From Rhodobacter sp. TJ_12 (lineage in GTDB: Bacteria > Pseudomonadota > Alphaproteobacteria > Rhodobacterales > Rhodobacteraceae), in the NCBI RefSeq assembly GCF_020023995.1, contig NZ_NRRD01000007.1, forward strand, positions 62,001 to 126,000: 64,000 bases of DNA. Reading direction: 5' to 3'. Within the stretch, counting starts at the first letter, position 1. Each line of letters opens with the position of its first letter. Below, one piece after another: positions 1-64,000 of the stretch. Both the position numbers and the translations under genes were made by a program. The notes under the pieces are model-generated. The model saw only the letters and a program-made list of their open reading frames with translations. It did no database searches and was not told the origin of the DNA.

Positions 1-53
1 CTCTCGTCTGCTCTTGGCGCGAGGATATGCCGCAGATTGGCCCGTGCCAAGGG

Positions 54-605
54 TCAGTCGATCAGCACACGCACCCGTGTTGCCAGCGCCACAAGGTCAT
101 CATCCTCAAGGCCGAGTTCGGCCAGATGCGCGACGGTGTTAAACAGGTAATCGCGGTTCGGTCCGCGCCCGCCCACGGCGGTGGCAATGATCTGCGCCTG
201 TTCCTCGACCCCGATCTGGCAATATTGTGGCCCGGTGCGGTCGATCACATAGGTCACGGTTTCGACCTTGCGGCCATCTTGCAAGGTCACGGGCAGGCGC
301 CGCTCCAGATAGGCGTCCGACACCAATTCCCGCGCGCGGGTCTGCGCCAGAACCGGCTCGCGCTCTTTTTCCGGCACGCGCAGCGCCACCCCCCAGCAAT
401 GCGCGCCGGGCTGGGCATCCAGTGCCAAGACAAGGCCGGGGTTTTCCGCCGTGCCGCGAAAATGGATCGAGCGCATGCAAAAGCTGCGGTGCCAGCCCTC
501 AAGCCGCGCGGGCACGGCCTCTGCGGGCGTAAAACCCGGATCCCAGACCAAAGAGCCATAGCCAAAAATCCACAAAGGGGCAGAATGGTCGTGCGCGTCG
601 GTCAT
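54..605 (-). CDS. ChaC-type gamma-glutamylcyclotransferase
   Basis: 183 aa, close to the usual length of the ChaC family, which cleaves gamma-glutamyl peptides such as glutathione to 5-oxoproline in the cytosol. Seen: the substrate-binding GYGSLVW motif at residues 15-21, and an RARELVSDAY segment with Glu93 in the place of the family's catalytic glutamate. It starts with ATG about 60 bases from the start of the divergent DUF2125 gene, so the two probably share a promoter region. Nothing else glutathione-related lies next to it. The family call is firm; glutathione as substrate is inferred. Confidence 0.9.
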   Translation of the reverse strand: MTDAHDHSAPLWIFGYGSLVWDPGFTPAEAVPARLEGWHRSFCMRSIHFRGTAENPGLVLALDAQPGAHCWGVALRVPEKEREPVLAQTRARELVSDAYLERRLPVTLQDGRKVETVTYVIDRTGPQYCQIGVEEQAQIIATAVGGRGPNRDYLFNTVAHLAELGLEDDDLVALATRVRVLID

Positions 606-666
606 GGGCTGGCTCTCCTTCGCGGCGGGGCATAAAGGGATTGGGCGATTTTGGGAAGGGGCAGCA

Positions 667-1650
667 ATGCGGATCTGGGGCTGGATGGTGCTGGCGGCGG
701 GGCTGGCGGCAGCGACAAGCTGGGGTGGCAGTGCGGCGCTGGTGCAGGGCGTGCGCAGCGGGTTCGCGCAGCTTGAGACGCGCGGTCAGGGGCAGGTGGC
801 GACGGTCGCGGCACAGGGCTTTCCGCTTGCCATGGGGGCCGCGCTGCAGGGCGTGCGCCTGACCGATCCGGCACAGGGGATCGATTGGCAGATTCCGGCC
901 CTGACCCTGTCCGCACCGCTTTGGGCCCCCTTGGATTGGCAAGCCGATTTGGCCTTGCCGCAAAACCTTTTGCTGGGCGGGGTGCCCTTTGTTGTTGCGG
1001 GGCAGGGGGCCAAGCTCGATCTGGCGCTTGGGCTGGGGCGCGATCTGCCCTTGCGCGGCGGCGGCTTGGCCTTGCGCGAGCTTAGCCTGACCGGGGCGGG
1101 GGCCGCTGTCTCTTCGATCGCGGTGGACAGCGTCTTTCTGCGGGTGGAACCGGGCAATGGGGCGGGCCGCTATGAGATTTCGGGGCAAGCGCAGGCGATC
1201 ACCTTGCCGCCGCGTCTCGCCGCCGCACTAAGCCCGCAGGCGCTTTTTCCCGATCGGCTGGACCGCGTTTCGCTATCGGCCAGTGTGGCCACCGAACCGC
1301 CGCTTGCGCTTCTGGCGCGAACCGCCCCGCGCCTGACGGCGGTCGATATCGCGGCGGGCGAACTGGTCTGGGGCGGGTATCGGCTTGGGGTTTCGGGCGC
1401 GCTGACTGTGTCTGAGGCGGGCTGGCCCGAGGGCACGCTGATGCTGGCCATATCCGATTGGCAAGCTTGGCTAGCGCTTGCGCGCGGCACCGGGATGCTG
1501 CGGGCCGATCAAATGCGAATGCTTACGGCGCTCGCACAAGGGCTGGCTGGGCAAAGCGCGGATGGCGTGATCCGGCTTCCGGTTAGCTTTGCAGGGGGAA
1601 CGATGTTTTTCGCGGGGCTGCCGATTGGCCCGGCCCCGCGTTTGCGCTAA
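667..1650 (+). CDS. DUF2125 domain protein, probably exported
   Basis: 327 aa from the ATG at 667, chosen because GGGAAGGGG precedes it; an in-frame upstream ATG at 604 would run into the divergent chaC-like start. The N-terminus (MRIWGWMVLAAGLAAATSWG) is a signal peptide or membrane anchor. The rest is low in charge and rich in beta-type stretches, as in the DUF2125 family of alphaproteobacteria, whose function is not known. It ends 8 bases before the convergent stop of tyrC. No catalytic motif is visible. Confidence 0.75.
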   Translation: MRIWGWMVLAAGLAAATSWGGSAALVQGVRSGFAQLETRGQGQVATVAAQGFPLAMGAALQGVRLTDPAQGIDWQIPALTLSAPLWAPLDWQADLALPQNLLLGGVPFVVAGQGAKLDLALGLGRDLPLRGGGLALRELSLTGAGAAVSSIAVDSVFLRVEPGNGAGRYEISGQAQAITLPPRLAAALSPQALFPDRLDRVSLSASVATEPPLALLARTAPRLTAVDIAAGELVWGGYRLGVSGALTVSEAGWPEGTLMLAISDWQAWLALARGTGMLRADQMRMLTALAQGLAGQSADGVIRLPVSFAGGTMFFAGLPIGPAPRLR

Positions 1651-1658
1651 GCCCGCGG

Positions 1659-2588
1659 TTACTTTTTCGTGGGGGTGGCAGGCGGCGTGCGGCCAAAGTC
1701 GGGCGCGGCAGTATCTTGGCCCGCCTCGATGATGCCGCGCCGGATCGCCCGGGTCTTCGTGAAATAGTCAAACAGCATGTCGCCATCGCCCATGCGGATC
1801 GCGCGTTGCAGCATGAACAATTCTTCGGTGAAGCGGCCCAGAATATCGAGCGTGGCTTCCTTGTTGGTCAGGAACACATCGCGCCACATTGTCGGATCCG
1901 AGGCGGCGATCCGGGTGAAATCCCGAAAGCCCGAGGCGGAATATTTGATCACCTCGTCTTGGGTGACGCGGCGCAAATGATCGGCCACGCCCACCATCGT
2001 GTAGGCAATCAGGTGCGGGGTATGAGATACAACCGCCAGCACCAGATCGTGCCGGGTGACCTCCATCTCATCGACATTGGCCCCAAGCCCGGTCAAAAAC
2101 TCTTTCAGCCGGGTCACTGCCGCTGGGTCATTGCTTTCAAGCGGGGTGACAAGCCACCAACGGTTCACAAACAGCGTCGCAAAGCCCGAGCGCGGGCCGG
2201 AATGTTCGGTGCCGGCCAGCGGATGGCCGGGAATGAATTGCACATGATCGGGCAGATGCGGCGCAACCGCCTCGACCACGGCCTGTTTGACCGACCCCAC
2301 ATCGGTAACCGTGGCGCCGGGCGCTAGATGCGGGGCAATCTCGCGCGCGATGGCCTCCATTGCGCCGACGGGCACGCACAAAACCACCAGGTCCGCCCCG
2401 GCCACCGCCTCGGCGGCGGTTTCAAAGACGCGGTCCACCAGCCGGATGTCTTTTGCGATGGCGCGGGTCTCGGCCGAGCGCGCATGGCCCACAATCTCAT
2501 TGGCCAGACCATTGGCCCGGATCGCATGGGCCATGGAAGAGGCAATCAGCCCCAGCCCGATCAATGCGACGCGGTCGTAATGGCTCAT
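1659..2588 (-). CDS. tyrC: Prephenate/arogenate dehydrogenase
   Basis: 309 aa. It oxidatively decarboxylates prephenate or arogenate in tyrosine synthesis. The N-terminal NAD(P)-binding fold shows [14 protein letters not shown] (the usual second Gly after LI is Ala here), and the family motif [15 protein letters not shown] lies in the middle. The ATG at 2588 overlaps the hisC stop as ATGA, which indicates translational coupling; longer in-frame starts lie inside hisC. Pairing with hisC is common in alphaproteobacteria, where the HisC-like enzyme can also serve aromatic amino acid transamination. Whether prephenate or arogenate is used cannot be read from the sequence. Confidence 0.9.
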
Positions 2589-3676
2589 ACGGTGCCGCCT
2601 GCCTTGAAGACCCCGATCAAATGCGCCACGCGCCGACACGAGGGTTCATCGCCCACGGTGATGCGCAGGCAATGCGGCAGCCCGTAGCTGCCCACGCGCC
2701 GCACGATCAGCCCGTCTTTTTTCAAAAAGTCGTCACAGGCCTCGGCCTCGGCTTCCGAGCCAAAGCGCGCCAAAACGAAATTGGCCAGCGAGGTGTCATT
2801 GGGCACGCCACGTTCGGCCAAGGCCTCGGACAGCCAATGACGCAGCCGCGCATTTTCCGCCCGGCAATGCGCGATCCAATCTTGGTCGCGCACCGCGGCC
2901 TCGGCGGTTTCAAGCTGTGCGGTGGACAGGTTGAACGGGTCGCGGATGCGCGACAGCACATCGATGATCGCCTTGGGCCCATAGGCCCAGCCGATCCGCA
3001 GCCCGCCAAGACCATAAATCTTGGAGAAGGTGCGCGTCATCACCACATTGGGCAGCCGCTCGGCCAATTCGGCGCCGCCGTCATAGCCATCGACATATTC
3101 GGCATAGGCGCTGTCGATCACCAGCATCGCCTGTTTCGGTAAGCCCATCGCCAGCCGCTCCAACTCTGCCAGCCCGACCATCGTGCCGGTCGGATTGTTG
3201 GGGTTGGCGATGAAGACGATCTTGGTTTTCTTGGTGCAGGCGGCCAAGATCGCATCCACATCGATGGTGCGTTCGCGTTCGGGCACGGCCACCGGGGTCG
3301 CGCCTGCGCCTTTGGCGGCGATCGCATACATCAAAAAACCATGCTCGGTATGCAGAACCTCGTCTTTGGGGCCGGCATAGGCATTGGTGATCATGCGGAT
3401 GATCTCATCCGAGCCGACGCCGCAGATGATCCGCTCCGGGTCAAGCCCATGCACCTCGCCAATCGCCTGGCGCAGCGCGGCGTGATCGGTCGAGGGGTAG
3501 CGGTGCAGCTTGTGCATGCAGCGTCCGAACGCCTCTTTCGCCTTGTCAGAGGGGCCGTGCGGGTTCTCGTTCGAGCTCAGCTTGATCGCATCGCTGACCC
3601 CGGCAACATGCGAGGCGCCGCCCTGATAGAGCGCGATATCGAGAATGCCGGGTTGGGGGCGGATCGGGTCGGTCAT
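2585..3676 (-). CDS. hisC: Histidinol-phosphate (aromatic) aminotransferase
   Basis: 363 aa, class I/II PLP-dependent aminotransferase. The Schiff-base lysine is Lys219 in [22 protein letters not shown] sits at residues 159-165, and the SSNENP substrate loop is at 34-39. It makes L-histidinol phosphate from imidazole-acetol phosphate. Its 4-base overlap with tyrC suggests a double role in histidine and in phenylalanine/tyrosine synthesis. The open frame extends far upstream, but the ATG at 3676 matches the family N-terminus. The 220 bases upstream hold the divergent promoters for this operon and the gene at 3899. Confidence 0.93.
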
Positions 3677-3898
3677 GGCTGCATTCCTTGTCCTCGTGGC
3701 CTCAATAGCGGGCAAGATCGTGCTTTGGAAGCCTTGTTTGGCGGCTTTGAAAAGGTGTGGTTCTGCGGCACCGCCACCCGATCGATAAAGTTTTAGGAAA
3801 TTCGCAAAGAATTGCTGGAATCCTGCCCATGATCGTGCCGCATTTCGCCGCGATCCCGGGGGAAGACTATCCGATCCGGAACCGAAAAAAGGCTTGTC

Positions 3899-4336
3899 AT
3901 GTCTGATATGAAACGCCCGCCCCGCGAATTGTTTGCCGCCGCGCTGGTTGCGTTTTCGTTGACTGGTCCGGTCTGGGCCGGGCAAGACGGTTTGCGCGAA
4001 GGGTTCAACGCGCTTAGCCAAGAAGAGCGGATCGCCGTCCAACGTGAATTGGCGCGGGCGGATTTGTTCTTTGCCCCGGTCGATGGGCATTGGAACAGTG
4101 CAACCGAGCGCGCGCTGCGCCGTTCGGTGGAAACGATTGCGCTGGCCTCGGGCGACCGGCTGCACCCAAAGATCAACAATCCCTCGGCGGCCTCGCGCTT
4201 TATGAGCGATTTGGGGGCGCGGGCCTATCGGCGTCTGCTTTACGGCGGCAGCTTGTTCGAGCGGGTGTTCTTCCTGTCCGAAGATCCGGTGTTGGATGCA
4301 CAGGCCGCCTTGGCCAAACGCCGCTCCGAGCGCTAG
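3899..4336 (+). CDS. Small secreted protein, possibly peptidoglycan-binding-like
   Basis: 145 aa. A short basic start and the hydrophobic stretch [16 protein letters not shown] form a clear Sec signal peptide, with cleavage likely after VWA. The mature part contains [23 protein letters not shown] followed by a helix, which resembles the repeat of peptidoglycan-binding (PG_binding_1-like) domains, though weakly. The ATG at 3899 could be replaced by the one at 3908. It converges on the repeat-protein gene. The function is unknown; a periplasmic location is the only firm inference. Confidence 0.65.
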
Positions 4337-4362
4337 GCGCGGCACAACGCATCATCGCCATG

Positions 4363-4390
4363 AAAAACGCCGCCCCAAGGGGCGGCGTTC
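4363..4390 (-). terminator. Intrinsic terminator of the repeat-protein gene
   Basis: Arms AACGCCGCCCC (4366-4376) and GGGGCGGCGTT (4379-4389) are perfect complements. Read on the minus strand the hairpin is followed by TTTTT. It lies 22 bases past the stop of the minus-strand repeat gene, which supports the minus strand as the coding strand there. Confidence 0.85.
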
Positions 4391-4411
4391 TCAAACCCAT
4401 TTGGGGCGATC

Positions 4412-5392
4412 TTATTCCGCAGCGGCGGCAATAGCCGCTTGGGCCGCGGCAAGCGCGGCAGCGGCGGCCGCATTGGCTTTGGTCGCAGCTTCTTGCGCAG
4501 CGGTGGCGGCGGCAACAGCTTCGGCAACCGGGTCAACAGCGGCTTCTTCGACCGGGGCAGCTTCTTCGGCGGCGGGTTCTTCAGCAGCGGCTTCTTCGAC
4601 CGGGGCAGCTTCTTCGGCGGCCGGTTCTTCAGCCGCGGCTTCTTCGACCGGGGCAGCTTCTTCGGCGGCCGGTTCTTCAGCAGCGGCTTCTTCGACCGGG
4701 GCAGCTTCCTCAGCGGCCGGTTCTTCAGCAGCGGCTTCTTCGACCGGGGCAGCTTCCTCGGCGGCCGGCTCTTCAGCAGCGGCTTCTTCGACCGGGGCAG
4801 CTTCTTCGGCGGCCGGTTCTTCAGCAGCGGCTTCTTCGACCGGAGCAGCTTCTTCGGCGGCCGGTTCTTCAGCAGCGGCTTCTTCGACCGGGGCAGCTTC
4901 TTCGGCGGCCGGCTCTTCAGCAGCGGCTTCTTCGACCGGGGCAGCTTCTTCGGCGGCCGGCTCTTCAGCAACGGCTTCTTCGACCGGGGCAGCTTCCTCG
5001 GCGGCCGGCTCTTCAGCAGCGGCTTCTTCGACCGGAGCAGCTTCTTCGGCGGCCGGTTCTTCAGCAGCGGCTTCTTCGACCGGAGCAGCTTCTTCAGCGG
5101 CCGGCTCTTCAGCAGCGGCTTCTTCGACCGGAGCAGCTTCTTCGGCGGCGGGTTCTTCAGCCGCGGCTTCTTCGACCGGAGCAGCTTCTTCTTCGACCAC
5201 AGCCACGTCTTCGGCCGGCGCAGCAGCTTCTTCAGCCGGAGCAGCGGCGGGGGTCGGCGCGGTCACATAGTTGACCTCATATTTCGGAGCCGAGGCGCCA
5301 AGGACCGCCGCAAGGACGATGCCGCCGCCCAGAACGCTCAGCATCACCTTTTGGTTCTGCGGCAGATCTTTCCAGCTTTTCTTATCGCTCAT
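4412..5392 (-). CDS. Membrane-anchored Ala/Glu/Pro tandem-repeat protein
   Basis: 326 aa. Residues 1-17 are charged (MSDKKSWKDLPQ...), and residues 18-36 form one membrane segment (MLSVLGGGIVLAAVLGASA). From residue 68 to 275 there are 13 consecutive 16-residue units of EEAAPVEEAAAEEPAA with one Ala-to-Val change, then a partial unit and an Ala-rich tail (residues 287-326) likely to be helical or coiled. The start has a strong GGGGGG site 4-5 bases upstream, and a terminator follows. Long open frames exist in other frames only because the repeat has no stops. The composition suggests an extended, highly acidic stalk on the periplasmic or cytoplasmic side. No family was recognised and the function is unknown. 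Confidence 0.75.
   Translation of the reverse strand: MSDKKSWKDLPQNQKVMLSVLGGGIVLAAVLGASAPKYEVNYVTAPTPAAAPAEEAAAPAEDVAVVEEEAAPVEEAAAEEPAAEEAAPVEEAAAEEPAAEEAAPVEEAAAEEPAAEEAAPVEEAAAEEPAAEEAAPVEEAVAEEPAAEEAAPVEEAAAEEPAAEEAAPVEEAAAEEPAAEEAAPVEEAAAEEPAAEEAAPVEEAAAEEPAAEEAAPVEEAAAEEPAAEEAAPVEEAAAEEPAAEEAAPVEEAAAEEPAAEEAAPVEEAAAEEPAAEEAAPVEEAAVDPVAEAVAAATAAQEAATKANAAAAAALAAAQAAIAAAAE
4568..5191 (-). repeat. 13 tandem 48-bp coding repeats
   Basis: 624 bases, exactly 13 x 48, with a partial fourteenth copy towards 4540. Copies differ only at a few, mostly synonymous, positions (for example GCG/GCC and GAA/GAG changes) and one GCT-to-GTT type change. Because the unit is a multiple of three, gain or loss of copies would change protein length without a frameshift. 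Confidence 0.95.
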
Positions 5393-5613
5393 ATTTCCCC
5401 CCTCTGTGCTGTTGGGAATCTCATTGGGAACACGTCAATACCGCCAGTTATGGACCGCAAGGCACGGAAAGGAAACGTGTCGCATTGCCGCCTTTGGCGG
5501 ATCGGCGGATCGATTCTCATGACGCCGGTGTTGATTCGCAATAAACCGGTTGAAACACAGGGTTGCAGGCCCTATTTTGCCCGCCATTCTTGGACCGTAG
5601 AAGGAAGACCGTC

Positions 5614-6153
5614 ATAGCCCGCAGACCGCACAATGCCCCGCCGCAACGCGACACCGGCCCCCGGATCAACGATCGCATCCGCGCGCCCGAAATCCGCCTG
5701 ATTGGCGCTGATGGCGAAAACGTGGGGGTGGTCACCCCGCAGCGCGCGATGATGATGGCGCAGGAAGCCGGCCTTGACCTCGTGGAAATCTCGCCCACCG
5801 CGACGCCGCCGGTGTGCAAGATTATGGACTACGGCAAGTTCAAGTATGAACAGCAGAAGAAAGAGGCCGAGGCGCGCAAAAAACAAAAGATCATCGAGGT
5901 CAAGGAAATCAAATTCCGCCCCGGCACCGACACGCATGATTATGACGTGAAGATGCGCTCGGTGATGAAATTCCTTGGCGAAGGCGACAAGGTGAAGGTC
6001 ACCTTGCGGTTCCGGGGCCGGGAAATGGCGCACCAAAGCCTTGGGCTGGAGTTGCTGAATCGCGTGGCCGCCGATGTCGGCGAGGCGGGCAAGGTCGAAA
6101 GCATGCCCAAGCTGGAAGGCCGCCAGATGGTGATGATGATCGCGCCGCGCTAA
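5614..6153 (+). CDS. infC: Translation initiation factor IF-3, AUA start
   Basis: 179 aa from the proposed start. IF-3 binds the 30S subunit and proofreads the start codon and initiator tRNA. The N-domain ([19 protein letters not shown]), the linker ([15 protein letters not shown]) and the C-domain ([16 protein letters not shown]) are all typical. The family N-terminus ([10 protein letters not shown]...) is preceded by an ATA codon at 5614 with AAGGAAG at 5601-5607, 8 bases before it from the AGGA core. No ATG, GTG or TTG fits this ribosome-binding site; the only in-frame ATG (5563) lies upstream of it. Rare AUU/AUA/AUC starts are a known autoregulatory feature of infC. The divergent repeat gene lies upstream and a terminator follows. 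Confidence 0.93.
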
Positions 6154-6176
6154 GCCGGTTGTGCCAGATGTGAATG

Positions 6177-6204
6177 GGCCCTCTTCGGAGGGCCTTTTTC
6201 GTTT
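6177..6204 (+). terminator. infC intrinsic terminator
   Basis: GGCCCTC (6177-6183), loop TTCG, GAGGGCC (6188-6194), then TTTTTCGTTTT. It lies 24 bases after the infC stop. Confidence 0.92.
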
Positions 6205-6342
6205 TAGGTCCGCTTTGGCAGCGCCGAAGCGGCAAGTAGGGGGGCGCGCCAGTCACCGGAGTGTGAGGGTAGGTGATTTGCCAAGGCGGCTGCGGCGTGA
6301 AAATGATTCTGCCAAAATTCAGATTTAGCGAGAGCCGCCCCG

Positions 6343-6930
6343 ATGCCCCTGATGACCCGCCGCACCGCCCTGTTGACCGGGGCCGCCAGTCTTTTCGCGC
6401 CTGTTTTGGCGCGCGCTGACACGCAAGATGTGCCGATGGCACAGCAGCCGGCGATCATCGCGCCTCCGCAACGCCATAATATCTCGTCCTTCCGCGAGAT
6501 CGACTGGCGCGACCATTTTCAGAATCTCGGCCGGGTGACGCTGATTGCCGATACCCGCTCCAAGGCGTTGCATTACTGGGCGGTAGAGGGGGCTGACTAT
6601 CGGGTGTTTCCGACCTCGGTGCCGAAATCGCCCGAACTGACGAAAACCGGCTATACCGAGATCGTGCGCAAGCGCGAAAACCCAAGCTGGACGCCCACCG
6701 CCTCGATGATCGCCGCCGATCCAAGCCTGCATCCGATGGAGCCGGGGCCAGATAACCCGCTGGGCACGCGGGCGATGTATCTTGGCTGGCCCGCCTATAT
6801 CATCCACGGCACCCATGACACGCGCAAGATTGGGCGCAAAAGTTCGTCGGGATGCATCGGTCTGTTCAATGCACAGGTCGAGGATCTGTATCCGCTGTGT
6901 CCGGTCGGCACGCAGGTGCTGATCTTGTAA
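6343..6930 (+). CDS. Secreted L,D-transpeptidase (YkuD family)
   Basis: 195 aa. The signal peptide contains a twin arginine (MTRRTALLTGAASLFAPVLARA), so Tat export is possible as well as Sec. The catalytic YkuD motif is complete: HGTHD with His155, then SSSGCIGLFN with nucleophile Cys171. Such enzymes form 3-3 cross-links in peptidoglycan or attach proteins to it in the periplasm. The start may be 6343 or the ATG at 6352; the latter puts the arginine pair near the N-terminus. The gene stands alone, followed by a two-way terminator. Confidence 0.9.
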   Translation: MPLMTRRTALLTGAASLFAPVLARADTQDVPMAQQPAIIAPPQRHNISSFREIDWRDHFQNLGRVTLIADTRSKALHYWAVEGADYRVFPTSVPKSPELTKTGYTEIVRKRENPSWTPTASMIAADPSLHPMEPGPDNPLGTRAMYLGWPAYIIHGTHDTRKIGRKSSSGCIGLFNAQVEDLYPLCPVGTQVLIL

Positions 6931-6949
6931 TGCAAGGGCCCTGAGCCAT

Positions 6950-6985
6950 AAAAATAAAGCGCTGCGGGAGGGAGGCCCGCAGCGC
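6950..6985 (-). terminator. Two-way terminator (sRNA and L,D-transpeptidase gene)
   Basis: The 10-bp perfect stem 6959-6968/6976-6985 is followed on the minus strand by TTTATTTTT and on the plus strand by GTTATTT. It can therefore end both the small RNA and the transpeptidase transcript. Confidence 0.85.
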
Positions 6986-7073
6986 GTTATTTGGAACCCG
7001 ACGAGGGAGAACGTCTGGGTTCTGCCACAGGTTTCGCTGGCTTGCGCCGTTTCAGGGAGATCCGAAACCCGAT
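6950..7073 (-). ncRNA. Candidate FNR-controlled small RNA with three CUCCCU loops
   Basis: About 124 nt, proposed from signals only. A -10 element TAGAAA (7084-7079) ends 5 bases before the A at 7073, and an FNR-type dyad is centred 40.5 bases upstream, the class II activator spacing. The RNA can fold into (1) GUUUC/GAAAC with loop GGAUCUCCCU, which competes with a longer GGUUUCG/CGAAACC stem; (2) GAACCC-A-GACG/CGUC-GGGUUC with loop UUCUCCCU; (3) a 10-bp stem GCGCUGCGGG/CCCGCAGCGC with loop CCUCCCU followed by UUUAUUUUU. All three loops carry CUCCCU, complementary to AGGGAG ribosome-binding sites. The pattern recalls alphaproteobacterial small RNAs with anti-Shine-Dalgarno loops (the suhB/ar14 type). 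No convincing reading frame was found inside it. Confidence 0.65.
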
Positions 7074-7106
7074 GGCCCTTTCTAGGCGGTGGGCGCGCCG
7101 AAGGAT

Positions 7107-7120
7107 TTGACCTAGGTCAA
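7107..7120 (-). promoter_or_regulatory. FNR/FnrL-type binding site
   Basis: TTGACCTAGGTCAA is a perfect 14-bp dyad matching the FNR half-site pattern TTGAY-N4-RTCAA. It lies between two convergent genes, so it serves neither. On the minus strand it sits at about -40.5 relative to the proposed start of the small RNA at 7073, with TAGAAA as -10. Confidence 0.65.
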
Positions 7121-7169
7121 GAATCTGTGACCGGGCGCTGCGACATTTTGGCGAAAGTCGCGGCGTTCG

Positions 7170-9395
7170 TCACAAGGCCTGCATCGCCAGCCGGATCGCG
7201 CGGTTGTCGCCGCGCGCAAGAACCCAATTCCCCAGCCGCCGCGCCAGCTTGATATGGCCCTTTTTCACGGCGCGCTCGAACAATTCGCGCTGATAGCGCG
7301 GGAAGTCGCGGCGTGCGCGCAGGTGGCGATAAAATTCGGCCTCGGTCAGCGTGCCATCCAGCGCGGCCAGAATGATCGGGCTTAAAATGCCCATCTGGTT
7401 GAGCGAGGATCCAAGCCGGTGTCCCAGCATCGAGGCGCGCAGCTTCATCACATTGGGCGCGGTGAAGCGGTCCGCATGGCCTTTGTCGAGCGGCTCATAG
7501 GGATCATAAAGCAGCACGACCCGGCGCGCCGCCCCCGAGACTTGCGCCGCATCGCCATATTTGCCGGAAAAATCCGCCTTCCAGACCACTTTGTAGCGGG
7601 TTTCAAAGGGCACGACGCTGCGATCCACCGTCGATTGCGGCGAGATGGTCACCACATCCGCGCCGGGGCAGGCGCCGCTGAATGCCGCCGCCGCATAGCC
7701 CCCCATCGAGGCTCCGTAAAACACCACGCGTTCGAATTGCGCAAAGAAACCCTCGGCGGCGAGCCGGTCGAATTCATCGCTTACCCAAGGGTCGCGATAC
7801 CAGGTCCAGCCGCCCGCCATCACGCCCAGCATCGACCAGCCCTGTTTTTCGATGAACTCAAACCCCCAAGGACGGCGGTCCTCGCGTTTCGTCATCGCGA
7901 TATCGAGATTGTCGAAGGTTACCACCAAGGTGCGCCCGCGCGGAATATACAAGAAACTATGCGCGCCATTGCCGGTGAAGAACCCCTTTGGCCCGGCCAG
8001 CGTGCGCGCCAAACTTTCCCATCCGTCATCTATGCCAGATTCGGCGCGCGGCGGATCGGGGGTGAACAGCACCCGGGTGTTCTTGCCGCCGCCTTCGCTT
8101 GTTTCTTGCAGCTTCTCGCAGCTGCCAAAGGCTTTGAGAAAGGGGAAACTGCCGGTGCCTTTGCGAATATCCATCAGCATCCGGCTGTCGGCATGCAACG
8201 CGCTGCGCAATACCGGCTCAAGGAATTTGACCTTGTTCACATCGCCAAAGCCCGACAGGTTCAGCAACAGATCGACCGGGCGCAGATCGGCCGCGCTTGC
8301 GACCACGCGAATACGATCTTGGGCGACGCCCGCCGCTTGCAAATGCGCGATATAGCCCGCGACCCAATCCGATGGGGTTTGGGCCCAACTGCCATCGGGG
8401 CGCAAATCGATCAGCGTGATATCGCAATCCCAGCGGTCATGCGCGGCCAACACCACGCTGGCCGCCGTGCCGCCCAGATCGGCCACCGATCCGACCTGTT
8501 CGAGCCCGGTGCGCGCCAGCAGTTCGGCACTGTTATCTTCGTCTTCATAGGTAAAGACCCGCCGTCCCCGGCTGCGGATCGGGGCAAATTCGGGCCGCAG
8601 CTCATGCTGACGCAACAGCTTTGCCAGATAGGAGCCTTCGGGCGGAAGACCGTTATAGCGAATGCCCAGTTCGCGCTTGTTCGAGGCCCATAGGTGGAGC
8701 GCGGTTGTCGCCTCGGTCAGACGTTCCTCCACCTTGATCGCCTTGCGGATCATCCGCAGCCGTTCGGGGAAGGGCACGGGATAAAACGCCTCCATCGGCT
8801 GCACCTTGTCGCCCAGACCGTAGGCGCGCACGAAATGGGTCACCATCGAGGGGCCCCAGACCCCCCAAGGTTGCTGGCTGACATGCACGGGCGTGCCTGC
8901 CGCCGCCGCCGCGGCATAGTCTTCGCGCAGGCCCCGGCGCAAGAATGGCGGGATCGCATAGCGATCGGCGGTAAACTCTAGCATCGCGTGCAAAAGCTCG
9001 CTGTCGGCGGGCAGGCCCAGCACCGCATTGTTCACCCGGTCGCTGTCGGGCAGTTCATAGCCCATGACATAATCGCTGTCGTAATCCATGGGGCGGTGGC
9101 AATAGACATCGGTATCGACCCAGATCATGCCGGGGTTTTGCGCGATCATGTGCAGCCGGAACCAATCGGCAAAAAGCGCGTAGCTGTTCTTCTTTTCGTA
9201 TTTGATGAAATCGTCGGTATCGATGATTTCGCGCCCGTCGCGCAAGATCACGCCCTCGGGCACATTGGGAATGTCTTCATAGGCAAAGAGGGTGATCTTT
9301 TGGCCCGCATCGACAAAGCTTTTCAGGCAAAGCTGTTCCATCCAGCTGAGCGCCCCGCCGATCCAGAGCGTTCCGACTTCGCGTTCTCGTGCCAT
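7170..9395 (-). CDS. Three-part glycosyltransferase / Rossmann-like / hydrolase-fold protein
   Basis: 741 aa from the ATG at 9395 (site CAGGTGAGC). Residues 1-250: a glycosyltransferase of the DXD sugar-binding type, with the segment FADWFRLHMIAQNPG followed by the metal-binding WVDTDVY (Asp-Thr-Asp at 94-96). Residues 270-450: a Rossmann-like segment (VADLGGTAASVVLAA) resembling an SAM-methyltransferase core. Residues 460-700: a hydrolase-fold segment with FYGASMGGYAAAAFS, whose Ser563 sits in a GxSxG context, and a later YDP...LDKGHA. That last part is paralogous to the whole protein at 13277. No membrane segments or signal were seen, so it probably acts in the cytosol on a cell-surface glycan or its precursor. 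It is divergent from the glycosyltransferase at 9548. The substrate is unknown. Confidence 0.75.
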   Translation of the reverse strand: MAREREVGTLWIGGALSWMEQLCLKSFVDAGQKITLFAYEDIPNVPEGVILRDGREIIDTDDFIKYEKKNSYALFADWFRLHMIAQNPGMIWVDTDVYCHRPMDYDSDYVMGYELPDSDRVNNAVLGLPADSELLHAMLEFTADRYAIPPFLRRGLREDYAAAAAAGTPVHVSQQPWGVWGPSMVTHFVRAYGLGDKVQPMEAFYPVPFPERLRMIRKAIKVEERLTEATTALHLWASNKRELGIRYNGLPPEGSYLAKLLRQHELRPEFAPIRSRGRRVFTYEDEDNSAELLARTGLEQVGSVADLGGTAASVVLAAHDRWDCDITLIDLRPDGSWAQTPSDWVAGYIAHLQAAGVAQDRIRVVASAADLRPVDLLLNLSGFGDVNKVKFLEPVLRSALHADSRMLMDIRKGTGSFPFLKAFGSCEKLQETSEGGGKNTRVLFTPDPPRAESGIDDGWESLARTLAGPKGFFTGNGAHSFLYIPRGRTLVVTFDNLDIAMTKREDRRPWGFEFIEKQGWSMLGVMAGGWTWYRDPWVSDEFDRLAAEGFFAQFERVVFYGASMGGYAAAAFSGACPGADVVTISPQSTVDRSVVPFETRYKVVWKADFSGKYGDAAQVSGAARRVVLLYDPYEPLDKGHADRFTAPNVMKLRASMLGHRLGSSLNQMGILSPIILAALDGTLTEAEFYRHLRARRDFPRYQRELFERAVKKGHIKLARRLGNWVLARGDNRAIRLAMQAL

Positions 9396-9547
9396 GCTCA
9401 CCTGCCCGTTTGATTGCCGCCACATTGCCAAAGAGCGCGCGCCATTCCAACGCTAAAGCGCGAGACTGCAAAGCGATGTGCTTTGGCGGCAGGGCTTTGC
9501 GGGGCGCGGCGGGGCTGGTAGGAAGGAGCAAACGACCGGAGACGCGC

Positions 9548-12025
9548 ATGACGGCAGGGCAGCAAAGCGACACCATGGCGCGGGTGGAAACCCGTCAGAT
9601 GTGCGGGGCGGCCGATCTGGCGCCGCGTATTCTGGACGCTGTGGCTTGGCCCGAGGCGCACGACGGTCGGCCTGTGCGCATGGTGCGGCTGTTTTTGGCC
9701 AATCCCGCGCGGGCGGTGCAGGTGGCCGCGCAGCAGCCCGAGGGCTGTCTAGAGGTGTTGGAACGGCGCGAGGTGTCGGGCGGGCTGATGGTGGTGGGCC
9801 GCGCCGCCCCCGAGGGTCCTTTGCAAATCGCGCTGATCGCCGAGGCGGGGCCTGTGCCGCCGCCGCTACCGGGGCCGGAGGCCACGTCCGAAAGCGCGTT
9901 GGGCGACGAGGTGACCGTGGCCGATTATCTGGCGGGCACCGATCCTTCGGCGCTGGAGGTCGATGGCACCGGCGCGGGGGGCGACAGCGCGGCGGTGGTG
10001 GTGCGTTTTGCCGCCGATCTGCCTGATCGTGATCTGTTTGCGGGCAAGAACTGTCTGTTTGGCCAGCGGCTTGAAGAAAGCGCGGAAACGCTGCTTGATT
10101 GGCTGAGTTGGCACCATGACTACCACGGTGCGCAGGCGGCGGTGGTGCTGGACCGGTCCCCGCCCGACACCAAGGCTTTGCGCGGCGACGCGCTGGCGAA
10201 TGCCCTTCGCGCGGGGCTAGAGGCGCGCGAACTGGCGATGACCGTTGTGGTGATCACCGCGCCTTTGCCGCTCGGCAAGCCCGATATGGGGCCCGAAAGC
10301 CATCCGTTTTTGGCCCCCGATGCGCCGGGCAAGGACCGGATGGTGCCGCCTGCGCCCGATCCGTGGCGCGCGCCTTTGGGACAGGGGCTGGTGTTCGAGG
10401 CGATGAAATGGCGGTTCTTTGCGCAGGCGCGGGCGCTTTTGACACTGGATGTGACCGATCTTTTGACGCCGCATCGGCATGGGGCGCCCTCGGCCTTTGA
10501 GGCCTGTGTCGCGGCGAAATCGGGGGTTGTGCTTTTGGTCGGGCGGCGCATCTACCCGTGGCGGGTGCGCAATGGCCAGCCCGAACATTTCTCGGATCAT
10601 ATCTGCCGCCAGTTCGATGCGCGGCGTGGGATTGCGCGCTGGGGTGTGGCCCCCGAAAAGGCCGGGCTAGAGGCCACATGGCGGGCGATGCGCGTGTCTT
10701 ATGCCAAGCCCGACCCGAACACGGTCTATCTGTTTTGGCGCGCGATGGGGCTGCGGGTCCCAGGGCGTGCGGCCTCTGAACTCGCCCCCAAAACCTCGTT
10801 GATCGAAGATGCGCAGCTGCTGGACCTGGCCACCCGCGTCTGGGGCGCCAAGCCGATCCGCCCGCCGGTTTCCGCCCCGAAAGCGGCGCCGAAACGCGCG
10901 GTCGATGCGGGGCGCACCTGCATCGTGACCACGATGAAGAACGAAGGCCCCTTCATCATGGAATGGATCGCCTATCATCGGGCCATCGGCGTAGATGATT
11001 TCCTGATCTACACGAATGACTGCACCGATGGCACCGATGAGATGCTTGATCTGCTGGAGCGCAAGGGGCTCTGCCAGCACCGCGAAAACCCGTTTCGCAC
11101 CATGGATATGCCGCCCCAGCATGCCGCACTTCAGGCGGCTGAAAGCGAGCCGCTGATCCAGAATGCGGGCTGGGCGATCTGCATGGATGTCGATGAATTC
11201 ATCGATATCAAGATCGGTGACGGCACGCTCAAGGCGCTTTATGAGGCGATGGGCGAGGCCAATATGATCGCGCTGACATGGCGGCTGTTTGGCAATTGCG
11301 ACGTGCATGAATACCAAGACCGGTTCTTGCTGGAGCAATTCACCACCTGCGCGCCCGAATTGGTGCGCAAGCCGCATCAGGCGTGGGGCTTCAAAACGCT
11401 GTTTCGCAATATCGACATATACAAGAAGCTGGGCGTGCACCGGCCCAAAGGGTTGATCCCCGATCTGTGGGATCAGGTGAAATGGCTCAACGGGTCCGGC
11501 AAGCCGATGCCAAAGGAGATGTTCCGCAACGGCTGGCGCTCCACGCTTGACACCTTTGGCTATGACTGGGTGCAGTTGAACCATTATGCGGTCCGCTCTG
11601 CCGAAAGCTTTCTGGTCAAGCGCGACCGGGGCCGGGTGAACCATGTCGATCGCGACCAGGGGCTGAATTACTGGTTCCGGATGAACCATAATGCGGTCGA
11701 GGATCGCTCGATCCAGCGGATGCTGCCAAAGCTGCGCGCAGAATGGGACCGGCTGATGGCGGACCCCGAGATCAAGGCCGCGCATGTATATTCCGTCGCC
11801 GCGCACCGCGCCAAAATCGCGGAACTGCGTGCCACCGAAAACTACGAAAAATTCTATGGCGAATTGTGTTCGGAGCGGTTTGAGAAGCTTTCGCGCATGC
11901 TGCATCATTTTGGATCGGCGGTTTTCAATGCAGGGCCGGGCGTGGTGCCCGAAGACCTGCATCAGCGGGATTTGCCGCCCAATTTCTTTTTCACCGTCGA
12001 ACATAGCGGGGAGGCCGAGCATTGA
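9548..12025 (+). CDS. Large glycosyltransferase with unique N-terminal half
   Basis: 825 aa from the ATG at 9548 (CCGGAG 6 bases upstream); in-frame codons further upstream overlap the divergent gene. Residues 1-440 match no family I recognise. Residues 445-720 form a GT-A glycosyltransferase of the family 2/92-like kind: TTMKNEGPFIMEWIAYH, NDCTDGTDEMLD and the metal-binding CMDVDEFIDI. The remainder is helical. The C-terminal half is clearly related to the next gene (shared NDCTDGTD, DVDEF, ALTWR, FGNC, FKTLFRN and GVHRP). Probably cytosolic, adding sugars to a surface polymer. The acceptor and sugar cannot be told. Confidence 0.8.
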   Translation: MTAGQQSDTMARVETRQMCGAADLAPRILDAVAWPEAHDGRPVRMVRLFLANPARAVQVAAQQPEGCLEVLERREVSGGLMVVGRAAPEGPLQIALIAEAGPVPPPLPGPEATSESALGDEVTVADYLAGTDPSALEVDGTGAGGDSAAVVVRFAADLPDRDLFAGKNCLFGQRLEESAETLLDWLSWHHDYHGAQAAVVLDRSPPDTKALRGDALANALRAGLEARELAMTVVVITAPLPLGKPDMGPESHPFLAPDAPGKDRMVPPAPDPWRAPLGQGLVFEAMKWRFFAQARALLTLDVTDLLTPHRHGAPSAFEACVAAKSGVVLLVGRRIYPWRVRNGQPEHFSDHICRQFDARRGIARWGVAPEKAGLEATWRAMRVSYAKPDPNTVYLFWRAMGLRVPGRAASELAPKTSLIEDAQLLDLATRVWGAKPIRPPVSAPKAAPKRAVDAGRTCIVTTMKNEGPFIMEWIAYHRAIGVDDFLIYTNDCTDGTDEMLDLLERKGLCQHRENPFRTMDMPPQHAALQAAESEPLIQNAGWAICMDVDEFIDIKIGDGTLKALYEAMGEANMIALTWRLFGNCDVHEYQDRFLLEQFTTCAPELVRKPHQAWGFKTLFRNIDIYKKLGVHRPKGLIPDLWDQVKWLNGSGKPMPKEMFRNGWRSTLDTFGYDWVQLNHYAVRSAESFLVKRDRGRVNHVDRDQGLNYWFRMNHNAVEDRSIQRMLPKLRAEWDRLMADPEIKAAHVYSVAAHRAKIAELRATENYEKFYGELCSERFEKLSRMLHHFGSAVFNAGPGVVPEDLHQRDLPPNFFFTVEHSGEAEH

Positions 12026-12051
12026 GCCCCTTTGAGACAGGCGCCTGAGCG

Positions 12052-13110
12052 ATGCGGGCGCTGGCGATCCTGACGGTCAAGAACGAGGCGGCCTTTTTGC
12101 TGGAATGGCTTGCCCATCACCGCGCCGTTGGGTTCACGGATTTTCTGGTCTTTTCCAACGATTGCACCGATGGCACCGATGCCTTGCTGGATCGGTTGCA
12201 GGCGCTGGGCCAACTCACCCATGTGCCCAATCCCGGCCCGTGGCCCGAGGGGCCGCAATGGGCCGCGCTCAAGGCCGCCGACAAGCACCCGCTGAAGGCA
12301 CAGGCCGATTGGGTGCTGTTTTGCGATGTGGATGAATTCGTCAACATTCACCTGGGCGATGGCACGCTGTCGGCGCTTTTGGAAGCCGTGCCCGAGGCCA
12401 CGGCGATTGCCCTGACGTGGCGGATGTTTGGCAATTGCGGTGTGGTCGATTACACCGACGCGCCGGTGAGCGCACAATTCACCCGCGCCGCGCCGCCCGG
12501 TATGTTGTGGCCGTGGCGCGCCAGCCTGTTCAAGACGCTGTTTCGCAACGATGGCAGCTATCGCAAACTGGGGGTGCATCGGCCCCGCGCGCCGGTCGAA
12601 GAAAAACTGCCGCAAACACGTTGGGTTGACGGGGCGGGGCGCGAGCTGCCCGAAAGCTATCGCAGGGCGCGGTTGTTCACGCCCTTGGGCGAAAACCCCT
12701 ATGGGCTGGTGCAGTTGAACCACTACGCTTTGGGGGCGATGCAATCTTACGTGCTCAAATGCGATCGGGGCCGCGCCAATCGAGATGCGGCCACGTTTGA
12801 CATGAGCTATTGGGTGGAGCGCAATTTCTGCAACGATGAAGATCGCTCGATCGCGCGCTATGCCCCCGCTTTGGCGGCAGGTCTGGCCGCCTTGCGCGCC
12901 GATCCCGAGGTGGACCGGCTGCACCGCGCGGGCGTCGCTTGGCGGCAGGCGCGCTTTACCGAATTAATGGCAGAGGAACCGTTTCGCGCGCTTTTCGGTC
13001 GGTTGATGCTGACCCCGCCCGCGCGCCCCTTGCCGCCCGCCTTGGCGGACCGGATGCGCGCACTGGGGGTGGCGGCGGCTTTGGCCAAGGGCGCGTCGTC
13101 CCAAGGATGA
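12052..13110 (+). CDS. Glycosyltransferase family 2-like protein
   Basis: 352 aa, starting 26 bases after the previous stop and probably in the same transcript. It is the catalytic module alone: ILTVKNEAAFLLEWLAHH at the N-terminus, NDCTDGTDALLD, and the metal-binding CDVDEFVNI near residue 90. FKTLFRN and GVHRP follow. It looks like a tandem duplicate of the C-terminal half of the protein encoded just upstream. It ends with a Pro/Ala-rich tail. No transmembrane segment was seen. Sugar and acceptor are unknown. Confidence 0.85.
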   Translation: MRALAILTVKNEAAFLLEWLAHHRAVGFTDFLVFSNDCTDGTDALLDRLQALGQLTHVPNPGPWPEGPQWAALKAADKHPLKAQADWVLFCDVDEFVNIHLGDGTLSALLEAVPEATAIALTWRMFGNCGVVDYTDAPVSAQFTRAAPPGMLWPWRASLFKTLFRNDGSYRKLGVHRPRAPVEEKLPQTRWVDGAGRELPESYRRARLFTPLGENPYGLVQLNHYALGAMQSYVLKCDRGRANRDAATFDMSYWVERNFCNDEDRSIARYAPALAAGLAALRADPEVDRLHRAGVAWRQARFTELMAEEPFRALFGRLMLTPPARPLPPALADRMRALGVAAALAKGASSQG

Positions 13111-13276
13111 CATGCATCGCGCCCTGCGGGAAACAATATGCTTCTGAGCGCAGCACCGGTGCCTAATCGCCTACAATGTCCTGCATTTCCTTGTAAAAGC
13201 TGCATTTCCGCCGCGCGTCCATAGTGCTACGTTAACCCTGTGGGGCCACTCTCGCCGAAGGCAAGAGGAATCGGTC

Positions 13277-14248
13277 ATGGATGGCGGAGCAACGGAACCA
13301 AAGCGCATGCGGGATCTCGATAACAACGACTGGCTGAGCCGGATCGAAGAGATCGGTGAGCTTGAAGGCTATTTCGAGCCTTTGGGCGCAGCGCATGCGG
13401 CGTTGTTTGCCGACCGGGGCCCGGTGCTTTTGGTCAGCTTTGAAACCCGCGCCACGATCCGCACCCGATCCGAGGAACAATTGCCGCTGGGTTTTACCTT
13501 GGCCGAAGGGGCAGAACATTCCAGCCTGACGCTGATCGCCAAGGAGGAAAGCTGGTTTCGTGACCCGGCGGTTTATGCCTATTTCGACCGGCTGGTGGAC
13601 GAGGCTTTCTTTGAAGATTTCGACCGCGTGGTGTTTTACGGCGCGGGCAGTTGCGGCTATGCGGCGGCGGCCTTTTCGGTGACGGCGCCCGGCGCCACGG
13701 TCGTGACCTTGGCGCCGCAAGCCACGCTATCGGCACGCCGCGCAAGCTGGGACAACCGGTTTTTGCGCAAACGGCGGCTCGATTTCACTTCACGCTATGG
13801 CTATGCGCCCGACATGCTGGACGGAGCGGGGCAGGGCTATGTGGTCTATGACCCGCTGCAAACGCTTGATGCGATGCATGCCGCGCTGATGGCGCGCCCG
13901 CAGGTGACGCTTTTGCCTTGCCGCAATCTGGGCCGGGCGGTTGAAACGGCGCTTAGCGAAATGGATGTGCTGGAACAGATGCTGGTGCAGGCTTGCGCGG
14001 GCACGCTGGATGCGGCGAGCTTTTGGCGGCTTTACCGCGCGCGCCGCAATTCACCGCGCTACCTGCGTGGCTTGGCGGCGCAGCTTGATGCGCGCAAGCG
14101 CCATTGGCTTGAGGCGCTTTTGTGCCGCAATGTGGTGCATCGGCTGGGCGGGCCGCGGTTTCGCAACCGGCTGGCCACGCTTGAAGCGCAGCTTGAGGCG
14201 CAAGGCCGCGCCTTACCCGCGCCCCTGCCTTTGCGCGAACACGCCTAA
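13277..14248 (+). CDS. Stand-alone hydrolase-fold protein of the glycan island
   Basis: 323 aa; AGAGGAA precedes the ATG. It is related along most of its length to the C-terminal part of the 7170-9395 protein: FYGAGSCGYAAAAFS here (Gly-Ala-Gly-Ser-Cys-Gly at 122-127) aligns with FYGASMGGYAAAAFS there, so the nucleophile serine position is Gly and the following residues are shifted to Ser-Cys. YDP and LD..HA are kept. Relatives in Rhodobacteraceae are, to my recollection, often labelled phosphoadenosine phosphosulfate reductase, but no motif of that enzyme is visible. It may be a non-catalytic or differently acting partner of the fusion protein. Function unknown. Confidence 0.7.
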   Translation: MDGGATEPKRMRDLDNNDWLSRIEEIGELEGYFEPLGAAHAALFADRGPVLLVSFETRATIRTRSEEQLPLGFTLAEGAEHSSLTLIAKEESWFRDPAVYAYFDRLVDEAFFEDFDRVVFYGAGSCGYAAAAFSVTAPGATVVTLAPQATLSARRASWDNRFLRKRRLDFTSRYGYAPDMLDGAGQGYVVYDPLQTLDAMHAALMARPQVTLLPCRNLGRAVETALSEMDVLEQMLVQACAGTLDAASFWRLYRARRNSPRYLRGLAAQLDARKRHWLEALLCRNVVHRLGGPRFRNRLATLEAQLEAQGRALPAPLPLREHA

Positions 14249-14261
14249 AGCGCCGCCAATG

Positions 14262-14283
14262 AAAAGGGGGCCCGAAGGCCCCC
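14262..14283 (-). terminator. Terminator of the DUF1127 gene
   Basis: GGGGGCC/GGCCCCC with a 4-base loop (TTCG on the minus strand), followed on the minus strand by TTTTC. It lies 28 bases past the stop of the DUF1127 gene and may also stop the convergent transcript at 14248. Confidence 0.85.
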
Positions 14284-14311
14284 GATCCATGTGCCTGTCA
14301 CGGCGGTTGTC

Positions 14312-14476
14312 TCAGGCGCCATAAACCGCGCGATGCGCCAGTTTCGCGGCCTCGTCCGGGCAAATCCCCAAATCGCAGCACAGCCGCGGCGACAGCCGGG
14401 CAATCTCGTTGCGGGTGTGGGTGTAGCGGGCACGTTTTTCAACGACATCGAACAGGCGGCTGAGAAGGGCGGACAT
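14312..14476 (-). CDS. DUF1127 small protein
   Basis: 54 aa from the ATG at 14476; a longer in-frame version has no family match in its N-terminus. The body shows the DUF1127 (YjiS-like) pattern TRNEIARLSPRLCCDLGICPDEA with basic and Arg-rich parts. In Rhodobacter sphaeroides one such protein (CcaF1) is an RNA-binding stress factor, so RNA binding is a possibility for this one, not a finding. The ribosome-binding site is weak (AAGCAAGA). A strong terminator follows. Confidence 0.82.
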   Translation of the reverse strand: MSALLSRLFDVVEKRARYTHTRNEIARLSPRLCCDLGICPDEAAKLAHRAVYGA

Positions 14477-14499
14477 CGGTCTTGCTTTCGCGGTCAGGT

Positions 14500-14516
14500 G
14501 GTCAGTTTTTCTGACC
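14500..14516. promoter_or_regulatory. GGTCAG-N5-CTGACC dyad upstream of the DUF1127 gene
   Basis: A perfect 6-bp inverted repeat with five T/A bases between the arms, 24 bases before the DUF1127 start. A third GGTCAG copy lies at 14492-14497. It could be an operator or a 5'-leader hairpin; no regulator can be assigned. Confidence 0.4.
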
Positions 14517-14611
14517 GCAGAATGCGCCTTTCGCGCCCGCGCAACAATCGCCGATCCGGTATTGCCGCGATGCCGCATCTGCAAGGCTTGTGCACCTGGC
14601 AACCCGGCCAT

Positions 14612-14641
14612 GCAAAAGGGGCGGCCCGAAAGCCGCCCCTT
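14612..14641 (-). terminator. gap intrinsic terminator
   Basis: AAGGGGCGGC (14616-14625) and GCCGCCCCTT (14632-14641) form a 10-bp stem; on the minus strand TTTTGC follows. It lies 24 bases after the gap stop. Confidence 0.88.
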
Positions 14642-14665
14642 GCGTGTTCACGGCTTGCGCCGCGA

Positions 14666-15667
14666 TCAGATCAGCTTGCCCATCGCAACGGCGGTATCCG
14701 CCATGCGGTTGGAAAAGCCCCATTCGTTGTCATACCACGACAGGATCCGGACCATTTTGCCCTCCATGACCTTGGTCTGGTCCATGTGGAAGACCGAGGA
14801 ATGCGGGTCGTGGTTGAAGTCGGTCGAGACATTCTTGAGCTTGGTGTAGCCCAAAACGCCTTTGAGCGGGCCCTCGGCAGCGGCCTCAATCGCGGCGTTG
14901 ACTTCTTCCACCGTGGTGTCGCGCTTGGCTTCAAACACCAGATCCACCACCGAGACGTTCGGCGTGGGCACGCGGATCGCGACGCCATCAAGCTTGCCTT
15001 TGAGTTCCGGCAGAACCAGACCCACGGCTTTGGCAGCGCCCGTCGAGGTCGGGATCATGCTCAGCGCGGCGGCGCGGGCGCGATACAGATCTTTGTGCAT
15101 CGTGTCGAGCGTCGGCTGATCGCCCGTGTAGCTGTGGATCGTGGTCATGAAGCCTTTTTCGATGCCAATCGCATCGTTGAGGACTTTCGCCACCGGCGAC
15201 AGACAGTTGGTGGTGCACGAGGCGTTCGACACGACGATGTCATCGGCGGTCAGCGTTTCGTGGTTCACCCCGAACACGATGGTTTTGTCTGCGCCATCGC
15301 CCGGCGCCGAGATCAGCACGCGTTTCACGCCGCTTTGCAGGTGGGCTTGGCATTTTTCCTTGGAGGTGAAAATGCCGGTGCATTCCATCGCAATATCGAC
15401 ATCCCCCCAAGGCAGTTCGGCGGGGTTGCGGATTGCGGTCACTTTGATCTTGCCACGGCCCACATCGATCCAGTCTTCGCCGGTCGTCACGGTCGCCGGG
15501 AATTTGCCATGCACGCTGTCAAACTGCAGCAGATGCGCGTTGGTCTCGACCGGGCCGAGGTCGTTGATCGCCACCACTTCGATATCGGTCCGCCCCGATT
15601 CGATGATCGCCCGCAACACGTTGCGCCCAATCCGACCAAATCCGTTGATCGCCACCTTAACCGCCAT
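14666..15667 (-). CDS. gap: Glyceraldehyde-3-phosphate dehydrogenase
   Basis: 333 aa. It oxidises glyceraldehyde 3-phosphate to 1,3-bisphosphoglycerate with NAD and phosphate in glycolysis (reversible in gluconeogenesis). The N-terminal dinucleotide fold [14 protein letters not shown] is at 8-21, the INDL segment with Asp37 favours NAD over NADP, and the active-site Cys151 is in [10 protein letters not shown]. The ATG at 15667 matches the family N-terminus ([15 protein letters not shown]). It is monocistronic or preceded by the tiny gene at 15842; its own terminator follows. Confidence 0.96.
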
Positions 15668-15841
15668 CTTCGTCTCCTTTGACACTAGCTCCGAGGTCGC
15701 GCGCACCCTTTGCCAAGACGGGGAAAAGGTCAACAGGAGACTGGCGCAAAGCCCCTATTTTGCGGGCTTTTGGGGCGCTTTTGAGGGCGTTTCCATGAAG
15801 TTGTGATCACAGCCGGGCCGTGATAGCGGCACCGGCGCGGC

Positions 15842-15985
15842 CTAGCGCCAAAAGGCCACCCATTCGGTCAGAAGCATCAATTCTTGCGCTAGAAACAGAC
15901 TTGAAACCCCGTCAAAGACCACCGCATCGACCGAAAAGAACACGATCACCAGCATCGCCAGCCAGATTGCGATCGTGTTGGTCAT
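15842..15985 (-). CDS. 47-aa single-pass membrane protein upstream of gap
   Basis: Codons run ATG (15985) to TAG (15842) without interruption, with AGGAGA 5 bases before the start. The product begins MTNTIAIWLAMLVIVFFSVD, a membrane segment, and ends LLTEWVAFWR. I recall short proteins of this type directly upstream of gap in other Rhodobacteraceae, where they are sometimes mislabelled as GAPDH; this is memory, not a search. It is co-directional with gap, 174 bases upstream of the gap start. Function unknown. Confidence 0.72.
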   Translation of the reverse strand: MTNTIAIWLAMLVIVFFSVDAVVFDGVSSLFLAQELMLLTEWVAFWR

Positions 15986-16104
15986 CAAGCTCTCCTGTGG
16001 CGGTTCGCGCGCGCCGCGACGATAGACGAAGCTGCGCGCGGGGAAAAGCCACTGCTCGGCAAGGACCGAGGGAGCAGAGGGTCGTGGGGGCGCGCGGGCT
16101 GCGC

Positions 16105-17160
16105 CTATTCCCCATCCTCGGCGACAAAGAAGATTTCCCCATTGGCTTCCAGCTCGCGGATCGCGGCGACGATCTCGTTCATCGCCTCTTCCACGTCTTT
16201 TTCCTTGGGTTTCTTCAGGTTCGCCATCTCGTCGCGCAGGTTTTGCGCCATGCGCTGAGACATGTTCGACAAGATGAATTCCGCCGATTTCTCGGTGTCG
16301 CCCTTAGCGCCGGCCAGCGCGACGATCAGCTTGGCCTGATCCACGGCGCGCAGCACCTTGGGAATATCGCGGGTTTCGATCCGCGCCGGGATATTGGCGA
16401 AGGTGAAGATCGCTTTGCGCACCTGATCGGCAAAGACCTTGTCTTCTTCTTCCAACCCCTCCAGCACCGAATTGCGCGTCGCGGCGGGCGAAAAGTTCAA
16501 GATCGCCCCAACCCGCTCGACCGGGCCGGTTTCAAATGCCTTGGCAGGTTGCGCATCAAGCTGGCTGGCGAGTGCCGTGCCGATCCGGTGCACGGTTTCA
16601 GGCGCGACATTGCCGGTGAGCGACACGGCATAGGCCAGTTTGCGCGCCTTTTCCGACGGCACCTTGGACAAAAGCTCGGCCGAGCGCGCGACCGTCAGCT
16701 TCGACAGCATGACCGCGCCCACCTCGATGCTTTCTTCCAACAGCACCGGCAGCAAAAGGTCGGTTGACAGCCCGGTGATACGTTCCCACGGATCGGCGCG
16801 CGAAGTGCCCGAGGCCATGCGGCGCAGCCGTGTCGCCGCCGAGGCGGACAATTGCCCATCAAGCAATTTCAGCGCGCCATCGATCCCGCCGGGGAAGGCG
16901 ATGCCCACCGCGTCCAATTCGGCGCAGAATTCCTCGACCACCTCGACCATCGTATCGCGGTCGATCAGGCGCAATTCGGCAATCGTTTCGGCCAATTGCG
17001 TCTGCTGGTCATCGGTGAGCTCATCAAGCGGCAGCTTCAGCCCTTCGGTGGCAAGAAGCTGCACCACGACCGCCGCTTTTTGGCGGCGCGACAGCACCGG
17101 ACGAGAGGCCCCGGGCCGGGTCAGCGGGCCGAGGGCTGCATGGGGGGCGATGGCGTTCAC
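16105..17160 (-). CDS. fliG: FliG-like flagellar motor switch protein (orphan)
   Basis: 351 aa from the GTG at 17160 (CGGAG 6 bases upstream); a TTG at 17190 is an alternative. N-domain residues 25-100, middle domain about 115-200, C-terminal torque domain about 230-340 with RDIPKVLRAVD and LSNMSQRMAQNLRDEM, then the conserved IRELEANGEIF end. FliG sits in the rotor switch and meets the stator. The EHPQ motif that contacts FliM in typical FliG reads ESIE here. No other flagellar gene is in the window, so it is either a dispersed fliG or a divergent paralogue. Confidence 0.82.
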   Translation of the reverse strand: MNAIAPHAALGPLTRPGASRPVLSRRQKAAVVVQLLATEGLKLPLDELTDDQQTQLAETIAELRLIDRDTMVEVVEEFCAELDAVGIAFPGGIDGALKLLDGQLSASAATRLRRMASGTSRADPWERITGLSTDLLLPVLLEESIEVGAVMLSKLTVARSAELLSKVPSEKARKLAYAVSLTGNVAPETVHRIGTALASQLDAQPAKAFETGPVERVGAILNFSPAATRNSVLEGLEEEDKVFADQVRKAIFTFANIPARIETRDIPKVLRAVDQAKLIVALAGAKGDTEKSAEFILSNMSQRMAQNLRDEMANLKKPKEKDVEEAMNEIVAAIRELEANGEIFFVAEDGE

Positions 17161-17243
17161 GCGCGACTCCGAATTTCTGTTCGCACCCAAACTGCCATGC
17201 CGCCAGTTAAAGGGCGGTTATCGGTTCTGCAGTTCCGCACCGT

Positions 17244-17405
17244 TCAACTAGAGGGAATAATGCAACTTTTCGTCTTTTCGTCCCAAGATTGTCCCTCGGG
17301 GCAGGACAATGTCACCCGGTCCGGGCAATCGCGCGCCAGCGCCGGAAACGGGACGGCCAGAAGGCCCGTCACAAGTAAGAGCGCTGCAAGGCTTTTCGGT
17401 GTCAT
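17244..17405 (-). CDS. 53-aa secreted cysteine protein
   Basis: ATG at 17405 with AGGGAG 6 bases before it, TGA at 17244. Residues 1-24 (MTPKSLAALLLVTGLLAVPF + PALA) are a Sec signal peptide. The mature part is about 29 residues with three cysteines (DCPDRVTLSCPEGQSWDEKT then KSC), a spacing reminiscent of small chitin-binding (peritrophin-like) folds but too short to assign. It lies between purB and fliG on the same strand. Function unknown. Confidence 0.65.
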   Translation of the reverse strand: MTPKSLAALLLVTGLLAVPFPALARDCPDRVTLSCPEGQSWDEKTKSCIIPSS

Positions 17406-17518
17406 CGGCATCTCCCTGTCAAAGGAAAAGCGTCACCCGAATCGCCTTGCAGCGCCAAATCACTTTTGCCCGCCGGCCCTGTCTTGCCCCCGCGCCGCCC
17501 AAGTCTTGGGCGCGCCGC

Positions 17519-18823
17519 TTACGCGCCGAACACCCGTTTGAAGATCGTGTCGACATGTTTGGTGTGGTAGCCAAGGTCGAATTTCTCTTCGATCTCGGCA
17601 GGGCTGAGCGCGGCGGTCACCTCGGCGTCTTTCAAAAGCTCTTCTTTGAAATCGGCGCCCTGTTCCCAGACCTTCATCGCATTGCGTTGCACAAGACGAT
17701 AAGCGTCTTCGCGGCTAACCCCCGCTTGCGTCAGCGCCAAAAGCACCCGTTGCGACATGACCAAGCCTTTGAACTTGTTCATGTTGCGCAGCATGTTTTC
17801 GGGATAGATCACAAGATTTTCGACCACGCCCGCCAGACGGTTCAGCGCGAAATCCAGCGTCACGGTCGCGTCGGGGCCGATGCCGCGCTCGACCGAGCTG
17901 TGCGAGATATCGCGCTCGTGCCAAAGGGCGACGTTTTCCATTGCGGGCACCACACACATGCGCACAAGGCGCGCCAAGCCGGTCAAGTTTTCGGTCAAGA
18001 CCGGGTTGCGTTTGTGCGGCATCGCCGAAGAGCCTTTTTGGCCTTTCGAGAAAAACTCTTCGGCCTCCAGCACCTCGGTGCGTTGCATGTGGCGGATTTC
18101 GATTGCGAGATTTTCGATCGACGAAGCAATGACGCCCAAGGTGGCAAAGAACATCGCGTGGCGGTCACGCGGAATGACTTGGGTCGAGATCGGCTCGGGC
18201 TTCAGGCCAAGTTGCGCGCAGACATGTTCTTCGACGCTGGGATCGATGTTGGCAAAGGTGCCGACGGCGCCGGAAATCGCGCCGGTGGCGACTTCTTCGC
18301 GTGCATTCACCAAACGGGCGCGGTTGCGGTCCATCTCGGCATAAAAGCGCGCGAAGGTAAGCCCCATCGTGGTGGGCTCGGCATGAATGCCGTGGCTGCG
18401 CCCGATCCGCACCGTTTCCTTGTGTTCGAGCGCGCGCTTTTTCAGCGCGGCCAGAAGCCGGTCCATATCGGCAAGCAGAATGTCGGCGGCGCGCACAAGC
18501 TGAATGTTCAGCGTGGTATCCAGCACATCCGACGAGGTCATGCCTTGGTGCACAAAGCGCGCGTCTTCCGAGCCGATATGTTCGGCCAGATGCGTCAGGA
18601 AGGCGATCACGTCATGCTTGGTGACGGCCTCGATCTCGTCGATCCGGGCCACATCGAATTCAACATCCTTTGCTTTCCAGACCGCGTCCGCATTCGTTTT
18701 CGGGATCACGCCAAGGGCGGCCTGCGCGTCACAGGCATGGGCCTCGATCTCATACCAGATCTTGAACTTGGTGGCGGGTTCCCAGATGTCGACCATCTCT
18801 TTGCGGGCATAGCGCGGGATCAT
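17519..18823 (-). CDS. purB: Adenylosuccinate lyase
   Basis: 434 aa. It cleaves SAICAR and adenylosuccinate to fumarate plus AICAR or AMP in purine synthesis. The fumarase/aspartase-superfamily signature GSSAMPHKRNP is present, along with SHGIHAEPT and HQGMTSSDVLDT typical of PurB. The ATG at 18823 gives the family N-terminus MIPRYARKEM. A palindrome GCCCAAG/CTTGGGC follows the stop but lacks a T tract. It is divergent from the DUF6314 gene with only 86 bases between starts. Confidence 0.96.
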   Translation of the reverse strand: MIPRYARKEMVDIWEPATKFKIWYEIEAHACDAQAALGVIPKTNADAVWKAKDVEFDVARIDEIEAVTKHDVIAFLTHLAEHIGSEDARFVHQGMTSSDVLDTTLNIQLVRAADILLADMDRLLAALKKRALEHKETVRIGRSHGIHAEPTTMGLTFARFYAEMDRNRARLVNAREEVATGAISGAVGTFANIDPSVEEHVCAQLGLKPEPISTQVIPRDRHAMFFATLGVIASSIENLAIEIRHMQRTEVLEAEEFFSKGQKGSSAMPHKRNPVLTENLTGLARLVRMCVVPAMENVALWHERDISHSSVERGIGPDATVTLDFALNRLAGVVENLVIYPENMLRNMNKFKGLVMSQRVLLALTQAGVSREDAYRLVQRNAMKVWEQGADFKEELLKDAEVTAALSPAEIEEKFDLGYHTKHVDTIFKRVFGA

Positions 18824-18909
18824 GGATAGGCCTCTTGCTTGTGACGGGGTTGGCGGTTGATAGACTGGCGCGGCCCCTTGGGCAAGGGATGTGGCAGATA
18901 GAGGCGGGA

Positions 18910-19326
18910 ATGACGCGGACAATCACGGATTTTGAAGGCACTTGGCAGATCAGCCGCAGCATCGATGATCGCTTCGGGGGGCAAAAAGCGACTTTCGAAG
19001 GGTCGGCAACCCTAATTCCTTGTGGGGATGGGTCTTGGAAATGGGAAGAAAGTGGCTATCTGACATTGGGAGAGGACGCCCCGATCAAGGCCACGCGGAT
19101 TTATTACTGGCGCCCGGCGCCGCCGCGGATCGAGGTGTTCTTTGAAGACGGGCGTCCGTTTCACGGTTTTGACCCTTCGGGGGCGGCCACGGCGGCGCAT
19201 TGGTGCGCGCCCGACGATTATCGGGCGGAATACGAGTTCACCGATTGGCCCGCCTGGCAGGCCATATGGCGGGTAAAAGGCCCGCACAAGGATTACGAAA
19301 TGATCTCGCGTTACACTCGCGCGTGA
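18910..19326 (+). CDS. DUF6314 family protein
   Basis: 138 aa from the ATG at 18910 (GGCGGG upstream). The sequence follows the DUF6314 pattern: FEGTWQISRSI at the start, TRIYYWRP, FFEDGRPFHGF, AHWCAPDDY and the C-terminal WRVKGPHKDYEMIS. These are small beta-barrel-like cytosolic proteins of unknown function. An in-frame upstream start at 18835 would overlap the purB promoter and is not favoured. Confidence 0.78.
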   Translation: MTRTITDFEGTWQISRSIDDRFGGQKATFEGSATLIPCGDGSWKWEESGYLTLGEDAPIKATRIYYWRPAPPRIEVFFEDGRPFHGFDPSGAATAAHWCAPDDYRAEYEFTDWPAWQAIWRVKGPHKDYEMISRYTRA

Positions 19327-19419
19327 ACACCGGTCTTTGCCGCCCGGCAGAGGCCCCCCCGGAGCGCCTCCGGTCGGATCGAGGGATGGCGACTTAGCTC
19401 TCGTACCCGATAGCTCCGG

Positions 19420-19443
19420 GGGGGCAGTGTGCCCCCTTTGTTT
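19420..19443 (+). terminator. Probable terminator after the DUF6314 gene
   Basis: GGGGGC (19420-19425), loop AGTGT, GCCCCC (19431-19436), then TTTGTTT. It lies 94 bases after the stop, before mprF. Confidence 0.65.
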
Positions 19444-19568
19444 CCTGACTGTCGCGATGCTGCATCGAGACAGTGCCTTGCCGCTGTGCAGTGGGGCAGG
19501 GCGCTTGTAACTTGGGGCAAAATCGGTAACTCAGAAGGCAAGGAAGACCGAAGGCAGGGAGAGACGCG

Positions 19569-22169
19569 ATGAGCAAGCGCGAGGCCGGTGCGACACGCCC
19601 GGGCAAGCTGCGCCATCTCGGCCCGGTTTTGCTGGGGTTTTCGCTTTTTGGGCTGGGCATCTGGGCGCTGCACCACCTGCTGAAGGAAGTCAGCGCCGAT
19701 GAGATTTACACCCAAATTCAGGCCACGCCGAATTATGTCTTCGCCATTGCGCTGGGCGCCACCGCCTTGGGCTATACCGCGCTGATTGGTTATGATTTTT
19801 GGGCGCTGAAATATCTTGAAAAGAAGCTGCCCCTGCGCGTGGTCGCGCTGGGGGGCTTTTTGGGCTACGCCTTCGGCAACACGATCGGGATTTCCGTCCT
19901 GTCCGGCGGGGCCGTGCGCTACCGGATCTATTCTGCCTTTGGTCTCAACGCTTTCGAGGTGGCCGCGCTGGCCTCCTATATCGCCATCGCGATGGGCACG
20001 GGGCTGTCACTTGTGGGCGTATTTGCCTTGGCCGCGCATCCCGCCGCCCTCTCGGGTCTGTTGCCACTCACCGAGGAGATGGTGCGGTTTTTGGCGCTGT
20101 CGGGGGGCTTGGCGACGGTTGCGCTTTTGTTTGGGCTGGGCATTTCGGGCAAGGTGCTGCGGCTGGGCAAATATGAAATCGCGATGCCGCGCCCGGCCAT
20201 TCTTTCGGGGCAAATGGTCGTTGCGCTGTTTGACAGCACGATGGCGGCGCTGACGCTTTATGTGCTTTTGCCCGCGGGCGCGCCCGATTTTGTCACCTTC
20301 TTGGCGATCTATGCCACCGCCACCATGGTCGGGGTGATGAGCCATGTGCCCGGGGGCGTTGGCGTTTTTGAAACCGTGGTGATGGCGGCGATGCCGGCCG
20401 GCACGGCGGTGGGCGATGTGGCGGCGGCGCTTTTGATGTTCCGCCTGATCTATTACCTCATCCCCTTCGCGCTGGCTTTCGTTATCGTCTCGTTGAACGA
20501 GGCGCGCTTGGCGGGCGGCTGGGCGGTGCGGTTGTTTGGTGAAATATCCGATCCGATGCGGCCCGCCTTTAACGCGGTGGCGGGCATGGTGCCATGGCTT
20601 TCGGGCGCCTGGGCCTTTGGTCTTGGGGCCTATTTGCTGGCGCTGTCGCTGCTGCCCTCGGTGCCGACGCTGCATGACAATGATGATCTTGTCGGCGCGA
20701 TCTTGTTAGAGGGCGGCACGCTGGTGTCCTCTGTCGCGGGGGCGGTGCTTTTGATCTTGTCGCATGGGCTCATTCGCCGTGTGGCGGGGGCGTTTTGGTT
20801 GACGCTGGTGGCCATCGGGGGCGGGGTCGTCTCGGTGCTGCTCAACAATTTCGACTATGAAAGCGCGGCGCTTTTGATTGCGGGGGCTTTGCTGCTTTGG
20901 CCGTTCCGGCAGGAGTTCTACCGCGAGGCCAAGATCACCGAAGGCGTCTTGGGGCCGGCTTGGATCGCCATGGTCACCGCCGTGATTATGGCTGTGTCGC
21001 TGTTTTTCATCTTTGTGCATGCGGCCACGCCCTATTCGCACAGCCTTTGGATCGATTTCGCGCAAAACGCCAATACGCCGCGCTCGCTGCGCGCGGGGCT
21101 TGTGGGATCGGCCATCTTGGTGATTTTCACCACCTATGTCGCGCTGCAACCTTTGGCACGGCGCAGCCCACGCACCCCAACCGAGGCGTTGATCGCCGCG
21201 CGCAAGGTGATTGGTGCGCAATCGGACCCGACGGCCTGTCTTGCGCTGGCGGGGGATAAGGAGCTTACTTTTTCCGCCGATGCCTCTGCCTTTGTGATGT
21301 TTGCGCGGCGACGCAAAAGCTGGGTCGCGCTGGGCGATCCGGTGGGGGATATGCGCTATTTCGACGATCTGGGCTGGGATTTTGTCGAGGCCGCACAGCA
21401 GGCCAATTGCCGCCCGGTGTTTTATGAAATCTCGGAACGGCAATTGCCGCGGATGATCGAAATGGGGCTCGCCGCGCATAAGGTGGGTGAAGAGGCGGTG
21501 ATCAAGCTGGGCAACTTCACCTTGTCGGGCGCGCGGTTCAAAACCCTGCGCACGGCTTTCAACCAAGCCCATCGCGACGGGATGACGGTCGAGATTTGCC
21601 AGCCGCCCCATGCGCCCGACTTGATCGAAACGTTGCGCCCGATTTCCGAAGCTTGGCTGGGCGATAAGGTGGGGCATGAGAAAAGCTTCTCTGTCGGGCG
21701 CTTCGATCCGGCCTATCTGCGCCATTTCCCGATTGCGGTGGCCCGGCGTGGCGCGGAACCGGTTGCCTTCGCCACGATCATGGCGCCGGGCAAGGGCAAG
21801 CGGGTGGCGGTGGATTTGATGCGCTACCGGCCCGAAGATGCGTCGGGCATGATCGAATTTCTGTTCCTGTCGCTGATCGATCACTATCAGCGCGCGGGGG
21901 CCGAAGAGTTCAGCCTTGGCATGGCGCCCTTGTCGGGGCTGAGCGCGCGGCGCACGGCACGGTTGTGGAGCCGGTTCGGCGCGCTGATGTTCCGCCACGG
22001 CGGGGCATTTTCCAATTTCGAAGAGCTGCGCGCCTTCAAGGCGCAATTTAACCCGGAATGGCGTCCGCGCTATATTGCATTGCCGGTCGGGGTGTCGCCA
22101 ATGGTGGCGATGGCCGATGTGACGATGCTGATTTCGGGGGGACGACGTCGGCGGTTGGGGCGCAAATAG
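19569..22169 (+). CDS. mprF: Phosphatidylglycerol lysyltransferase/flippase MprF
   Basis: 866 aa, the usual length. The N-terminal 520 residues hold about 14 membrane segments with the flippase core (FGNTIGISVLSGGAVRYRIY near residue 100). The C-terminal part (about 550-850) is the GNAT-type aminoacyl transferase (DUF2156) with FSVGRFDPAYL and FSLGMAPLSG. It transfers an amino acid, usually lysine, from tRNA to phosphatidylglycerol and flips the product, lowering the negative surface charge. The ribosome-binding site is AGGGAG 7 bases before ATG. The amino acid used cannot be told from sequence. Confidence 0.92.
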   Translation: MSKREAGATRPGKLRHLGPVLLGFSLFGLGIWALHHLLKEVSADEIYTQIQATPNYVFAIALGATALGYTALIGYDFWALKYLEKKLPLRVVALGGFLGYAFGNTIGISVLSGGAVRYRIYSAFGLNAFEVAALASYIAIAMGTGLSLVGVFALAAHPAALSGLLPLTEEMVRFLALSGGLATVALLFGLGISGKVLRLGKYEIAMPRPAILSGQMVVALFDSTMAALTLYVLLPAGAPDFVTFLAIYATATMVGVMSHVPGGVGVFETVVMAAMPAGTAVGDVAAALLMFRLIYYLIPFALAFVIVSLNEARLAGGWAVRLFGEISDPMRPAFNAVAGMVPWLSGAWAFGLGAYLLALSLLPSVPTLHDNDDLVGAILLEGGTLVSSVAGAVLLILSHGLIRRVAGAFWLTLVAIGGGVVSVLLNNFDYESAALLIAGALLLWPFRQEFYREAKITEGVLGPAWIAMVTAVIMAVSLFFIFVHAATPYSHSLWIDFAQNANTPRSLRAGLVGSAILVIFTTYVALQPLARRSPRTPTEALIAARKVIGAQSDPTACLALAGDKELTFSADASAFVMFARRRKSWVALGDPVGDMRYFDDLGWDFVEAAQQANCRPVFYEISERQLPRMIEMGLAAHKVGEEAVIKLGNFTLSGARFKTLRTAFNQAHRDGMTVEICQPPHAPDLIETLRPISEAWLGDKVGHEKSFSVGRFDPAYLRHFPIAVARRGAEPVAFATIMAPGKGKRVAVDLMRYRPEDASGMIEFLFLSLIDHYQRAGAEEFSLGMAPLSGLSARRTARLWSRFGALMFRHGGAFSNFEELRAFKAQFNPEWRPRYIALPVGVSPMVAMADVTMLISGGRRRRLGRK

Positions 22170-22259
22170 GGGCCGCGCGGGCCCAAGCGAGGCATGCTGC
22201 AAAGCACTTTCGGCAAGCTGGCTGTTTTTGGGGGGGCCGGTGGCCTTGGGTTCGCCGCC

Positions 22260-22568
22260 TCAGTCCCAGCCTTGCATCAGCCGCATGCGCAAGATCGCGC
22301 GATCGGTGGCGATCATTCCGGGAATAAGCAGCGCATCCAACGCCCACCACAGCGCCACCAGCGCCAGTGGGATATAGCCGACCAGAAGGAAGGTCAGCGC
22401 CGAGCCGATGCCGAATAGCACAAGCTGCATCAACCCGCTGATCCACCGGCCCAGATAGAACCGGTGCACACCGAAAAATCCGACAAAGAGCCACAGCAAA
22501 TAGGCAACAAGCGCCGAGGGGCCTTCGTTGGCGATACGTTGTTCGATATATAGGGCGCGGTCGCTCAT
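22260..22568 (-). CDS. TM2 domain membrane protein
   Basis: 102 aa. LLWLFVGFFGVHRFYLGRW is the TM2-domain hallmark, with a second hydrophobic stretch (LMQLVLFGIGSALTFLLVGY) and a third (IPLALVALWWALDALLIPG). The family is widespread and of unknown molecular role. It is on the minus strand upstream of nothing co-directional except the CAP lipoprotein 59 bases ahead, which could share its transcript. Confidence 0.85.
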   Translation of the reverse strand: MSDRALYIEQRIANEGPSALVAYLLWLFVGFFGVHRFYLGRWISGLMQLVLFGIGSALTFLLVGYIPLALVALWWALDALLIPGMIATDRAILRMRLMQGWD

Positions 22569-22627
22569 GTGAAGTTCCTTAACATGAGCGAGAGATGGGG
22601 ATGTGAGCGCGCCGGTTCAAGACCCTC

Positions 22628-23224
22628 TCACATCTTCTTGGCGTAAACCGCAGCCCAGAAGGTGGTCTTGCCATCGGCGGCGGTGGCCATGCCAAGGCCG
22701 AATTCCTGCAGTTCGGGGATCGTGATATTTGCGCGGTGCTTGGGCGAGGCGCTCCATTGCGCCAGCGTGCCATCGATCTCGAACCGGCCCGCGGCGATGT
22801 TTTCCGCAATGATGCGGGGCCGGTAGCCAAGCGCGCGGGCGCGCGCCATAGGCCCGGCGGTGGCACTGCCGGTATGGGTCATCAGCCCGCGCTGCGCCAT
22901 ATCACAGGCGTGATCGGCGGCGACGCGGTCTAGTTTGCGGTTGCCCACCAGCGGCGCCAGCCCCGCCTCGTGCCGCGTGGCATTGGTGGCGGCAAGCCCG
23001 CGCGCGGCCTGCTCTGCAGATGTGGGCTGGCAATCGGCCTGCCCCGCTTGCGCCACGGCAACGGGCGCATGGCCATCGGTCCAGATGACGCGGCCGGGCA
23101 GTTTCGGCACCGGTGCGGTGGCGGCGCTTTCCGGCGGGGCTTGTGGTGCGGGCGTTTGCACACAGGCGGCCAGCGCGAAAAGCGCGGGCGCCAGCAGCAT
23201 CGGGGCGGGGAACAGACGTTTCAT
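22628..23224 (-). CDS. CAP (SCP-like) domain lipoprotein
   Basis: 198 aa. The signal peptide ends in the lipobox LAAC (Cys21), so it should be an outer- or inner-membrane lipoprotein facing the periplasm. After a Pro/Ala linker the CAP domain spans about 75-195: RHEAGLAPL, HACDMAQRGLMTHTGS and ENIAAGRFEIDGTLAQW. The conserved His of the CAP cavity is visible in DHACD and MTHTG. Bacterial CAP proteins are poorly understood. Confidence 0.85.
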   Translation of the reverse strand: MKRLFPAPMLLAPALFALAACVQTPAPQAPPESAATAPVPKLPGRVIWTDGHAPVAVAQAGQADCQPTSAEQAARGLAATNATRHEAGLAPLVGNRKLDRVAADHACDMAQRGLMTHTGSATAGPMARARALGYRPRIIAENIAAGRFEIDGTLAQWSASPKHRANITIPELQEFGLGMATAADGKTTFWAAVYAKKM

Positions 23225-23377
23225 GGCGAACCTCGTCAGATGCGCAGAAATTGGGGCGGGCGGCGATGCGGCCAGCCCAATGCGGGAACCCTAGCATAGA
23301 TCCGCCGGGCCGATCCACGCTGCGCCCCTGCGGCGGCAAAACTGCGGCTGCGGCATGGCGCGGGGGCGGCGCATCGT

Positions 23378-24397
23378 TCAAAGCCGCTCGATCACCCCAT
23401 ACCAGCCCTTGCCCGCCCAGGTTTCGAACCCTTCGGTGCGGTGAAAGCCGGTCAGCACGGTGCCGTTTTCCGCCCAGCCGTGGGGCGTATTGGCGGGCAG
23501 TGTCAGCTGGGTGACCTTCTCTGCGTCAGGGCCATGTGCGGCCAGAACCCGCCCATCTGCATCGACCAAATAGCTGCGCATCACGCCATCATTGGCGCAA
23601 AACCGCAGGCTCGATAGCACCGCATCGGCCTGCGGGGCCCAGTCGAATTGCGTGACCAAAATCCCAAGCGGCTGCCCATTGCGCGCGCCGCCTGCGCGCA
23701 CCGGAGTGGCCCAGGCCATCGTCTTTTTTCCCCGCAGCAGCGCCGAGGTTTCGACATCGCCTGCCACGAACCCATCACCGTCGGTCACGGCGCAAGCGGC
23801 GTCGAACCAGCTTGCGCGGGTCACATCGGCCCCGGCGACGGCATAGGTTTCGGGGCGGCCATTGGCCAAAACCCGCCCGTCCATCCCGACAAGCCAAATA
23901 TCGGAATAGACCGTATAAGCATCCAAGATCACGCCCAGACGCGCCGAGGCTTGGCGCAGGGCGGCATCGCTGCGCGTTTGTGCGGCATGCACCAGATCGG
24001 CATCGGTCGCCCACCAGCGCACATCGCAAGACCGTTCATAAAGGTTGCGATCAATCAGATCGATTGCATTGAAGGCACAATCCACCAGCCGCGTGCCGGT
24101 GGCCGCGACCGACAGCGCACTGACCATGTTTTCCAGCCCAGAGAGCCGCGCCTTCAACGTATCGCCCAGTTCATTCGCGATATCGCCGATCTGGCCAGAG
24201 ACCTTGCGCACCTCTTCGGCCACCAGCGCAAAGCCCGCGCCTTGTTGGCCGACCCGCGCCGCCTCGATCCGGGCATTCAGGCCCAGCACATTCATTTGTT
24301 TGGTGATTTGCGCGATCCGATCCACGGTCACCCCGGTCAGCTCGGAGGCGTCGCGGGTTTCGGTGGCGATGGCATCTAGGGTCGGTGCGGCGCTCAT
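23378..24397 (-). CDS. Soluble chemoreceptor-like protein with reversed domain order
   Basis: 339 aa from the ATG at 24397 (GAGG 5 bases upstream). Residues 1-100 contain a very short methyl-accepting signalling core: QITKQMNVLGLNARIEAARV and GFALVAEEVRKV, the tip that binds CheA/CheW. The C-terminal 220 residues look like a Cache-type sensor (YSDIWLVGMDGRVLANGRPE; SYLVDADGRVLAAHGP). No membrane segment is present, so sensing would be cytosolic. Usual receptors put the sensor first; the order here is reversed. No chemotaxis genes are adjacent. Confidence 0.8.
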   Translation of the reverse strand: MSAAPTLDAIATETRDASELTGVTVDRIAQITKQMNVLGLNARIEAARVGQQGAGFALVAEEVRKVSGQIGDIANELGDTLKARLSGLENMVSALSVAATGTRLVDCAFNAIDLIDRNLYERSCDVRWWATDADLVHAAQTRSDAALRQASARLGVILDAYTVYSDIWLVGMDGRVLANGRPETYAVAGADVTRASWFDAACAVTDGDGFVAGDVETSALLRGKKTMAWATPVRAGGARNGQPLGILVTQFDWAPQADAVLSSLRFCANDGVMRSYLVDADGRVLAAHGPDAEKVTQLTLPANTPHGWAENGTVLTGFHRTEGFETWAGKGWYGVIERL

Positions 24398-24510
24398 AAG
24401 AACCTCAAGTCTTGGCAGTGGTTTTGGGGGCACAAAACCTGCGGCAGGTTAACCAAGCGTGTAAACCGATCCGTTTTGTTTTGGCCGGGCGGAATTGCCA
24501 CAGCACTGAT

Positions 24511-24538
24511 GAAAAAGGCGGCTCTTGCGAGCCGCCTT
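24511..24538 (-). terminator. acnA intrinsic terminator
   Basis: AAGGCGGCTC (24515-24524) / GAGCCGCCTT (24529-24538) with a 4-base loop, then TTTCATC on the minus strand, 26 bases after the acnA stop. Confidence 0.9.
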
Positions 24539-24563
24539 GATCGTCTTTGTGGCTGGGCTTGCC

Positions 24564-27317
<2,754 letters not shown>

Positions 27318-27403
27318 CTGGGGGCCTCCCGTGGCTGTAAAGGATGTCTTGATCGGTATGTGCCCCATGCCGCGGAGTCGATCAAGGGGGCGTGAGCATT
27401 TTT

Positions 27404-27409
27404 TGTATA
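27404..27409 (-). promoter_or_regulatory. Possible acnA -10 element
   Basis: TATACA on the minus strand, 87 bases before the acnA start, followed by an A-rich run. The -35 position (TGCGAC at 17 bases) is poor, so an activator may be needed. Tentative. Confidence 0.35.
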
Positions 27410-27543
27410 CCGTTGCACACTGAATTGTCGCAGGGCAGGCCGCCGCGCGGGGCTGCGGCCTTAAGGGCACACATCGCAAAACCTTGATTGGCTTTTGTGG
27501 GCGGTTCCTCTTAGGAAAAACGGACGAAACGAAACGAGGCAAC

Positions 27544-28497
27544 ATGGCAAGTGCGAAACTTGGCGCCGCGATCGGTGGGTTGATCGTTCTTGGCCTTCTC
27601 GCTGCCGCGCCGGTGCAGGCGCAAGACGGGGGGGCAGGGCCCGCGGGTCGCGCCGGTGGCCTGCCGATGGCCCCCGGGTCCGGCATCGCCCAGCCCGCGC
27701 CCGGTTCGCTGCCTGGCCCGTCGCTGATCGAAAGCCTCAATCGGGCGCTGGATCGTGCCTTGGCCGCGCCACAAGGCGCCCGCGCCGCGCAACCTGCCAT
27801 CAATACGCTGATCGCGCCCTCGGCGCCGCCCAAGCCCGCGCCGGTGGTGGTGGAGCTTTTTACCTCGCAAGGCTGTTCGGCCTGCCCGCCAGCGGATGCG
27901 CTTTTGGCCAAGGTGGCCGAGCGACCCGATGTTGTCGCGCTGTCGCTGCATGTCGATTATTGGGATTATCTGGGCTGGGAAGACCCCTTTGCCCAACCCG
28001 CCTTTACCGCGCGCCAACGCGGCTATGTCCGCGCGGCGGGCGGGCGCACGCTTTACACGCCGCAGGTGATCGTGGGCGGCGCGCAATCGCTGACGGCACC
28101 CGCCGCCGGGGCGCTTGACCGGATGATCGCCGCACAGGCGGCGGCCCCGCCGCAGGTGGCGATGGCGGTCTCGCAAGGGGAAGAGGCGGGCCAGTATGTG
28201 ATTGATCTTGCCCCGGTTGGTCGCCCGCTCAAGCATGAAACCGTGGTGCAGATCGTGCGTTATGTGCCGCAAGCGCAGGTGGAAATTCTGCGTGGCGAGA
28301 ATGCGGGCAAGGTGCTGGATTTCGCCAATGTTGTCACGGCATGGCATGCGGTGGCCGAATGGGATGGACAGGCGCCCTTGCGGCTCAATGCCAAGATCGA
28401 CGGGGGCGAACCGGCGGTGGTGATCGTGCAAGCCGCGCTGCCGGGCAAAGCCGCGCCGTTGCCCGGCCCGATCCTTAGCGCTGCCCGTCTGCGTTGA
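27544..28497 (+). CDS. DUF1223 thioredoxin-like exported protein
   Basis: 317 aa from the ATG at 27544 (GAGG 5 bases upstream). Signal peptide residues 1-28 with likely cleavage at VQA. A Gly/Pro/Ala-rich linker precedes the DUF1223 domain at about 100-317: VVELFTSQGCSACPPADALL carries a CxxC-like pair, then LHVDYWDYLGWEDPFA. The family is distantly thioredoxin-like, and a redox role is only suggested. Its last 23 bases overlap the 3' end of the convergent EamA gene. Confidence 0.85.
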   Translation: MASAKLGAAIGGLIVLGLLAAAPVQAQDGGAGPAGRAGGLPMAPGSGIAQPAPGSLPGPSLIESLNRALDRALAAPQGARAAQPAINTLIAPSAPPKPAPVVVELFTSQGCSACPPADALLAKVAERPDVVALSLHVDYWDYLGWEDPFAQPAFTARQRGYVRAAGGRTLYTPQVIVGGAQSLTAPAAGALDRMIAAQAAAPPQVAMAVSQGEEAGQYVIDLAPVGRPLKHETVVQIVRYVPQAQVEILRGENAGKVLDFANVVTAWHAVAEWDGQAPLRLNAKIDGGEPAVVIVQAALPGKAAPLPGPILSAARLR

Positions 28498-29515
28498 TCT
28501 GCCCGTCTGCTTTCATTTGATCGGCCTTGCGGTCGGCGCGCCGCTCGGCCCGCCAGACCCAAAGCCCGGCCAAAACGATCACGGCAGCCCCCGCCACGGT
28601 GTAAAAATCGGGCAGGTTGTTGAAGAAAATCCACCCCCACAGCGATGATAGCACCAGCCCAAGGTAGCCATAAGGTGCCAGAACGCCCGCAGGGGCATGT
28701 CGAAAGGCGACGATCAGCGCCGCTTGTCCCGCCGCACCAAGCGCGCCCACCGCAAGGAACAGCGGCAGATCGATGGGCGCCACTTCTTGCCAGAAGAAGG
28801 GCAGCGCAAGCGAGGTCAGCACCGTGCCCACCCCCGCCGACCAGATGACCGAGGTGGCGGTGCTGTCATGGCGCACCACGCGGGTCATCAGCGCGCCGCC
28901 TGCATAGGTGAAGGCCGCTGCCAGTGCGAAAAGCGCGGCTGGGTCCATCACGCCCGCGCCGGGGCGCAAGATAATCAGCGCCCCAAGGAACGAGACGAAA
29001 ATCCCCGCCATACGGCGTGGGCCGATTTTCTCGCCCAGAAAGAGCGCCGCGCCCAAGGTGATCAGCACCGGGTTCAGGTCGGTCAGTGCGGCGGCCTCAG
29101 CCAAGCCAATTGAGCGGATCGCCAGAAAGAAAAGCGCCACGGTCGCCATTTGAAACGCACCGCGCAGAAGCTGCAGCCCCGGCTGGCGCGAACGGGCATG
29201 TTGCACGAAACTGCCCCGATAGATCAGCGAAACGAGCGCCAGATTGACCGCGAACCGCGCCCAGATCACCATCGCAGGGGCATAGGTTTGGCCCAGCTTT
29301 TTCGCCGCCACATCCATTAATGTGAAAAAGACAAGCGCTACCAGCAAAAGCCCGATGCCCTTGCCGATCAACGACTTTTCCGGGGCGGGCAGGGGCGGTG
29401 CAGGCATATCGGGGCCTGCAAGATCGGCCGGCGCAAGATCTGTGGGGGCAATGGAACGGGGGGCCGTGTCCGGCCCCCCGTTTGACGTTTGATCCGGGTC
29501 TGGCCCGTTGCTCAC
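28475..29515 (-). CDS. EamA-family exporter (DMT superfamily)
   Basis: 346 aa if it starts at the GTG at 29515, whose GTGA overlaps the tkt stop; an ATG at 29407 is the alternative and would remove the Pro-rich N-terminus. From about residue 60 there are roughly ten membrane segments in two EamA repeats (for example [20 protein letters not shown] and the second half with [19 protein letters not shown]). Family members export metabolites or amino acids; the substrate is not predictable. It probably shares the tkt transcript. Confidence 0.8.
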
Positions 29516-31530
29516 AGCAGGGCTTTCACCTTTTCGGCCACCGCTTCGGCGGTGATGCCAAATTCGCTGTAAAGACGATCCGCCGGGGCGGAGGCGCCAA
29601 AGCCGTCCATACCCACAAAGCCTGCCTTTTTCTCGGACCCGCGCTCGCCCAGAAGCCAACGATCCCACGGTTGACGGATCGCCGCTTCCACCGCCACGCG
29701 CACCGCGCCGGGCGGCAGGATTTTGCGCCGATAGGCTTCGGGCTGGGCCGCGAACAGCTCCATGCAGGGCATCGACACGACACGGGTGCCAATCGCTTCG
29801 CCCTGAAGGATGTCACGCGCTTTGAGCGCGATTTCCACCTCGGACCCCGTCGCCATGAGGATCGCTTGGCGCTTGCCCTCCGCCTCGGCGATCACATAGG
29901 CACCTTGGGCCGACAGGTTTTTCTGGCTATGCGTGGTGCGCAACGTGGGCAGGTTTTGACGGCTGAGCGCCAGAACCGAAGGCGTCTTTTCCGACGACAG
30001 CGCCAATTCCCAAGCTTCTGCCGTTTCGATCACATCCGCCGGGCGGAAGGTCCAAGTGTTGGGCGTCGCGCGGCAGATTGCGAGATGCTCGACCGGTTGG
30101 TGGGTCGGCCCGTCTTCGCCCAAGCCAATGGAGTCATGGGTCATCACATAGACGGTGGGCACCCCCATCAGTGCCGACAGCCGCATTGCGCCGCGCGCAT
30201 AATCGGTGAAGCAGAAGAAGGTGCCGCCATAGGGGCGCACGCCGCCGTGCAGATACATGCCGTTCATCGCCGCCGCCATCGCATGTTCGCGAATGCCATA
30301 GCGCATGTAACGGCCTTTGCGGTTATCGGGCATGAAATCCGAGATATCCGCGCTTTTGGTCAGGTTCGAGCCGGTCAGGTCCGCCGAGCCGCCGATGGTT
30401 TCGGGCACCACCGGGTTGATCGCGCCCAGCACCATTTCGCTGGCTTTGCGGGTCGCGACTTTCGGCGCGGCTTCGGAATTGGCTTTCTTGAAGGCGCGGA
30501 TCGCCGAGGCCAGCTTTTTCGGCACGCCATGCGACATTTGCCGTTCAAACTCGGCCTTTTTGGTGGCCGACAGCGCCTCAAGACGGGTGGTCCATTCGGC
30601 ATGATCGGCAGCGCCCTTGGCCCCAATCGCTTCCCACTCCGCTTTCACATCGGCGGGAATTTCGAACGGCCCGTGGTTCCAGCCATACACCTCGCGGGTG
30701 GCGGCGATTTCCTCGGCCCCCAGCGGCGCACCGTGCACGGCATAGCTGTCGGCCTTGTTGGGCGAGCCAAAACCGATCAGGGTTTTGCAATCGACCAGAA
30801 CCGGGCCTTTGGCCTTTTTCGCAGCCGTCAGCGCACGGTCGATATCTTCGGGGTCATGGCCATCGCAGCTCAGCACTTCCCAGCCCGAGGCGGCAAAGCG
30901 CGCGCGTTGATCGGTTTTGTCCGACACGGTGACGCGGCCATCAATGGTAATATTGTTGTTGTCCCAAAGCACGATCAGGTTGTCGAGCTCTTGCTTGCCC
31001 GCCAGACCAATCGCCTCTTGGCTGATGCCTTCCATCAAACAGCCATCGCCCGCGATCACCCAAATCTTGTGATCGACGACGCTTTTGCCAAAACGCGCCT
31101 TCATCGATTTTTCGGCAATCGCCATGCCGACGGCGGTGGAAATGCCTTGGCCCAGCGGCCCGGTGGTGGTTTCGACGCCCTCAAGATGGCCATATTCCGG
31201 GTGGCCCGCCATCCGCGCGCCCCATTGGCGGAAGTTCTTCACTTCGTCCAGCGTGGCCTGTTCATACCCGGTCAGATACAGCAGCGCGTAAAGCAGCATC
31301 GAGCCGTGGCCGGCCGACAGAATGAACCGGTCGCGATCCGCCCAATTGGGGGCTTTCGCGTCGAATTTCAGATGGTTGCGATACAGCACCGTGGCGACAT
31401 CGGCCATGCCCATCGGCATGCCGGGGTGGCCGGAATTGGCCGCTTGCACAGCATCAATCGCCAATACGCGGATTGCGGTGGCAAGCTTCCAATGGTCGGG
31501 GTGAGCGGCACGCAGCGCGGCGATATCCAT
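29512..31530 (-). CDS. tkt: Transketolase
   Basis: 672 aa. It moves two-carbon ketol units between sugar phosphates in the pentose phosphate pathway (and the Calvin cycle where present), using thiamine diphosphate. The ThDP/Mg motif [13 protein letters not shown] lies near residue 155, [15 protein letters not shown] near 65, and the pyrimidine domain has [14 protein letters not shown] and [22 protein letters not shown] precedes the ATG at 31530. No Calvin-cycle genes lie nearby. The stop overlaps the GTG of the EamA gene. Confidence 0.96.
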
Positions 31531-31781
31531 GAGGGGCGTCCTTTTTGTGGAACGGAAGGTCGGCCTCCGTGATAGCAGGGATCGGGGCAAGATCAAGCGC
31601 GCCCCCCAAGTGCTTGAAGCAAAAGGTTGGGACAAGATTGTCGCAGCGGCTAGACTGGCCTTGAAGGCCCGCGCGCGCGCGATTCGCCGCGCCTGCAATG
31701 TGGGGTTGCACAGGGACGCCCGCCCGTGACAGGAAGATACAGGTGTCCGTGACGGGTAGAGGACGAGACGCGAGGCAGAGA

Positions 31782-32384
31782 ATGACCGAACTGGCAGAAT
31801 ATGAGCGCCGCATCTCTTATGCGCTCGAGCGGATTGGGCGCGGGGTGGATGTATTGTCCGAGCGCCGTGCCGCTGTGGCCGAGCCGGTGGTGGAGCCGCC
31901 GCCCGAACCGGTGGTGATCGAAGATACCGCGCGGATCGAGGCGCTGGAGGCCGAACTGGCGGTCGAACGCACGGCTTTGGCCGCCGAAAAGGCCGCGCTT
32001 GAGGCCGAACGCGCCGCCAATACGCAATTGACCGAGCGGGTGCGCGCGATCCGCGAAAAACAGGAAACCACGCTGGCCGCGCTGGAGCGGCGCTTGGCGC
32101 AGGCGACCAAGGCGCTTGAAGCGGTGCAATCCGAAGCGAACCGGCTCAAACGCGCCAATGGCGAATTGATCGAGGTGAACCGCGCCGTGGTCGAGGCCGG
32201 TGGTCAGGCCAACGGGCAATTGGTCAATCGGGCGATGCAGGCGGAATTGGAAGCCTTGCGCGCCGCCCGGGCGTGGGAAATGGCGGAATTGGCCGAGATA
32301 CTGGCAGGGCTGGAGCCGATCGTTTCGGCGCATGCCAAGGCGCCTGCGCGTGGCGCGGCGCAAGAGGGGGCCGAGCATGGCTGA
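31782..32384 (+). CDS. Coiled-coil protein upstream of zapA
   Basis: 200 aa from the ATG at 31782. Residues 20-55 are Pro/Glu-rich; residues 58-175 are a continuous heptad-like coiled coil ([40 protein letters not shown]). No catalytic motif. The stop overlaps the zapA start by 8 bases, so the two are translationally coupled, which suggests a shared role around the Z-ring. This is inference from context; genes of this kind commonly precede zapA in Rhodobacteraceae. Confidence 0.75.
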
Positions 32385-32763
32385 CTTGCGTATTGTCATC
32401 GGTGGACGTGATTTCGAAGTCTCTTGCCAAGAAGGCGAAGAGCATTTTTTGCAAGCGGCGGCTGCGATGCTGGATGCCGAAGCCTCTGTCTTGACGGGGC
32501 AGATGGGGCGCATTCCTGAAAACCGGATGCTGCTGATGGCCGGGTTGATGCTGGCTGATAAGGCCGCGGGCACCGAGGATACGATGCGCCAGTTGCGCGA
32601 ACGTATCGCAGAATTGGAGGCCGCGCTGGCCGAGGCCAAGGCGCATCCGCAGCGCGTTGAAGTGCCGGTGATCCCTGCCACGGTCACCGATACATTGGCC
32701 GAGATTGCCGCCCGTGCCGAGGCGATGGCCGACAAGGTCGAAGACGTGGCGGCGCCGGAATAA
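32377..32763 (+). CDS. zapA: Cell division protein ZapA
   Basis: 128 aa. ZapA bundles FtsZ at mid-cell. The N-terminal beta part (LRIVIGGRDFEVSCQEGEE) and the following long helix (MLMAGLMLADK region through ELEAALAEAK) fit ZapA; the C-terminus is longer than in E. coli. GAGGGGG precedes the ATG at 32377. It ends 7 bases before the stop of the convergent uvrD gene, so there is no room for the 6S RNA found behind zapA in some other bacteria. Confidence 0.9.
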   Translation: MADLRIVIGGRDFEVSCQEGEEHFLQAAAAMLDAEASVLTGQMGRIPENRMLLMAGLMLADKAAGTEDTMRQLRERIAELEAALAEAKAHPQRVEVPVIPATVTDTLAEIAARAEAMADKVEDVAAPE

Positions 32764-32770
32764 GCGGGGC

Positions 32771-35128
32771 TTAAAACGGCACGTCGCCCGCCTTGTCCGC
32801 CGGTTGCAGGAAACCGGCCTTGACGTGTTTCGCGCCCGCTTTTTCAAACTCGACCTGTGCCGTATCGCCCTCTAGGTCGATCACCGCGCCATAGCCGAAT
32901 TTGACGTGGAACACCCGATCCCCCACGCCAAAGGCCACCGCATCGACGGTTGTCACCGTGCGCGCCTTGGGTTTGGGCGCGCCCGTGGCGCGGCTTTCCA
33001 TCCGCTTCCAGCCCGGCGAGTTATAAACATCGGCCCGCGCGGCGCGGCTTTCCAAATTGCCAAAGCCCGTGACCTGCGCTGCCGCCCCCGCGCCGCCCCC
33101 ATAAAGGCCGGGCGGGGTGAGCACCTCCACATGGCGCGCGGGCAATTCATCAATGAAGCGCGAGGGGAGCTGGCTTTGCCATTGCCCATAGACGCGGCGG
33201 TTGCCCGCGAAAGAAATGGTGCAAATCTCTTCCGCGCGGGTGATGCCGACATAGGCCAGCCGCCGTTCTTCCTCTAGCGCGCGTCGTCCGCTTTCATCCA
33301 AAGCGCGCTGGCTCGGAAACAGCCCCTCTTCCCAGCCAGGCAGGAAGACGGCGGGAAATTCCAAGCCCTTGGCGGCATGAAGCGTCATGATCGAGACTTT
33401 GTCTTCGGATTCAGACTTATCATTGTCCATGATCAGCGCGACATGTTCGAGAAACCCTTGCAGGTTTTCAAACTGTTCCAGTGCTTTGACGAGTTCCTTG
33501 AGGTTTTCAAGCCGCCCGGGTGCTTCGGGCGTTTTGTCATTGAGCCACATCTCGGTGTAGCCCGATTCCTCCAAGATTGTTTCGGCCAGACGCACATGAT
33601 CGGCGCCGTCCAGCACCGCCGCATGCCAGCGCCCGACGCCCTCGATGAAGTTGCGCAAGCCGCCCGCCGCTTTGCCGCCAAGCGCGCCCTGCTGCAACAC
33701 GGCCTTCGCCCCCATCACAAGGCCCGATTGCGCCGTGCGCGCCTCTGTCTGGATTTTCGCCTGCGCCTTGTCGCCCAAACCGCGCTTGGGCACATTCACC
33801 ACCCGCTCAAACGCAAGATCGTCGTCGGGCGAAACGGCGAGCCGGAAATAGGCCATCGCATCGCGAATTTCTTGGCGCTCGTAAAAGCGTGGGCCGCCGA
33901 TCACGCGATAGGGCAGGCCGATGGTCAAAAAGCGGTCCTCAAAGGCGCGCATCTGATGGCTGGCGCGGACCAAAATCGCCTGACCATTCAGCGGCACAGG
34001 GTCATGCCCGCGCGTGCCACGCGACAGCGCCTCAATCTCTTCGCCGATCCAGCGCGCCTCTTCCTCGCCATCCCAATGGCCAATCAGCCGGACCTTTTCG
34101 CCGCCCTGCTCCGCGGTCCAAAGCTCTTTGCCCAAACGGTCGCTATTGGCCGCAATCAGCCCCGAAGCGGCGGCAAGAATATGTTCGGTGGAGCGGTAGT
34201 TTTGTTCCAACCGCACCACGACCGCGCCCGGAAAATCCTTTTCAAACCGCAAGATATTGCCCACTTCGGCGCCGCGCCAGCCGTAGATCGACTGGTCATC
34301 ATCGCCCACACAGCAGACATTGCGGTGCCCCTGCGCCAAAAGCCGCAACCACAAATATTGCGCGGTATTGGTGTCTTGGTATTCGTCGACAAGGATGTAT
34401 TTGAACCAGCGTTGATATTGCGCAAGCAGATCTTCGTGACGCTGGAAGATCGTCACCATATGCAAGAGCAAATCGCCAAAATCGACCGCGTTGAGCGTTT
34501 TCAGCCGCTCTTGATAGGCGGCATAAAGCTCGCTGCCACGGTTGTTGAAATGCGCCGTTTCCGCGCCGCGCACCCGTTCAGGCGTCAGCGCGCGGTTTTT
34601 CCAACTGTCGATCAGCCCGGCCAACTGCCGCGCGGGCCAGCGCTTTTCATCCATATTGGCGGCGATGATCAACTGCTTGAGCAGGCGGATCTGGTCATCG
34701 GTATCCAAAATGGTGAAGTTCGACTTCAGCCCCACAAGCTCTGCATGGCGGCGCAAGAGCTTTACGCAAACCGCGTGAAAGGTGCCAAGCCACGGCATCC
34801 CCTCAAGCGTTTGGCCCAAAAGCCGCCCCACACGCTCTTTCATCTCGCGCGCGGCCTTATTGGTGAAGGTCACGGCCAGAATTTCATTGGGGCGCGCGCG
34901 GCCTGAATGGATCAGATGCGCGATCCGCGTGGTGAGCGCCTTGGTTTTGCCGGTGCCGGCGCCTGCCAGCATCAGCACCGGGCCATCCATCGCCTCGACC
35001 GCGCGGCGCTGCTCGGGGTTGAGCCCGCCAAGATAATCGGGCACCGCCACAGCCGCGCGCGCGCCCATCATGGCGCGCTGCGACAGGCTCAGGTCGCTGA
35101 AATCGTCGTCATCATCCAGAATACTCAT
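32771..35128 (-). CDS. uvrD: ATP-dependent DNA helicase UvrD/PcrA
   Basis: 785 aa, superfamily 1A 3'-5' helicase in nucleotide excision and mismatch repair. Walker A AGAGTGKTKALTTRI is at about 56-70, Walker B LVDEYQDTN near 246, then GDDDQSIYGWRGA (motif III), VRLEQNYRS (motif IV) and TLHAAKGLEFPAVFLPG (motif V). The C-terminus (GDRVFHVKFGYGAVIDLEGD...) is the Tudor-like RNA-polymerase-binding domain of PcrA/UvrD. Monocistronic, with the folE2 terminator upstream. Confidence 0.95.
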   Translation of the reverse strand: MSILDDDDDFSDLSLSQRAMMGARAAVAVPDYLGGLNPEQRRAVEAMDGPVLMLAGAGTGKTKALTTRIAHLIHSGRARPNEILAVTFTNKAAREMKERVGRLLGQTLEGMPWLGTFHAVCVKLLRRHAELVGLKSNFTILDTDDQIRLLKQLIIAANMDEKRWPARQLAGLIDSWKNRALTPERVRGAETAHFNNRGSELYAAYQERLKTLNAVDFGDLLLHMVTIFQRHEDLLAQYQRWFKYILVDEYQDTNTAQYLWLRLLAQGHRNVCCVGDDDQSIYGWRGAEVGNILRFEKDFPGAVVVRLEQNYRSTEHILAAASGLIAANSDRLGKELWTAEQGGEKVRLIGHWDGEEEARWIGEEIEALSRGTRGHDPVPLNGQAILVRASHQMRAFEDRFLTIGLPYRVIGGPRFYERQEIRDAMAYFRLAVSPDDDLAFERVVNVPKRGLGDKAQAKIQTEARTAQSGLVMGAKAVLQQGALGGKAAGGLRNFIEGVGRWHAAVLDGADHVRLAETILEESGYTEMWLNDKTPEAPGRLENLKELVKALEQFENLQGFLEHVALIMDNDKSESEDKVSIMTLHAAKGLEFPAVFLPGWEEGLFPSQRALDESGRRALEEERRLAYVGITRAEEICTISFAGNRRVYGQWQSQLPSRFIDELPARHVEVLTPPGLYGGGAGAAAQVTGFGNLESRAARADVYNSPGWKRMESRATGAPKPKARTVTTVDAVAFGVGDRVFHVKFGYGAVIDLEGDTAQVEFEKAGAKHVKAGFLQPADKAGDVPF

Positions 35129-35200
35129 GCCCGCACTTTATCTTGCGGTTCAGCCAAGGGAAAGGCCCATGTTCTGTATCTGTTCTTGTTTTTGCGAGGT

Positions 35201-35229
35201 AAAAAGAAGGGGGCCTGTCTGCCCCCTTT
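35201..35229 (-). terminator. Probable folE2 terminator
   Basis: AGGGGGC (35208-35214) / GCCCCCT (35221-35227) with a 6-base loop, then TTCTTTTT on the minus strand, between folE2 and uvrD. Confidence 0.8.
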
Positions 35230-35250
35230 GAACGCTTTGGCGCCAATTCA

Positions 35251-35324
35251 CCCCCGAGGATATTTGCGCAAAGCCGAAGCGGCAACATGGCCTTGCCTTC
35301 GACTTTGTCGAAATATCCCGGGGG
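35251..35324. repeat. Palindromic intergenic element (REP-like)
   Basis: CCCCCGAGGATATTT (35251-35265) and AAATATCCCGGGGG (35311-35324) are complementary except at one position and could close a 74-nt hairpin. Similar GATATTT/AAATATC-GC sequences occur downstream of genes in Rhodobacter relatives as far as I recall. It lies just past the folE2 stop. No second copy was noticed in this window. Confidence 0.5.
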
Positions 35325-35344
35325 GCAGCGCCCCCCAGACCCGG

Positions 35345-36436
35345 TTAGCCGCGATGAATGAGCGTTGCAAACATCTGCGGATCAAGGCTCGTTTGCGCGA
35401 AGGTCGGGCCTTCGGTCAACAGCGCCACCGCATCATGGCTGTGCAGGCTTTCTTGGTGGCTGGCAATCACGCGAAAATCGCCCACGCGCGGCTCTGCCAT
35501 CAACCCGGCGGCAAAGGCGCGCACCGCATCTTCGACAAAGATCGGGTTCGCGGCATTGAGTTCGGCAAAAGCCTGCTCGTCTTCGCGCTTTACCATCACC
35601 TGCGTTTCGGTGGGCACATTGGCCCGCGCCAATTCGATCAGGTCTTCAAACCACAAGGTTTGGCCCGGTTCCACCACCGCCGAGATACGCGCGACCGAGC
35701 GTTGCGAATGCGGCGTGGCCATGCGGCCCCGGCGGATGCGTGCATCTTCACTTAGTTCGAGCGAGCAGGGGCAGGTCGAGGAATAGACGAAATCCAGATG
35801 CACGATTTTGGTGCGCACGCCCGCGCTTTCCACCAGTTCCAGCGCGATGTCGTAATATTGCCAGCCGCTCAGGCCTGAGCGCAGGCTTTCCACCTGAAGC
35901 GGCAGCGAAAAGCGCATCATCAGCCGGGCGTCGAAGCTTTCAAGGTTTTCGACATAATCATCCAGCGCCGCCGCCATCACCTCGAACGAGAACTCACGTT
36001 CCGAATGGGCATAGAAGCTGCGCAGGATGCGCGACATGTTGATGCCCTTCTTCTCGGCCTCAAGGCTGACCGAGCCCGTGACCGAGGTTTCCAGCACCAC
36101 TTCGCCGCCGTCCCGAAGCTTGTATTTGATCGGCAGGCGGAAGTTGGAAATGCCCACATGTTCGATGCGCGCCTTGGCGCCAACGATCAGCGAGGAGGGG
36201 CCGTTTTGCAGATCGGGCATTGCCGCCTTATAGGCCGCATCGGGGCGAAAATCGGCATCATAGTCGCGCGCCAGATCGGGGTAGCTGTCGGGCGCGCCGG
36301 GCAAAAGCCGCGCAATCGCCGGATCCAGCGCGGTGATTTCCGCCGGATGGGCCTCTGCCGCCCAAAGGCGCAAAGTTTCGAGCGCGGCTTGCGCCTCGTC
36401 GGTGTCGGGGGTTCCGATGCGTCCTTGGATGTTCAT
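35345..36436 (-). CDS. folE2: GTP cyclohydrolase I type 2
   Basis: 363 aa from the ATG at 36436. It converts GTP to 7,8-dihydroneopterin triphosphate, the first step to folate (and queuosine). The type 2 metal-site region STCPCSLELSEDARIRRG and the SFEVMAAALDDYVENLESFDARL segment identify FolE2. Unlike the zinc enzyme FolE it can use other metals, and in many bacteria it is induced by zinc shortage; no clear Zur box was seen here. AATAAT on the minus strand about 80 bases upstream could be its -10. Its own terminator lies downstream. Confidence 0.93.
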   Translation of the reverse strand: MNIQGRIGTPDTDEAQAALETLRLWAAEAHPAEITALDPAIARLLPGAPDSYPDLARDYDADFRPDAAYKAAMPDLQNGPSSLIVGAKARIEHVGISNFRLPIKYKLRDGGEVVLETSVTGSVSLEAEKKGINMSRILRSFYAHSEREFSFEVMAAALDDYVENLESFDARLMMRFSLPLQVESLRSGLSGWQYYDIALELVESAGVRTKIVHLDFVYSSTCPCSLELSEDARIRRGRMATPHSQRSVARISAVVEPGQTLWFEDLIELARANVPTETQVMVKREDEQAFAELNAANPIFVEDAVRAFAAGLMAEPRVGDFRVIASHQESLHSHDAVALLTEGPTFAQTSLDPQMFATLIHRG

Positions 36437-36746
36437 GGCCTCTCCCTCTCGCCCAGTGGCGCATGGTTTCGATATGGGAGTGAGACGGGGAATGTCCAAG
36501 AAAAGTTGCAGCCGAAACGACATTATTGCCCGAAATTGCGGCGTTGGTTGAAAAAACCTAATTCTTCAGATCCCGCGCCTTTGCATTCAGGACGTCTTTG
36601 CGCCCTTTATGGGGGCTCACGCCACCCCCGTTCCCGATCCAACCTCAACGGAAACGGCGCCGAAGGGCCAAGGGCGTCAGGCCGTGCAGGCGTGCGGGCA
36701 AGGGAACAGCCCCTTGCCCGGTTTTAAGGGAGATCGCGCCGCAGGC
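36437..36746. other. 310-base gene-free region between folE2 and metZ
   Basis: It contains the folE2 promoter region (minus strand) and the 3' flank of metZ. On the plus strand an ATG at 36492 opens a 19-codon frame (MSKKSCSRNDIIARNCGVG) ending just before a GGTT/AACC hairpin, and a strong plus-strand terminator lies at 36695-36725 with no gene upstream on that strand. No larger reading frame looks coding. Confidence 0.6.
36695..36725 (+). terminator. Strong plus-strand terminator without an annotated gene
   Basis: CGGGCAAGGG (36695-36704), loop AACAGC, CCCTTGCCCG (36711-36720), then GTTTTAA. The nearest genes on both sides are on the minus strand, so it may end an unannotated transcript or protect metZ from antisense reading. 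Confidence 0.7.
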
Positions 36747-37922
36747 TCAGGCAGCGTCAAGCGCGCCTATCACATCGGCCAGCAAATCGGCGGTATCCTC
36801 TATGCCGAAGGAAATGCGCACCAGCCCCGGCGTGATGCCAATGGTGCTGCGTTCCTCTTCGGACAGGTTTTTATGTGTTGTCGTAGCCGGATGGGTGGCA
36901 ATCGATTTCGCATCGCCGAGGTTGTTGGAAATGGACACGATCTCAAGCGCATTGAGGAACCGGAAGGCCGCGTCCTTACCGCCCGCCATATCGAGCGCCA
37001 GCATCGTGCCGCCCGCGCCCATTTGTGCCATGGCAAGCGCATGTTGCGGGTGGCTGGGCAGGCCCGGATAGACGCAGCGCGCAAGTTTGGCATGCCCCTG
37101 CGCCGCTTCGGCCACGGCCGCCGCGCTGGCGGCTTGCGCGCGCACGCGCAGATCAAGCGTTTGCAGCCCCGACAGCAGCATCCAGGCATGGAACGGGCTC
37201 ATCGCGCCGCCGGTATGTTTGACATAGGTTTCGAGCGGGCCGCGAATGAACTCCTGCGTGCCACAAACCACGCCGCCCAGCACGCGCCCGCCGCCATCAA
37301 TATGCTTGGTGGCTGAATAGACGACGACATCGGCGCCCAGCTCCACCGCGCGCGAATAGATCGGCGAGGCAAAGGCATTGTCGATCACCACAAGCGCACC
37401 GACGGCATGGGCGATTTCGGCCACGCCTTTAATGTCGATCACCTCCAGCCCGGGGTTGGAGACGCTTTCAAAGAAACAAATCTTGGTGGTGGCGCGCACG
37501 GCGGCGCGCCAGTTTTCCAGATCGGCGCCATCGATGATCGTGACCTCGACGCCAAAGCCCGCCAGCACCTTCAGCACATGCAGGCATGACCCAAACATTT
37601 GCCGCGCGGCCACCACATGGTCGCCCGCCTTGAGCGTGCACATCAGCGCGCCATTGATCGCCGCCATGCCAGAGGCACAGGCAAAGGCATCCTCGGTCCC
37701 CTCAATCGCAGCCATGCGGTCTTCGAACATCCGCGTCGTCGGGTTGCCGTAACGGGCATAGATGAATTCATCCTCCCCCGCCTCGATAAAGCGCGCCTCG
37801 GCGGCCTCGGCCGAAGGGTAGATAAACCCTTGGGTCAAGAACATGGCCTCGGCCATCTCGCCATACTGGCTGCGGCGAATGCCCTCATGCACCAGTTTCG
37901 TGCGAATCTTGCGGTCGGCCAT
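36747..37922 (-). CDS. metZ: O-succinylhomoserine sulfhydrylase
   Basis: 391 aa, Cys/Met-metabolism PLP enzyme; makes homocysteine from O-succinyl- (or O-acetyl-) homoserine and sulfide. PLP lysine is Lys206 in SATKHIDGGGRVLGG, and YARYGNPTTRMFEDRMAAIEG is at about 55-75. Two ATGs at 37925 and 37922 share AGGAGA; the second has the better spacing. A GGCGG/CCGCC hairpin lies directly before the ribosome-binding site. I looked for a SAM-II riboswitch in the leader and did not find one. MetZ versus other family members is judged from the overall sequence. Confidence 0.88.
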   Translation of the reverse strand: MADRKIRTKLVHEGIRRSQYGEMAEAMFLTQGFIYPSAEAAEARFIEAGEDEFIYARYGNPTTRMFEDRMAAIEGTEDAFACASGMAAINGALMCTLKAGDHVVAARQMFGSCLHVLKVLAGFGVEVTIIDGADLENWRAAVRATTKICFFESVSNPGLEVIDIKGVAEIAHAVGALVVIDNAFASPIYSRAVELGADVVVYSATKHIDGGGRVLGGVVCGTQEFIRGPLETYVKHTGGAMSPFHAWMLLSGLQTLDLRVRAQAASAAAVAEAAQGHAKLARCVYPGLPSHPQHALAMAQMGAGGTMLALDMAGGKDAAFRFLNALEIVSISNNLGDAKSIATHPATTTHKNLSEEERSTIGITPGLVRISFGIEDTADLLADVIGALDAA

Positions 37923-38070
37923 CATCTTCTCCTGCGGCGGTCTGTCACGACCCGCCCGATAAGCCCCTGTTTGGCATGGGTCAAGGTGGGGCGAGATTCG
38001 CTGCGCTATGAAAGGGACAAGCGCCCTGCAATCTGGCGCGGCGCGGATACAGTCGAGGAGGATTCCCAAA

Positions 38071-39951
38071 ATGAAAGTCGTCTCCATCGTAGGCCCATCT
38101 CAGGCCGGCAAATCGACGCTGGCCGATGCCCTGGCGACCATTGAAGGCGGGAAGCCGCGCAAGCATGTCCTTTTCGGCGATGCCGCCGTGACCAAGTTTA
38201 AATTCATGGAGGAAGACTGGGCGATCTTGGATGCGCCCGGGGGCGCCGATCACCTGCCGCAACTGGCCCCGATGCTGGCGGCCTCTGACGCGGTGGTTTT
38301 GTGCGTGCCCGCCGATGCCGAGGCGGCGGTGCTGGTCGCACCCTATCTGCGGCTGGTGGAAGAGGCCGATCTGCCGACCTTTATCTTCATCAACAAAATC
38401 GACACCGCGCAGGACCGCACCAGTGAAATCGTGGCGGCGTTGCAGAATTACTGCCCGCATGGGATCGTGCTGCGTCAAATCCCGATCCGGGAAAACGGGC
38501 AAGTGATCGGCGCCGTCGATCTGATTTCCGAACGCGCTTGGGAATATCACGATCATGCGCGCTCGTCGCTGATGGAATTGCCCGCCTCGGTCATGGACCG
38601 CGAAGCAGAGGCGCGGACCGAATTGCTGGAACATCTGGCCGATTTCGACGAAGTGCTGCTGACGGAACTGATCGAAGATCAGGCCCCGATGACCGATGAA
38701 GTCTATGAGGTGTCGACCAAAGTCTTGCAGCATCACGATCTTTTGCCCGCGCTTTTGGGCTCGGCGAGCCACGGCAATGGCATGATGCGGCTGATGAAAA
38801 GCCTGCGCCATGAAGTGCCGGGGGTTGAGGAAACCGCCGCGCGGGTGGGGGCTTTGGCCGTGGGTGCGCTGGCCGATAACGTCAAACACCTTGGCAAAAC
38901 CGTGCTGGTGCGGGCTTTGGGCGAAGGCGTTGCTCCGGGTGCAAAACTTGCGGGGGCGAATATCGGCTCGATCACCGATATTGATGCCAAAACGCAAATC
39001 GGCGCCTTGGCACCCGGTGAAATCGGCCTGACCGTGAAGACCGATCACCTGTCTTTGGGCGCGCCGCTTTACACCACCGAAGGCAGCTTGGAAAATCTGC
39101 CGTGGATGGCCTGCCATGCGGCGAACCATGCGCTGTTGATTGAGCCCGAAAACGAGCGCGATGAAACCCGGTTGGCCGCCGCTTTGCCCAAGATTATGGA
39201 AATCGATCCGGGGCTTGCGCTGCAAACCGACCCAATCACCGGCAAAACGCTTTTGGGCACGCAAGGCCCGCTGCATCTGCGCCGGGTGCTTGAAAAGCTT
39301 GACGGCGATTTTGGCATCAAGGCGGTGACCGCGCCGCAAGGCACAGCGCTTTGCGAAACCATCACAGGCCCCGGGCAGAACCACTACCGCCATCGCAAGC
39401 AATCAGGCGGTGCGGGGCAATTTGCCGATGTGGTGATTGAGGTCAAACCTTTGGGCCGGGGCGAGGGCTTCCAGTTCACCGAAACGGTCAAAGGGGGCGC
39501 GGTGCCGCGCAATTATATCCCCTCGGTCGAGGCGGGCGCGCGTGACGCGCTCGCGGCAGGGCCGAAGGGGCATCCGGTCGTGGACCTTGCGGTAAACCTG
39601 TCCGATGGCAAGCACCATGCGGTGGACAGTTCCGACCATGCCTTCCGCACGGCGGGCAAAATGGCGCTGCGCGAGGTGCTGAGCACGGTCGGCACGGTCG
39701 TCTTGCAGCCGGTGTGCAAAGTCACGATCTCGGTGCCCTCGGTCTATTCTGGCGGGCTGTCGCCGCTGGTCTCTGGTCTCAAAGGGCAGGTGCTTGGCTT
39801 TGAAGCCGATCCGGGGGCCAAGGGCTGGGATCTGTTCGAGGCGCTGATGCCCGCCTCTTCATTGACCGAGCTTTTCCAAAGCCTTGGCGGGGCAACGCGG
39901 GGCACGGCCAGCTTCACCGCGATGCTTGATCACTACGAAGAGCAGTATTGA
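38071..39951 (+). CDS. EF-G-like protein with degenerate GTPase domain
   Basis: 626 aa, somewhat shorter than EF-G (about 690-700). Walker A GPSQAGKST is at 8-16 and NKID at 108-111, but only about 38 residues separate G1 from the G3 motif, which reads DAPGG (54-58) instead of DTPGH: switch I with RGIT is missing and the catalytic His is Gly. Domains II-V are recognisable (HRKQSGGAGQFADVVIEVKP, PVCKVTISVPSVYSGGLSPL). It may bind the ribosome without classical translocation. ATG at 38071 with GAGGAG upstream; own terminator follows. Divergent from metZ. Confidence 0.85.
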   Translation: MKVVSIVGPSQAGKSTLADALATIEGGKPRKHVLFGDAAVTKFKFMEEDWAILDAPGGADHLPQLAPMLAASDAVVLCVPADAEAAVLVAPYLRLVEEADLPTFIFINKIDTAQDRTSEIVAALQNYCPHGIVLRQIPIRENGQVIGAVDLISERAWEYHDHARSSLMELPASVMDREAEARTELLEHLADFDEVLLTELIEDQAPMTDEVYEVSTKVLQHHDLLPALLGSASHGNGMMRLMKSLRHEVPGVEETAARVGALAVGALADNVKHLGKTVLVRALGEGVAPGAKLAGANIGSITDIDAKTQIGALAPGEIGLTVKTDHLSLGAPLYTTEGSLENLPWMACHAANHALLIEPENERDETRLAAALPKIMEIDPGLALQTDPITGKTLLGTQGPLHLRRVLEKLDGDFGIKAVTAPQGTALCETITGPGQNHYRHRKQSGGAGQFADVVIEVKPLGRGEGFQFTETVKGGAVPRNYIPSVEAGARDALAAGPKGHPVVDLAVNLSDGKHHAVDSSDHAFRTAGKMALREVLSTVGTVVLQPVCKVTISVPSVYSGGLSPLVSGLKGQVLGFEADPGAKGWDLFEALMPASSLTELFQSLGGATRGTASFTAMLDHYEEQY

Positions 39952-39998
39952 AGACCGGCTTCGGGGCGCCAGCATGGGCGCGCACCGGGGCCAAAGCG

Positions 39999-40029
39999 GG
40001 GCGGTTCGCAAGAGCCGCCCTTTGCTTTT
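39999..40029 (+). terminator. Terminator of the EF-G-like gene
   Basis: GGGCGGTTC (39999-40007), GCAA loop, GAGCCGCCC (40012-40020) with one G-T pair, then TTTGCTTTT. Confidence 0.85.
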
Positions 40030-40046
40030 GGCGCGATCTTTGGGGA

Positions 40047-40544
40047 TTAGCGGCTGATCGCGCGTTGGTTTGCGGCACCGATCACCACGATCTTGCGCAC
40101 GCCCGCCAATTTTACGCTGTTGATGAAGGCTGCCGCGGTGACCTCGCGCGATTCGGGGCGGCCACTGCGCTGGCTGGCCGGGCTGCCGGGATTGGGCCAC
40201 GCCACGACGAAGCGATAGGTCATCACACCGTCAACCGGCACACCGTCATTTTCAGCCAGCAGATCGGCGCCCCACCAGCCTTGGGTCGGCGGCAGGCCCG
40301 TTGCCGCCACGATCGCGCCGCCTTGGCTGCGCGTGACCTCCAGTTTCGTCACGCTTGCCACCAATTCGCGCGGATCATCGGCAATCTCGGGATAGCCTTC
40401 CTTGGGAGCCAGCGTTGTCGCCACCTCCTCTTTCTGGAACCAGTTCCACGGATTGATCCGGCTTTCGCGCCAGCCACAGGCCGACAGGGCAAGCGCGCTG
40501 GCCAGCAGCAGGGCAAGGGGCGCGGAACGGCGGATGAGGGTCAT
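40047..40544 (-). CDS. Small lipoprotein of unknown function
   Basis: 165 aa from the ATG at 40544. The signal peptide ends with LSAC (lipobox, Cys23). The mature part starts GWRESRINPWNWFQKEE and contains LVASVTKLEVTRSQGGAIVAA and VTYRF-like beta strands, with AAFINSVKLAGVRKIVVIGAAN at the C-terminus. No family name recognised beyond a Rhodobacteraceae lipoprotein. Convergent with the EF-G-like gene; divergent from sufE with 137 bases between starts. Confidence 0.75.
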   Translation of the reverse strand: MTLIRRSAPLALLLASALALSACGWRESRINPWNWFQKEEVATTLAPKEGYPEIADDPRELVASVTKLEVTRSQGGAIVAATGLPPTQGWWGADLLAENDGVPVDGVMTYRFVVAWPNPGSPASQRSGRPESREVTAAAFINSVKLAGVRKIVVIGAANQRAISR

Positions 40545-40681
40545 GGGCACTCCGGTCGTGCGGCTTGGGGTTGTCTCTGGGTAGCTTATTGCGCGCGCTT
40601 TGAAAAGCGGCACATGGCGCACTGGACGGCTGGGCCTGTGCAGGCTACCCATGTTGCACCGCAGCAAGACCGGAGAGAGCC

Positions 40682-41110
40682 ATGGCCAGCCCCGCCTTCG
40701 AAGAGATCGCCGAAACCTTTGACTTCCTTGACGATTGGGAAGACCGCTACCGCCATGTGATCGAAATGGGCAAGGCGTTGCCGCCGCTGGATGACGCGCT
40801 GAAGGTGCCCGCAACCAAGGTTGAAGGCTGCGCAAGCCAAGTCTGGCTGATGCCGCGGATCGATGGCACCGGGCCGCAGGCCGTGTTCGATTTTGAGGGC
40901 GCGTCGGACGCGATGATCGTGCAAGGGCTGATCGCGTTGCTGCATGCGCTTTATTCGGGCCTGACGGTGACCGAGGTGGGTGCGGTGGATGCCAAGGCGG
41001 AAATGGGTCGGCTGGGGCTTGATGCGCATTTGAGCGCGCAACGCTCCAACGGTTTGGCCGCGATGGTCGAGCGGATCCGCAAACTGGCCGCCGAGGTCGC
41101 CGCCGCCTAA
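40682..41110 (+). CDS. sufE: SufE-type cysteine desulfuration protein
   Basis: 142 aa, family length. SufE takes the persulfide sulfur from SufS and passes it to the SufBCD scaffold in Fe-S cluster assembly. The acceptor Cys50 is in KVEGCASQVWL, preceded by DWEDRYRHVIEMGK. GGAGAGAG precedes the ATG. No suf operon is adjacent, so it is a dispersed sufE. Confidence 0.92.
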   Translation: MASPAFEEIAETFDFLDDWEDRYRHVIEMGKALPPLDDALKVPATKVEGCASQVWLMPRIDGTGPQAVFDFEGASDAMIVQGLIALLHALYSGLTVTEVGAVDAKAEMGRLGLDAHLSAQRSNGLAAMVERIRKLAAEVAAA

Positions 41111-41200
41111 CCACCCCTGCGTTGATGCACAAAAGCTGCGCATGCCGAAAGCCTTGCGCATCTGCGCCGAGCCATTAGCTTGTGCGCAAAGGAGCATGTC

Positions 41201-41971
41201 ATGGCAAGCGCAGCACATCGCCCGGTCGTCGGGATCATTGGCAACCGCGGTCTTTTGAACGACCACTACCCGATCCATGAGGGCGGGCAGATGAATTCCT
41301 GTGCGGTGGCGAATGTGTCCAATTGCATTCCGCTCTTGATCCCCGCCGACCCCGAGATGGTCAGTGTTGAAGAGTTGATGCAGGTCTGCGACGGGTTTTT
41401 GTTCACCGGCGGGCGTCCCAACATCCACCCCGAGGAATATGGCGAAGAACCGACCGAGAAACACGGCGCTTTCGACCGCGCGCGCGACGCGATCACGCTG
41501 CCCTTGGTGCGCGCCTGTGTCGAACGCGGTCAGCCGTTCTTTGGGATCTGTCGTGGCTTTCAAGAGGTCAACGTGGCCATGGGCGGCACGCTGCACCCTG
41601 AAATTCGCGAATTGCCGGGCCGGATGAACCATCGCATGCCGCCCGAAGGCACGTTGGAAGAGGCTTTCGCCTTGCGTCACAAGGTTTTTCTGGAGCCGGG
41701 CGGAAAGTTTGCGCAGCTTTTCGGGGCCGATGAGGTATTGACCAACACCTTGCACGGGCAGGGAATTTGCCAGCCCGGGCCGCGCATCGTGATCGAGGGC
41801 CGCGCCGAAGATGGCACGCCAGAGGCGATCTATGTCGATGACGCGCCGGGCTTTGCGCTCGCGGTGCAATGGCATCCGGAATGGAATGCATCGCAAGACC
41901 CGGTGTCGCGGCCGTTGTTTGAAGCTTTTGGCGATGCGGTGCGGGCTTGGGCGGCCGCGAAACGCGGCTAA
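41201..41971 (+). CDS. Class I glutamine amidotransferase-like hydrolase (PuuD/peptidase C26)
   Basis: 256 aa from the ATG at 41201 (AAGGAG 7 bases upstream; an ATG at 41180 lacks one). The nucleophile is in FFGICRGFQEVNVAMGG and the catalytic His-x-Glu in AVQWHPEW, as in gamma-glutamyl-gamma-aminobutyrate hydrolases of polyamine breakdown. FTGGRPNIHPEEYGEEP is typical of that group. Whether the substrate is gamma-Glu-GABA or another gamma-glutamyl amide is open, since no other puu genes are nearby. Confidence 0.88.
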   Translation: MASAAHRPVVGIIGNRGLLNDHYPIHEGGQMNSCAVANVSNCIPLLIPADPEMVSVEELMQVCDGFLFTGGRPNIHPEEYGEEPTEKHGAFDRARDAITLPLVRACVERGQPFFGICRGFQEVNVAMGGTLHPEIRELPGRMNHRMPPEGTLEEAFALRHKVFLEPGGKFAQLFGADEVLTNTLHGQGICQPGPRIVIEGRAEDGTPEAIYVDDAPGFALAVQWHPEWNASQDPVSRPLFEAFGDAVRAWAAAKRG

Positions 41972-41975
41972 ACGC

Positions 41976-42809
41976 TCATGTCAGGTATTTCGTGGCTTCC
42001 TTGCGGGCAAAGGGCTTGAGCCTGTCGCCATGGGCGGCCAGCCAGTCGCGCACCGCTTGCGCATCATGTTTGGACAATTCGCGCAGCCACCAGCCGATGG
42101 CCTTTTGAAGAAACCAGTCCCGTTCGGGGGCAAGCGTTTCACACCACCCCAGAACGCGGGCGCGGATCGCCTGCTCTTCCGCGCTTGGATTGTTCGATTT
42201 GGTAAAGGGCAATGTGATGACGAGCGCAGCGCGCCGGGTCCACATGTTCGAATTCTGCAACCAGCCTTCAACGTGATCGATCCGCTCCGGCACGGCCAGA
42301 AGCCGCCGACCCCCGGCATTACAGGCATGATCGGCCACCGCCCAACCCTGAAAATCCGGCGCCCAGCTTGCGATCAGATCCCACACCGCATCGTCAGGGC
42401 GGATGCGCGCTTGGGTCAGCAGTTTCGTGGCGGCAATCATCGCCTCATGCACATCCGACCGCCACAGCCCTTCGGCCAGCGCGATCCGTTCGTCGAGCGT
42501 GCATTGCGCACGCCACAGCCGCGCCATGTCTTCGATCAGCGGAACGGTGATCCCCAGATAGCGCCGGTCGATCTTGTGATAGGCGGCGGCCCCCGCTGCC
42601 CGTTCCGCGTCACCGCAGCTTTCCAGCGTCGCGAGGGCTTCCTCGACACTTGGCGGCGGGCCAAGGTCTTCCTCCTCGGCCTCCGCATATTGCGTATATT
42701 CTGCATCAGAGGCCGCATAGGCGGCAGCTTCGGCGGCCAGCCGTGCCTCTTCTTCGGTCATCGGGCGGTCTTCGGCCACGATCACCCGGCTGCGGCGCTT
42801 GCGGCCCAT
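41976..42809 (-). CDS. AlkD-like DNA alkylation repair protein
   Basis: 277 aa. After a basic N-terminus (MGRKRRSRV) and an acidic stretch, residues 70-277 form HEAT-like helical repeats with QNSNMWTRRAALVITLPF and the family C-terminus FLQKAIGWWLRELSKHDAQ. AlkD excises alkylated bases by gripping DNA without base flipping. The ATG at 42809 shares one base with the glmS stop (TAATG), so it is coupled to glmS. Substrate unproven. Confidence 0.85.
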   Translation of the reverse strand: MGRKRRSRVIVAEDRPMTEEEARLAAEAAAYAASDAEYTQYAEAEEEDLGPPPSVEEALATLESCGDAERAAGAAAYHKIDRRYLGITVPLIEDMARLWRAQCTLDERIALAEGLWRSDVHEAMIAATKLLTQARIRPDDAVWDLIASWAPDFQGWAVADHACNAGGRRLLAVPERIDHVEGWLQNSNMWTRRAALVITLPFTKSNNPSAEEQAIRARVLGWCETLAPERDWFLQKAIGWWLRELSKHDAQAVRDWLAAHGDRLKPFARKEATKYLT

Positions 42810-44623
42810 TATTCCACCGTCACCGATTTGGCGAGATTGCGCGGCTGGTCCACGTCGGTCCCCTTGGCGATGGCTGTGTGATAGGCCAGCAGTTGCGCGG
42901 GCAGCGCATAAAGGATCGGCGCAAAGGGCTCGGCCACTTCGGGCAGGCGCAGATGCGCCCATGTGCCCTCTGCCGCGCTGTTGACGCCTTTGCCATCGGT
43001 CACCAAAAGCACCTTGCCGTGGCGCGCCATAACCTCTTGCATGTTTGACACGGTCTTGTCGAACAGCCGGTCATGCGGGGCGAGCACGATCACCGGCACC
43101 GTGCGGTCAATCAGCGCGATGGGACCGTGTTTCAATTCGCCCGACGCATAGCCCTCGGCATGGATGTAGCTGATTTCCTTGAGTTTCAGCGCCCCTTCCA
43201 AGGCCAGCGGATACATCGGCCCGCGCCCAAGGAACAAAATATCCTGCGCCTCGGCCAATTGTCCGGCGAGCTTGGCGATCTCGTCCGAGGTGGCCAGAGC
43301 GGCATTCATCAGGCCGGGCAGGGCGCGCAATGTATCAAGATGCGCCCCAAATTCTGCCGATGTCAGCTTACCCCGGTCGCGCCCGGCCTTCAGGGCCATT
43401 ACGGCAAGCGCAAGCAATTGACAGGTAAACGCTTTTGTCGAGGCGACGCCGACCTCGACCCCCGCAAGGATCGGCAATGCCACGTCGGCTTCGCGCGCGA
43501 TCGACGATGTGGCGACATTGACCACCGCCACTGTCTTGTCGACCTTGCCCGCACAATAGCGCAGCGCGGCCAGCGTATCGGCGGTTTCGCCCGATTGGCT
43601 GACGAACAGCGCAAAGCTGGCCTTGGGCAGCGGCGGTTCGCGGTAGCGAAACTCCGAGGCGACATCGATTTCACAGGGCAGGCCGGCCAAGCTTTCAAAC
43701 CAGTATTTCGCCACCGAACAGGCGTAGAAGGCCGTACCACAGGCCACCAGCGTCAACCGCTCAATGTTGGAAAAGTCTAAGTCTTGGGGCAGATTCACGC
43801 CGTCTGCCGTTAGATAATGTCGCAAAGCGTCACCCAAGACCACGGGTTGCTCGGCGATTTCCTTGGCCATGAAATGCTTGTAGCCCGCCTTTTCCACCTG
43901 CGTGGCGCTGCTGTTGACCACGGTTTGCTCGCGCTGCACGACCACGCCGTCATGGTCAAAAATCGCGACGCCCGCGCGGGTGACAAAGGCGTAATCGCCT
44001 TCCTCAAGATAAGTGATCCGGTCAGTGAAGGGGGCAAGCGCAATCGCATCCGAGCCCACAAACATTTCGCCTTCGCCATGGCCGATGGCGAGCGGCGAGC
44101 CTTTGCGCGCCGCGATCATCAGATCGTCTTGCCCCTCAAACAGCCACAAAAGCGCAAAGGCCCCCTCAAGCTTGTTCAAGGTGGCAATCGCCGCCGCATG
44201 CGGGTCCATGCCGCGATCCATATGCAGCCGCGTCAAAAGCGCCACGGTTTCGGTATCGGTCTGGGTTTCGGGGGTGATGCCTGCCCCAGCCAGTTCGGCG
44301 CGCAAGTCGCGGAAATTCTCGATGATCCCGTTATGCACCACCGCCACCGGGCCCGAACGATGCGGATGCGCATTGCCGGTGGTGGCGGCGCCGTGGGTCG
44401 CCCAGCGGGTGTGGCCAATGCCAATCCGGCCCGCAAGCGGTTCATGCACCAAAAGGTCGGACAGGCTGGCCAGTTTGCCCACCGCGCGACGCCGGTCCAG
44501 CCGGCCCGCGTTCACCGTGGCGATGCCTGCGCTGTCATAGCCGCGATATTCAAGCCGCTTGAGGGCTTCGACCAACAGCGGGGCGACTTCGTGCTTGCCC
44601 AAAATGCCAATGATGCCGCACAT
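42809..44623 (-). CDS. glmS: Glucosamine-6-phosphate synthase
   Basis: 604 aa. It makes glucosamine 6-phosphate from fructose 6-phosphate and glutamine, the entry to peptidoglycan and LPS sugars. Cys2 of MCGIIGILG is the N-terminal glutaminase nucleophile; the two SIS isomerase domains occupy the C-terminal 330 residues (SQSGETADTLAALRY, ASTKAFTCQ), ending PRNLAKSVTVE. Its ATG directly follows the glmU stop without a gap (TAAATG). No glmS ribozyme is expected or seen. Confidence 0.97.
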   Translation of the reverse strand: MCGIIGILGKHEVAPLLVEALKRLEYRGYDSAGIATVNAGRLDRRRAVGKLASLSDLLVHEPLAGRIGIGHTRWATHGAATTGNAHPHRSGPVAVVHNGIIENFRDLRAELAGAGITPETQTDTETVALLTRLHMDRGMDPHAAAIATLNKLEGAFALLWLFEGQDDLMIAARKGSPLAIGHGEGEMFVGSDAIALAPFTDRITYLEEGDYAFVTRAGVAIFDHDGVVVQREQTVVNSSATQVEKAGYKHFMAKEIAEQPVVLGDALRHYLTADGVNLPQDLDFSNIERLTLVACGTAFYACSVAKYWFESLAGLPCEIDVASEFRYREPPLPKASFALFVSQSGETADTLAALRYCAGKVDKTVAVVNVATSSIAREADVALPILAGVEVGVASTKAFTCQLLALAVMALKAGRDRGKLTSAEFGAHLDTLRALPGLMNAALATSDEIAKLAGQLAEAQDILFLGRGPMYPLALEGALKLKEISYIHAEGYASGELKHGPIALIDRTVPVIVLAPHDRLFDKTVSNMQEVMARHGKVLLVTDGKGVNSAAEGTWAHLRLPEVAEPFAPILYALPAQLLAYHTAIAKGTDVDQPRNLAKSVTVE

Positions 44624-45970
44624 TTACGCCCCCTTACCCTGCGCGGCCTTTTTCGCGCGCAACATCTCGAACAGTTTCGTGGCCAGACCGGGTTTGGTCA
44701 CTTGTTTCGCGCGACCAAGTGCCAAAGCCCCAGCAGGCACATCTTCGGTGATGGTCGAGCCGGACCCCGTCAGCGCGCCATCGCCCACCGTCACCGGCGC
44801 GACCAGCATCGTGTCAGAGCCGATGAACGCATTGGCGCCAATCACGGTGCGATGCTTGGACACCCCGTCATAATTGCACGTCACCGTGCCCGCACCGATA
44901 TTCGTGCGCTCGCCCACAACGGCATCGCCCAGATAGCTCAGATGCCCCGCTTTCACGCCCTCGCCAAGGGCGGCGTTTTTTAACTCGACGAAATTGCCGA
45001 TATGCACATCTTCGGCCAGTTCGGTGCCACCGCGCAGTCGCGCGAAGGGGCCGATCGTCGAGCCGCGCGAAATATGGCAATCTGCCAAATGGCAAAAGGC
45101 TTCGATCCGCGCGCCGCTTTCAACCGTCACGCCGGGGCCAAAGACAAGGTTCGGGCCCAGCACGACATCGCGCCCGATCCATGTATCCAGCGCGAAATAA
45201 ACCGTTGCCGGGTCGACCATGGTGACGCCGTTTTCCAACGCCTCGGCGCGGGCGCGGGCCTGAAACAGGCTTTCGGCGCGGGCCAGTTCGGCGCGCGTAT
45301 TGATGCCCAAAGTCTCTTCTTCCGCGCAGCGCACAACCTCGGCGACATAGCCTTTTTCGCGTGCCCCCGCGATGATGTCAGTCAAATAGTATTCGCCCGC
45401 CGCATTGTCGTTTTTCAATTCGCGCACCAAAAGCGCCAGCAACGAGGCATCGCAGCAGATCACCCCGGAATTGCACAAGGTGATCGCGCGTTCCGCCTCG
45501 GTCGCATCTTTGTATTCGACGATGCGTTCAAGCCGGTCTCCTGTGGCCACCAACCGCCCATAGCGGCCCGGATCGGCGGCTTCAAAGCCCAGCACCACCA
45601 CATCGGCGGTGCTTTCGGTCAGCGCCTCAAGCGTTTCGGGGCGAATGAAAGGCGTGTCGCCGTAAAGCACCACCACCTTGCCCTCAAAGCTTGGGATCTG
45701 CAAAAGCGCTTGGGCGACCGCATGGCCGGTGCCCAATTGCTCGGGCTGATAGGCGATTTCCGCCTCGGGGTCGAATTTGGCGACCGCCTTCGCCACCGCT
45801 TCGGCCCCATGGCCAACCACCACCACCGATTTTTCGGGTGCCAGCCGCCCGCCCGCCGCCAAAGCATGCGCCACCAGCGGCGCGCCGCCAATCTGATGCA
45901 ATACCTTGGGAAGGTCGGAATTCATGCGGGTGCCTTGGCCCGCGGCCAAGACGACAAGCGCAACTGCCAT
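44624..45970 (-). CDS. glmU: Bifunctional GlmU (uridyltransferase/acetyltransferase)
   Basis: 448 aa. It acetylates glucosamine 1-phosphate and makes UDP-GlcNAc. N-terminal pyrophosphorylase with LAAGQGTRMNSDLPKVLHQI at 7-26 and GTGHAVAQALL; C-terminal left-handed beta-helix of hexapeptides with SYLGDAVVGERTNIGAG and NYDGVSKHRT. ATG at 45970 with AAGGGA 5 bases upstream. First gene of glmU-glmS-alkD-like; divergent from gph. Confidence 0.96.
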   Translation of the reverse strand: MAVALVVLAAGQGTRMNSDLPKVLHQIGGAPLVAHALAAGGRLAPEKSVVVVGHGAEAVAKAVAKFDPEAEIAYQPEQLGTGHAVAQALLQIPSFEGKVVVLYGDTPFIRPETLEALTESTADVVVLGFEAADPGRYGRLVATGDRLERIVEYKDATEAERAITLCNSGVICCDASLLALLVRELKNDNAAGEYYLTDIIAGAREKGYVAEVVRCAEEETLGINTRAELARAESLFQARARAEALENGVTMVDPATVYFALDTWIGRDVVLGPNLVFGPGVTVESGARIEAFCHLADCHISRGSTIGPFARLRGGTELAEDVHIGNFVELKNAALGEGVKAGHLSYLGDAVVGERTNIGAGTVTCNYDGVSKHRTVIGANAFIGSDTMLVAPVTVGDGALTGSGSTITEDVPAGALALGRAKQVTKPGLATKLFEMLRAKKAAQGKGA

Positions 45971-46063
45971 GAGGATCCCTTTTCTTCTGCTCTGGCCTGT
46001 TTTACCGATACCATATCTCCTCGCAAGAGGGCGGGGATCACACAATCTTTCGGGGGCGTAACA

Positions 46064-46738
46064 GTGGCGACGGTGGTTTTCGATCTGGATGGCACGCTTG
46101 TGGATACTGCGGCCGATCTTGTGGCGGCGGCGAATGCCTGCTTCGCCGCGCGCGGCATGGGCACGCCGCTCGACCCGATAGCGGATGCGAAAACCGCCTT
46201 TCATGGGGGCCGGGCGATGCTGGCGTTGGGCCACGCGCGCCATGGCACCGCCGATGCCGCGAGCCTGATCGAAGAGGATTACCTGCGCCTGTTGGCCCAT
46301 TACGCCGATCATATTTGCGTGCATTCAAGGCTTTATCCGGGCGCGGCGGGGGCGGTGGCCACGTTGCGCAGCGCGGGGTATCGCACCGCGATCTGCACCA
46401 ACAAGCCAGAGGTGCTGGCGCGGGATCTGATTGATGAACTGGGCGTGGCCAGCCTCTTTGATGCCTTGATCGGGGCCGATACGTTGCCCACCCGCAAGCC
46501 CGATCCCGCGCCGTATCACGCGGCGGTGGCGCGTGCGGGGGGGGTGGTGGCGCGTTCGCTGTTGATTGGCGATACCGAAACCGACCGCGAGACCGCGCGC
46601 GCCGTGGGGGTGCCCTGCGTGTTGGTGGGCTTTGGTCCTGAAGGGGGGGCGATTTCTCGGCTGGCCCCCGAAGCGATGCTGGACAGCTATGCCGATCTGT
46701 CGGGCGTGATGGCACGGCTTTTGCCTTTGCATGGCTGA
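46064..46738 (+). CDS. gph: Phosphoglycolate phosphatase-like HAD hydrolase
   Basis: 224 aa if it starts at the GTG at 46064; no suitable ATG precedes the catalytic motif. HAD motif I VFDLDGTLVDTAADL (nucleophile Asp) is at the N-terminus, motif II ICTNKPE, and motif IV GDTETDRETARAVG near residue 170. It probably removes phosphate from 2-phosphoglycolate, though HAD substrates are hard to predict. Stop overlaps the MFS start by 8 bases. Confidence 0.88.
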   Translation: MATVVFDLDGTLVDTAADLVAAANACFAARGMGTPLDPIADAKTAFHGGRAMLALGHARHGTADAASLIEEDYLRLLAHYADHICVHSRLYPGAAGAVATLRSAGYRTAICTNKPEVLARDLIDELGVASLFDALIGADTLPTRKPDPAPYHAAVARAGGVVARSLLIGDTETDRETARAVGVPCVLVGFGPEGGAISRLAPEAMLDSYADLSGVMARLLPLHG

Positions 46739-47951
46739 GCGCGCCCTTCCGCGCCGGGCCGGGCTGTTCATCCTGGCTGTGGTCTTTATCGATATGGCGG
46801 GGCTGGGGCTGATTATCCCGGTCTTGCCCCGGCTGATCGAAGAGGTGGGCGGCATCGCGGTTTCGGATGCGGTGCAGGTGGGGGGCTGGCTTTATGCCAG
46901 CTATGCGCTGGCGCAATTCACGGCCGCGCCCTTGATGGGGGCGCTGTCGGATCGGTTCGGGCGGCGTCCGCTGTTGCTGTTGGCATTGGCGGGGCTTTGC
47001 GTCGATTATCTGCTCTATGCGCTGGCGCCCAATTTGGCGTGGCTGTTCGTCGCGCGAATTACCGCAGGCATTTGCGGGGCGACGCCGGTGATCGCCAATG
47101 CCTATGTGGCCGATATTACCCCGGCAGGGGAGCGTGCGCGCGCCTTTGGGCGCTTGGGCGCGGCGCTCGGTTTGGGCTTCGTGATGGGGCCAGCCCTTGG
47201 CGGGCTTTTGGGCACCTTGGGGCCGCGCGTGCCGTTTTGGGTGGCGGCGGGCTTGGCGGGGATGAACCTGGTCTGGGGAATTTTCTTTTTGCCCGAAACG
47301 CTTGCGCGCGGAAAACGGCGTGCGATCCGCTGGCGTGAGGCAAACCCCTTTGGCGTCTTTGCGGTGTTTCGCCGGGCGCGGGGGACCACGCGGCTTCTGG
47401 TGGTCTTTGTGATTTATGCCTTCGGCTCGGCCATCTATCCGGCGATTTGGCCGTTTTGGGGGATCGCGAAATTCGGCTGGTCAGAAGCGGTGATCGGCCT
47501 GTCCCTGGCTGCATTCGGCATTGTTTGGGCGGTCTTTCAAGGCGTGCTGACCGGCCCCGCCGTTGCCTGGCTGGGGGAGCGGCGCGCCGCGCTTTTGGGG
47601 CTGATGATCGCTTGGCTTGCCGCTGCTGGCTATGGGTTTGCGGGTGGGATCGGCGCGGTGGTCTTGCTGTTGCTGTTTCACGGGCCTGAAGGCTTTGCCC
47701 AGCCCGCGCTCACAGCGATGATGTCGCGCGCGGTGCCTGAAGAAGAACAAGGTGCCCTGCAAGGCGGCATCGGCGCACTGGGCAGCCTGGCGATGCTGGC
47801 AGGGACCTTGTTCTTTGCGCAGGTTTTTGGCTATTTCCTCTCAGACGCCGCGCCGGTGCAAAGCCCCGATGCTGCTTTTTTCATTGCCGCGCTTGTGCTT
47901 GCGGTGCCTTGTTTGATCTTTGCCTTGCAAAAGGACCCCGCCGATGGATGA
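46731..47951 (+). CDS. MFS drug-resistance transporter (TetA-like)
   Basis: 406 aa with about 12 membrane segments. The loop 2-3 motif GALSDRFGRRPLLLLALAG and the segment-5 motif LGFVMGPALGGLLG place it in the drug:H+ antiporter-1 group near class TetA. It overlaps gph and the following gene by 8 bases on each side, so it is part of a tight operon. The substrate is unknown; the neighbours suggest a physiological role rather than an acquired resistance gene. Confidence 0.88.
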   Translation: MAERALPRRAGLFILAVVFIDMAGLGLIIPVLPRLIEEVGGIAVSDAVQVGGWLYASYALAQFTAAPLMGALSDRFGRRPLLLLALAGLCVDYLLYALAPNLAWLFVARITAGICGATPVIANAYVADITPAGERARAFGRLGAALGLGFVMGPALGGLLGTLGPRVPFWVAAGLAGMNLVWGIFFLPETLARGKRRAIRWREANPFGVFAVFRRARGTTRLLVVFVIYAFGSAIYPAIWPFWGIAKFGWSEAVIGLSLAAFGIVWAVFQGVLTGPAVAWLGERRAALLGLMIAWLAAAGYGFAGGIGAVVLLLLFHGPEGFAQPALTAMMSRAVPEEEQGALQGGIGALGSLAMLAGTLFFAQVFGYFLSDAAPVQSPDAAFFIAALVLAVPCLIFALQKDPADG

Positions 47952-49140
47952 CACTTTGGAAGTCTTTAGCGGCAATTTCACCCAACAAGAGCCGATTTCC
48001 GAGGCCGGGATCGCTGCGGCGCTGGCGGTTTTGCAATCTGGTCGCTTACACAGATACAACATTTCACCGGGTGAAATTGGCGAGGTGGCGGCGCTAGAGG
48101 TCGATTTTGCAACATTTACCGGGGCGCGCTATTGTCTTGCCGTGGCCTCGGGGGGGTATGCGTTGGGCTGCGCTTTGCGCGCCCTTGGCGTGGGGCCGGG
48201 GGATCGGGTTTTGACCAATGCCTTCACGCTTGCCCCGGTGCCGGGGGCGATTGCCGCGCTGGGGGCCGAGCCGGTCTTTGTCGAGGTGACCGAGGATCTG
48301 GTGATCGATCTCGATGATTTGGCCGACAAGGCCACCTCCGCCGGGGCCAAAGTGCTAATGCTAAGCCATATGCGCGGCCATTTGTGCGATATGGACCGGT
48401 TGATGGAGATTGCCGAGGCCGCCGGGCTGCAGGTGATTGAAGATTGCGCGCATACGATGGGGGCTGCGTGGCGCGGCACGCCCTCTGGCCGACACGGGAT
48501 CATTGGGTGTTATTCCACCCAGACCTACAAGCATATGAATTCCGGCGAGGGCGGCTTGATCGTTTCCGACGATCCGGTGGCGATGGCGCGGATGATCTTG
48601 CTGTCGGGCAGCTATATGCTTTTTGATCGGCACCGCGCCACGCCCCCGCCCGAGGTGTTTGAGGGCTTGAAATACAACACGCCCAATGTCTCGGGGCGGA
48701 TGGACAATCTGCGCGCCGCGATCTTGCGCCCGCAAATTGCCGAATTGCCGGAAAAGATTGCCCGTTGGACCGCGCTTTACCGCGCGCTGGAGGCGGGGCT
48801 TTCTGCCACGCCGGGTTTGCGGGTGATCCCGCGTCCCCAAGAAGAGACCTTTGTGGGCTCTTCTTTCCAGTTCCTGCTGCCCGGCTGGGCCGCGCCGCGT
48901 ATCTTGTCGCTCGTGGCGCGCTGCGCTGCGCGCGGGGTCGAGCTGAAATGGTTCGGGGCCGAGGAACCCGTTGCCTTCACCTCGCGCCATCAAAGCTGGC
49001 GCTATGCCCCCGCGCAGCATCTGCCGCGCACCGATCACGTTCTCGCGGGACTGCTCGATTTGCGTCTGCCGCTCACCTTCTGTGAGGCGGATGCGGCGAC
49101 CATCGCCCGTATTTTGGATCAGGAGGTTCGGCGGATGTGA
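47944..49140 (+). CDS. DegT/DnrJ/EryC1-family aminotransferase
   Basis: 398 aa from the ATG at 47944. PLP lysine is Lys196 in YSTQTYKHMNSGEGGL; the EDCAHTMGA segment at 167-175 carries the Asp that pairs with the pyridine nitrogen. The family usually transaminates nucleotide-linked keto sugars for LPS or antibiotics, but no sugar-nucleotide genes are adjacent. It is coupled to the MFS transporter. Substrate unknown. Confidence 0.88.
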   Translation: MDDTLEVFSGNFTQQEPISEAGIAAALAVLQSGRLHRYNISPGEIGEVAALEVDFATFTGARYCLAVASGGYALGCALRALGVGPGDRVLTNAFTLAPVPGAIAALGAEPVFVEVTEDLVIDLDDLADKATSAGAKVLMLSHMRGHLCDMDRLMEIAEAAGLQVIEDCAHTMGAAWRGTPSGRHGIIGCYSTQTYKHMNSGEGGLIVSDDPVAMARMILLSGSYMLFDRHRATPPPEVFEGLKYNTPNVSGRMDNLRAAILRPQIAELPEKIARWTALYRALEAGLSATPGLRVIPRPQEETFVGSSFQFLLPGWAAPRILSLVARCAARGVELKWFGAEEPVAFTSRHQSWRYAPAQHLPRTDHVLAGLLDLRLPLTFCEADAATIARILDQEVRRM

Positions 49141-49155
49141 TCCGCCGCGGTCGGG

Positions 49156-49953
49156 TTAGCTGCCCGAGGCCATATTGGCTTCGGCCATGCGCTCTTGCCA
49201 GATCGCATTGTTGATCGGCGCTTCGGCCAGCGCGAATTCAAAGCTGGCAAAGGCACAGGGCAGGCGCAGCGTGATATCGGCAAGCGCCAGACGCTCCAGA
49301 CCGAAATCATGGCCCGCCACTTCTTCGGACATCAGTACGATGGAGATGTCGGGGCGGCCTTCGCGCAGGCGCATCAGGCTTTCCGCCATCGTCGCCACGC
49401 CGCCCAGCGTGTCAAGGTCAACGATCAACAGCGCGCCATGGGGCGCGGACCAGATCGGCGAAGTCGGGTGCAGCGCGGCAATACGGCGGAACGGCAGACC
49501 GTGTTCAGAAATCCATTCGACACAGGGCAGATCGGCCCCGGCGCGGCGCGACAGGAGCAAAACCAGCGAAACATCGTCGACATCAAGTGCGTGGAACTTC
49601 GGCGCCGCTTGGGGAAGCGACGCCGAAGCCGGTTGTGTGGTGGTGTCCTGCGCGGAGAGCTCGGCGGTGGGGGCCGCCTCGGGGGAAAGTTCGGAGGAGA
49701 GATCCGCGACATCGGTCTTCGCCGGCGTCATCGGCAGCCGGTGCAGGGGCGTCACGCGGGTGAACCCCGCGCTGAAGCCTTCGCTGAAGCCCCGGTGATA
49801 GGCCGCCCGCTCGGCGCGTTGGGCCTGTTCCTTGCTCACCGAGGTGGAGGTGGTTGCAAAAGGGGCCCGAAGACGCGCGGCCAGCCGCCCAAACCACGGC
49901 CCAAGCGCGGAAACGTTCTGCGCGGGATGCGGGGTACTGTGAAGCCAGACCAT
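49156..49953 (-). CDS. Protein with a degenerate receiver-like domain
   Basis: 265 aa. N-terminal 120 residues are low-complexity (Ser/Thr/Pro/Ala) with HRGFSEGFSAGF. The C-terminal half (GALLIVDLDTLGG, LREGRPDISIVLMSEE) resembles the beta3-alpha3-beta4 part of a response-regulator receiver, with Asp in LIVDLD, but the acidic pocket and conserved Lys are not clear, so it may be a pseudo-receiver. It lies downstream of the hybrid kinase on the same strand, suggesting a shared pathway. Family not recognised. Confidence 0.6.
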   Translation of the reverse strand: MVWLHSTPHPAQNVSALGPWFGRLAARLRAPFATTSTSVSKEQAQRAERAAYHRGFSEGFSAGFTRVTPLHRLPMTPAKTDVADLSSELSPEAAPTAELSAQDTTTQPASASLPQAAPKFHALDVDDVSLVLLLSRRAGADLPCVEWISEHGLPFRRIAALHPTSPIWSAPHGALLIVDLDTLGGVATMAESLMRLREGRPDISIVLMSEEVAGHDFGLERLALADITLRLPCAFASFEFALAEAPINNAIWQERMAEANMASGS

Positions 49954-49967
49954 GGGACGTCCCTTCT

Positions 49968-49988
49968 TTAACCTAATTGCAAGGTTAA
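49968..49988. promoter_or_regulatory. TTAACCT-N7-AGGTTAA dyad before the receiver-like gene
   Basis: Perfect 7-bp arms at 49968-49974 and 49982-49988, 15 bases upstream of the start at 49953. The TTAA elements recall CtrA sites (TTAA-N7-TTAA), but the spacing does not fit exactly. Either an operator or a leader hairpin. Confidence 0.45.
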
Positions 49989-50092
49989 TTGGCGTTAGGG
50001 AAATCTGGCAAGGGGTCTGAGGGGGTCAAAATACACTCATAAGTATAGTTTAGCGCTACAAAAGTAAGGGATGGGGAGCTTCCGCCCTTGGT

Positions 50093-52990
50093 TTATGCGC
50101 CTGCATTGGCCTGATTTTGTGGGGCCCCGGGGGTGCTGGGGGGTACAACCCTTGCGCGTGTCGCGGACCAAACGGCGGGCAAGGCGATCAAGGCGGCGGC
50201 CACCGGGTCGCTGGGCGGCGCGCCCGGCGCGGCATGGCGCAAGGGCGTATCGATCGCCTTCAGCGTGCGGTGCAGCCGCTCTGCGCCCATCAAGGCGGCC
50301 GAGCCCGCAAGCTTGTGCGCAAGGGCCGCCGTGGCCGCCGGTTCGGCCTGTGCCGCCGCGGCGGTAAGGCGCGGCAGCATCGCCTCGGCTTCGTTCATGA
50401 ACTGGTTGAGCGTTTGCGCCATCAGCTCGTCGCCCAGAGATTGCGCAAGGTCGGTATGGGTTTCGATATTGAGCAAGGGCGCATCGGCGGCGGGCGCCTT
50501 GGAGCCGTTGCTGGCGGTGCCATTGGGCTTGGTTGGGCTGGTTCGGGGCAGGGGCACGCGCGTCGGTGCCGGGGGCGTGAGCGCAACAGCCGGTTGCGGC
50601 GCGGGGGCGGCGGGCTTGGGCGCGGCGCTGGTCTTTGCAAGCCGCCCGCCCTCGCGCAGTTCGTCGGCCAGCACCTGTTCGAGGATCTTGCGCGTGATCG
50701 GCTTGGCAATCACCCGGCACACGCCAGCCGCTTCCAGCCGCGCCCGCGCCTCTGGCAAGACATTGGCGGTGACCGCGATCACCGGTGTATGCTTGTTGGG
50801 ACCATCGCCCGCGCGAAGGGCCTCGGTCGCCTCGATCCCGTTCATGCGCGGCATGTTCAAATCGATCAAGATCACGTCAAAGCGCCGTTTCTGCGCCGCC
50901 TCGACGCCTTCTATCCCGTCGCGCGCCTCGTCGAAAAGGTGGCCGCCCCGGCGCAGCATCTCGCACAGCACGACACGGTTGATGTCATTGTCCTCGACCA
51001 CCAGAACCTCGATCGGGCCTTCGATCGGGCCTTGGGCCGGCGTTTGGGGGCCGGAGGGGGCGCTCTCACCGTTGCCGGCGGCCGGTTCGGCGCGGCGCGG
51101 GGTCAAGACCAAGGGCGTATCGGCCGACACATGGATCGGGGCTTCGGGTTCGTCCCCCCAATTGAGGGGGGCGGGCTTGGGCGCGGATGTGGCGGCGGGG
51201 GCCGTCTCGGGCACCTTGAGAACCACCGGCGCGGGGACGGTAAACCAGAAAGCCGCGCCCTGACCCGGCTCGCTTTCGACGCCGATTTCGCCGCGCATCG
51301 CCCGCACAAGACGGCGGGCAATCGACAGGCCAAGACCGGTCCCCGTCGCCTCGCGCGACAATTCTGGGTCAAGCGTCACGAAATCGTCGAAGATCCGTTC
51401 CGTCTGATCGGGCGGAATGCCGATCCCGGTGTCGATCACGCGATATTCAAGCGTGTTCTGGTCGCGGTGATATTCCACCTCAATCGACACGGTCCCGTCG
51501 CGGGTGAATTTGATCGCATTGCTGACGAGGTTGATCAGCACTTGCCGGATACGCAGCGCATCGCCTTCGACTGCGGCGGGCAGATCGCCCTCGGCATGGG
51601 CCAAAAGCCGGTCGCCGCGCGCGGCAGCGGTGCCCGCCTGCATCTGCACCACCTCGTCAGCCACGGCCATCGGTGCATAGGGCGCACGGGTGAGCGAGAA
51701 TTTCCCCGCATCAAGCCGTTCCACGTCCAGCGTGTTGTTGACATGCGACAGAAGAATTTCGCCCGCCTTCTGCATCGAGCTGACAAAGCGGCGCTGGGTG
51801 TCATCCAGCTCGGTTTCGCTCAGCAGGTCGACCGTGCCCAAAAGCCCGTTGAGCGGGTTGCGCATCTCGTGGCTCATCACCGCGACAAATTCGGATTGCG
51901 CGCGTTCGCCCGCCATCGCGGCATCGCGCGCGTCGATCAACTCTTGCTCGGCAGCCACCCGGTCGGTGATGTCGCGCAGATATCCCACGAAAATTTCCGA
52001 TTTGCCGATCCGCGTTGCGGTGACCGACAGCTCTGCCGGGAACAATTCGCCGTTCTTGCGCCGCGCCTGCAGGCCAATCAGCCCATGCCCGGCGATGCGC
52101 GGCACGCCCCCCGCACGATAGCGTTTGAAGCCCGAGTCATGCGCGGATTTCATGTGATGGGGCACGATCAACTCGGTCATCGGCGCGCCGATCGCCTCTT
52201 CGCGGCTGTAGCCAAAGACCTTTTCGGCAGCGCCATTAAATTCGATCACCCGCGCATCCTGATCGACCACGATCACCGCATCGATCGAGGTGCCGATCAC
52301 CGCTTCAAGCCGTGCTTTGGCGGAGGAAAGCGATTGCGTCTGATTGCGCCCATAGCGCCACAGCCACCATGTTCCGACAAAGCCCGCCGAAACCGTCGCC
52401 AGAAGCGCGGCCGTTAACGTGGCCAGCCGGATCAGCGAGTCAAACACCTGCTCGCGCTGCTCCATCGCGCGCTCGGCAAAGGCGCGCACCCCATCAAGCG
52501 ACAGGGTGCGGACATCTTGCATGACTGCGGTGGTCGTGGCGCGCAACTCGGGCAAGGCCGCGGCCAATGTCTTGGGCCCGGCGTCGATCCGGGCGGCCGT
52601 CTCTTCGGTAAAGCTTTCGATCCGGTCGAGCGCCGTTGCCGCCGGGGGCGAGATCAGCACATCCGCAAAGCCGCTGCCTTCGGTAATCGTCTGCACGCGC
52701 GCATAAAAGATATCGAAGTTGCGTACGAAATCGGCCAGCGTTTTCGGGTCCGCTGGGTTGGCACGCAACAGCGCCGCATCCATGTGGAAATATTCCACCT
52801 CGAGTTGCGCAAGCGTCCATTGCAGGCTGTCAGAATTGGCGATCGCCAGATGGTCAATCTCTGAGCGGACCGAAACGCCATAGCGATAAAGCCCGGCCAC
52901 CGCGCCAAACAGCAACACCACAAGACCCGCGAAAAGCAGGTTGCGCCAGGGCTGCGGAGGATCGCGGAACGGGTTTCGACTTTCGTGCAT
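50093..52990 (-). CDS. Hybrid sensor histidine kinase with PAS, receiver and HPt domains
   Basis: 965 aa, inner membrane. Membrane segments at about 18-36 and 189-211 enclose a periplasmic helical sensor of about 150 residues. Then PAS (225-340), HisKA with His374 in SHEMRNPLNG, HATPase with NAIKF, DTGIGIPP and GTGLGLS, receiver at 660-780 with Asp710 in ILIDLNMP, a Pro/Ala linker, and an HPt domain with His892 in LAHKLAGSA. Phosphate can therefore run His-Asp-His to an external regulator, plausibly the NarL-type protein at 53919. It starts 30 bases after the molybdopterin-fold gene and is probably co-transcribed with it. The signal is unknown. Confidence 0.92.
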   Translation of the reverse strand: MHESRNPFRDPPQPWRNLLFAGLVVLLFGAVAGLYRYGVSVRSEIDHLAIANSDSLQWTLAQLEVEYFHMDAALLRANPADPKTLADFVRNFDIFYARVQTITEGSGFADVLISPPAATALDRIESFTEETAARIDAGPKTLAAALPELRATTTAVMQDVRTLSLDGVRAFAERAMEQREQVFDSLIRLATLTAALLATVSAGFVGTWWLWRYGRNQTQSLSSAKARLEAVIGTSIDAVIVVDQDARVIEFNGAAEKVFGYSREEAIGAPMTELIVPHHMKSAHDSGFKRYRAGGVPRIAGHGLIGLQARRKNGELFPAELSVTATRIGKSEIFVGYLRDITDRVAAEQELIDARDAAMAGERAQSEFVAVMSHEMRNPLNGLLGTVDLLSETELDDTQRRFVSSMQKAGEILLSHVNNTLDVERLDAGKFSLTRAPYAPMAVADEVVQMQAGTAAARGDRLLAHAEGDLPAAVEGDALRIRQVLINLVSNAIKFTRDGTVSIEVEYHRDQNTLEYRVIDTGIGIPPDQTERIFDDFVTLDPELSREATGTGLGLSIARRLVRAMRGEIGVESEPGQGAAFWFTVPAPVVLKVPETAPAATSAPKPAPLNWGDEPEAPIHVSADTPLVLTPRRAEPAAGNGESAPSGPQTPAQGPIEGPIEVLVVEDNDINRVVLCEMLRRGGHLFDEARDGIEGVEAAQKRRFDVILIDLNMPRMNGIEATEALRAGDGPNKHTPVIAVTANVLPEARARLEAAGVCRVIAKPITRKILEQVLADELREGGRLAKTSAAPKPAAPAPQPAVALTPPAPTRVPLPRTSPTKPNGTASNGSKAPAADAPLLNIETHTDLAQSLGDELMAQTLNQFMNEAEAMLPRLTAAAAQAEPAATAALAHKLAGSAALMGAERLHRTLKAIDTPLRHAAPGAPPSDPVAAALIALPAVWSATRARVVPPSTPGAPQNQANAGA

Positions 52991-53020
52991 CAGCTCTTCG
53001 GGGGCGGTTCTGGGCGCAGG

Positions 53021-53647
53021 TTACGGCAGAACCTCGATCCGGTCCACCTGCCAGACCGAGCGGGAATAGACGATCTCATTGCGATAATCTGGTCCCTGAT
53101 CATAGGGATAAACGAGCCATAACGGCCCTTTTTCTCGGATCGTCATCATTTGCCCGTCACGGCGATCGGCCAAAAGCGGGCTGGAGGGGCCAAGTTCCGC
53201 AACCGGGATATCCACCGCGTAATCATTCAGCGCGCGCACCCGCAAGACCCCGCGCGTCACCCCGAGCCGGTCCGCAAGGGCTTGCAGATCGACCCCGTCG
53301 AACTGCATCACGCCGCTGGTCCAGATTGTCGAGGTGGCAAAACCGTTGCGCGGTAATGCATTGAGCATGGCCGCATCGAAGCGGGCGGCGCGGCCCCCTT
53401 GCGGTGCGCTGCCATTGCCGGTGGCGATGGCGCCCGTGACGGTCAGCAGCACGCGCCCGCGCGGAATGTCAAGCGGCGCAAGCGCCGCTGTTGGTGTGGC
53501 GGCGGTGTCGGTTTTCGCCGCAGGCTCCGAAGTCAGTTGCGGCGGCACGATTTGCAGGGCCTGCGCGTAAAGGGCCGAAATCACTCCGGCGCCCCCGATC
53601 AGGCACAGGAGCAACACGGCGACCACCGCCGATCTTTTGATGGGCAC
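53021..53647 (-). CDS. Membrane-anchored molybdopterin-fold protein without Mo ligand
   Basis: 208 aa from the GTG at 53647 (AGGGGA 5 bases upstream). One N-terminal membrane segment (AVVAVLLLCLIGGAGVISAL), a Thr/Ala/Pro linker, then a domain like the oxidoreductase molybdopterin-binding (sulfite-oxidase) fold: LTVTGAIATG, TIWTSGVMQFDGVDLQAL and EKGPLWLVYPYD. The cysteine that ligates molybdenum in active members is absent; no Cys remains in the exported part. It may therefore serve as a periplasmic sensing partner of the kinase encoded just downstream. Confidence 0.72.
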   Translation of the reverse strand: MPIKRSAVVAVLLLCLIGGAGVISALYAQALQIVPPQLTSEPAAKTDTAATPTAALAPLDIPRGRVLLTVTGAIATGNGSAPQGGRAARFDAAMLNALPRNGFATSTIWTSGVMQFDGVDLQALADRLGVTRGVLRVRALNDYAVDIPVAELGPSSPLLADRRDGQMMTIREKGPLWLVYPYDQGPDYRNEIVYSRSVWQVDRIEVLP

Positions 53648-53731
53648 TCTGTTCCCCTCCGAACCCGCGCGACGGACGCAGTTTCGCATAGCCTTCCTGC
53701 CACACCACAGGTGGATAAGTATATGGGGCTA

Positions 53732-53784
53732 GCCCTAAGTGTGCCCCTTGCACTACCTTGGGTAGTATGCTTGGTGCTTAGGGC
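53732..53784. promoter_or_regulatory. Nested dyad between the kinase operon and the NarL-type regulator
   Basis: Outer arms GCCCTAAG (53732-53739) and CTTAGGGC (53777-53784); inner arms ACTACC (53752-53757) and GGTAGT (53761-53766). Both are perfect and share almost the same centre (53758-53759). A further GGGCTAGCCC palindrome lies at 53726-53735. It sits in the 271-base divergent region, where an autoregulatory operator would be expected. Confidence 0.55.
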
Positions 53785-53918
53785 GAAGCCGGGAAAAACA
53801 AACCCGCGCCTCTCTTGCAATGGCTCCGGTTCTTTAAGATTACCTTTGGAGCGGACCGGGCAGGGGGTAAATCTGGTCCCGCGGCCGGGGGGGCTGCAGG
53901 GCAATTTCGGAGGTGAGT

Positions 53919-54521
53919 GTGAAACTGTTGATTGCCGACGATCATGACCTTGTGCGTGACGCGATCGCTGCGTTGCTGCGCACGGGGGGGTGTGAAGAAG
54001 TCGCTGTGGCGGGCAATCTTTCCGAAGCGCTTGACCAAGTCGCAGCCGAAGGTCCGTTCGACCTTGTGCTTCTGGATTATGACATGCCGGGCATGGATGG
54101 GCTGAACGGGCTGACGCAGATGAAGCAGCAATATCCCGATCAAGCTGTGGCGATCATTTCCGGCGTGGCGCGCCCGGCTGCAGCGCGCGAGGCGCTGGAT
54201 GAAGGTGCGATTGGCTTTGTGCCAAAGGCGCTGCCCGCGCGTTCGATCATCGGCGCGGTAACGCTCATGGCGTCCGGATCGGTCTTTGCGCCCTTCGATT
54301 TTCTTAAGCAAGACGATGCGCCCACGATGGGCGGGCTTTCCCCGCGTGAAACCGAGGTGTTGCGCGGCATTTGCGCCGGGCGTACCAATAAGGAAATCGC
54401 GCGCGAGATGGACCTTCAGGAAGTCACGGTGAAGCTGCATGTGCGCACGCTGACCCGCAAGATCGGGGCGCGCAACCGCACCCATGCGGCGATGATCGCG
54501 CGCGAACATCACTGGTTTTGA
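53919..54521 (+). CDS. NarL/FixJ-type response regulator
   Basis: 200 aa from the GTG at 53919; GGAGG lies 5 bases upstream (a GTG at 53913 overlaps it). Receiver domain 1-120 with acidic pocket ADDHD and phospho-acceptor Asp53 in LLDYDMPGMDG, conserved Lys in VPKAL. LuxR-type HTH at about 137-190: LSPRETEVLRGICAGRTNKE and VTVKLHVRTLTRKI. A cytosolic DNA-binding regulator, divergent from the kinase operon and its likely output. Confidence 0.9.
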   Translation: MKLLIADDHDLVRDAIAALLRTGGCEEVAVAGNLSEALDQVAAEGPFDLVLLDYDMPGMDGLNGLTQMKQQYPDQAVAIISGVARPAAAREALDEGAIGFVPKALPARSIIGAVTLMASGSVFAPFDFLKQDDAPTMGGLSPRETEVLRGICAGRTNKEIAREMDLQEVTVKLHVRTLTRKIGARNRTHAAMIAREHHWF

Positions 54522-54701
54522 TCCGTTCCTTCGGGGGCGTTGACGGAGCCGGCGCCGCGAAGTGCCGCGCCAGATGGAATTTAGACCGTCTTGCGATAAT
54601 TTTGGAGGCGGCGCCTGGGACACCGCCTCCTGCCGCCGGATCGAGATTGCTCGGCGGGCTTCCGGATCTCTGGTTGGGACGGCGAGAGCCGGAAAACGGT
54701 G

Positions 54702-54968
54702 TCAGCGGGGCGAGGGGAAACTCACCACTTCGGCGGAATGTATAGGGGTGCATTCCGCCAACGTCCGGCCCAGAGGAAGGCGCGGAAACACCACCGGCTC
54801 CATCTGTTCGATGGCTTGATGGAGAGAAGCTGCCACTTCTTCCAGGCCTTCGTTGCGGCAATAGTCATTCATCTCGATCAGCACGGCATACATCCATGCA
54901 TGCTGGCTCGCTTTCGCAATTGTGCTCACGGCATCCTCGGCTGCGCAGCTATCCCTATTTGACGACAT
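54702..54968 (-). CDS. Small protein of unknown function
   Basis: 88 aa. The central part, HAWMYAVLIEMNDYCRNEGL followed by EEVAASLHQAIEQM, is strongly helical and amphipathic, with codon use like the neighbours, which argues that it is real. The ribosome-binding site before 54968 is weak. No domain recognised. It is alone between the response regulator and the leucine operon. Confidence 0.6.
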   Translation of the reverse strand: MSSNRDSCAAEDAVSTIAKASQHAWMYAVLIEMNDYCRNEGLEEVAASLHQAIEQMEPVVFPRLPLGRTLAECTPIHSAEVVSFPSPR

Positions 54969-55118
54969 TTACCATTTTTTTCCAAGGCTTCACGGGATCG
55001 AGAGTTTAGCGCAAACACGCAAAAGTGCGCTTTATATACAAAAGGCGTGTGACGTTCCGTCAGACTTTGGTTTAGGCCGCGCCGCCGCTTGACGGAATCG
55101 CATTTCCGGGCAATGAAA

Positions 55119-55132
55119 TGAACGTGCGTTCA
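55119..55132. promoter_or_regulatory. TGAACG-N2-CGTTCA operator before the leucine-degradation operon
   Basis: Perfect 6-bp arms with a 2-base centre, a form typical of TetR-family operators, 56 bases before the ivd start. A TTGACG -35 at 55089-55094 puts the -10 (AATGAA, weak) at 55112-55117, so the site overlaps the likely transcription start and would act as a repressor site. A second dyad TGACG-N3-CGTCA is at 55050-55062. No repressor gene is in the window. Confidence 0.5.
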
Positions 55133-55187
55133 ATAAGGGCGTCAAAAGGCCCAAATCGACCGGGCCGGCAGCATTCGGGAGGAGAGA

Positions 55188-56348
55188 ATGTTCGAAGCTT
55201 CGATGCGGTTCGATCTGGGAGAGGATATCGCGGCGCTGCGCGACATGGTGCAGGGCTGGGCGCGCGCCCGGCTGGGCCCGCTGGCTGAAAAGGTGGACAA
55301 AGACAACCTTTTCCCAAATGAACTTTGGGCTGAAATGGGCGAATTAGGCCTTTTGGGGATTACCGTGCCCGAAGCTTATGGCGGTTCTGGTATGGGCTAT
55401 TTGGCGCATGTTGTGGCAACCGAAGAAATTGCCCGCGTTTCGGCGAGCATCTCGCTCTCTTACGGGGCGCATTCAAACCTATGCGTCAACCAGTTGAAGC
55501 TGAACGGAACCGAGGCGCAAAAAGCAAAATACCTGCCCGATCTGGTGGCGGGCCGCAAAATCGGCGCGCTGGCGATGAGCGAAAGCGGCGCGGGGTCGGA
55601 TGTGGTGGGCATGAAGCTGCGCGCGGTCAAGCGCGACGGGCATTATCTGCTCAATGGCCATAAATACTGGATCACCAATGGCTGCGATGCCGATACGCTG
55701 GTGGTTTACGCGAAAACCGCCCCCGAAGCGGGGTCGAAGGGGATCACCGCCTTCATCGTTGAAAAGGGGATGAAAGGCTTCACCACCAGCCAGCATTTCG
55801 ACAAGTTGGGGATGCGGGGTTCGAACACGGCACAGCTTTTCTTTGATGATTGCGAAGTCCCCGAAGAAAACGTGCTTGGCCAAGAAGGCAAGGGGGTGCG
55901 CGTGCTGATGTCGGGGCTCGACTATGAGCGCGTGGTGCTGTCGGGCATTGGCACAGGGATCATGATGGCCTGTCTCGATGAGGTGGTGCCCTACGCGAAA
56001 GAGCGGCACCAATTCGGCCAGCCGATTGGTAATTTCCAACTGATGCAGGCGAAAATCGCCGATATGTATGTCGCCACCAACACCGCGCGCGCCTACACCT
56101 ATGAGGTGGCCAAGGCCTGTGATCGGGGCGAAGTCACCCGCCAAGATGCCGCCGCGACGGTGCTTTATGCCTCTGAACAGGCGATGGTGCAGGCGCATCA
56201 GGCTGTGCAGGCTTTGGGCGGGGCGGGGTTCCTCAATGACGCGGTCGTGTCGCGATTGTTCCGCGATGCGAAGCTGATGGAAATCGGCGCGGGCACCTCG
56301 GAAATTCGGCGCATGTTGATCGGGCGCGAATTGGTGGGCGCGCAATGA
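55188..56348 (+). CDS. ivd: Isovaleryl-CoA dehydrogenase
   Basis: 386 aa, FAD-dependent acyl-CoA dehydrogenase; first step specific to leucine, isovaleryl-CoA to 3-methylcrotonyl-CoA. [18 protein letters not shown] and [19 protein letters not shown] match isovaleryl-CoA dehydrogenases, including the Glu region (LDYERVVL) that serves as base in this subgroup. Ends [21 protein letters not shown] precedes the ATG. The stop overlaps the mccB start as ATGA. Confidence 0.93.
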
Positions 56349-57949
56349 AGCTGACCTCCGCAATCATTCCCGCGTCAGAGACCTTTCGCGCCAACCGCGC
56401 GGCGCATCTGGCGATGCTCGATCCGGTGCGCGCAGCGGCAGCCTTGGCCGCGGCCGGCGGGGGCGCAGCGGCGCAAGAGCGCCATACCGCGCGCGGGAAA
56501 ATGGCTCCGCGCGAACGGGTTGCCGCTTTGCTCGACCCCGGTTCTCCCTTTCTTGAAATTGGCGCCACCGCCGCACATGGGCTCTATGATGGTGCCGCTC
56601 CTTGTGCGGGGGTTATTGCCGGGGTGGGGCAAGTCTGCGGGCAGGAGGTGATGGTGGTCGCCAATGATGCCACGGTGAAGGGCGGCACCTATTACCCGAT
56701 GACGGTGAAAAAACACCTGCGCGCGCAAGAAATTGCCGAGGAATGCGCGCTGCCCTGCCTTTATCTGGTGGATAGCGGCGGCGCGAACCTGCCCAACCAA
56801 GATGAGGTCTTTCCCGACCGCGATCATTTTGGCCGCATCTTCTACAATCAGGCGCGGATGTCGGCTAAGGGCATTGCGCAAATCGCTGTGGTGATGGGCT
56901 CGTGCACGGCAGGTGGGGCCTATGTGCCCGCGATGTCGGATGTCACGATCATCGTGCGCGACCAGGGTACGATCTTTCTTGCGGGGCCCCCTTTGGTGAA
57001 GGTGGCGACGGGCGAGGTGGTCACCGCAGAAGATTTGGGCGGCGGCGATGTGCATACGCGGCTTTCGGGTGTCGCAGATTATTTGGCCGAAGATGATGCC
57101 CATGCGCTGGCGCTCGCGCGGCGCGCGGTGGGCAACCTGAACCGCACCAAACCCACCACAGTGGCGTGGCAAAGCCCCGAAGAGCCCGCCTATGACCCCG
57201 AGGAAATTCTGGGCGTGGTGCCCGCCGATCTGCGCACTCCCTATGATATCCGCGAGGTGATCGCCCGCGTGGTGGATGGCTCGCGCTTTGACGAGTTCAA
57301 GGCCCGCTTTGGCGAAACCATCGTCACCGGCTTTGCCCATGTCATGGGCTGCCCGGTCGGCATTGTGGCCAATAATGGTGTGCTGTTCTCTGAGGCCGCA
57401 CAAAAGGCCGCGCATTTCATCGAGCTGTGCTCCACACGCTCTATCCCGCTCGTTTTTTTGCAAAATATCACCGGCTTCATGGTCGGGCGCAAATATGAAA
57501 ACGAGGGGATCGCCCGCCATGGGGCGAAAATGGTCACCGCCGTTGCCACCACTTCGGTGCCCAAAATCACCATGCTGGTGGGTGGCTCTTTCGGGGCGGG
57601 CAATTACGGTATGGCCGGGCGCGCCTATTCCCCCCGCTTTCTTTGGACATGGCCAAATGCGCGCATCTCGGTGATGGGGGGCGAACAGGCGGCAGGTGTT
57701 CTGGCCACCGTCCGGCGCGAGGGGATCGAGCGCAAGGGTGGCACATGGTCTGCCGAGGAAGAGGCTGAATTCAAGCGCCCCACGATCGAGATGTTCGAGC
57801 GTCAAAGCCACCCGCTTTATGCCTCGGCCCGGCTGTGGGACGATGGCATCGTCGATCCGCGCAAAACCCGCGAGATTTTGGCGCTCAGCCTGTCTGCCAG
57901 CCTGAATGCGCCCATCGCGCCGACGCAGTTCGGGCTGTTCCGAATGTAA
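56345..57949 (+). CDS. mccB: Methylcrotonyl-CoA carboxylase beta subunit
   Basis: 534 aa carboxyltransferase. [16 protein letters not shown] and the C-terminal [19 protein letters not shown] and [12 protein letters not shown] are characteristic of the MCC beta chain rather than propionyl-CoA carboxylase. It carboxylates 3-methylcrotonyl-CoA with biotin carried by the alpha chain. 4-base overlap with ivd; 114 bases before mccA. Confidence 0.94.
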
Positions 57950-58063
57950 CTTTTCTGCCCTTTCCATCGGTATTTGCAGCCAGATGCGCGGTTTTAGCTT
58001 TCATCTTGCAACATATACCCAAGGGCACGGGGCCCCGCTCCGCATTGGCCAAGGGAGAGCGCC

Positions 58064-59989
58064 ATGTTTTCCAAGATCCTGATCGCCAACCGGGGCGAAA
58101 TTGCCTGCCGCGTGATCGACACCGCCCGGCGTTTGGGCGTCGCCACGGTCGCGGTGTATTCCGAGGCGGATGTCGGCGCGCGCCATGTGGCGTTGGCGGA
58201 TGAGGCGGTGGCCATCGGCGGGCCGCGCCCGGCAGACAGTTATCTGCGGGGCGATGTGATCATTCAAGCGGCGCGCGACACCGGCGCGCAGGCGATCCAT
58301 CCGGGCTATGGGTTCCTGTCTGAAAACCCCGATTTCGTCGAAGCGGTAGAAGCCGCAGGGCTGACCTTCATCGGCCCTTCGGCGGCGGCGATCCGCGCGA
58401 TGGGGCTCAAAGATGCCGCCAAGGCGCTGATGGCCCAGGCGGGCGTGCCCGTGGTGCCGGGCTATCACGGTGACAACCAAGATCCCGAGCATTTGGCGGG
58501 GGCGGCAGAGGCTGTTGGCTTTCCGGTTTTAATCAAGGCCGTGGCGGGGGGCGGCGGCAAGGGCATGCGCCGGGTCGACCGCGCAGAAGATTTCATGGAG
58601 GCCCTCAAAAGCGCGCAGGGCGAGGCGCAAACCGCCTTTGGCAACCCCGCTGTTTTGATTGAAAAATATATCGAAATGCCGCGCCATATCGAGGTGCAGG
58701 TCTTTGGCGATGGCACCGAGGCGGTGCATCTGTTTGAGCGTGATTGCTCGCTGCAACGCCGCCATCAAAAAGTGATCGAAGAGGCCCCAGCCCCCGGCAT
58801 GACCGATGAAATGCGCGCGGCAATGGGCCAAGCCGCCGTGCGCGCGGCACAGGCGATTGGCTATAGCGGCGCGGGCACGGTCGAGTTCATTGTCGACGGG
58901 GCCGAGGGGCTGCGCCCGGATCGGTTTTGGTTCATGGAAATGAACACCCGCCTTCAAGTCGAACACCCGGTGACCGAGGCGATCACCGGCATTGATCTGG
59001 TGGAATGGCAATTGCGTGTGGCAAGTGGTGCGCCTTTGCCCGCCCGCCAAGAGGCTTTGCAGATCAAGGGTCACGCCTTCGAGGCGCGCCTTTATGCCGA
59101 AGATGTCCCCGCAGGTTTTCTGCCTGCTACCGGCACGCTGGCCCATCTACACTTTCCCGCCGATGTGCGGGTGGACACCGGCGTGCGGCAAGGGGATGCA
59201 ATCAGCCCGTGGTATGATCCGATGATTGCCAAGATCGTGACCCATGCGCCCACCCGCGCTGCCGCATTGAACCTTTTGGCCAGCGCGCTGACGCGCACAG
59301 AGGTGGCTGGGACCACCACCAATCTTGGGTTTTTGGCCCGGCTTGCGCGGCATCGCGGCTTTGCCGAAGGCGCGGTCGATACCGGGGTGATTGCGCGCGA
59401 TTTGGAGCACCTTGCCGCGCCGACAGCGGTGCCCGCTGCCGCGCGCGCGCTTGCTGTGATTGCGGCGGCGGGGCTGCATGAAACCCCGGGCCAAGGCTTC
59501 ACGCTTTGGGCCCCCCTGCGCCGTGCGGTGGATTTTGAGGACCCCGCCTTCGTGCAGATCACAGGGCCGAACCGGATCATGGTCGAGGTGGCGGGCAAGC
59601 AGCATGATTGTACCCTGCACCCCGATGGCTGGTGGGTCGATGGCCGCAAGACCGGGGCACGGTTCCATCGCACGGGGGATCAGATCACCGTCTTTTTGCA
59701 GGGCGCGCATGTCTTTGCCTGCCCCGATCCATTGGACCGCCAAGCGCATGGCCCTGCCTCTGATCTGACACTGGCGCCGATGCCGGGGCTGGTGAAGGCG
59801 GTCTTTGTCGCGCCGGGGCAGGTTGTCGCGCCGGGGGATCGACTTGCGGTGCTCGAAGCGATGAAAATGGAACATACGCTGTGTGCGGCTCGCGCCGGCG
59901 AAGTTGCACAAGTGCTGGTGGCGCCCGGCGCGCAGGTCGAGGCCGGCGCTGCGTTGATACGGCTGGCAGAAGAGGAGGAGGCGGCATGA
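58064..59989 (+). CDS. mccA: Methylcrotonyl-CoA carboxylase alpha subunit (biotin-containing)
   Basis: 641 aa. Biotin carboxylase domain 1-450 with KILIANRGEIACRV at the start, VAGGGGKGMR ATP loop and EMNTRLQVEHPVTE; C-terminal biotinyl domain with Lys601 in EAMKMEHTL. GGGAGAG precedes the ATG. Its stop overlaps the GST start as ATGA. With mccB it forms the complete carboxylase. Confidence 0.95.
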   Translation: MFSKILIANRGEIACRVIDTARRLGVATVAVYSEADVGARHVALADEAVAIGGPRPADSYLRGDVIIQAARDTGAQAIHPGYGFLSENPDFVEAVEAAGLTFIGPSAAAIRAMGLKDAAKALMAQAGVPVVPGYHGDNQDPEHLAGAAEAVGFPVLIKAVAGGGGKGMRRVDRAEDFMEALKSAQGEAQTAFGNPAVLIEKYIEMPRHIEVQVFGDGTEAVHLFERDCSLQRRHQKVIEEAPAPGMTDEMRAAMGQAAVRAAQAIGYSGAGTVEFIVDGAEGLRPDRFWFMEMNTRLQVEHPVTEAITGIDLVEWQLRVASGAPLPARQEALQIKGHAFEARLYAEDVPAGFLPATGTLAHLHFPADVRVDTGVRQGDAISPWYDPMIAKIVTHAPTRAAALNLLASALTRTEVAGTTTNLGFLARLARHRGFAEGAVDTGVIARDLEHLAAPTAVPAAARALAVIAAAGLHETPGQGFTLWAPLRRAVDFEDPAFVQITGPNRIMVEVAGKQHDCTLHPDGWWVDGRKTGARFHRTGDQITVFLQGAHVFACPDPLDRQAHGPASDLTLAPMPGLVKAVFVAPGQVVAPGDRLAVLEAMKMEHTLCAARAGEVAQVLVAPGAQVEAGAALIRLAEEEEAA

Positions 59990-60633
59990 CGATCTTGCAT
60001 CACGTGCCCGGATCGCGCTCGCATCGGGTGCTTTGGTTGCTGGAGGAACTGGGCGAAGAGACCGAGATTCGCACGTGGTCGCTGACCGGGGGTGATTTGC
60101 GCAGCCCCGAATTTCGCGCGCTGTCGCCTGCTGGGCGCATCCCCGCGCTTCAAATCGATGGGCAGGTGATTTTTGAATCCGGCGCCATCGTACAATATCT
60201 GACGGAAACCCGCGCCCGGCTGGCACCGGCGCCCGGCACAGCCGAGCGGGCGGCCTTTCTGGAATGGCTCAGTTTTGCGGAAACGCAGGCCAATATCCTG
60301 CAAGCGCTGAATATTCATCACATCTTCTTGCGCCCCGAAAGCGCGCGCTCTGTGCCCTTGATGACGCTTGAGACCAAGCGTTTGGCGGTGACGATGCAGG
60401 CCATGGAGGCGCATCTGACCGGGCGCGATTGGTTGCTGGATGAATTTTCGGCCGCAGATTGCATGTTTGGTTTCAACATGGATGCGATGTTTCGCTTTGT
60501 GCCGCGCGCGGGCTTTCCGGCGCTGAGCGCTTGGACCGCGCGCGCGCAGGCGCGGCCCGCGCATCAACGCGCAGTCGAAAAGGGCGGGGCCAGTATGTAT
60601 GCGCAAGATTTTTACGAGCTGCCCGATGGCTGA
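59986..60633 (+). CDS. Glutathione S-transferase inside the leucine operon
   Basis: 215 aa. N-terminal thioredoxin-like GST domain (SRSHRVLWLLEELG, RIPALQIDGQVIFESGAIVQYL with the cis-Pro and the Glu-Ser pair that binds the gamma-glutamyl group) and helical C-terminal domain (DWLLDEFSAADCMFGF). It is overlapped on both sides by operon genes, so it is regulated with leucine breakdown. Its role there is unclear; detoxifying reactive enoyl-CoA products is a guess. Confidence 0.88.
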   Translation: MTILHHVPGSRSHRVLWLLEELGEETEIRTWSLTGGDLRSPEFRALSPAGRIPALQIDGQVIFESGAIVQYLTETRARLAPAPGTAERAAFLEWLSFAETQANILQALNIHHIFLRPESARSVPLMTLETKRLAVTMQAMEAHLTGRDWLLDEFSAADCMFGFNMDAMFRFVPRAGFPALSAWTARAQARPAHQRAVEKGGASMYAQDFYELPDG

Positions 60634-61486
60634 GCGGGTCGAAATCGTGGAAATGGCGCCGCGCGACGGGTTGCAAAATGAAAAGCGCCCGATCCCGACG
60701 GCGGAGAAGATCGCGCTGGTGAATGCGCTTTCCAAGGTTGGCTACAAGCGGATCGAAGTGGCTGCCTTCGTGTCGCCCAAATGGGTGCCGCAAATGGCCG
60801 ATGGGGCCGCAGTTCTGGCGGGGATCACGCGCGCGCCCGGCGTGCATTACACTGCGCTGACACCCAATCTGAAGGGCCTTGCCGCCGCGCGGGCTGCGCA
60901 GGTGGATGGGGTTGCGGTCTTTGCTTCGGCCTCCGAGGGGTTTTCGCAAGCCAACCTGAATTGCTCAATCGCGGAAAGCCTTGAGCGGTTTCGACCGCTG
61001 GTCGAGGCGGCGCGCGCCGCCAATCTGCCGGTGCGGGGCTATGTCTCGATGGTGACCGATTGTCCGTTTGAGGGGGCGATCCCGCCCGCGAAAGTGGCGC
61101 GGGTTGTGGCGCATCTGCGGGTGATGGGCTGCGATGAGGTGAGCCTTGGCGATACCATCGGCCAGGCGCATCCCGAAAGCGTGCGCGCGATGCTGGCGGC
61201 GGTGCTGGAGGAAATGGACCCCGCCCAGCTTGCTGGCCATTTCCATGATACCGCTGGACGCGCGCTGGACAATATCGAGGCAAGCCTTGCCCAAGGGCTG
61301 CGGGTCTTCGATGCCGCAGCCGGGGGTTTGGGCGGATGTCCTTATGCGCCCGGTGCGGCGGGAAATGTCGCAACAGAAGCCGTGGCGGCGCATTTGGCCC
61401 GGCTCGGCTATGAAACGGGGCTAAATATGGCGCAGCTTGCGCAGGCGGCGGCACAGGCGCTTGCGATGAAAGGAGAGCATCCATGA
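60626..61486 (+). CDS. mvaB: Hydroxymethylglutaryl-CoA lyase
   Basis: 286 aa. It splits HMG-CoA to acetyl-CoA and acetoacetate, the last step of leucine breakdown. EMAPRDGLQNEKR at the N-terminus binds the metal, FVSPKWVPQMAD follows, HFHDTAGRALDN gives the metal-binding His pair and GGLGGCPYAPGAAGNVATE carries the active-site Cys. Starts at ATG 60626, overlapping the GST by 8 bases, and overlaps the next gene as ATGA. Also called hmgL or liuE. Confidence 0.95.
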   Translation: MAERVEIVEMAPRDGLQNEKRPIPTAEKIALVNALSKVGYKRIEVAAFVSPKWVPQMADGAAVLAGITRAPGVHYTALTPNLKGLAAARAAQVDGVAVFASASEGFSQANLNCSIAESLERFRPLVEAARAANLPVRGYVSMVTDCPFEGAIPPAKVARVVAHLRVMGCDEVSLGDTIGQAHPESVRAMLAAVLEEMDPAQLAGHFHDTAGRALDNIEASLAQGLRVFDAAAGGLGGCPYAPGAAGNVATEAVAAHLARLGYETGLNMAQLAQAAAQALAMKGEHP

Positions 61487-62265
61487 CCGAGACGATCCGG
61501 CTGGAGCGGGACGGGCGGGGCGTGGTGACGCTTTGGCTTGCGCGGGCGCACAAGCATAATGCCTTGGATGCGCAGATGATTTCGGAAATCACTCAGGTGA
61601 TCCGCCATCTGGGTCATGACGAGACCGTGCGCGTCGTGGTGCTGGCAGCAGAGGGAAAAAGCTTCTGCGCGGGCGGCGATCTACGCTGGATGCTGGCGAA
61701 TATGACCGCCAGCGCCGCAGAGCGCGCGGCCTCGGCCCGCGCTTTGGCGGATATGTTGGCCGCGCTCGACACCTGCCCCAAACCGGTGATCGGGCGGGTG
61801 CAGGGCAATGCCTTTGGTGGCGGTGTCGGCATGATTTCGGTGTGCGATGTGGCCGTGGGCGTGCCCGCTGCGCGCTTTGGGCTGACCGAAACCAAGCTGG
61901 GCCTGACGCCTGCAACGATTTCGCCCTATGTCGTCGCGCGGATGGGGGCGGCGAAGGCAAGGCGGGTTTTCATGTCCTCGCGGCTGTTCGATGCGCAAGA
62001 GGCGCAGGCGCTCGATCTGCTGGCAAACGTCGTGCCCGAGCCCGATTTGGACGCCGCGGTTGAGGCCGAGGTGGCGCCCTATTTGGCCTGTGCGCCCGGG
62101 GCCGTGGCCGAGGCGAAAGCGCTGATACAGATGCTGGCCAAAGCGGGCGACTCAGCCCCGCAAGAGGCGACCATCGCCGCGCTGGTCAAACGCTGGGAAA
62201 GCGACGAGGCGCGAGAGGGAATCGCAGCCTTTTTCGAAAAGCGCGCGCCCCTTTGGACAATATGA
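61483..62265 (+). CDS. liuC: Methylglutaconyl-CoA hydratase (enoyl-CoA hydratase family)
   Basis: 260 aa crotonase-fold protein. FCAGGDLRWMLANM forms the first oxyanion-hole strand and GNAFGGGVGMISVCDV the second; FGLTETKLGLTPATISPYV is typical of the 3-methylglutaconyl-CoA hydratase subgroup. It hydrates 3-methylglutaconyl-CoA to HMG-CoA, the step between MCC and the lyase, which fits the gene order. Last gene of the operon; no terminator seen behind it. Confidence 0.88.
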   Translation: MTETIRLERDGRGVVTLWLARAHKHNALDAQMISEITQVIRHLGHDETVRVVVLAAEGKSFCAGGDLRWMLANMTASAAERAASARALADMLAALDTCPKPVIGRVQGNAFGGGVGMISVCDVAVGVPAARFGLTETKLGLTPATISPYVVARMGAAKARRVFMSSRLFDAQEAQALDLLANVVPEPDLDAAVEAEVAPYLACAPGAVAEAKALIQMLAKAGDSAPQEATIAALVKRWESDEAREGIAAFFEKRAPLWTI

Positions 62266-62350
62266 CCTTGTGAAGTGACGGAATCACAATACACTTTCCC
62301 GACGACGCCGATTCTCGGCCATTTCCCGCGATTTCGCGGGGTGAGACGTA

Positions 62351-62367
62351 ATGCCGCATTGCGGCAT
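62351..62367. promoter_or_regulatory. ATGCCGCA-T-TGCGGCAT palindrome upstream of nuo
   Basis: Perfect 8-bp arms around one base. The loop is too short for a terminator hairpin of that length and no T tract follows, so an operator is more likely. It lies about 105 bases before the proposed nuo -35. Confidence 0.4.
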
Positions 62368-62455
62368 GTCGATTCTGCGCTTGCGAGAGTCGCAAAAAAC
62401 AGTGTGCATCGGTATACAAATTGCGCTTTTCGCCCCGAAACAGGGCTGCGCTCGG

Positions 62456-62484
62456 TTGACCGGCATGGGGGGGAAGGCTATTCC
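62456..62484 (+). promoter_or_regulatory. Probable nuo operon promoter
   Basis: TTGACC (-35, 62456-62461), 17-base spacer, TATTCC (-10, 62479-62484); start expected near 62491, about 50 bases before nuoA. The region upstream also holds AT-rich DNA and the palindrome at 62351. Confidence 0.5.
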
Positions 62485-62540
62485 TCCCTTGATCCGGAAG
62501 CCGTGCGGGAAGGCGCGGCTCGGGGCAAGGAGGGGCTCTC

Positions 62541-62921
62541 ATGCAAGATGCGTTGATGACCGGACTGTTGCGGGAATACCTGCCGATCCTCGTGCTGTTG
62601 GCGATGGCGATCGCCTTGGGATTGGTGCTGATCCTTGCCGCGGCAGTAATTGCGATCCGCAACCCGGACCCGGAAAAGGTCTCGGCCTATGAATGCGGGT
62701 TCAACGCATTTGACGATGCACGGATGAAATTCGACGTGCGGTTCTACCTCGTGTCGATCCTGTTCATCATCTTCGATCTGGAAGTGGCGTTCCTATTCCC
62801 TTGGGCGGTGTCGTTCGGGGAAATCTCGATGACGGCCTTTTGGTCGATGATGGTGTTTCTGGGTGTGCTGACTGTTGGCTTTGCCTATGAATGGAAGAAG
62901 GGGGCGCTGGAATGGGCGTGA
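62541..62921 (+). CDS. nuoA: NADH-quinone oxidoreductase subunit A
   Basis: 126 aa, three membrane helices ([59 protein letters not shown]). [12 protein letters not shown] in the loop carries the conserved ECG motif of this subunit at the quinone cavity of complex I. GGAGG lies 7 bases before ATG. Its stop overlaps nuoB by 10 bases. Confidence 0.96.
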
Positions 62922-63445
62922 TGACCGGGCCGAATACGGCTGCCGCCGATATGGATGTAGCGGCCGCCGCGCTCAACCGCGACCTGCAAGACAAGGGCTT
63001 CTTGCTTACCACCGCCGAAGACATCATCAATTGGGCGCGCAACGGCTCGCTGCACTGGATGACCTTTGGTTTGGCCTGCTGCGCGGTCGAAATGATGCAT
63101 ACCGCGATGCCGCGCTATGATGTGGAACGCTACGGGTTTGCGCCGCGCGCCTCGCCGCGCCAGTCTGACGTGATGATCGTTGCGGGCACGCTGACCAACA
63201 AAATGGCCCCGGCATTGCGCAAGGTCTACGACCAGATGCCCGAGCCGCGCTATGTGATCTCGATGGGCTCGTGTGCGAATGGCGGCGGTTATTACCACTA
63301 CAGCTATTCGGTGGTGCGCGGCTGTGACCGCATCGTTCCGGTCGATATTTACGTTCCCGGTTGCCCGCCCTCGGCAGAGGCGCTGATGTATGGTATCTTG
63401 CAATTGCAGCGCAAGATCCGCCGCACCGGCACGCTGGTGCGCTGA
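62912..63445 (+). CDS. nuoB: NADH-quinone oxidoreductase subunit B
   Basis: 177 aa from ATG 62912; the ATG at 62921 is also possible. Holds the N2 [4Fe-4S] cluster that reduces quinone: ligands in [23 protein letters not shown] and [11 protein letters not shown]. Coupled to nuoA by overlap and followed 12 bases later by nuoC. Confidence 0.96.
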
Positions 63446-63457
63446 GGAGGGCAGAGG

Positions 63458-64000
63458 ATGAGCGAACTGCTGCAAGAACTGGCTGCGCATATCGAAATGA
63501 AGCGCGCCGATGATGTTGTCTCGACCAAGGTCGAGTTTGACGAACTGACCATCACCGTCACCCCGGCGGGGATTTTGCGCTTTGTCGAATTCCTGCGCGA
63601 CGATCCGACCTGCCGGTTTTCGACGCTGATCGACATCACCGCCGTGGACTGGCCCGAGCGTCAGGCCCGGTTTGAGGTGGTGTGGCACTTCCTGTCGATG
63701 TGGCGCAACCAGCGCATTCGCGTAAAGGCCAGCGTGCGCGAAGATGAAATGTGCCCCTCGATCGTCGATGCCTTTCCGGTGGCCAATTGGTATGAGCGCG
63801 AAATCTTCGACATGTTCGGCGTGATGTTCTCGGGTCATCCCGATTTGCGCCGCCTGCTGACGGATTACGGCTTCCGTGGCCATCCTTTGCGCAAAGACTT
63901 CCCGACCACGGGCTATGTTGAGCTGCGCTATGACGAAGTGCTCAAACGCGTGGTCTATGAGCCGGTCAAGCTGACGCAGGAATACCGGCAATTCGATTTC
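63458..64000 (+). CDS. nuoC: NADH-quinone oxidoreductase subunit C (partial)
   Basis: The first 181 codons; the gene runs off the window end (usual length about 200). ATG at 63458 with GAGG just upstream. [39 protein letters not shown] and [21 protein letters not shown] are the classic 30-kDa subunit motifs. Peripheral-arm subunit of complex I. Confidence 0.96.

Follow-up and report, generated by a model that had tools for sequence, protein, structure and literature searches.

What does the gap between two convergent genes of Rhodobacter sp. TJ_12 encode, given that an FNR-type dyad, a possible transcription start and a terminator-like hairpin all lie within it? We analyzed this locus in the window (the whole 64,000-nt stretch of DNA, to which the coordinates below refer unless stated otherwise) and in related genomes. 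The reading we prefer, to which we assign a probability of about 0.78, is a stand-alone, trans-acting small RNA (sRNA) that would be driven by FnrL and RegA, made at low oxygen, and able to block ribosome-binding sites (RBSs) of the AGGGAG type. The features of the locus are as follows.

5665–6153, plus strand: Pfam-matched part only of infC (IF-3; PF00707, PF05198), syntenic
6343–6930, plus strand: gene for a YkuD L,D-transpeptidase (Pfam PF03734), convergent with the RNA
6950–7073, minus strand: predicted sRNA of about 124 nt, with the putative 5' end at A7073 and the 3' end at the U tract
6950–6958, minus strand: terminator U tract UUUAUUUUU, from the sequence and a terminator scan
6959–6985, minus strand: stem-loop 3, the terminator, with the loop CCUCCCU at 6969–6975
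6994–7022, minus strand: stem-loop 2, with the 8-nt loop UUCUCCCU at 7004–7011
7028–7071, minus strand: stem-loop 1, its outer helix pairing 7063–7071 with 7028–7036, its inner hairpin of 3 bp
7054–7059, minus strand: CUCCCU of stem-loop 1, sited in an internal loop
7079–7084, minus strand: -10 element TAGAAA, from the sequence
7107–7120, palindromic: FNR dyad TTGACCTAGGTCAA, at a class II position
7140–7154, minus strand: RegA/PrrA-like site TCGCCAAAATGTCGC, with TGTCGCA at 7139–7145
7170–9431, minus strand: upstream gene for a 753-aa protein, on the same strand as the RNA

The minus strand encodes a predicted RNA with three stem-loops

An earlier note on this DNA, made from the sequence alone, had proposed that the minus-strand transcript is folded, and the calculated fold bears this out. 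The RNA from 6945 to 7073 (129 nt) has a minimum free energy of -54.2 kcal/mol and a z-score of -4.06, and none of 200 shuffled sequences was as stable. The terminator that the note had described is present as a 10-bp stem with a 7-nt loop and the tail TTTATTTTT. Its description of three exposed CUCCCU loops stands in part: all three motifs are unpaired in the centroid fold, but a large internal loop, not a terminal one, holds the first.

The gene is single-copy in the TJ_12 genome, as judged by sequence and by a search with R2, a covariance model that we built on 17 sequences found by blastn. R2 matches the window at 6947–7075 with 133.6 bits, the window itself being in its building set. No convincing paralogs were found in the genome; the next score, 19.2 bits, is the same locus read in antisense, followed by matches of 16.9 bits (a place that we inspected), 13.9 bits and 13.5 bits. 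An Rfam scan of the 64-kb window gave no family at its gathering threshold.

Homologs of the RNA are found across a part of the Rhodobacteraceae

A blastn search with the 186-nt region gave a match in 17 of 61 genomes, with 15 of 18 in the genus (TJ_12 included), 2 of 19 in other genera of the family, and none of 24 in other families. The three genus genomes with no blastn match are G001 (81% complete), G003 and G016. Every one of the 17 loci has the FNR dyad, three CTCCCT segments and the terminator. Among 394 family genomes R2 found a match in 26 at E ≤ 0.001, ten of them with at least 70 bits. We also scanned the contigs of 84,980 species genomes for the dyad, CTCCC and CTCCCTCNCGC at set distances. 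This pattern scan returned 43 loci, and 39 have an R2 score of at least 26.7 bits; the other four (L058, L068, L070 and L081) have no R2 match and are probably due to chance.

The 31 pattern loci that score at least 70 bits, together with the window, are referred to as the core homologs (n = 32). Their hosts include Rhodobacter capsulatus, R. viridis, R. aestuarii and R. maris, and members of Sinirhodobacter, Thioclava, Phaeovulum, Defluviimonas, Frigidibacter, Pseudothioclava and Sedimentimonas. Diverged copies (26.7–53.4 bits) are present in Solirhodobacter, Gemmobacter, Cypionkella and Tabrizicola. A plasmid collection yielded a single match of 36 bases, which is uninformative. In R. sphaeroides 2.4.1 the best R2 match has 14.7 bits and an E-value of 1.75, which is not significant, and the 7 kb around infC contain no dyad and no convincing match, the top score with filters off being 9.6 bits. 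This genome (G091) was assigned to strain 2.4.1 by its PufX, which is the same as PDB 2nrg over 81 residues. Since R. sphaeroides shows no copy, the RNA is not required for FnrL-regulated anaerobic life in the family.

The stems covary while the loops stay constant

We assessed base-pair covariation in two alignments. The first is a MAFFT alignment of the 17 blastn sequences, made without fitting to the structure. In it 13 of the 35 pairs vary on both sides, amounting to 33 cells; none of 500 shuffles reached this value, and control alignments with slid pairs gave at most 12 cells. The second alignment, A4, was built by aligning all 32 core homologs with the model and, being fitted to the structure, leans towards it. 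Here 20 of 35 pairs are changed on both sides (112 cells, reached in none of 500 shuffles and at most 28 in slid controls), and 93.1% of cells are paired. The shuffle control ignores relatedness. Within A4 the changes are spread over stem 1, where 9 of 10 pairs of the outer helix are changed on both sides, and stem 2, with 8 of 10. Stem 3 (columns 113–131) has one pair of ten that changes, from U-A to C-G or A-U, and eight that are invariant.

CUCCC is present in all three loops of all 32 core homologs, a constancy that in model-found sequences arises partly by construction. Conservation of the dyad, loops and stems, with compensatory changes, was the check that the earlier note had proposed for this gene, and the locus passes it, with 20 of 35 pairs so changed and the loops kept in 32 of 32. 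One extra CTCCC occurs in 10 of the 32, within the small inner hairpin of stem 1. In L026–L030, L062, L069, L079, L054 and L076 this inner hairpin carries a fourth exposed anti-Shine-Dalgarno segment.

An FNR dyad stands at a class II position

TTGACCTAGGTCAA is the sole TTGAC-N4-GTCAA sequence in the 64-kb window, where 0.01 would be expected, and its presence at 7107–7120 confirms what had been claimed for it. The -10 element TAGAAA (7079–7084) and the start A (7073) proposed with it are found on the minus strand, and the dyad is centered at -40.5 relative to A7073. A generic sigma-70 scan of 6700–7400 found no promoter; a class II FNR promoter can do without a good -35 box. In most homologs, hexamers of the TAGAA, TATCA and TATTC types can be seen by eye at the place of the -10 element.

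The class II spacing also proposed is a property of the family. The distance from the dyad center to the model start is 38 nt in 2 core homologs, 39 nt in 22 and 40 nt in 8; at 39 nt the dyad center is at -41.5, counted from the base that aligns with A7073. The dyad thereby sits near -41.5, as at FNR-activated promoters, when counted from this putative start site. Because the 43 pattern loci were preselected for the dyad and CTCCC, the independent test of the dyad is given by matches found with R2 only, a search that made no use of the promoter. A dyad lies 38–40 nt upstream of the model start in all ten strong matches of this kind (at least 70 bits). Among the 16 weak ones, eight have TTGA-N6-TCAA within 110 nt upstream, against an expectation of 0.04 for all 16 calculated from the DNA flanking these loci (one dyad in 42,093 bases); its distance to the model start, whose placement is loose, is 12 to 97 nt. 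The remaining eight weak matches lack a dyad over those 110 nt.

A second fixed promoter element resembles RegA sites

The earlier note had missed a second fixed element of the promoter, TGTCGCA. Measured from start to start, it lies 25 nt upstream of the dyad in 30 of the 32 core homologs and 24 nt upstream in the other two; among eight diverged pattern loci it is found at that spacing in one (L050). Two sites from R. capsulatus RegA ChIP-seq, CTGCCAAAATGTCGC (peak 17) and CGGACAAAATGTCGC (peak 27), are listed in Table 2 of PMC5359404. By eye, identity to the listed CTGCCAAAATGTCGC is 13/15 in the window, 14/15 in R. capsulatus, and 15/15 in R. viridis and Pseudothioclava. By its sequence match to RegA ChIP sites, the locus probably shares with PcrZ the trait of a RegA/PrrA site in the promoter. 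Because the fixed TGTCGCA matches such sites, FnrL and RegA probably act jointly at the RNA promoter.

The pattern CCAAAATGTCGCA has one exact occurrence in the genome, at the RNA promoter, and occurs with at most one mismatch in 13 places, against 3 for the reversed pattern. The layout TGTCGCA-N17..19-dyad is found in 56 places in 48 of 394 Rhodobacteraceae genomes, and its reversed pattern in 4 places, hinting at a general RegA-FNR promoter layout. Many of these places have N19, not N18. The TJ_12 genome itself has a second RegA-like site and FNR dyad with identical spacing (G000:C4:26845-26883, locus L173). The gene that follows it has a product with two CxxCH motifs, likely, by eye, a di-haem cytochrome c peroxidase, and Table 1 of PMC4634722 lists ccpA among the FnrL targets of R. 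capsulatus.

The gene neighborhood argues for a stand-alone gene

Adjacency to infC and a wider FNR-linked set had, like the RegA-like site, escaped the earlier note. infC is downstream of the RNA and convergent in 24 of 39 pattern loci, and a YkuD match is downstream in 11 of 39. L063 has its infC match upstream of the RNA, and the remaining loci have no infC match, partly because of short surrounding DNA. These neighbors bear on another explanation, in which the convergent YkuD gene would simply end here in a bidirectional terminator and the FNR dyad would be incidental or serve something else. The hairpin does score as a possible terminator in both orientations, the T run of the plus strand being the weaker one. 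We nevertheless regard this explanation as very improbable, since two more covarying stem-loops lie upstream of the terminator, the dyad and RegA-like site stand at near-fixed spacing to the RNA start, and the RNA and its promoter are kept in 11 loci that have infC within 300 nt and no YkuD match.

The 753-aa protein encoded upstream has no Pfam match at E ≤ 0.001. Its start looks glycosyltransferase-like by eye, and the protein is matched upstream of the RNA in many relatives. Its gene raises a second alternative, that the RNA is derived from the 3' UTR of the upstream-gene mRNA (7170–9431), as R. sphaeroides CcsR and SorX are from theirs. In its favor, the upstream gene is co-directional with the RNA in the window and 11 of 39 relatives, and its end lies about 90–230 nt before the RNA. 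We judge it highly unlikely all the same: a complete promoter with near-fixed spacing separates the gene from the RNA, and the nearest match to the upstream gene in L069, L079 and L085 is more than 1 kb away. In R. capsulatus the long upstream ORF (L067 3255–4439) is on the opposite strand and divergent from the RNA, so the RNA needs its own promoter there. A stand-alone gene remains the preferred reading. The anatomy of the gene, its conservation, covariation and synteny, and the recurrence of FNR and RegA-like sites can all be read directly from the DNA. Also near infC, positions 4412–5392 of the window (minus strand) encode a low-complexity protein of AEEPAAEEAAPVEEA repeats, and R. capsulatus (L067) likewise has an alanine-, proline- and glutamate-rich frame near infC.

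Comparison with known small RNAs

The closest studied RNA is NfeR1 (Smr14C2) of the ar14 family (Rfam RF02344), to which the ‘cuckoo’ RNAs are related. NfeR1 is 123 nt long with three hairpins, each with an unpaired anti-Shine-Dalgarno motif, and the stems of ar14/NfeR1 RNAs vary while the loops are fixed, as described in PMC10746234 and PMC7143759. The TJ_12 RNA is alike in having three hairpins with an anti-Shine-Dalgarno segment unpaired in each, the first in an internal loop. It differs in that the ar14 model scores the window at 27.5 bits, well below the gathering cut-off of 58.8 bits. Over 20 loci the ar14 scores are 26–31.5 bits, and the full-length model aligns to 8 of the 20 at E ≤ 1, below threshold. 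The ultraconserved CCUCCUCCC of ar14 is absent from the whole window and from all 32 homologs, the motif here being CUCCCU. The promoters also differ, with FNR and RegA-like sites here, whereas NfeR1 is reported to be LsrB-activated and NtrC-repressed (PMC10746234). Of the family resemblance first suggested, the likeness to ar14 therefore holds by motif only; that to suhB failed, as RF00519 is not among the Rfam matches listed for 6800–7200 even at E ≤ 10.

Three other systems share single traits with this RNA. PcrZ of R. sphaeroides is described as an sRNA with its own promoter (PMC6238624), whose induction at low oxygen needs PrrA, the RegA ortholog, and FnrL, the latter perhaps indirectly (PMC8139620). 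The 136 nt at the coordinate published in PMC6238624 contain no CUCCC and have a different fold; by eye, the 141 nt before PcrZ are without an FNR dyad, and one dyad lies about 50 nt past its end. We rejected identity with PcrZ because of these differences and because the best R2 match in R. sphaeroides, 14.7 bits, is elsewhere. As PcrZ differs in sequence and fold, it is an analogue in regulation (PrrA, FnrL) and not a homolog. RSs2461 was rejected as a candidate for PcrZ; it is SorX according to a published paper.

CcsR1–4 (RSs0680a–d) of R. sphaeroides have two hairpins with anti-Shine-Dalgarno loops (PMC3927594) and are reported to be processed from the 3' UTR of the ccaF1 precursor (PMC8307010). 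The TJ_12 RNA resembles them as a Rhodobacteraceae RNA with anti-Shine-Dalgarno hairpin loops, but it has three stem-loops and a predicted FNR promoter, and both the conservation of that promoter and the divergent ORF in R. capsulatus speak against 3'-UTR processing of the CcsR type. FnrS of E. coli, which is described as under direct FNR regulation in anaerobic conditions (PMC4263372), is similar as an sRNA gene with an FNR site, a likeness by description and not by sequence; FnrS is not among the Rfam matches listed for the window or for 6800–7200. Outside an R. capsulatus sRNA survey and the work on the cuckoo family, our literature search found no paper describing this RNA; the R. capsulatus copy may have been detected previously. 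Neither small RNA, non-coding RNA nor infC is mentioned in the main text of the transcriptome paper on RegA, FnrL and CrtJ in R. capsulatus.

Proposed action and candidate targets

The best reading of these likenesses is an NfeR1-type mechanism placed under oxygen control. FnrL at its class II site (about -41) would activate the promoter, with RegA acting at its site about 25 nt further upstream, so that the sRNA would be transcribed at low oxygen. The transcript would form three stem-loops and end at the intrinsic terminator. The invariant CUCCC segment in each stem-loop (CUCCCU here) would then pair with AGGGAG-type Shine-Dalgarno sequences, and this pairing would keep ribosomes from loading onto a group of mRNAs, in the manner of the NfeR1/ar14 RNAs of rhizobia. 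NfeR1 is reported to silence ntrB with anti-Shine-Dalgarno segments that cover its ribosome-binding site (PMC10746234). For the TJ_12 RNA we infer transcription, the oxygen response, binding by FnrL and RegA, RBS blocking and the identity of targets from the DNA.

Protein-sequestering RNAs also show repeated short motifs in single-stranded loops. The RNA might alternatively work chiefly as a sponge, its repeated CUCCC loops capturing an RNA-binding protein instead of pairing with mRNAs. One short motif repeated in at least three single-stranded loops fits this idea, as does the report that CcaF1 of R. sphaeroides enriches PcrZ (PMC10253847). We consider it unlikely, given that the motif is complementary at every base to a type of RBS in use in the TJ_12 genome and that NfeR1 is described as acting by RBS pairing (PMC10746234).

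Pairing with mRNAs, which we favor, would have ample opportunity. AGGGAGA-N3-9-ATG occurs in 45 places in the genome and its reversed pattern in 2, so AGGGAGA is in use as an RBS type and could offer the RNA numerous partners. For the 42 of these 45 candidates that have a frame of at least 40 codons, the duplex energies of the best 14 lie close together, from -22.7 to -20.5 kcal/mol. RBS patterns complementary to loops 1 and 2 are present in all 18 genus genomes, with 67 + 88 = 155 places listed and the downstream gene inspected at 60 loci. The search in TJ_12 and the 18 genus genomes pinned down no target. At the 60 loci the largest recurring groups, by eye, are a malic-enzyme-like gene (4) and a cysteine-synthase-like gene (3), followed by an ABC transporter (3, two being the same place) and four pairs.

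Work on how oxygen controls photosynthesis and respiration uses R. capsulatus, one of the core hosts, as a model. FnrL ChIP-seq in this species is reported to give 34 of 82 peaks without a changed neighbor gene, in a regulon of 807 genes (PMC4634722). An RNA driven by FnrL and RegA could explain one unassigned FnrL peak and some of the indirect regulation. The comparison with rhizobia suggests that anti-Shine-Dalgarno hairpin RNAs have come under regulators that differ from one alphaproteobacterial order to another, with control by nitrogen in rhizobia and by oxygen here.

A possible wider class of RNAs

Eight diverged R2 matches with an upstream FNR dyad (L034, L035, L036, L038, L039, L043, L046 and L047) may represent a wider family with drifting stems. 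Most of them have several hairpins and anti-Shine-Dalgarno-like loops, and L036 is also near infC. We tentatively suggest, at rather less than even odds, that the Rhodobacteraceae share a wide, fast-evolving RNA class of which the RNA described here would be the best-conserved branch. Its members would be FNR-driven, with RegA too in the core lineage, would have at least three hairpins with drifting stems and fixed anti-Shine-Dalgarno loops, and would broadly restrain the translation of mRNAs with AGGGAG-type RBSs under anaerobic conditions. Such a class, if real, would tie the ribosome's choice of message directly to oxygen. The weak R. sphaeroides match of 14.7 bits (L104, about 1530–1590; chromosome 1 near 957,684) has, by eye, hairpins with CUCCCUCG loops directly after an apparent gene end.
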